Of a DNA stretch of 20,322 nucleotides, positions 1 through 20,322 are shown one piece after another. A program made the translations under genes and the position numbers. Every line of letters starts with the position of its first letter. The first letter of the stretch is position 1. Origin of the DNA: a virus; the IMG/VR virus record IMGVR_UViG_3300044678_001943, positions 1 to 20,322 of that record; one strand, given 5' to 3'. Below the pieces are notes generated by a model, which did not search any database, was not told where the DNA came from, and saw only the letters and a list, made by a program, of their open reading frames with translations.

Positions 1-1770
1 CTCCAACGCCAATACGAGGAGAACCAAGGCTACCTCGGGCTGTCCACCCTGGGCATGCGTGAGGGCCGTCCGGTGCGTGGCGGCGCCGCCCAGACCCGCG
101 AGCTGCTCCGGCGCAACGAGGCGATCAGCGCAGAGCTGGAGCGCCGCGGCGTGCGGGAGGAAGATCCGCAGTTGCAGCGGGCGTTGCAGAGGCGTGGGCA
201 GGCGATGCCGGATGTTTCCGATGGACTTCCCCGCCGAGACATGCAAAGTAGGGGCAAGACAGACATCAGCAATGACGGCACGGTCACATACAGCGGCAAA
301 GAGCCAAAAGACTGGTCTCCGCAAGACTTTGCGGGGTTTGGTAAAGACTTCGGTGTCCGAAACCTTGGCCCTCTCTCTAAAGTCGCCACAATCACCGACA
401 GCGTGGGACGGACTTTGGCGGACATACCTGGAGGGATCGAGGGGAAGTTTACCTACTACGACCTGCTCTGGCTCAAAGCCAACCCAGTAGACGTTGGCGC
501 GCTCCCTCTGGAGTTGCACGGCAAGCTGACCGCCAAGCTGGCGCGCACTATGACGCCAGAGCGCGGCAATGATGTGCAGAAATTCAACGGCATTCTCTTC
601 GGAATGCTTTCACCCAACTCCCCGCTGCTGCCCAACGAGTTTGGCCAAGCGCGCATGCGCTTTGGCTCGATGGATGAGATCAAAAAGTTCGCTGGCTTGC
701 TGCCCGACAACCCGACCAAGGAACAGCGCAAGTCGGTCAACCAGCGCCTCAAAAAAGAGCTTGGATTTACATCTGCCAAAAGCGGCGGGCTAGGCATCGG
801 CATCTCAGTTGATTTGTCCAACATCGTGATGGCGGCCAAGCTGTTTGTCAAAAAGCCGGACTTCTTCATCAAGAAGCCCAACGAGTCTTGGGCAAACTTT
901 GTAGACAAGCTGACTACGCAGGTGTCCGGCCTCGGGACCAAGACGGCATCATTCGGTGGCGTCTGGCAAGATCCCCTCATGGCTGGCATCTCGGCGATGG
1001 ATCGCCACATGGCTCGAGCCTTTAGCGAAGAGCTGATCAAAAACCCAGATGTGCGCGGACGTTTTGAGGGCATTGTCGTGAAGCGCTTTAATGACTTGGT
1101 TGAGAAGTCGAAAAAGACGGCCAAGAAAGAAGACGCCAAGATCCGGCGAGCCAAAACTGAAGCGGCAAAAGCCAAGGCTATTGATGCCAAGACTGAGGCA
1201 ATGGAGAATCTGCCTGACCCGCTGTCTCTCAAGGCCGACACGCTTGATGACGTGCTTGGACAGGCTGAGGTTTTCGGCGCTGACCGAATCAAGAACTTCG
1301 TCAACGAGGCTGTGTTTGCAGCCATGGGCAGCCGCAAGGCCAAGTATACGGTCAAGGGTGGAGCCATTAATCCGAATCTACCAGAATCCCTCCAAGGAGT
1401 TGAGTGGGTGGAAGCGCCGAAGGACTTCCAAGTAATGTCTGACGCCTATCGGTCAGCCCTTGAGATCAACGCGCAGCAGGCCAAGAAGATCGGCATTGAA
1501 ATCTTCCCTTCGCAGTGGACGCTGTGGGACCGCATCCGCGGGCGCGTAGAGCCGCATGAGGCGATGTTCCCCGGTCTTGAAAGACTGCCGGCGTTGAACG
1601 ACCGCCAGCTCGGAGCCGCCTATGCAGCCAACAAGCAGGCTGGCTACGCGCGCAACGTGAAGGCTGGCCAAGAATGGAAGCGGAAGTCTGGCCTGTCGCC
1701 GTCTAGCCTTGCTTACTTCACTCCGGCGGTCTTGGCGGCTGGCGCAGCGTTAAGCCAAGAAGAACAATAG
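1..1770 (+). CDS. C-terminal part of a large late phage protein (5' end outside window)
   Basis: The frame is open from base 1, so the ATG at 55 is probably internal and the gene starts before the window. About 589 codons are visible. The N-terminal part is rich in charged residues. The centre contains G-L-G-T-K-T-A-S-F followed about 15 residues later by A-M-D-R-H, a pattern like the helix-hairpin-helix/DRH region found in very large 'polyvalent' phage proteins. A lysine/alanine-rich probable coiled coil follows (codons from about 1110 to 1210). The protein ends in a small hydrophobic stretch and a charged tail. It lies just before the integrase and converges with it, which suits the last gene of the late operon, perhaps an injected or virion-associated protein. 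I recognise no enzyme with certainty, and the family assignment is an inference from motif shape. Confidence 0.7.
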   Translation, partial: LQRQYEENQGYLGLSTLGMREGRPVRGGAAQTRELLRRNEAISAELERRGVREEDPQLQRALQRRGQAMPDVSDGLPRRDMQSRGKTDISNDGTVTYSGKEPKDWSPQDFAGFGKDFGVRNLGPLSKVATITDSVGRTLADIPGGIEGKFTYYDLLWLKANPVDVGALPLELHGKLTAKLARTMTPERGNDVQKFNGILFGMLSPNSPLLPNEFGQARMRFGSMDEIKKFAGLLPDNPTKEQRKSVNQRLKKELGFTSAKSGGLGIGISVDLSNIVMAAKLFVKKPDFFIKKPNESWANFVDKLTTQVSGLGTKTASFGGVWQDPLMAGISAMDRHMARAFSEELIKNPDVRGRFEGIVVKRFNDLVEKSKKTAKKEDAKIRRAKTEAAKAKAIDAKTEAMENLPDPLSLKADTLDDVLGQAEVFGADRIKNFVNEAVFAAMGSRKAKYTVKGGAINPNLPESLQGVEWVEAPKDFQVMSDAYRSALEINAQQAKKIGIEIFPSQWTLWDRIRGRVEPHEAMFPGLERLPALNDRQLGAAYAANKQAGYARNVKAGQEWKRKSGLSPSSLAYFTPAVLAAGAALSQEEQ

Positions 1771-1801
1771 CTCATCCGGCACGCCCGGAAGGAGACTCGA
1801 G

Positions 1802-1817
1802 GCCCGCTCCAGCGGGC
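1802..1817. terminator. Bidirectional hairpin terminator between late gene and integrase
   Basis: A perfect 7-bp GC stem, GCCCGCT / AGCGGGC, with a 2-nt CC spacer, is followed on the + strand by TTCGTTATTT. It lies between the stop of the late gene (1770) and the stop of the convergent integrase gene (1822). The U-tract is imperfect, so termination strength is uncertain. Confidence 0.6.
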
Positions 1818-1821
1818 TTCG

Positions 1822-2931
1822 TTATTTGTAGAGATTCTCCGGCAGCGTAACGCTGGCCTCGTAGGTGGCGTAGTGGCGCAAGGTAACCGCGGCCGACTGA
1901 TGCCCTAGCAGCTTACTCACCAAGCTGATCTTCCCGGTCGCAACCAACCAGTCACTGCCCGCTTGTTTGCGCAGCGTGTAGAGGAGTTGCTCTCGGTCTG
2001 GCATGTATCCTCGAAGGAAGGCATTGAAGACCCGCATGAGCCAGTTGTAGCGGGTGTATGGCGTGCCGCCCGGGATGCCGTAGTCATCGCAGGCGAGCAG
2101 CTCGGCGGCCATGTCCAGCGGGATGCCGATGTCGCGCTCGCCGCGGCTGCCTGTCTTCAGCGCAAAGTCTTCCGAGGGGCGCTGCCGGACGCACAGGAAG
2201 TGCTGCTCCCCTCGCCTTTCGATCCAGCCTTTGCGGAAGCCGGCAATCTCGCTCGGGCGCAGTCCAAGATAGCGCGCCAAGATCCACGCGCGCCGGATGC
2301 CGCCGCCAGTGACCTTGGTCGCCTTGTCGATCTCCTCCAAGGTCTCCGCGGGCAATGGCTGGAAGGCGTCCAGGTGGATGCGCAGCCCGGTGCGGGTGCA
2401 GGCGTCGCGGAACTCGCCCATGTCCGGCAGGCCGTCGAAGCCCTCCCAGTCGTTCTGCCGCGCGAAGATCGCCCGGGCGCTGGCGAGGCAGGACTTTTGC
2501 GTGCTGGTCTTCACCTTGGCGTTCTTCAAGTAGGCGGCGACCAAGGCGCGGTTGAGGCGGGAGAGCGCAAGGTCGCGAACCTTCTGGCCGTCATCGGTCT
2601 GCAGGGCAGCCTTGATCACTCGGTAGAGGCAATTCACATTGTCCCTGCGAAAAGCCACTGTGCTGGTCGCCAAGTAATGGTTACATGCCTTTCCAACCGT
2701 GTTGCTGGTATCGCGCCGCATGAATCCCTGCAGCGCCTTGATGCCCTCGTCTGCCGTGCGCTCGAGGATCAGCTTGGCTTTCACTTTGGCAGTAGGCAGG
2801 TCGGATGTGCCCAAGCTGATGCGCTGCCGGCGCCGCTTCTCAGGATGGTAGAAGCGCATCCGGTAATATGGAGACTGAGCAATGAGGTAAATCTTGCCGG
2901 TCAGCCCTCGGGCTTTGATGACGATGTCCAT
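1822..2931 (-). CDS. int: Tyrosine-family site-specific recombinase (phage integrase)
   Basis: This 369-residue protein catalyses integration and excision of the phage between attP and a chromosomal attB. Visible catalytic residues are Arg225 in L-G-L-R-P-S-E-I, Lys259 as a plausible beta-hairpin lysine, Arg321 in Y-T-L-R-K (a Tyr replaces the usual His of the HxxR box), His344 in L-L-G-H and the nucleophile Tyr354 in L-R-H-Y (Tyr357 is a less likely alternative). Residues 1-60 look like an arm-binding N-terminal domain rich in Arg/Lys, and residues about 75-170 like the SAM-like core-binding domain. The length is typical of the lambda-Int class. The gene reads away from the attP about 140 bp upstream, the usual int-att arrangement. 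The family call is firm; which subfamily is not determined. Confidence 0.95.
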   Translation of the reverse strand: MDIVIKARGLTGKIYLIAQSPYYRMRFYHPEKRRRQRISLGTSDLPTAKVKAKLILERTADEGIKALQGFMRRDTSNTVGKACNHYLATSTVAFRRDNVNCLYRVIKAALQTDDGQKVRDLALSRLNRALVAAYLKNAKVKTSTQKSCLASARAIFARQNDWEGFDGLPDMGEFRDACTRTGLRIHLDAFQPLPAETLEEIDKATKVTGGGIRRAWILARYLGLRPSEIAGFRKGWIERRGEQHFLCVRQRPSEDFALKTGSRGERDIGIPLDMAAELLACDDYGIPGGTPYTRYNWLMRVFNAFLRGYMPDREQLLYTLRKQAGSDWLVATGKISLVSKLLGHQSAAVTLRHYATYEASVTLPENLYK

Positions 2932-2972
2932 GCGGCACCAATGGCACCGCGCCTCGCCTCAGTCAAGCACAC

Positions 2973-3171
2973 TGTGTCAGCAGTATGCCAGTCGCTGTGT
3001 CACGGTGTGGCAGTTTTGTCAGCATCTACTGGCATCTACCAGCACCATCAAAACAGAGTAAAACCAAATTCGCGCCCGTAGCTCAGGGGATAGAGCAGCG
3101 GATTTCTAATCTTTGCTCTGACCCTGTTGCTATGCGGGTTTCCGGCTGTCGTGCCAGATAGTGTGTCAGCA
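2973..3171. other. attP: Probable attP: tRNA-like core flanked by integrase arm-type direct repeats
   Basis: A 40-nt block matching the 5' half of a tRNA gene (3072-3111) is flanked by short direct repeats. TGCCAG-N4-TGTGTCA occurs at 2986-3002 and again at 3152-3168. TKTGTCAGCA occurs at 2973-2982, 3015-3024 and 3162-3171. The repeats lie on both sides of the block, as P and P' arm sites do, and the integrase gene begins 40 bp to the left. That this is attP follows from position and layout; the exact crossover point is inferred to be in or near the anticodon loop. Confidence 0.75.
3072..3111 (+). other. 5' half of a tRNA-Arg(UCU)-like gene (attP identity block)
   Basis: The block reads as a 7-nt acceptor 5' strand (GCGCCCG), TA, D-stem GCTC, D-loop AGGGGATA, GAGC, A26, anticodon stem GCGGA, and loop TTTCTAA (anticodon TCT), followed by TC. 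It then diverges into TTTGCTCTG instead of closing the stem. No 3' half follows within the window, so it is not a functional tRNA gene here. It is best explained as the phage copy of the attB identity segment. Confidence 0.75.
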
Positions 3172-3198
3172 TTGTAACTACAACTTTTCTGCTCTTCC

Positions 3199-3226
3199 TG
3201 GTATAATAGATAGCGGAAAGGAGGTG
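3199..3226 (+). promoter_or_regulatory. Extended -10 promoter plus consensus Shine-Dalgarno for the 43-aa ORF
   Basis: TGGTATAAT at 3199-3207 is a perfect extended -10 element; no good -35 is visible at standard spacing. The leader is short and carries AAAGGAGGTG at 3217-3226, an almost full anti-16S match, 5 nt before the ATG at 3232. This is the strongest initiation signal in the window. Confidence 0.65.
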
Positions 3227-3231
3227 CGAAG

Positions 3232-3363
3232 ATGCGTTACGAAACGTCCTCGCCCCTTGGGATCGTCTACGGTCCCTATGGCGCGACAGGATATGTCGGC
3301 GAGCGGAGCAACTTGAGTTGGGTCACGGCCCTGCTCCAGTGGCTCGGCTTGAAGCCAGCATAG
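3232..3363 (+). CDS. Small attP-adjacent protein of unknown function (43 aa)
   Basis: The protein starts M-R-Y-E-T-S-S-P-L-G and contains a G-P-Y-G-A-T-G-Y-V-G stretch followed by a short amphipathic or hydrophobic segment (W-V-T-A-L-L-Q-W-L-G-L). I do not recognise it. Support comes from its signals: its own extended -10 promoter, a near-perfect Shine-Dalgarno and an immediate hairpin terminator make it a self-contained transcription unit. After integration it would lie at the prophage end opposite the integrase, a common place for genes expressed in the lysogen. It could also be a small membrane-associated or superinfection protein, or the transcript itself could be the functional product. 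Confidence 0.55.
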   Translation: MRYETSSPLGIVYGPYGATGYVGERSNLSWVTALLQWLGLKPA

Positions 3364-3367
3364 TCCT

Positions 3368-3401
3368 ACGGCCGCAGGCAGCGATTGCTTGCGGCCGTTT
3401 T
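3368..3401. terminator. Rho-independent terminator, bidirectional
   Basis: A perfect 9-bp inverted repeat, ACGGCCGCA (3368-3376) and TGCGGCCGT (3390-3398), is followed by a T-run ending at 3401. It separates the rightward 43-aa ORF (stop 3363) from the end of the leftward operon (3406), so it can serve both. Confidence 0.8.
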
Positions 3402-3405
3402 GCGT

Positions 3406-3630
3406 TCAGCAGTAAGCCGCTTCCCTGCGGAGAATGTGCTGCTCAATCGCCGCAACCTCCTCGGCGAATGGCAGCACATCGAGGTCCGCGCACGCATGCC
3501 GCACGCAGTTGTCGCTCAGGCACTGCCGCTTCATCATGGCGAGCAGCTCGGGGCTGTCGAAGCGGCGGCCGGCGAGGCGTAGGCCGTCCCAGGGGAACGT
3601 GCCGGTGAGCAGGTAGTCGTGGCGGGTCAT
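3406..3630 (-). CDS. Hypothetical protein, last gene of the leftward operon (74 aa)
   Basis: I chose the start at 3630 (M-T-R-H-D-Y-L) rather than an upstream in-frame codon. It overlaps the previous stop in an ATGA junction and is preceded by GGAGGAGCA, which indicates translational coupling. The product is soluble, with several Cys and His residues (Q-C-L-S-D-N-C-V-R-H-A-C) that could bind metal, although no known zinc-finger spacing is evident. No family is recognised. It belongs to the set expressed with the lipoprotein gene under the 4521-4563 operator, so it may act in lysogeny or host interaction. Confidence 0.6.
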   Translation of the reverse strand: MTRHDYLLTGTFPWDGLRLAGRRFDSPELLAMMKRQCLSDNCVRHACADLDVLPFAEEVAAIEQHILRREAAYC

Positions 3631-3914
3631 TGCTCCTCCAAGATTAGCTCGCGTTTCACTTTGCCGCGGAAGACGCGGACGCACTTGGTTTCGTAGATGT
3701 AGAACTCCCACGGCGCCGCGATCTCGTCATCTTCGTCGGTGGCGTAGGTGTGGCTTTTCTCGCGGCAATAAGCCTCAGCCTCGGCGAGCGTATCGAACGA
3801 TCCGTCGTGTTCCCATTCGCCGTGGTTTTCAGTCGAGTAATACACCTGGAACTCAGTGACGTTGAGGTTGGTATTGTCGCAGGTCGGTTTGCGTTTACTG
3901 GATTTGGTTTTCAT
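3627..3914 (-). CDS. Hypothetical acidic phage protein (95 aa)
   Basis: The N-terminus is basic (M-K-T-K-S-S-K-R-K) and the remainder is rich in acidic and aromatic residues, with V-Y-Y-S-T-E-N-H-G-E-W and D-T-L-A-E-A-E-A-Y-C. The latter resembles the 'field-wide alpha-beta repeat' pattern of small phage proteins of unknown role that typically read F-D-T-L-x-E-A. It ends in an ATGA overlap with the 74-aa gene and follows the lipoprotein gene by about 40 bp. No Shine-Dalgarno is obvious. Function unknown. Confidence 0.6.
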   Translation of the reverse strand: MKTKSSKRKPTCDNTNLNVTEFQVYYSTENHGEWEHDGSFDTLAEAEAYCREKSHTYATDEDDEIAAPWEFYIYETKCVRVFRGKVKRELILEEQ

Positions 3915-3954
3915 GTGGTGTGGTTATGTGTTGGTGGTTAAGAAAGTTCAATGG

Positions 3955-4335
3955 TCATCGCACCCATCTTTGCTGCTGCATGTACGCGCGTTGTGCATCG
4001 GCCAAAATGAAGACTACACGCTCCGGGATCGGCGCCCCGGCGTTGTACTCCTTGTACTCCCAGTCGGAGTAGTCAGCCATCTCGGCGCGCAGGACGTGAG
4101 CCTGCTGGAAGTCGCGCCAGTTGCCCTCCGGTGTGGCCGGCAGTTTGATGACGCACGGCGAGACGCCGACCACCTCGTTGTTGTATTCCACGATTGCACC
4201 CGGCGGCGATGTGACAACCTGCACCGGCATCATGCGGATGCCCTGGCGGACCAGCGGCTCGGGTGCGGTTTGGCAGCCGGTGAGGATTGCCGCCAAGGCC
4301 AGAGGAGCGGCGTGTCTGGCGATGGTGGCGATCAT
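3955..4335 (-). CDS. PEGA-domain-like lipoprotein (126 aa)
   Basis: I set the start at 4335, where M-I-A-T-I-A-R-H begins a signal peptide: a basic residue, a hydrophobic stretch (A-A-P-L-A-L-A-A-I) and the lipobox L-T-G-C at residues 18-21. The mature protein carries V-V-T-S-P-P-G-A-I-V-E-Y-N-N-E-V-V-G-V-S-P at about residues 38-58, matching the PEGA pattern (S-x-P-x-G-A-x-V, then G-x-S-P). PEGA domains occur in surface and envelope proteins. The start overlaps the upstream gene's stop in an ATGA junction. As a membrane-anchored product of the leftward, repressor-adjacent operon, it is a good candidate for lysogenic conversion or superinfection exclusion, which is inference. The lipoprotein call is solid, the PEGA call moderately so. 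Confidence 0.8.
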   Translation of the reverse strand: MIATIARHAAPLALAAILTGCQTAPEPLVRQGIRMMPVQVVTSPPGAIVEYNNEVVGVSPCVIKLPATPEGNWRDFQQAHVLRAEMADYSDWEYKEYNAGAPIPERVVFILADAQRAYMQQQRWVR

Positions 4336-4508
4336 TCGGCAACCTCCAGTGGCAGCGCAAGCTGCGGATCGGCGGCTTCCTTGCGCGCAAGCTGTACCAC
4401 ATGGGCGTGCGTGACGACCAGCTCGGTGAGCTTGAGCGCGGCGGCCACGTCGTAGTCGTGGTCCGCGTTGAATGCGGCAGCGGTCTGGGCGATGGCGTTG
4501 ATGTTCAT
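4332..4508 (-). CDS. Hypothetical protein, first gene of the leftward operon (58 aa)
   Basis: The protein starts M-N-I-N-A-I-A-Q-T-A-A-A-F at 4508 and is mostly helical and Ala/Leu-rich (A-A-A-L-K-L-T-E-L-V-V). It contains two His in T-H-A-H-V-V and an acidic C-terminus. No domain is recognised. No Shine-Dalgarno precedes it; the start lies 13 nt downstream of the operator array, so the transcript would have a very short leader. It overlaps the lipoprotein gene by 4 nt (ATGA). Confidence 0.6.
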   Translation of the reverse strand: MNINAIAQTAAAFNADHDYDVAAALKLTELVVTHAHVVQLARKEAADPQLALPLEVAE

Positions 4509-4520
4509 GGTTGCGGTGTG

Positions 4521-4563
4521 TTGGAATCTGTTGGCATTCTTTAGCATTTGTTGGCAATGTCAA
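4521..4563 (-). promoter_or_regulatory. Operator array and leftward promoter of the lipoprotein operon
   Basis: Hexamers TTGGAA, TTGGCA, TTAGCA and TTGGCA start at 4521, 4531, 4541 and 4551, exactly 10 bp apart. Read leftward, TTGACA (complement of 4558-4563) lies 16 bp before AAGAAT (complement of 4536-4541), a credible sigma70-type promoter. The repeats cover the promoter core, so a protein bound there would repress the operon 4508-3406. Confidence 0.7.
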
Positions 4564-4607
4564 CGCATTATTTGCAAAATAGCTGTTAGTCGTTCTAGAA
4601 GAGCCGC

Positions 4608-4865
4608 TTACTTGAGCGCTTTTTCCATCTTGTCGGCCATGCCGCCGACATTCCTCAAGATCATCGCCCGGAACTGCTCAGTGAGCGGGCCGCCGAAGGC
4701 GTCTTCGAGATCCATGTAAAACTCAAGCGCCACGGCGACATACTTGGCAGCCTTATGGTCTGCGGCTGCGGCCCGCCGGTGCATGCGGTCATGCAGGTCG
4801 GTGCTGAGGTTGGCGAAGACGCCCTTGCGGGTGTCCTCCTTATATCTGGCTTTCTTGGTGCTCAT
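4608..4865 (-). CDS. Ribbon-helix-helix-type DNA-binding protein, candidate phage repressor (85 aa)
   Basis: I chose the start at 4865 (M-S-T-K-K-A-R-Y) because upstream in-frame codons would run into the operator array. Residues about 15-50 read G-V-F-A-N-L-S-T-D-L-H-D-R-M, then helix A-A-A-A-D-H-K, then Y-V-A-V-A-L-E-F-Y-M. This fits a beta strand, helix A and helix B as in Arc/CopG-like repressors. RHH proteins bind tandem short repeats cooperatively, which agrees with the 10-bp-phased hexamers immediately upstream and at 4521-4563. The gene diverges from the HTH_17 gene, forming a classic bidirectional switch. No Shine-Dalgarno is visible. The RHH assignment is from pattern, without a database match. 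Confidence 0.6.
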   Translation of the reverse strand: MSTKKARYKEDTRKGVFANLSTDLHDRMHRRAAAADHKAAKYVAVALEFYMDLEDAFGGPLTEQFRAMILRNVGGMADKMEKALK

Positions 4866-4878
4866 AGGTGCTGGCGTG

Positions 4879-4990
4879 TGCCAATAGACTCCAACGGATG
4901 CCAAGGGATGTCAAATGGGGTTTTCACCCCATGCCAAGGAATGCCAAAAATAATTCTTGCGCTATTGGCAGTCTTTGGCATTCTTTGGCT
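4879..4990. promoter_or_regulatory. Divergent switch region with three blocks of 10-bp-phased operators
   Basis: Block 1 has TGCCAA, CTCCAA, TGCCAA and TGTCAA starting at 4879, 4889, 4899 and 4909. Block 2 has TGCCAA at 4932 and 4942. Block 3 has the inverse orientation, TTGGCA, TTGGCA, TTGGCT at 4965, 4975 and 4985. A 7-bp dyad, ATGGGGT / ACCCCAT (4915-4921, 4926-4932), lies between blocks 1 and 2. A leftward TTGACA (complement of 4909-4914) could be the -35 of the repressor promoter. AATAAT at 4949-4954 could be the -10 of the rightward promoter. No other function for the region is seen. Confidence 0.75.
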
Positions 4991-4995
4991 CAGCA

Positions 4996-5190
4996 ATGCA
5001 CGCCCACCTTGCACTGACTGTGAAACAAGTTGCCCGCGGAATGGGCGTTGGAGAACGCGCCGTGCGCGCGTGGATCAAGAGCGGAGAGCTTCCGGCTTTC
5101 AACATTGGCCCGCACAAGGGCACGCGCATCTCGCGCCAAGCGGTGGAGAAATTCATGGCGCAGCGAACTTTTAACCACGTTGCCAAGTAA
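4996..5190 (+). CDS. Excisionase/MerR-like helix-turn-helix protein (HTH_17 type, 64 aa)
   Basis: From the ATG at 4996 the protein reads L-T-V-K-Q-V-A-R-G-M-G-V, then R-A-V-R-A-W-I-K-S-G-E-L-P-A-F, then G-T-R-I-S-R-Q-A-V-E-K-F. This is the layout of the HTH_17/excisionase family: helix, recognition helix, wing with G-x-R-I. It could be the Cro-like early regulator, the excisionase, or both; its position opposite the RHH gene favours a switch regulator. A TTG at 4957 is an alternative start but lies inside the operators. No Shine-Dalgarno is evident before 4996. The last 10 bases of the gene overlap the next operator array. Confidence 0.8.
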   Translation: MHAHLALTVKQVARGMGVGERAVRAWIKSGELPAFNIGPHKGTRISRQAVEKFMAQRTFNHVAK

Positions 5191-5206
5191 TGCCAAGTTT
5201 TGCCTT
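5181..5206 (+). promoter_or_regulatory. Operator array at the head of the early operon
   Basis: TGCCAA (5181), TGCCAA (5191) and TGCCTT (5201) repeat every 10 bp, overlapping the 3' end of the HTH_17 gene and ending just before the ATG at 5211. A copy with the same three-part layout, ending in TGCCT, occurs at 12887-12912. It probably controls the rightward early genes. Confidence 0.65.
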
Positions 5207-5210
5207 TCTT

Positions 5211-5348
5211 ATGACACCACACACCACACCCACCCTGCTCGAAGTATTGAGCTATCTCACCGACCCGACCTTCACGGCCGTGGTCGTCCTCGTTGTCGGC
5301 ACATTCGCCGCCCTCACCGCAATCAACAAGATCGGAGGCGCGCGATGA
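5211..5348 (+). CDS. Small single-span membrane protein (45 aa)
   Basis: A short polar N-terminus (M-T-P-H-T-T-P-T) is followed by a hydrophobic segment T-A-V-V-V-L-V-V-G-T-F-A-A-L at residues about 22-38 and a basic tail ending G-G-A-R. It reads as one transmembrane helix. No Shine-Dalgarno precedes the ATG, which lies directly after the operator array. Its stop overlaps the next start (ATGA at 5345-5348), and GGAGG near its end serves the following gene. Function unknown. Confidence 0.55.
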   Translation: MTPHTTPTLLEVLSYLTDPTFTAVVVLVVGTFAALTAINKIGGAR

Positions 5349-5635
5349 TCGACCTCACTATCGATGCGCCGTATCACCCGGATGCTCTCTGCGAATGCGG
5401 TGATCCCGAGTGCCTTGGACCCGCGGACGCCGTCATTCCGGTAGTCGAAGCGCTCGCCGCCACGCTGCCGCAATTGCAGTCGCCGATACTGCGCTTGGTC
5501 AAAGAACGCAACGAGGCGCGCGAGCTGGTGCAACGCATGATGCTCGCCGTCGAGGGTGCCCCGCAGGCTGAGTACTACGAGACCATGCTGGCGGCACACC
5601 GCGCTCTGCAGTCTTGGAAAGGCGGTGCGAAGTGA
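5345..5635 (+). CDS. Hypothetical protein with N-terminal Cys cluster (96 aa)
   Basis: The start at 5345 is favoured over earlier in-frame codons because it overlaps the previous stop (ATGA) and is preceded by GGAGGCGCGCG. The N-terminus has C-E-C-G-D-P-E-C, a possible metal site. The rest is helical, with K-E-R-N-E-A-R-E-L-V and a conserved-looking A-A-H-R-A-L end. No family recognised. It is part of the overlapping early operon. Confidence 0.6.
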   Translation: MIDLTIDAPYHPDALCECGDPECLGPADAVIPVVEALAATLPQLQSPILRLVKERNEARELVQRMMLAVEGAPQAEYYETMLAAHRALQSWKGGAK

Positions 5636-5871
5636 ACGAGCAAGACAAGCGCATCAAGGAGCTGACGGAGCTGCTGCGCTGCGTGCGCATCGCCCGCGAC
5701 CTTTACCGCTCCGAGACCTACACGCTTAAGGACCGCGTGTCCGAGCTGGAGCAGGAAAACGATCAGCTCCGCGACGACAACATGAACCTAGCCGCCATGC
5801 AGCGGTCGGCTTACGCGCGGATGTTTGAGATGCAACGCGCGGAGCGTGAGCGATTGGAGGTTGCAGCGTGA
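5632..5871 (+). CDS. Coiled-coil protein, GTG start (79 aa)
   Basis: The GTG at 5632 overlaps the preceding TGA (GTGA) and has GGAAAGG about 10 nt upstream, whereas the in-frame ATG at 5614 has no ribosome site. The protein is almost entirely a charged heptad-like helix (L-K-D-R-V-S-E-L-E-Q-E-N-D-Q-L-R), a probable coiled coil and dimerisation element. Small coiled-coil proteins of this type are common in phage early operons; no specific function can be assigned. Confidence 0.65.
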   Translation: MNEQDKRIKELTELLRCVRIARDLYRSETYTLKDRVSELEQENDQLRDDNMNLAAMQRSAYARMFEMQRAERERLEVAA

Positions 5872-6290
5872 GTTGTATTCCCGACACGGCAACCACGCAG
5901 CGCATGGCAGAGTCTTATGCTGCCGGCAACAGCTTGGCCCAAGTCGCCCAAGAGTTTGGCGTGACAAGGCAGTCAGTCTACACGCGCTTCCGCAGGGCTT
6001 GCGTTGCCATGCGACCGCAGACGCGCTTCGGCCAAGACAATCACTTCTACCGAGGTGGCATGCTGTGCAGCGAATCGGCGCAGAAGAAAGCCTACAAAGC
6101 AATCACACGAGGCCGGCTCAAGCCGCAACCCTGCGAGTCATGCGGTCGCTCCGGTCGCGCTGCAGATGGCAGGAACATAGTTCAAGCCCATCACGACAAC
6201 TACGCCCGCCCGCTCGACGTTCGCTGGCTTTGCGTCACCTGCCATCACGAGTGGCACAAAACCAACCGCCCAATCCCATGTCATGTCTAG
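5868..6290 (+). CDS. HTH plus HNH-like zinc protein (140 aa)
   Basis: A GTG start overlaps the previous stop (GTGA) with GGAGG at 5856-5860. Residues about 12-44 form a helix-turn-helix (N-S-L-A-Q-V-A-Q-E-F-G-V-T-R-Q-S-V-Y). The C-terminal half has a zinc-ribbon/HNH-like arrangement: Cys89-x2-Cys92, His108-His109-x-Asn111 and Cys122-x2-Cys125-His126 with His130. This matches small phage proteins with an HNH-like treble-clef fold. It may nick DNA or only bind it. The last 13 bases contain the two start codons of the following overlapping genes, so its terminating ribosomes could reinitiate in either frame. Confidence 0.75.
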   Translation: MSCIPDTATTQRMAESYAAGNSLAQVAQEFGVTRQSVYTRFRRACVAMRPQTRFGQDNHFYRGGMLCSESAQKKAYKAITRGRLKPQPCESCGRSGRAADGRNIVQAHHDNYARPLDVRWLCVTCHHEWHKTNRPIPCHV

Positions 6291-7654
6291 TCATCATCCC
6301 ATCGTCCCTTACATCAGCCTTTGCAGCGGATACGAAGGTATCGGACTTGGACTCCACCGAGTCATACGAAATCTGCGCTGCATCGCTTACTGCGAGAGGG
6401 AAATCTTTGGCGCCGCCAACCTTTGCGCGAAAGCTGAAAGCGGACTGCTGGACCCAGCTCCTATTTTCACGGATGTCCATACTTTCCCCTGGCAGCAGTT
6501 CGCTCCGTTCATGGCTGGAGGGATTTTGTCCTTCGGCTGGCCTTGCCAACCCGTCAGCCACGCCGGAAAGCGGAAAGCTACAGAAGACGAGCGATGGCTC
6601 TTCGACACCATCGCAGATGGCATTGCTGTCATGCGACCCGGATGGCTCTTCGCCGAAAATGTGGAGGGACTCTTGTCCGCCAGAATGCCCGATGGAACCA
6701 GTGTCTTCGGCCACTGCATCACGCGACTGGAAAGCCTACATTACAAAGTTGCGGCAGGAATATTCAGCGCGTCTGAAGTTGGCGCGCCGCACCAGCGGAA
6801 GCGGGTCTTTATCTTGGCCCACCGCGTCAGCGCGGGATCACAAAGATTGCTCCGATCCTGCAACGTGGAAGTGCAAGGAGAAGCGGAATCGTTACGACCA
6901 ATTGGGGCGTGCGGTTTTTTCGGATGCGGCGAATTGGCCGACACCGAACGCGCAAGTCTCACAGGATGGCGAGTCGCCGGAGACATGGCTCAAGCGCAAG
7001 GAGGCGATGAGGGCCAAGGGCTACAACGGCAACGGATGCGGGACGCCGCTGACCATTGCGGTGCAACTCCATGGCCAAGCCGCCCCGGCGAGCAGCAGTT
7101 CGCTTGGGAGCCGCCAAGGGTTGTCGTGGCCAACGCCGCAAACCATGGACACGCTGCCAGTGCGTCCGGTGGAGGAATTTGCGGAGACGAACAAGACGCG
7201 CGGCGGCAGGAAGAATCGCAAGGCGTTGAGCAACTTGCGGGAGGCGGTTCATTCGCCGGTTTATCAAGCGAGTTGGCGAACGCCGAGCGCGCAACTAATC
7301 GAAGCGAAGCCAGACGGGATCAAGCTGATTGGCAGGACACCACAAGATCCGCAAGTGGGTTTGGCCGATCAAGTCAGGGCACAATGGGCAACGCCGCAAG
7401 CGAAAGACCACAAGAGCGGTCATCGAGATCCAACCATAGTTCAATACAAGCAACTGAATGTGGAGGTGGAAGCGAGAGCGACCGGCAAACTCAACCCTCG
7501 CTGGGTCGAGACGCTGATGGGCCTGCCAATCGGCTGGGTCATGCCGTCCTGCACGTCTCCACAGACAATCGCACCGATGAGCTGCGACTCCTCGGCAATG
7601 GAGTTGTCCCTGCCACCGCAGAGCGAGCTTTCCGAGTTCTCGTTAGCGAGCTGA
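6278..7654 (+). CDS. Overlapping +1-frame protein with repeated W-P-T-P motifs (458 aa)
   Basis: The frame is open across almost the entire methyltransferase gene. Its ATG at 6278 is 5 nt before the methyltransferase ATG at 6283. The N-terminal 140 residues are Ser/Pro-rich and not recognisable. From about residue 145 the protein reads like phage proteins usually found with or fused to cytosine methyltransferases: S-W-P-T-A-S-A-R-D-H-K-D (179-190), W-P-T-P at 220-223 and 284-287, W-R-T-P (333), W-A-T-P-Q-A-K-D-H-K (370-379), and L-N-P-R-W-V-E-T-L-M-G-L-P-I-G-W (405-420). I recall W-P-T-P-x-A-x-D and L-N-P-x-W-V-E-x-L-M-G as conserved in such proteins, of unknown role. Both frames therefore carry family-like motifs over the same bases. 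The coding status of residues 1-140 is the least certain, and an internal start is possible. Confidence 0.6.
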   Translation: MSCLVIIPSSLTSAFAADTKVSDLDSTESYEICAASLTARGKSLAPPTFARKLKADCWTQLLFSRMSILSPGSSSLRSWLEGFCPSAGLANPSATPESGKLQKTSDGSSTPSQMALLSCDPDGSSPKMWRDSCPPECPMEPVSSATASRDWKAYITKLRQEYSARLKLARRTSGSGSLSWPTASARDHKDCSDPATWKCKEKRNRYDQLGRAVFSDAANWPTPNAQVSQDGESPETWLKRKEAMRAKGYNGNGCGTPLTIAVQLHGQAAPASSSSLGSRQGLSWPTPQTMDTLPVRPVEEFAETNKTRGGRKNRKALSNLREAVHSPVYQASWRTPSAQLIEAKPDGIKLIGRTPQDPQVGLADQVRAQWATPQAKDHKSGHRDPTIVQYKQLNVEVEARATGKLNPRWVETLMGLPIGWVMPSCTSPQTIAPMSCDSSAMELSLPPQSELSEFSLAS

Positions 7655-7671
7655 TGGAGGAGGAAGCATGA
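6283..7671 (+). CDS. dcm: DNA (cytosine-5-)-methyltransferase
   Basis: This 462-residue C5-cytosine methyltransferase transfers a methyl group from AdoMet to cytosine in a short DNA target. Visible motifs in order: motif I I-S-L-C-S-G-Y-E-G-I-G-L-G at residues 11-23, motif IV G-W-P-C-Q-P-V-S with nucleophile Cys88, motif VI E-N-V at 125-127, motif VIII Q-R-K-R-V at 171-175 and motif X L-G-N-G-V-V-P at 437-443. Between VIII and X the target-recognition region (about 180-430) is unusually rich in Gly, Gln, Arg, Ser and Ala, with repeated L-A-D-T-E-R / A-N-A-x-x-R-type pieces. This region is also fully open in the +1 frame, where it encodes a second recognisable protein. No partner restriction gene is adjacent, so protection of phage DNA against host restriction is the likeliest role. 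No Shine-Dalgarno is seen; translation is probably coupled to the gene before. Confidence 0.92.
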   Translation: MSSHHPIVPYISLCSGYEGIGLGLHRVIRNLRCIAYCEREIFGAANLCAKAESGLLDPAPIFTDVHTFPWQQFAPFMAGGILSFGWPCQPVSHAGKRKATEDERWLFDTIADGIAVMRPGWLFAENVEGLLSARMPDGTSVFGHCITRLESLHYKVAAGIFSASEVGAPHQRKRVFILAHRVSAGSQRLLRSCNVEVQGEAESLRPIGACGFFGCGELADTERASLTGWRVAGDMAQAQGGDEGQGLQRQRMRDAADHCGATPWPSRPGEQQFAWEPPRVVVANAANHGHAASASGGGICGDEQDARRQEESQGVEQLAGGGSFAGLSSELANAERATNRSEARRDQADWQDTTRSASGFGRSSQGTMGNAASERPQERSSRSNHSSIQATECGGGSESDRQTQPSLGRDADGPANRLGHAVLHVSTDNRTDELRLLGNGVVPATAERAFRVLVSELMEEEA

Positions 7672-7826
7672 CCGCCCACGACATCGACCTCGTCACCCAA
7701 TGGCTCGCCGCGAGGGACAACGAGAAGACCGGCGCCAAGACCTACCACGGCGACAACCCATGCATTGCCGCCGCGGCCCTCCTCGAGGTCTGCCGGCGCA
7801 TTTCCAACAAGCAAACCAACCCATGA
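7668..7826 (+). CDS. Small hypothetical protein (52 aa)
   Basis: It starts with ATG overlapping the methyltransferase stop (ATGA at 7668-7671), preceded by GGAGGAGGAAGC, a strong ribosome site. The product reads M-T-A-H-D-I-D-L-V-T-Q-W-L-A-A-R and is probably helical. It ends in a second ATGA overlap with the next gene. No family recognised; it is kept because of the tight coupling on both sides. Confidence 0.6.
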   Translation: MTAHDIDLVTQWLAARDNEKTGAKTYHGDNPCIAAAALLEVCRRISNKQTNP

Positions 7827-8029
7827 GCACAAACACCAAGAACCAGACCAACCGCATCCTACGCTACCTCCGCAGCGGCAACAGCATCACCCCATTGTCA
7901 GCCTTCACCCGCTTCAAATGCATGCGCCTCGCCGCACGCATCGAGGAATTGCGGGACGCTGGCATTCGCGTGCGTAGCCGGATGATGAACCGCAACGGCA
8001 AGCGTTTCGCCTGCTACTCGCTAGCCTAA
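7823..8029 (+). CDS. Winged helix-turn-helix protein (HTH_39-like, 68 aa)
   Basis: The protein reads T-N-R-I-L-R-Y-L-R-S-G-N-S-I-T-P-L-S-A, then C-M-R-L-A-A-R-I-E-E-L-R-D-A-G, then N-G-K-R-F-A-C-Y-S-L. This is the well-known small phage HTH pattern: a helix, 'I-T-P-L-x-A' turn, recognition helix 'R-L-A-A-R-I-x-x-L-R' and a wing 'G-K-R-x-A-x-Y-x-L'. Such proteins bind DNA; regulatory targets are not known. Start and stop both overlap neighbours (ATGA, then TAATG). Confidence 0.8.
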   Translation: MSTNTKNQTNRILRYLRSGNSITPLSAFTRFKCMRLAARIEELRDAGIRVRSRMMNRNGKRFACYSLA

Positions 8030-8250
8030 TGCCCCGGGCAATCGCCGCGACCATCGCCTGCCTGCTCTTCACGGCCTGCGCCGGGACGAGCTGGCGGGCC
8101 ACCGCACCGCACAACACGCCGGCAGCTTGGGAGTACAACGGCAAGCTCGAGGGCTACTACGCGCTGCGGGATGGATGGATGCGGTTGCGGGCGCCGAAGG
8201 GATTTGAGTGGGATGATTTGACGCAGAGTTACCGGGAGAGGTTGCGGTGA
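8029..8250 (+). CDS. Small lipoprotein (73 aa)
   Basis: The N-terminus M-P-R-A-I-A-A-T-I-A-C-L-L-F-T-A-C-A-G is a short signal peptide with lipobox L-F-T-A-C, lipidated Cys at residue 17. The mature part contains W-E-Y-N-G-K-L-E-G-Y-Y and G-F-E-W-D-D and has no known domain. The ATG shares one base with the preceding stop. Rz1-like spanins are also small lipoproteins, but there is no overlapping Rz-like gene and the protein is not proline-rich, so a spanin role is unlikely. Confidence 0.7.
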   Translation: MPRAIAATIACLLFTACAGTSWRATAPHNTPAAWEYNGKLEGYYALRDGWMRLRAPKGFEWDDLTQSYRERLR

Positions 8251-8468
8251 AGGCTGCCCCGGACAAGCTGTGCGCCTGGCAGGTTGAGGACGACATCTGG
8301 CACGTCCAGAGCCGTGACCCTTGGCTCTCCGGCGTGCTGTTGGACATGGGCATGAAGCGCATCGCTCGGGCCATCAAGGGCGGGCATTTGCATATCTTTG
8401 AGACAGATCAAGGCATTGAGGCGATGCGGCCGCTGATGCGCAGGCATAAGGGGAGGATTTTGCGGTGA
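8247..8468 (+). CDS. Hypothetical protein, GTG start (73 aa)
   Basis: GTG overlaps the previous TGA (GTGA), and GGGAGAGG lies just upstream. The sequence is compact, with Trp and His (C-A-W-Q-V-E-D-D-I-W-H-V-Q) and a basic C-terminus (R-R-H-K-G-R-I-L-R). No family is recognised. It ends in another GTGA overlap with the HNH gene. Confidence 0.6.
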   Translation: MKAAPDKLCAWQVEDDIWHVQSRDPWLSGVLLDMGMKRIARAIKGGHLHIFETDQGIEAMRPLMRRHKGRILR

Positions 8469-9028
8469 AGGACTGCGTACACCTTCCTGAGATTGGTGGC
8501 GGTCATCGCCCTGCGCAGCCCAAGTCTCTGCCGCAAGTTTGGGAGCTAAGAGAATATTTGAATTACAACGAAGAAACTGGAGAGTTGACTTGGAAGAAAT
8601 CTCCAGCGCGTCGAGTTAAGGTTGGCGATGTTGCCGGCACAACAATTGTTGAGGGCTACAAGCGCTTTAAGTTTAAGGGCCGGAATCACGCAGCGCATCG
8701 CATTGCATTTGCCATAGTCCATGGATATTGGCCAACGCCTGGATGCGATCACATTAATGGCAACACTTTAGATAACCGAGCGTGCAACCTGCGCGAGGCA
8801 ACGCACGCGCAGAACATGTGGAACAAGCGCGTAGGTCGCAACAATAAGTCAGGGATCAAGGGCGTTCACTGGCACAAGTTGGTTGGCAAGTGGGTGGCGT
8901 CAATAAAGCGAGACGGCAAGACGATTGTTGCTGGCTATTACCAAGATCTTTCTGTGGCCGCTGATGCGGTTGCCAAGTTGCGTGAGCAATTCCACGGCGA
9001 TTTTGCAAGGCACGCAACGCATCAATAA
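8465..9028 (+). CDS. HNH endonuclease with AP2-type DNA-binding domain (187 aa)
   Basis: Residues about 60-115 carry the HNH_3-type core: H-R-I at 78-80, C-D-H-I-N-G-N with Asp95, His96 and Asn98, then L-D-N-R and N-L-R-E. Residues about 128-180 form an AP2-like domain (S-G-I-K-G-V-H-W, W-V-A-S-I, G-Y-Y, A-A-D-A-V-A-K-L). This architecture is typical of free-standing homing-type endonucleases in phages. It starts with GTG overlapping the previous stop, preceded by AGGGGAGGATTTTGCG. The coding bases look more AT-rich than the surrounding operon, consistent with recent acquisition as a mobile gene. Confidence 0.85.
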   Translation: MKDCVHLPEIGGGHRPAQPKSLPQVWELREYLNYNEETGELTWKKSPARRVKVGDVAGTTIVEGYKRFKFKGRNHAAHRIAFAIVHGYWPTPGCDHINGNTLDNRACNLREATHAQNMWNKRVGRNNKSGIKGVHWHKLVGKWVASIKRDGKTIVAGYYQDLSVAADAVAKLREQFHGDFARHATHQ

Positions 9029-9029
9029 T

Positions 9030-9635
9030 ATGGCAAGACCCAAGACACGATCAAAGCCCAAGGCCGGTGGACACCGCGTCAAAATCATCGAGGACGATAA
9101 TGGTAAGGAGCTGGTCAGCGTCCAAGGGCACACTGGAGCTGATGTTCCTCCGGGCAAAGCCATGCAGATTATGGAGGCCCATGTTGGCGGCATGTCTGCT
9201 ACGCGCATTGCGAAGGCTTTTAATACATCCTACCACACGGTCATTGCGCTGATTCGTAATCGGCCAGAGATGCTTGAAAAAGCGCGCCAGACGGCAGCTA
9301 ACAATTGGAAAACCTTAGCGGCTGTTGGAACTGCAGAACTGCTTGATCGTGTGCCGGATATGAAGGACCACGGCTTGGTCATCATGTCGGCAGTGGCGTC
9401 CGAGAAGATGGAGTTGCTGAGTGGCAATGCAACCCAGCGAGTCGAGCATGTGATGGCTCCGGCGGCTGATGCTTGGCAGGACTTTGTGAGTGGGCTGCGG
9501 AAGGGCGACCAGGTCATCGATGTGGCGTTTGAACCGGTCGGCCTTCGGGAACCGGACGCGCAAAAGGCCGCTGCACTGCCGGCAGTCTCATTATCACCTA
9601 CAGAGGAATCCGATCCGACCCTATCGCAGCTATGA
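9030..9635 (+). CDS. HTH DNA-binding protein, possibly terminase-small-subunit-like (201 aa)
   Basis: I chose the ATG at 9030, one base after the preceding stop; the longer in-frame extension lies inside the HNH gene. The N-terminus is basic. Residues about 46-78 form an HTH (A-M-Q-I-M-E-A-H, G-M-S-A-T-R-I-A-K-A-F-N, Y-H-T-V-I-A-L-I). A helical region follows, with V-A-S-E-K-M-E-L-L-S-G-N-A-T-Q-R-V-E-H. That last pattern (D/E-K-x-x-L-L-x-G-x-x-T-x-R-V-E) resembles phage small-terminase-like or HTH proteins. It lies far from terL, so a role in replication or regulation is equally possible. It is followed by the longest non-coding gap of this operon. Confidence 0.6.
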   Translation: MARPKTRSKPKAGGHRVKIIEDDNGKELVSVQGHTGADVPPGKAMQIMEAHVGGMSATRIAKAFNTSYHTVIALIRNRPEMLEKARQTAANNWKTLAAVGTAELLDRVPDMKDHGLVIMSAVASEKMELLSGNATQRVEHVMAPAADAWQDFVSGLRKGDQVIDVAFEPVGLREPDAQKAAALPAVSLSPTEESDPTLSQL

Positions 9636-9799
9636 TAACCTTATTGAGACTCCTCTGTCCGATATGCAACGTCATTCGCAAAGAACAATACATAAGTGCT
9701 GTTGTATTGAGTTATAGGGGAGGGGGCGGTCGGTCGTTTTGTTTTTTTGCAATACCCCCGACCGCTTGGACCTCCCGAAATTTTTAGCAAAAACACTTT
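9636..9799. promoter_or_regulatory. Intergenic region with inverted repeats, likely terminator or regulatory
   Basis: There is no gene here. I see an inverted repeat CAATACA / TGTATTG (9686-9692, 9703-9709) and a longer-range 8-bp pair GCGGTCGG / CCGACCGC (9726-9733, 9758-9765) whose loop contains a T-rich run (about 9737-9748). A GGGGAGGGGG tract precedes it. CAGAGGA (9601-9607) and TCCTCTG (9652-9658) also pair across the gene end. Together these could form a terminator for the preceding operon and a control site for 9800 onward; the exact function is not determined. Confidence 0.4.
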
Positions 9800-10225
9800 A
9801 TGATCAAGCAAATCCTAACCGCCGCAAAGTCAACCCTCAGCCAACCCATTAGTCAACCCCCCGCGGAACCCGCCAAGCCAATCCCCTCGCCTACCCCAGA
9901 ACCATCCCTGGCGCCCAAGCCGGAAGCCATCCTCAAAGCCGCCCCGGTCTCCGACCAGCAGTTCGCCGAGACTGTCGCCAAGCAGGTCGGCTATCAGCCC
10001 GGCGACCAAGTGACCGGAGCCGTTCTGCCAAAGAAAATCCCCAACGGCCGCCTGCTCTACGTCTCAGTGCCGGACTGGTCGGAGCCGGTGATCTGCTCGG
10101 TGCAAAACGCCGCGGACTGGTCGGCCGGCGAGCGCATCAAGTGTGTGTACGTCAAGGCTGACGCCGAGGGTCGCCTCGTCTTCGAGAACCGCGACGGTAT
10201 CCGCCGCAACCGGTGGCGCCGATGA
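9800..10225 (+). CDS. Hypothetical protein with proline-rich N-terminus (141 aa)
   Basis: Residues about 15-45 are a proline/alanine-rich linker ([15 protein letters not shown]). The C-terminal 80 residues look like a compact beta domain ([34 protein letters not shown]), possibly OB/S1-like, ending in a very basic tail R-R-N-R-W-R-R. It may bind nucleic acid; that is inference. No Shine-Dalgarno is seen before the ATG. The stop overlaps the HNH start (ATGA). Confidence 0.6.
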
Positions 10226-10782
10226 GCAAGCGCAAGTCTATCGGGAAGCGTCTGCGGTTTTCAATTTTCAGCCGCGACAATTTTTCGTGTCGGTATTGCG
10301 GCCAGCAGTCGGATCGAGTGCCGCTAGTCATTGATCACGTTGTTCCTGTCTGCCAAGGAGGAACCAACGATGAGGCGAACCTAGTTACGGCCTGCGTAGA
10401 GTGCAACCAGGGCAAGGCCGGAAACCGGATTGAACAAACCGTGCCAACCGAAACGGATCGGCTGCGGCTTGCCCAAGAAATGCAGGAGCAGCGCATTGCT
10501 GCGGCTGCGGCTGCCGAGGCTGCGGCCAACCGCACTGCGCGGCTTAATTCGCTTGTGCAGTTGTGGTGCTCCATCACCGGCAAATCTGAGGTTGATCGCA
10601 AAACGGCCCTAATCATTTTTAGCTACGTCCAAGAGTTTGGCGAAGAGGTTGTCTACCCGTGGATTGAGCAGGCTTACACCGTTTGCGCCACCACTCCGCG
10701 CTTTGGCGGCGTGGACGTCAACATGGGTAAGTATATCAGCGGCATCCGGCGCAATGTGCTTGAGCAAGAGGAGGCCGCATGA
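10222..10782 (+). CDS. HNH endonuclease-domain protein (186 aa)
   Basis: I start at 10222 (M-S-K-R-K-S-I-G) because of the ATGA overlap. The HNH motif is canonical: R-D-N-F-S-C-R-Y-C with Cys23/Cys26, I-D-H-V-V-P with Asp38-His39, G-G-T-N-D, A-N-L-V, then Cys58-x2-Cys61-Asn62. After residue 75 an alanine-rich helix and a separate helical domain follow (L-W-C-S-I-T-G-K to N-V-L). HNH proteins directly ahead of a replication initiator are frequent in phages and may process DNA during replication or recombination. The end overlaps the next start, with GAGGAGG just upstream. Confidence 0.85.
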
Positions 10783-11612
10783 GCGTCAAAGCAACAACTT
10801 GGGCGTGGTACGACAGTAAGGCCGAGGGCGCTGACTTGCTGGTTTTGTTGGCCCTTGCCGACTTTGCTGACGAAAGCGGTCGGTGCTTTGGAAGCTGGGG
10901 AACCATGCAGAAGAAGACCAAGCTGGCTCGCAGCACTATTGCCCGCTGCATCAAGCGTCTCGAGGCAAGCGGCGAGCTGACAGTTATTGAGGGCGCCAAA
11001 ACGCTGAACGGGCGCAACCTCGCCACGGTCTGGCAGCTTCCGGTTAAGGGCAGGTGTCAGAATGAGACCGGTGTCAGCGTGACATTACCCCCGTCCGATT
11101 CTGACACTACCCCCGGTGTCAGCGTGACATTACCCCCGTCCGATTCTGACACCCCAACACAAAGTAACGTCTTAAAACGGTCATTAACTACCGCTCCGGC
11201 GATTTCATCGCCTTCGCATCCTATTTCGGAAAAGGAAGCACCCAAACCAAAACGCGCCACCGCTCCCAAATTCGACCCAGCATCTATTCTGCTGCCCCAT
11301 GGTCCGGGCTTCCAAAAATGGTGGCTGCATTTCATTGAGCACCGCAGCAACCCAATCAAGGGTCGCCGCAACCCATTAACGCCGCTCGCCGCCAAGATCA
11401 TCTTGGGCGAGCTGGCTGCGGTCAACGAACAGCAAGCCGTTGAATCCATCAAGAAGTGCATCGCCGCGGGCTGGGTTAAGCCGTTCCCGCCCGAGCCGCC
11501 AGCCAAGGCCACCATCGTTGAGCTGCCACCCCAAGGCCGCCCCAAACAAACCGCCCTTGAAAAACACCTCGCCGAACAGCGCGAGCAGTTCGCAAAGGAG
11601 AACGCAGCCTAA
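10779..11612 (+). CDS. Phage replication initiator, lambda O-like with HTH domain (277 aa)
   Basis: Residues about 18-86 match the helix-turn-helix domain of phage O-like initiators ([13 protein letters not shown], then [18 protein letters not shown]). A flexible middle contains a perfect 15-residue repeat unit starting [13 protein letters not shown] at residues 98 and 113. The C-terminal half (about 155-250) is a second helical domain that could contact the helicase, ending in a charged tail. Origin-like DNA repeats lie inside the gene at 11053-11152, as in lambda. A DnaB-type helicase gene lies about 1.6 kb downstream. The initiator call is well supported by domain and context; the exact family is not. 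Confidence 0.75.
11053..11152. repeat. Iteron-like repeats inside the initiator gene, probable replication origin
   Basis: Two 38-bp identical units (11070-11107, 11115-11152) lie 45 bp apart. Each starts with the dyad TGTCA-GCG-TGACA and ends with TTCTGACAC. A further GTGTCAGAA at 11054-11062 is the exact reverse complement of those ends. At least seven TGTCA half-sites are present, and the following bases (11153-11200) are less GC-rich. This layout resembles lambda ori inside gene O. That the initiator binds here is inferred. Confidence 0.6.
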
Positions 11613-11615
11613 CCC

Positions 11616-12086
11616 ATGAGCAACCTATTCGCCCTCGAAGACGGCATCCACGCACCCATCACCGGAGGCGCCGTCCTATCCGCCTGCCGCAAAGGAGAGA
11701 TTTCCGAATCCCTCTTCATTGTCGGCGCCCAAGTCCACGACTGGGAGATCTTCACGCCCTTCGGTCACGCCCAAACCACCGACGTGATGTTGACCCGCGC
11801 CGGCGTCCGCCCGATTGCCGTTCAGGTAAAGACCGCCACCCTCGACCGCGGCGCCTACCACGTCTCCGTCAAGCGCGCCACCGGCGGCCATAAAGCCCGC
11901 CCCTACGAGATCCACGACTTCGACGTGCTCGCCGCCTACCTACCCAACCTCAATCAATTTGTCTTCTGGACCTTCGACGACATCAGCAACCGCGTCAGCG
12001 TCCGCTACGACCCCAACAAGCACCGGAAACCCGGTAACTGGGACTTGCTTAACGGTGTCGCAGAATCATTAACCCGCACGCAATAA
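11616..12086 (+). CDS. PD-(D/E)XK-type nuclease-like protein (PDDEXK_5-like, 156 aa)
   Basis: The pattern is K-G-E-I-S-E (Glu28), T-T-D-V-M-L (Asp56), then I-A-V-Q-V-K-T-A with Gln70 and Lys72, followed by Y-H-V-S-V and D-V-L-A-A-Y. This is the arrangement of the PDDEXK_5 group, in which Gln can replace the second acidic residue. Members are restriction- or resolvase-like DNA nucleases. Its position between initiator and helicase suggests a replication or recombination role. The ATG at 11616 lies just after the initiator stop. Confidence 0.65.
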   Translation: MSNLFALEDGIHAPITGGAVLSACRKGEISESLFIVGAQVHDWEIFTPFGHAQTTDVMLTRAGVRPIAVQVKTATLDRGAYHVSVKRATGGHKARPYEIHDFDVLAAYLPNLNQFVFWTFDDISNRVSVRYDPNKHRKPGNWDLLNGVAESLTRTQ

Positions 12087-12093
12087 TTTTTTG

Positions 12094-12109
12094 CCCCCCC
12101 CCCCCCCCC
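12094..12109 (+). repeat. Sixteen-cytosine homopolymer tract
   Basis: A run of 16 C follows AATTTTTTG, just after the stop of the preceding gene. Two copies of CCCCTAAG follow: one at its edge (12106-12113) and one at 12133-12140. The tract is intergenic, so slippage would not change a protein, but it could alter promoter spacing. Its length may also be unreliable in assembly. Confidence 0.85.
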
Positions 12110-12184
12110 TAAGTTATCAATTTGCTATTAAACCCCTAAGACAACCAATGTCCTACCCCCAACTGTACATTTGACTAGTATTTT

Positions 12185-12364
12185 ATGAAAACCGCCAAAA
12201 GCACCAAAAAGGCGAGCGCCCCCAAGGCGCCGAAAGCAACCAACCTCCAAGTCAACGTCGAATACCTCGAGCAGATCGCCGATGAGGCTATCAGCACGAT
12301 CATGGTCCTGCGCGCACTAGTCGCACAGCTTGCCATCAGCCAGGAGGAAAAAGATGCACGCTAA
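12185..12364 (+). CDS. Small basic/helical hypothetical protein (59 aa)
   Basis: The N-terminus is Lys/Ala-rich (M-K-T-A-K-S-T-K-K-A-S-A-P-K) and is followed by a helix (V-E-Y-L-E-Q-I-A-D-E-A-I). A basic tail plus helix could mean DNA binding. There is no Shine-Dalgarno; a TAGTAT hexamer is only 3 nt before the ATG. The roughly 100 bp in front of it (12087-12184) hold the C tract and no gene. Its end overlaps the next gene by 11 nt and carries that gene's ribosome site. Confidence 0.5.
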   Translation: MKTAKSTKKASAPKAPKATNLQVNVEYLEQIADEAISTIMVLRALVAQLAISQEEKDAR

Positions 12365-12533
12365 GAACGGCCGCCCGATCCGGCTCGAGGAAGGCGTCCC
12401 GGGTTACCCGCGGATGCACCACCTTGCGATCCACCGCGCATGCGACCGCTTCCTTGAGGGCCGCGGGCTGGCCACGGTCAGCGCCGCGCGCCGAAACACC
12501 TGGCTTTTCGGTAAGTCAAGGAGGGCAAAATGA
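12354..12533 (+). CDS. Small basic hypothetical protein (59 aa)
   Basis: I start at 12354 (M-H-A-K-N-G-R-P-I-R-L), where AGGAGG lies at ideal distance, rather than at the in-frame codon at 12330. The protein is rich in Arg and His (Y-P-R-M-H-H-L-A-I-H-R-A-C-D) with a basic C-terminus. No family recognised. The stop overlaps the next ATG (ATGA), preceded by AAGGAGGG. Confidence 0.6.
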   Translation: MHAKNGRPIRLEEGVPGYPRMHHLAIHRACDRFLEGRGLATVSAARRNTWLFGKSRRAK

Positions 12534-12781
12534 TGGTGCCCGATTTGGTGGTCGGCGAGGTCGGCTTCGGCAACAACTTCAGCTCCTCTGCGGAGCTGGA
12601 GTTCCTCCGCAATGAGGACCGGCGCCTCGCTGCGGAGATCAAAGACCTGCAGGCCGAGAACCGCGAGCTGATCAAGCGCGCCAACCGGCTCAAGCGCGCG
12701 CTTGTGCGCTGCGCCGCGCTGTCCGAAGAAGTCTCCAACGAAAAACACGAAGCCCTGCTCATGGCAGACCAGCCACTATGA
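12530..12781 (+). CDS. Coiled-coil protein (83 aa)
   Basis: After a short hydrophobic start (M-M-V-P-D-L-V-V-G-E-V-G-F) the protein forms one long charged helix (L-A-A-E-I-K-D-L-Q-A-E-N-R-E-L-I) with leucine/asparagine spacing typical of a coiled coil. Strong ribosome site AAGGAGGG, ATGA overlaps on both sides. No specific function. Confidence 0.65.
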   Translation: MMVPDLVVGEVGFGNNFSSSAELEFLRNEDRRLAAEIKDLQAENRELIKRANRLKRALVRCAALSEEVSNEKHEALLMADQPL

Positions 12782-12954
12782 GCGCTGGCAAGGGCGACAG
12801 TCCGCGTCCGGTAAATGGCCCAAAATACCGGGCCAATTACGACCGCATTTTTTCGCCAAAAACATCCAAAAAACCCTTGATTCCCATGCCAACATACGCC
12901 AACATTTGCCTACAGATCACGCCACGACAGAAAGCCGTAAAACGTCATGGCTAA
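12778..12954 (+). CDS. Conserved small phage protein of unknown function (58 aa)
   Basis: The N-terminal pattern S-A-G-K-G-D-S-P-R-P-V-N-G, followed by Y-R-A-N-Y-D-R-I-F, is one I recognise as recurring in many unrelated phages ('KGDxPRPVN…YDxIF'), with no known function. The family usually ends soon after this motif; here about 30 further residues follow. The bases encoding that extension contain the TGCCAA operator repeats, so the extension may exist because regulatory DNA is embedded in the gene. The start overlaps the preceding stop (ATGA). Confidence 0.75.
   Translation: MSAGKGDSPRPVNGPKYRANYDRIFSPKTSKKPLIPMPTYANICLQITPRQKAVKRHG
12854..12912 (+). promoter_or_regulatory. Distant operator array before the helicase gene cluster
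   Basis: TGCCAA (12887), CGCCAA (12897) and TGCCTA (12907) repeat every 10 bp with the same layout as 5181-5206. Weaker copies CGCCAA (12854) and ATCCAA (12864) lie upstream, again 10 bp apart. The 23-bp offset from 12864 to 12887 equals that between blocks in the switch region (4909 to 4932). It probably allows the immunity regulator to control 12947 onward. Confidence 0.55.
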
Positions 12955-13159
12955 CCACGAGCACCAACCACCACCGCCACCCGAACATTACATCACGCCA
13001 TGGCTCGAAGAATCATTTCGCTTAGTCGACGCAGCCTGCGACCGCTGGGAACGTCGCCGCGCGCAGCTCGCCCGGAGGAAAAAAGAAAATGAGCGTCAGC
13101 GAACTCACACTCTTCAGCCTGCTGATCGGGACGCTGGTTCTGATTGTCATAATGTTTAG
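12947..13159 (+). CDS. Small hypothetical protein (70 aa)
   Basis: It starts M-A-N-H-E-H-Q-P-P-P-P-P-E-H-Y, overlapping the preceding stop by 8 bp, and continues with a helical basic part (R-W-E-R-R-R-A-Q-L-A-R-R-K-K-E-N). Its last 24 codons overlap the following membrane-protein gene in another frame, so the C-terminus may be unconstrained. No family recognised. Confidence 0.5.
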   Translation: MANHEHQPPPPPEHYITPWLEESFRLVDAACDRWERRRAQLARRKKENERQRTHTLQPADRDAGSDCHNV

Positions 13160-13187
13160 CGATGACAACGACGGAGGACACGCCTAA
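13089..13187 (+). CDS. Tiny single-span membrane protein (32 aa)
   Basis: M-S-V-S-E-L-T-L-F is followed by a hydrophobic stretch L-L-I-G-T-L-V-L-I-V-I-M-F and an acidic tail F-S-D-D-N-D. This is one short transmembrane helix. GGAGG lies about 12 nt before the ATG, and its stop directly abuts the helicase ATG. Similar very small membrane proteins occur in this early region at 5211, 16518 and 17046. Confidence 0.5.
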   Translation: MSVSELTLFSLLIGTLVLIVIMFSDDNDGGHA

Positions 13188-14570
13188 ATGAAACGCACTG
13201 TTCCCCAATCGTCCGCCACCGAGTGCGCCGTGCTCGGAAGCCTCATGGCCGAGCCGAATCTCATCGATGAAGTGAGCGGCCTCCACCCTGACCTATTCTT
13301 TACGCCGGCGCACCGGCTGGTCTTCGAGACCATCACCGAAGTCCGCGCGTCCGGCGGCACACCCAACGTCATCGCCGTGACTCAGCGCATCGATGCCGCG
13401 CACAAGCTCAACTCGGTCGGCGGCGCCGGCGCCCTGACTGAGATGCTTGGCAACTCCGCGGGCGGCCCCGCCGCAGTCGAGTACCACGCGCAGACATTGC
13501 GCGACCTCCACGCCCGCCGCCGCATCATCGACGCCTCGGTCGCCATGCAAGCCGCCGCCCAGGACATGGCCGCGGACGCCGACAGCGTCTTGCAGCAGGC
13601 CGGCGAGAGCGTCCTCAGTCTTTCCCTCACCACCGCCACCGACAGCATGCGCGCACCGAGCGCAATTGTCCCGGGCCTCCTCGACGAGCTGGAGGCGCTC
13701 ATGTCCGGCGGCAAAAAGCTCGGCCTACAGACCGGCATCCGCGACCTCGACCAGGTCACCGGCGGTCTTCGCGGAGGACAGCTCACGATTGTCGCCGGTC
13801 GCCCCGCCATGGGCAAATCGGCACTCATGCTCAACATGGCCGACAACATGAGTCGCCGCGGCGTCCCGGTCGTTTACTTCAGCCTTGAGATGCCTGCCAA
13901 CGAACTCGCCGCGCGCGTTGTTTTAAGCCGCGCCGAAACCAACACCGAGATCATTCGCAACGGCTTTCTTACCGCATCAATGAAGAGCCGGATCATGGAT
14001 GCCGCCACGCAATTCAGCACCGAGCCGCTCTACGTTGATGACCGCGGCGGCCTCACGCTCCTTGACATCCGCGGGCGCGCACGCCTCGCCGTCCGCCGGT
14101 GGGGCGTGAAGTGTATCTTCGTTGATTACCTCCAGCTCGTCTCACACTCCGGCGCCCAGTCCCGCGAGAACGAAGTCGGCTTTGTCAGCCGCGGGTTGAA
14201 GGCCATGAGCATGGAGTTAGGTATTCCTGTCGTTGCCGCCGCTCAGGTCAACCGCCAAGCGGAAAACCGCAGCGACAACCGCCCAAAACTTAGCGACCTC
14301 CGCGAGTCCGGCAGCATCGAGCAAGACGCCGACATCGTAGCCTTAGTCCATCGTCCTTGTTACTACGCGGTCGCCGACCAAGAACCCGACCCGCAGGACG
14401 CCGAGTTGATCGTGGCCAAGCACCGCGCCGGCCGCACTGGCACGCTCAACCTTACTTGGCGTCCGAGCCTCACCCGCTTTGAAGGCACCGCACCAGTTGG
14501 CCGCACTAGCGACAGCGATGGCTCGGTTTACGCGCCGGACAAACAGCTTTGGGAGGCGCTCAATGAATAG
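13188..14570 (+). CDS. dnaB: Replicative DNA helicase, DnaB family
   Basis: This 460-residue protein is an ATP-dependent hexameric helicase that unwinds DNA at the phage fork. The N-terminal domain (about 8-105) matches DnaB N (E-C-A-V-L-G-S-L-M, H-R-L-V-F-E-T-I). A linker follows, then the RecA-like core: G-L-R-G-G-Q-L-T-I-V-A, Walker A G-R-P-A-M-G-K-S (204-211), F-S-L-E-M (231-235), Walker B I-F-V-D-Y-L-Q-L (310-317) and L-R-E-S-G-S-I-E-Q-D-A-D (371-382). The length is typical. The ATG directly follows the previous stop with GGAGG 10 nt upstream. With its own helicase the phage needs only host loader, primase and polymerase, since no polymerase gene is seen. Confidence 0.95.
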   Translation: MKRTVPQSSATECAVLGSLMAEPNLIDEVSGLHPDLFFTPAHRLVFETITEVRASGGTPNVIAVTQRIDAAHKLNSVGGAGALTEMLGNSAGGPAAVEYHAQTLRDLHARRRIIDASVAMQAAAQDMAADADSVLQQAGESVLSLSLTTATDSMRAPSAIVPGLLDELEALMSGGKKLGLQTGIRDLDQVTGGLRGGQLTIVAGRPAMGKSALMLNMADNMSRRGVPVVYFSLEMPANELAARVVLSRAETNTEIIRNGFLTASMKSRIMDAATQFSTEPLYVDDRGGLTLLDIRGRARLAVRRWGVKCIFVDYLQLVSHSGAQSRENEVGFVSRGLKAMSMELGIPVVAAAQVNRQAENRSDNRPKLSDLRESGSIEQDADIVALVHRPCYYAVADQEPDPQDAELIVAKHRAGRTGTLNLTWRPSLTRFEGTAPVGRTSDSDGSVYAPDKQLWEALNE

Positions 14571-14922
14571 CCGCGCGAAAGGCGCCCGCGGAGAGCGCAT
14601 GTGGCGCGATGAGCTGCGCGAAGCCTTCGGCGACTCCGGCATCCGCCGCGGTCAGCAGTTCAGCGGCCTCGGCGACTCGCCCGATGTGGTCTGCCCGTGC
14701 CTCCCCGACTTCCACTGGGAGGTCAAATTTTGCCAAGTCGTGAAGATCCGCGACTGGATGGCCCAAGCCATCCGCGATGCCAAGGCCAAGCTCTTCCCGG
14801 TCGTCGCCCACAAGCGCAACGGCGAGGAGTGGTTCATCACGCTCCGCGCGCAGGACTTCCTCACCATCCTTCGCCGCTCCGATTTTCTAGTCCCAACACA
14901 AAACCAACAACCAACCACATAA
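14563..14922 (+). CDS. PD-(D/E)XK nuclease, Holliday-junction-resolvase-like (119 aa)
   Basis: I start at 14563, overlapping the helicase stop by 8 bp with GGGAGG 8 nt upstream, instead of a codon deep inside the helicase gene. Catalytic layout: G-A-R-G-E-R with Glu11, S-P-D-V-V with Asp41, then W-E-V-K with Glu53 and Lys55, followed by W-M-A-Q-A. This is the small resolvase/VRR-NUC-like PD-(D/E)XK pattern. It probably cuts branched intermediates before packaging; that role is inferred from size and neighbours. Confidence 0.75.
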   Translation: MNSRAKGARGERMWRDELREAFGDSGIRRGQQFSGLGDSPDVVCPCLPDFHWEVKFCQVVKIRDWMAQAIRDAKAKLFPVVAHKRNGEEWFITLRAQDFLTILRRSDFLVPTQNQQPTT

Positions 14923-14927
14923 CATCC

Positions 14928-15500
14928 ATGCCAAACACGACACTAACCACACCCGCGGGCATTGCTCGCTATCCCAACCTCAACCGCGCCGACACCAAGT
15001 TCGACGAAATTGGGGTCTACAAAGTCAACCTTGAGCTGTCCGCGGAGGACGCCAAGCCGTTCATCGATGATGTCGAAGCAATCCTCGCTGAGTTTGTCGC
15101 CGACAAAAAGCGCGAGCTGAAGAAGGACAAGCTCAAGATGCACGCTGCGCCTTGGGAAGAAAATGACGGCCTCGTCCAGCTCAAGCTCAAGGTCAAAGCC
15201 ATCGGCAAGACCAAGGCCGGCGAAGAGTATTCCCGCCAGCCGAAACTCTTCGGCGCTGACGGCCAGCCGCTTGAAGCCAATGTTGGTGGCGGCTCCAAGA
15301 TCAAAGTCGCTGTCGTGCCCTACGCCTGGTACACGGCCAGCCTCGGCGCTGGCATCACGCTGCAGCCGAAGGCGGTGCAGGTGCTTGAACTAGTCACTTG
15401 GGGAGATGGCGGCAGCGCTGCCAGCTACGGCTTCGACGTTTCGGAAGCCAAGACCACCGCACGCAAGACCGGCACCGACGACGAAGAGATCACCTGGTAA
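14928..15500 (+). CDS. Single-stranded DNA-binding protein, T7 gp2.5-like (190 aa)
   Basis: I start at 14928 (M-P-N-T-T-L-T-T-P), because the longer frame lies inside the resolvase gene. The pattern T-P-A-G-I-A-R-Y-P-N-L-N, D-T-K-F-D-E-I-G-V-Y-K-V-N-L is that of podovirus SSBs related to T7 gp2.5. The end T-D-D-E-E-I-T-W is an acidic tail with a terminal aromatic residue, the usual protein-interaction tail. Family members also anneal DNA. With the exonuclease directly downstream, it could replace a Beta/RecT annealase. Confidence 0.85.
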   Translation: MPNTTLTTPAGIARYPNLNRADTKFDEIGVYKVNLELSAEDAKPFIDDVEAILAEFVADKKRELKKDKLKMHAAPWEENDGLVQLKLKVKAIGKTKAGEEYSRQPKLFGADGQPLEANVGGGSKIKVAVVPYAWYTASLGAGITLQPKAVQVLELVTWGDGGSAASYGFDVSEAKTTARKTGTDDEEITW

Positions 15501-15505
15501 CCCTC

Positions 15506-16273
15506 ATGCCAGCCAAAAACACCACACGCAAACCGAGCACCAAGGGCAAGGCGGCGAAAGCCGCCAAGCCCGCGGAGCCGGATCGCTTCACCGAGGACGG
15601 ACGCAAAATCGTACGCCTCGAGAAGACCCGCGCACACCAGAAGTATCCGCTCAAAGACGGCACCGACGTTCCCGGCGCCAGCACCATCGCCAAGATCGGT
15701 GAGGACAGCAGCGGGTTGATCCACTGGGCCTGGAAGCTCGGCATGGAGGGCCAAGACTACCGCAAAGTGCGCGACAAGGCCGCCGACATCGGGACCATCG
15801 CCCACTTCCTCATTGAGTGCTTCCTGCACAACCACGTTGCCGACCTCTCTGAGTTCAGCCCCGCAGATGTTGAGAAGGCGACCATCGCGTTCAACAACTT
15901 CAAGCGCTGGTGGGATGACGAAGGTCTCACCGTCATCGAGCCGGAAGTGCAACTCGTCTCCGAGCAGTTCCTATTTGGCGGCACCATCGATGCACCCAGC
16001 CGCGACCGTGACGGCAAGATCGTCCTCCTCGACTGGAAGACATCCAAAGCCATTGTCGGCGCGCACAAGATCCAGTTGGCCGGCTACGAGCAACTCTGGA
16101 ACGAGAACCGCCCGGACATGAAGGTCCAGCGCCGCGGCATCGTCCGCATCGGCAAGGAGTCGCCGGATGACTTCGAGGTGTCGTGGATCTTTTCCGCAGA
16201 ACCCCTGTGGGAAAACTTCAAGGCCCGCCTCGCACTCCACTACGCCAACCTCCGGCTCAAGAAAGCCGCCTAA
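15506..16273 (+). CDS. PD-(D/E)XK exonuclease, RecB/Cas4-like (255 aa)
   Basis: I choose the ATG at 15506, after the SSB stop. A basic disordered N-terminus is followed by the nuclease core: I-A-H-F-L-I-E with His100, F-G-G-T-I-D-A with Asp162, V-L-L-D-W-K-T-S with Asp176 and Lys178, and the Q-L-A-G-Y motif (Gln190, Tyr194). This is the complete RecB-type motif set. It probably resects DNA ends in recombination together with the SSB, as Red-alpha does with Beta. No Fe-S cysteine cluster is apparent, unlike Cas4. Confidence 0.85.
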   Translation: MPAKNTTRKPSTKGKAAKAAKPAEPDRFTEDGRKIVRLEKTRAHQKYPLKDGTDVPGASTIAKIGEDSSGLIHWAWKLGMEGQDYRKVRDKAADIGTIAHFLIECFLHNHVADLSEFSPADVEKATIAFNNFKRWWDDEGLTVIEPEVQLVSEQFLFGGTIDAPSRDRDGKIVLLDWKTSKAIVGAHKIQLAGYEQLWNENRPDMKVQRRGIVRIGKESPDDFEVSWIFSAEPLWENFKARLALHYANLRLKKAA

Positions 16274-16521
16274 TGCCCCCACGCAGAACCATAGCCATCG
16301 TCCGAAAGAAACTCGGCCGCGAAAAAGCGGACGGCATGACCATGGGCGACGGCAAAGTCTATATCGATCCGCGTCAATCCGGCGCGGACGAGCTGGACAC
16401 GGTTCTGCATGAGCTGCTGCACCATGTCTGCCCTGACATGAGCGAAGAAGCAGTTGCCGAGAGGTCCGCCACGATGGCGAGGTCGATGTGGAAGGATAAA
16501 TGGAGGCGCGTCCACGAATGA
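16273..16521 (+). CDS. Small HExxH zincin-like protein (82 aa)
   Basis: The ATG shares one base with the exonuclease stop. H-E-L-L-H-H at about residues 46-51 is a zinc-protease-type HExxH motif, followed by A-V-A-E-R that could give a third ligand Glu. The strand before it (K-V-Y-I-D-P) and the size fit small phage metallopeptidase-like proteins. It may be a minimal protease acting on a regulator; activity is unproven. Confidence 0.65.
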   Translation: MPPRRTIAIVRKKLGREKADGMTMGDGKVYIDPRQSGADELDTVLHELLHHVCPDMSEEAVAERSATMARSMWKDKWRRVHE

Positions 16522-16637
16522 CCGCTGCCGGCTACATCCTCATCGGCCTTGCCTTGGGCGTAGTGCTTGGCGCCCTAGCAGCCTACGGCGGCATGTTCGC
16601 CTGGGCCATCCGCTACGGAAACAACGAAGAAGAATAA
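16518..16637 (+). CDS. Tiny membrane protein (39 aa)
   Basis: One hydrophobic helix, Y-I-L-I-G-L-A-L-G-V-V-L-G-A-L-A-A-Y, is followed by a short polar, acidic end N-N-E-E-E. The ATG overlaps the previous stop (ATGA). The Gly-rich helix could oligomerise, as small holins or pinholins do, but its place in the early region argues against a lysis role. Confidence 0.55.
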   Translation: MTAAGYILIGLALGVVLGALAAYGGMFAWAIRYGNNEEE

Positions 16638-16639
16638 TT

Positions 16640-16795
16640 ATGAAACAACCCGCAGGACTCTACGCAAACATCCACGCCAAGAAAGCCCGCATCGCCGCCG
16701 GAAGCGGTGAGCGCATGCGCAAACCCGGTTCCGCCGGCGCTCCGACCGCCAAAGCCTTCCGCGCATCCGCCAAGACCGCCAAAGCGCGCCGATGA
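16640..16795 (+). CDS. Conserved small basic phage protein (GLYANIHAK family, 51 aa)
   Basis: The pattern G-L-Y-A-N-I-H-A-K, R-I-A-A-G-S-G-E-R-M-R-K-P-G-S, G-A-P-T-A-K-A-F is one I recognise from many phage genomes (I believe filed as DUF6321); its function is unknown. The whole protein is basic and may bind nucleic acid. The ATG at 16640 is the first codon of the conserved part; longer in-frame extensions lie in other genes. Confidence 0.8.
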   Translation: MKQPAGLYANIHAKKARIAAGSGERMRKPGSAGAPTAKAFRASAKTAKARR

Positions 16796-17049
16796 CCTCC
16801 ACGACGGAAATCATCACCTTCCTCCGCGAGTTTAACCGCTGGCGCCGCGGCGATGACAGCATCCCGCAGCCGCAGCCGGGAAAGGTCGGCGAAGCTATCG
16901 ACGCAGCGTGTGCGCACATTGAGCGCCTTGAGCAGGAGCTGCGCGAGGCCAGAAGGATCGCCAACGAAATGAGCGAATCCAACGAGGTGCTGTTGGCCGA
17001 CCTGCACTACACTCGACAAGACTTAAAAGAGGCGCTCAACAAGCGATGA
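16792..17049 (+). CDS. Coiled-coil hypothetical protein (85 aa)
   Basis: ATGA overlaps on both sides place it firmly in the operon. The N-terminus (I-I-T-F-L-R-E-F-N-R-W-R-R-G) is followed by a long helix (I-E-R-L-E-Q-E-L-R-E-A-R-R-I-A-N-E-M). Small phage proteins with this 'F-L-x-x-x-N-x-W-R-R-G' start followed by a coiled coil are frequent; no function is known. Confidence 0.65.
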   Translation: MTSTTEIITFLREFNRWRRGDDSIPQPQPGKVGEAIDAACAHIERLEQELREARRIANEMSESNEVLLADLHYTRQDLKEALNKR

Positions 17050-17201
17050 CATCCGGCGCCCTCATCGCCTTGGTCGGATTGATCTATTTCACGGTCGCCA
17101 TCGACCTCGGCCTCATCCAGCACCGCTACTGGCATAGTCTGATTTGGTTTGGCTATGCGGTGGCTCAGATCGGGCTATGGAGAGTAACCATTTATGACTA
17201 A
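17046..17201 (+). CDS. Small membrane protein with two hydrophobic stretches (51 aa)
   Basis: Hydrophobic segments G-A-L-I-A-L-V-G-L-I-Y-F-T-V-A and W-F-G-Y-A-V-A-Q-I-G-L-W are separated by L-I-Q-H-R-Y-W-H-S, suggesting a helical hairpin. The start overlaps the previous stop (ATGA), and its last codons overlap the next gene by 8 bp. Function unknown. Confidence 0.55.
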   Translation: MTSGALIALVGLIYFTVAIDLGLIQHRYWHSLIWFGYAVAQIGLWRVTIYD

Positions 17202-17349
17202 CTTCAGCATTCTCACGCCCGAAATCGCTGAAATCGACAAAACCATCACGCTGCTCAAGAGCAAGCGCGAGAAACTTGTCGCTAAAGAAGCGAAGAAAAA
17301 AGCGGACGCGCTTTGCGCCGAGATGCGCAAGCGCAAACAATCAAAATGA
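17194..17349 (+). CDS. Small charged helical protein (51 aa)
   Basis: The protein starts M-T-N-F-S-I-L-T-P-E-I-A-E and continues as a lysine-rich helix (L-L-K-S-K-R-E-K-L-V-A-K-E-A-K). A GGAGAG ribosome site lies upstream at about 17178-17183. ATGA overlap with the next gene. No family recognised. Confidence 0.55.
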   Translation: MTNFSILTPEIAEIDKTITLLKSKREKLVAKEAKKKADALCAEMRKRKQSK

Positions 17350-17471
17350 CTTTAATTGACGGCTCAAGCGGGTTCTTGCCGCGGTTCATGTGGTGTGGCC
17401 GCGCGGACATTCCGGGGATGCCCAGCTCCAGCGCGCAAGACGACTGGGGCGCCGTCACTATTTTCCAATGA
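17346..17471 (+). CDS. Tiny hypothetical protein (41 aa)
   Basis: The reading frame begins in an ATGA overlap and ends in another. It contains M-W-C-G-R-A-D-I-P-G-M-P and D-D-W-G-A-V. No family and no ribosome site beyond coupling. It is included because it bridges two coupled genes without a gap. Confidence 0.45.
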   Translation: MTLIDGSSGFLPRFMWCGRADIPGMPSSSAQDDWGAVTIFQ

Positions 17472-17671
17472 TCTCTTGGCCACCCCAAAACTTCCGCGTC
17501 GAAGTAGACGGCATCGGCACCTGCCGAGCGCTGTACGTTGTCACCCAGGGCGGCCTTGAGAACGACTACGTCACCGTCTGCCGCGAAGATAACGGCCGGT
17601 GGCTGACCGCGCGCATCGACCAGCTCGCCTGCGCGGAGAATCCGACTTTGGACATTTTGGGCGCTGGCTAG
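17468..17671 (+). CDS. Small hypothetical protein ending inside a palindrome (67 aa)
   Basis: The protein reads M-I-S-W-P-P-Q-N-F-R-V-E-V-D-G, then a probable small beta domain (C-R-A-L-Y-V-V-T-Q, Y-V-T-V-C-R-E, W-L-T-A-R). It is the last gene of the early/replication operon. Its stop codon (17669-17671) lies inside the left arm of the 35-bp inverted repeat, so the last four or five codons are part of a hairpin. Function unknown. Confidence 0.55.
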   Translation: MISWPPQNFRVEVDGIGTCRALYVVTQGGLENDYVTVCREDNGRWLTARIDQLACAENPTLDILGAG

Positions 17672-17731
17672 GCAATTCGTAACAACGGTCCTGGGGAGGA
17701 CCGTTGTTACGAATTGCCTAGCCAGCGCCCA
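17658..17731. repeat. Perfect inverted repeat, 35-bp arms with GGGG loop
   Basis: Bases 17658-17692 and 17697-17731 are exact reverse complements, separated only by GGGG. As RNA this gives an extremely stable 35-bp hairpin; as DNA, a potential cruciform. It covers the end of the last early gene and precedes terL. No clear T-run follows on the + strand (ATTTACATTTTAG). It may stop transcription, be cleaved by RNase III, mark a packaging site, or be an assembly or amplification artefact. Confidence 0.95.
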
Positions 17732-17741
17732 TTTACATTTT

Positions 17742-17779
17742 AGAGGAAGGAGCGCCGCGGAGTCGGCGCAGTGGAGTGA
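17742..17779 (+). promoter_or_regulatory. Hairpin-bridged ribosome binding site for terL
   Basis: AGAGGAAGGA (17742-17751) is too far from the GTG start at 17780 for normal use. Between them lies the hairpin GCGCCG / CGGCGC (17752-17757, 17764-17769). Folding removes 18 nt and leaves about 10 nt, near-ideal spacing. A weaker GGAG at 17773-17776 is too close to the start. Phage T4 has precedents for hairpin-bridged sites. Confidence 0.45.
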
Positions 17780-19402
17780 GTGAACGAACATCAGACACGG
17801 TTTAAGCCGTCGCCGCACCCTGTCATGCAGGTCGATCTCGACTTGCTCGAGAAACTGGGGCCGGACGAAGGCTGGAAATACTTAAAAACGAGGGAAGAAC
17901 TGATCGCCCGCGAGGCATCAGACCCGTTTCGCTATGGCTACATCCCGCCGGTGTGGAAGCGCGCGTCAGAGCTGCTTGAAAAGCACCGCGAGATCCTCGT
18001 CATGGGCGGAAACCGCAGCGGCAAGACCGAGTGGGCGGCCAAGGAGGTCATCAAGACTATGTATTCCAAGCCCGGGGCCGTTGTCTGGTGCTTTCAAACC
18101 ACTGCTCCGAACAGCATTGAGCTTCAGCAGCCGCGCATCTGGAAATACATGCCGCCGGAGTGGCGTAACGCGCGCAAAGGACAGGTCACCAACATCACCT
18201 ACAGCGTCAAGGGCGGATTTACTGAGGGAAAATTCGTTGCGCCGAACCAAAGCATCTGCGTGTTTCGTAATTACGCGCAAGATCCGAGCACAATTGAAGG
18301 TGGAGAGGTCGATTTCTGCCACGCAGACGAATTGGTGCCTCTTGATGTTTTAGAGACGTTGCGATTTCGCCTCGTAGACAGAAACGGCAAGTTGGCCGTC
18401 ACCTTCACCCCAGTGCAAGGCTGGTCGCCGACCGTGGCCGACTATTTGTCTGGCGCCAAGACCGTCACCGATACGGACGCCGAGCTGCTGCCCCTCAAAA
18501 ACGACAAAGGCGAGATCTCCGGCTACGACAAAGTGCCCATTGAGCAGATGAATCCGAAAGGTCGCCCGATCCTTTACTTCCACACCCAAAGCAATCCTTG
18601 GGCCGGCTGGTCTCGGATGAAAAAAGAGCTGCAGAGCGAGACGAAGGAAAAAATCCTCTGCCGCGCTTACGGCGTCCCAACCAAAGCCATCAGCGGCCGC
18701 TTTCCCTTGTTCAATCCCAAGGTCCACGTCATCCGCGCCTCGGATGTCCCGCAAGGCACCCGCTACCATTGGGTCGATCCGGCGTCTGGCAAAAACTGGG
18801 CGATGATTTGGACGGTGCATGACACTGCCGGCCGCATCGTTGTCTACCGCGAGTGGCCCGACCAAACGTCATACATAGAGGGCATTGGTTACGCCGGCGA
18901 GTGGGCGCTTCCCGATGGCAAGAAGCTCGACGGCAAGCCCGGACCCGCGCAGCAAGACTTCGGCTTCGGCCTTGAGCGCTACAAAGACGAGATCCTGCGC
19001 GTTGAAGGCGGCGAGGAAATCTTTGAGCGGTGGATGGATTCGCGTTATGGCAACGCCCGCACGCTCGGCAAGGAATCCCCAACGACCCTCATCGACGAGA
19101 TGGCCGACCTCGGCATGCTCTTCACGGCGACACCGGGCGACAGCATCGATGAGGGCGTCAGCATGATCAATGACGCCCTGTCATACAATCCCGAGAAGCC
19201 GGTGGACGCGCGCAACCAGCCGAAGCTGTACATCAGCGAAAACTGCAAAAATGTCATCTACGCCCTACAAACTTACACTGCGGCTGACGGTAAAAAGGGA
19301 GCAACCAAGGACTTCGTCGATCTGCTTCGTTACGTTTGCCTCTCCGACGCCATCAACGTCGAGGGTGACATCCTGCGCAGCCACGGAGGAGGCAGCTACT
19401 GA
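17780..19402 (+). CDS. terL: Terminase large subunit (packaging ATPase/nuclease)
   Basis: This 540-residue protein is the motor that cuts and translocates phage DNA into proheads. The ATPase domain has Walker A G-G-N-R-S-G-K-T (76-83), V-D-F-C-H-A-D-E (177-184) as Walker B with Glu184 as candidate catalytic residue, and A-V-T-F-T-P-V-Q-G-W at about 206-215 as motif III. The RNase-H-like nuclease starts around 328 with H-W-V-D-P-A-S-G-K-N-W (Asp333), and later acidic residues follow. The length is normal. GTG at 17780 is the first usable start after a stop; an internal ATG at 17825 is possible. It follows the palindrome directly, with no small subunit immediately upstream. Confidence 0.93.
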   Translation: MNEHQTRFKPSPHPVMQVDLDLLEKLGPDEGWKYLKTREELIAREASDPFRYGYIPPVWKRASELLEKHREILVMGGNRSGKTEWAAKEVIKTMYSKPGAVVWCFQTTAPNSIELQQPRIWKYMPPEWRNARKGQVTNITYSVKGGFTEGKFVAPNQSICVFRNYAQDPSTIEGGEVDFCHADELVPLDVLETLRFRLVDRNGKLAVTFTPVQGWSPTVADYLSGAKTVTDTDAELLPLKNDKGEISGYDKVPIEQMNPKGRPILYFHTQSNPWAGWSRMKKELQSETKEKILCRAYGVPTKAISGRFPLFNPKVHVIRASDVPQGTRYHWVDPASGKNWAMIWTVHDTAGRIVVYREWPDQTSYIEGIGYAGEWALPDGKKLDGKPGPAQQDFGFGLERYKDEILRVEGGEEIFERWMDSRYGNARTLGKESPTTLIDEMADLGMLFTATPGDSIDEGVSMINDALSYNPEKPVDARNQPKLYISENCKNVIYALQTYTAADGKKGATKDFVDLLRYVCLSDAINVEGDILRSHGGGSY

Positions 19403-19611
19403 TGACCATGTCGCCGCCATCCCCGCCCAGCCGCCTGCGCCCCGGACGCCGCGGCAGTGACATCCCGCGCTGCGGCATCTGTGCCAAGCCGCTTCGTATC
19501 CAAGATGTCCACGGCCACGACACCCACTACGGCCCCATCTGCCGGGAATGCGGCCCGCATATGCAGAATGCCATCCATGCGCTGGAGATCATCGTAATGC
19601 GTCGCGGATGA
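19402..19611 (+). CDS. Small zinc-ribbon-like protein (69 aa)
   Basis: C-G-I-C and C-R-E-C, 24 residues apart from first Cys to first Cys, form a probable zinc ribbon, with H-G-H-D-T-H between them. GGAGGAGG lies about 9 nt before the ATG at 19402, which shares one base with the terL stop; M at 19408 is an alternative. Zinc-ribbon proteins next to terL often assist packaging or late transcription, but nothing specific is shown. Confidence 0.65.
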   Translation: MTMSPPSPPSRLRPGRRGSDIPRCGICAKPLRIQDVHGHDTHYGPICRECGPHMQNAIHALEIIVMRRG

Positions 19612-19680
19612 CGCCTTAACCCATACGAACGACTGTATTCGCCATTCGCAAACCCCGAACACAAACATCATAAAGCTCAT

Positions 19681-19779
19681 GGCGGTGCGGCGTGGAGCAG
19701 GACACGCAGCCAGACAGTGGTCTGACACAAAATAACAGCAAAATATGTGTCACAGCGGGTGCAAATCCCGCCACCGCCG
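19681..19779 (+). ncRNA. tRNA-like structured element with long variable region
   Basis: GGCGGTG (19681-19687) pairs perfectly with CACCGCC (19772-19778). Two bases later a D-like stem GCGT / ACGC (19690-19693, 19704-19707) encloses GGAGCAGGAC. A T-like arm GCGGG-TGCAAAT-CCCGC (19755-19771) abuts the acceptor 3' strand with no gap, exact tRNA geometry. Between them are CAGAC-AGTG-GTCTG (19711-19724) and TGACACA / TGTGTCA (19723-19729, 19746-19752). No 7-nt anticodon loop with U33 can be formed, so it is a degenerate or non-decoding tRNA-like element. The GGTGCAAATCC piece also recalls the cobalamin-riboswitch core, but the rest does not fit. The surrounding gap 19612-19789 has no convincing gene. 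Confidence 0.4.
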
Positions 19780-19789
19780 CAAACACCTT

Positions 19790-20077
19790 ATGTTCACGCA
19801 AAAAACCAAAACCATCCCCACCGACCTCTACACCGTCAGCGAAGACTTCGACCGCGAGGGCGCCCTCGCCTTCTCCCGCGACCAGGCACCGCCGGCATAC
19901 CTCGCCGTCATGCTTGAGCTGCAGGACCGCATCGCCGACGCCAGCACCTTGGTCGCCACCATGGCCACCGCCAAAGAACCCGGCTACCTCGCCCACGCCG
20001 CCGGCCAGCTCAACGCCTTGCAGGAGCTGTGGGACACCCTCGAGCAGCGCCGCACCGAAGCCTCGCGCTTAGTGTAA
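19790..20077 (+). CDS. Hypothetical phage protein (95 aa)
   Basis: I start at 19790 (M-F-T-Q-K-T-K-T-I-P), after the tRNA-like element. The sequence has L-Y-T-V-S-E-D-F-D-R-E-G-A-L-A-F and a helical C-terminus (A-G-Q-L-N-A-L-Q-E-L-W-D-T-L-E-Q-R-R). No family or ribosome site is recognised. It is isolated between inverted-repeat-bearing intergenic regions containing TGTGTCA/TGACACA, so it may have its own transcription unit. Confidence 0.6.
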   Translation: MFTQKTKTIPTDLYTVSEDFDREGALAFSRDQAPPAYLAVMLELQDRIADASTLVATMATAKEPGYLAHAAGQLNALQELWDTLEQRRTEASRLV

Positions 20078-20086
20078 GGCCATCTT

Positions 20087-20116
20087 TGTCACAAAAGCAC
20101 TGCACACTTTGTGACA
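20087..20116. terminator. Inverted repeat, possible terminator or operator
   Basis: TGTCACAAA (20087-20095) and TTTGTGACA (20108-20116) form a 9-bp perfect inverted repeat with a 12-nt spacer, 10 bp after the stop at 20077. No T-run follows directly. Two 11-bp direct repeats CTCAACCCTCA (20120-20130, 20134-20144) come next, then TTTTTTG. Confidence 0.45.
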
Positions 20117-20153
20117 CAACTCAACCCTCATCTCTCAACCCTCAACTTTTTTG

Positions 20154-20184
20154 CTGGACATTTGTCCAGTAGTCGTTATACTGG
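20154..20184 (+). promoter_or_regulatory. Late promoter overlapped by palindromic operators
   Basis: TGGACA (20155-20160) and TATACT (20177-20182), 16 bp apart, each match the sigma70 consensus at five of six positions. A 16-bp perfect palindrome CTGGACA-TT-TGTCCAG (20154-20169) covers the -35, and CCAGTA / TACTGG (20166-20171, 20179-20184) frames the -10. This is a likely regulated promoter for the gene at 20276. Confidence 0.6.
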
Positions 20185-20188
20185 TAGT

Positions 20189-20249
20189 ATCAAAGTTGAG
20201 CTGTGCCCGCATGGCACACCGGTTTGATCGGACTGGCAGACGCTCTGCC
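20189..20249 (+). promoter_or_regulatory. Structured 5' leader before the next late gene
   Basis: ATCAAA (20189-20194) pairs with TTTGAT (20223-20228) around an inner hairpin TGTGCC-CGCAT-GGCACA (20202-20218). A second hairpin GGCAGA-CGC-TCTGCC follows (20235-20249). The ribosome site GAGAGG is at 20262-20267. A structured leader of about 90 nt is thus present; whether it senses anything is unknown. Confidence 0.4.
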
Positions 20250-20275
20250 TGGTTCCTACTTGAGAGGTAAAGCTC

Positions 20276-20322
20276 ATGGCGACAGATAACGCGGCTCCGG
20301 CCGTAGATGTGGAAGATTTCGA
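20276..20322 (+). CDS. Start of next late gene (truncated by window end)
   Basis: The ATG at 20276 has GAGAGG 8 nt upstream. Fifteen codons are visible, M-A-T-D-N-A-A-P-A-V-D-V-E-D-F, an acidic start. By position after terL it could be a portal or other head gene, but too little is seen to assign it. It has its own promoter, so it likely begins the structural operon. Confidence 0.55.
   Translation, partial: MATDNAAPAVDVEDF

Follow-up and report, generated by a model that had tools for sequence, protein, structure and literature searches.

The window, that is, the whole 20,322-nucleotide stretch of viral DNA that was analysed (IMG/VR record IMGVR_UViG_3300044678_001943), carries genes of replication and recombination to the left of the locus, namely those for DnaB, a Gp2.5-like SSB, a RusA-like nuclease and an exonuclease, and the gene for the terminase large subunit, terL, to its right (17780..19402, + strand; PHROG 2, E 1.5e-9). 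By this gene content, the early/late border under which an earlier note described the site is a fair label. The early block ends with a small gene of ~67 aa (17469..17671, + strand; C-terminus ENPTLDILGAG*), which was taken from the list of open reading frames, aligned with its relatives by tblastn and given a start codon from an ATGA overlap with the preceding ORF. Elsewhere in the window, a perfect direct repeat of 40 bp with a spacing of 45 lies within a replication-initiation-like gene (11068-11152) and possibly represents origin iterons.

The final codons of the small gene and its TAG stop (17669-17671) are encoded by the left arm of a perfect inverted repeat of 74 bp. The two arms (17658-17692 and 17697-17731) are 35 nt each, 100% complementary and separated by GGGG (17693..17696), and 48 bp separate the right arm from the GTG of terL at 17780. 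The geometry given in the earlier note (35-bp arms, a 4-nt loop, overlap with a stop codon and a position about 50 bp before terL) is borne out by these coordinates. This is the sole perfect inverted repeat with arms that long within the window, and in random sequence of the window's composition the expected number of repeats with arms of 35 bp or more and a spacer of 0-10 is ~5.5e-16.

All parts of the element are given on the + strand. From the outside inwards, the left arm consists of the 5' strand of an outer stem, TGGGCGCTGGCT (17658..17669), which is conserved in the class I relatives described below, the 5' strand of an ancestral internal loop, AGGCAATTCGTAACAA (17670..17685), to which allele comparison points as the copied template, and the 5' strand of an inner stem, CGGTCCT (17686..17692). 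In the right arm, the 16-nt tract TTGTTACGAATTGCCT (17704..17719), an exact complement of the left arm, occupies the place where the parent allele has the 10-nt AGCGCTAACC, and is followed by the 3' strand of the outer stem, AGCCAGCGCCCA (17720..17731). A T-rich tail, TTTACATTTTA (17732..17742), comes next, most relatives being T-rich on the same strand. The gap to terL then holds GAGGAAGGAG (17743..17752), which from its sequence resembles a ribosome-binding site and probably serves as one; a similar site is missing in relatives whose terL begins ~12 nt past the hairpin. Between this site and the terL start lies a small 6-bp hairpin, GCGCCG/CGGCGC (17752-17769), which is confined to relatives with the longer spacer.

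The hairpin in related phages

Relatives were collected by searches with the outer stem around any middle, with terL and with the upstream ORF, and more than 90 distinct contexts from uncultured phages were gathered. Several of the 81 matches to the outer-stem pattern (e.g. L043, L056, L058, L061, L064 and L080) have unrelated middles and were excluded, being taken for unrelated hairpins or chance matches. A GC-rich hairpin stands upstream of terL in 78 of the 79 relatives that have enough upstream DNA, and it is imperfect in every relative except L004, a contig near-identical to the window. The remaining close relative, L127, is without the hairpin, which is therefore dispensable. In the ~256 nt before its terL, L127 has the upstream gene in a third version that ends NPTMDIANE* and directly overlaps the terL start. 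Each genome has one hairpin site (14 further records of 12.5 to 48 kb were searched whole), ruling out a dispersed repeat element. One related phage contig also carries repeated TGACAAATTGTCA units that produce nested inverted repeats (L049:9919-10003).

The exact 33-nt left arm is matched in eight other IMG/VR contigs. Only L004 has the perfect palindrome; in the other seven (L003 and L005-L010) the right arm reads AGGACCG-AGCGCTAACC-AGCCAGCGCCC. This parent form is ~68 nt long, with internal-loop strands of 16 and 10 nt. It belongs to class I, in which a 12-bp outer stem is followed by an asymmetric internal loop, a 7-bp inner stem and a GGGG-type cap, and whose alleles share, with small variants, the right internal-loop strand AGCG(C/T)(C/T)AACC. 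Class II has an outer stem of ~14 bp and two hairpins, forming a three-way junction, and the first of these hairpins is GGGG-capped as well. The predicted folding energy is about -72 kcal/mol for the window allele versus -39 kcal/mol for the parent form, so that on this prediction the window allele retains and strengthens the stem.

Standard pairs fill 96-97% of the cells in the aligned stems versus 32-46% when the partners are slid, and several pairs have changed on both sides, including U-A / C-G exchanges in both classes. G-U cells outnumber A-C cells on the + strand (28 versus 11, although a single fixed pair supplies 13 of the 28), and the wobble pairs thus speak for RNA of the + strand. 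In a control with shuffles, neither the number of doubly changed pairs nor that of pair types was clearly exceeded by the real alignment. Covariation is also weaker proof of selection here because template switching can itself create paired changes. The covariation is modest, and it supports conservation of the hairpin rather than proving it.

By DNA, no match was found among the nearest known phages, and by terL protein only Phage C75C1 matched among them, at 34% identity; a class I hairpin model found nothing in the 13.6 kb around its terL. A search of bacterial genomes with terL, aimed at the host, found no relative. The elements of L070, L087 and L054 gave no match in Rfam, and the window gave only miRNA-precursor models below thresholds, as expected for any long hairpin. 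No described hairpin upstream of a terminase was found in the literature.

A distant copy of the hairpin is present on the minus strand of L054 (4341-4419, E 5e-8), and terL of this phage has no significant tblastn match with that of the window. By ORF reading, the copy sits between replication genes and the likely terS and terL; it has a similar ribosome-binding-site region and a T-poor tail. This copy suggests that the hairpin has been transferred between phages.

Candidate roles of the hairpin

A tail with at least 5 T in 8 nt adjoins the hairpin in 73 of 93 contexts on the + strand and in 15 of 93 on the - strand. The T-rich tail is broken by A or C, and both L054 and some relatives (GATCTACTTCG) have only a weak one. 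In many relatives terL begins ~12 nt past the hairpin; a promoter in so short a gap is therefore unlikely, and terL would be read through the hairpin. The fixed position, the stop codon in the left arm, the T-rich tail, the read-through into terL and the copy in L054 favour a role in the rightward mRNA, where the hairpin probably works either as a leaky terminator or as a processing structure. It would end the early mRNA and separate off the variable gene slot and terL.

A stricter version, in which the hairpin is an intrinsic terminator that closes the early operon and terL is reached by read-through or antitermination, is conceivable from the sequence and somewhat doubtful. The GC-rich stem, the stop codon within it and the T-rich tail on the gene strand are features of such terminators, but the tail is interrupted: no relative has an unbroken long T run, several relatives have GATCTACTTC, and a consensus terminator scan did not call the site. 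Moreover, where terL is only ~12 nt on, a promoter of its own would not fit.

The analogy with phage T7 points, more tentatively, to an RNase III processing site, of which the perfect allele would be a longer double-stranded substrate. In T7, early genes 1.0 and 1.1 are separated by R1.1, a structured RNA of 60 nt whose internal loop is asymmetric (4/5; PMC6121014). The parent form, at ~68 nt, likewise has two stems, an asymmetric internal loop and a capped upper stem, it is comparably placed where early genes end, and in L054 the hairpin is present without a T-rich tail. However, its internal loop (16/10) is much larger than that of T7 R1.1, class II has a three-way junction instead, and the perfect allele is a continuous 35-bp stem. 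Processing, furthermore, does not need the T-rich tail found in most relatives.

A site acting in DNA is improbable, whether as a cos/pac packaging start, as a replication signal or as a place of recombination at which the genes between hairpin and terL are exchanged. In its favour, these genes vary (none, a QueC module, GP88, DUF5843 and others), and several combinations of hairpin class with the genes on its two sides are seen. Against it, each genome has a single site, and no second hairpin occurs at the terL end of the inserts, so that there is no cassette structure and the hairpin is not a cassette site. For the same reasons an attC-like integron cassette site was rejected. The packaging signal proposed in the earlier note finds no support when contig ends are compared: few lie within 250 nt of the hairpin, none of these is recurrent, and contigs of 34-48 kb pass through it. 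The contents of the slot itself were read in L005, L093, L171, L168 and L198, where it holds a QueC-containing module, GP88, DUF5843, a PAPS-reductase-like protein or nothing. The QueC module also has a QueD-like start, MKYEITKTYRFEAAHSL, and a further protein without a match, and the PAPS-reductase-like protein, which has no Pfam match, is named from sequence only. The genes of the slot are possibly DNA-modification genes.

Origin of the perfect form

The parent and window alleles differ solely in that AGCGCTAACC of the parent is replaced by TTGTTACGAATTGCCT; the 46 nt to the left and the 12 nt to the right are identical. The new tract is bounded by the 7-bp inner and the 12-bp outer stems. 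The 10-nt right loop strand occurs, with small variants, in class I alleles that have several different left arms and is therefore ancestral. The imperfect parent allele from which a quasipalindrome template switch would start exists in L003 and L005-L010, and the imperfect form is the ancestral one, ancestry being judged by parsimony without a tree. On these allele comparisons, perfection is a derived, recent and mutational state that bears the signature of a quasipalindrome template switch.

The perfecting of inverted repeats by template switching was originally observed in phage T4 and in yeast (PMC7202029; PMC8604942). On the parent quasipalindrome, the nascent strand of phage DNA synthesis would finish the inner stem and then switch template to the complementary left arm. 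It would copy 16 nt of that arm, replacing the 10-nt right loop strand, and a switch back within the outer stem would leave both arms perfect. Two switch points, within the inner and the outer stem respectively, account for everything. The outcome of one such switch is seen in the comparison of alleles, from which we infer the polymerase event itself. The change falls past the upstream stop and before terL, and therefore no protein is altered. Over 3,865 bp, a single base separates L004 from the window: loop position 17696 is C instead of G, so that the stem would gain a 36th pair and the loop would shrink to 2 nt. Either template switching has here gone one step further, or the centre of the palindrome was wrongly sequenced or assembled.

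An assembly or amplification artefact, which the earlier note had kept among its options and which would arise by fold-back copying of the left arm, is improbable. The sole difference between the two palindrome contigs does sit in the loop, as it also would if assemblers mishandled a palindrome centre, and both contigs could come from one sample. But they overlap with different ends and both contain the palindrome, a simple fold-back would run past the outer stem into upstream sequence whereas the right flank is regained precisely from the outer stem on, and the switch points coincide with the inverted repeats of the parent allele.

Taken as a whole, the perfect palindrome is with good confidence explained as a recent, derived allele of a conserved intergenic hairpin that probably acts in RNA. 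The recent origin that had been listed as one possibility agrees with the imperfect state of all relatives but L004 and with the single template switch that turns the imperfect form into the perfect one. That the absence of mismatches implies function does not follow; a function is supported for the conserved hairpin but not for its perfection. The perfect palindrome is recent and ordinary in mechanism.

Meaning and comparison with known systems

The locus offers a clean natural case of a phage hairpin perfected by one template switch, in which both the parent and the product allele are seen, and a warning that a perfect palindrome alone is not a sign of selection for perfection. The interest for follow-up lies in the conserved hairpin beneath the palindrome, which has no Rfam family and would allow early/late control to be tested in a group of uncultured phages that occur in many metagenomes, at the border between their replication and packaging genes. 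As a tentative proposal, classes I and II, both GGGG-capped, may form an undescribed structured phage RNA family. In this group of uncultured phages, the family would govern the passage from early genes to terL; it would also have been acquired by an unrelated phage and been repeatedly remodelled by template switching.

Three known systems invite comparison. In the quasipalindrome template switches of the Ripley model (T4 rIIB, yeast CYC1 and E. coli thyA), as here, one arm is copied from the other to give a perfect repeat, and both switch points lie in paired segments. The tract in the window differs in being longer (16 nt replacing 10), noncoding and from an uncultured phage and, unlike the cases from mutation assays, its origin is deduced from alleles. 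Rho-independent terminators at the ends of phage operons share with the hairpin a GC-rich stem that overlaps the last stop and, in most relatives, a T-rich coding-strand tail, but the tail here is interrupted, and the GGGG cap and the internal loop or junction are conserved beyond what a terminator needs. The RNase III hairpins of T7 (R1.1 and others) likewise have an asymmetric internal loop and stand between phage early genes, whereas the hairpin described here has a larger internal loop, a class with a three-way junction and a T-rich tail; the likeness is one of structure.
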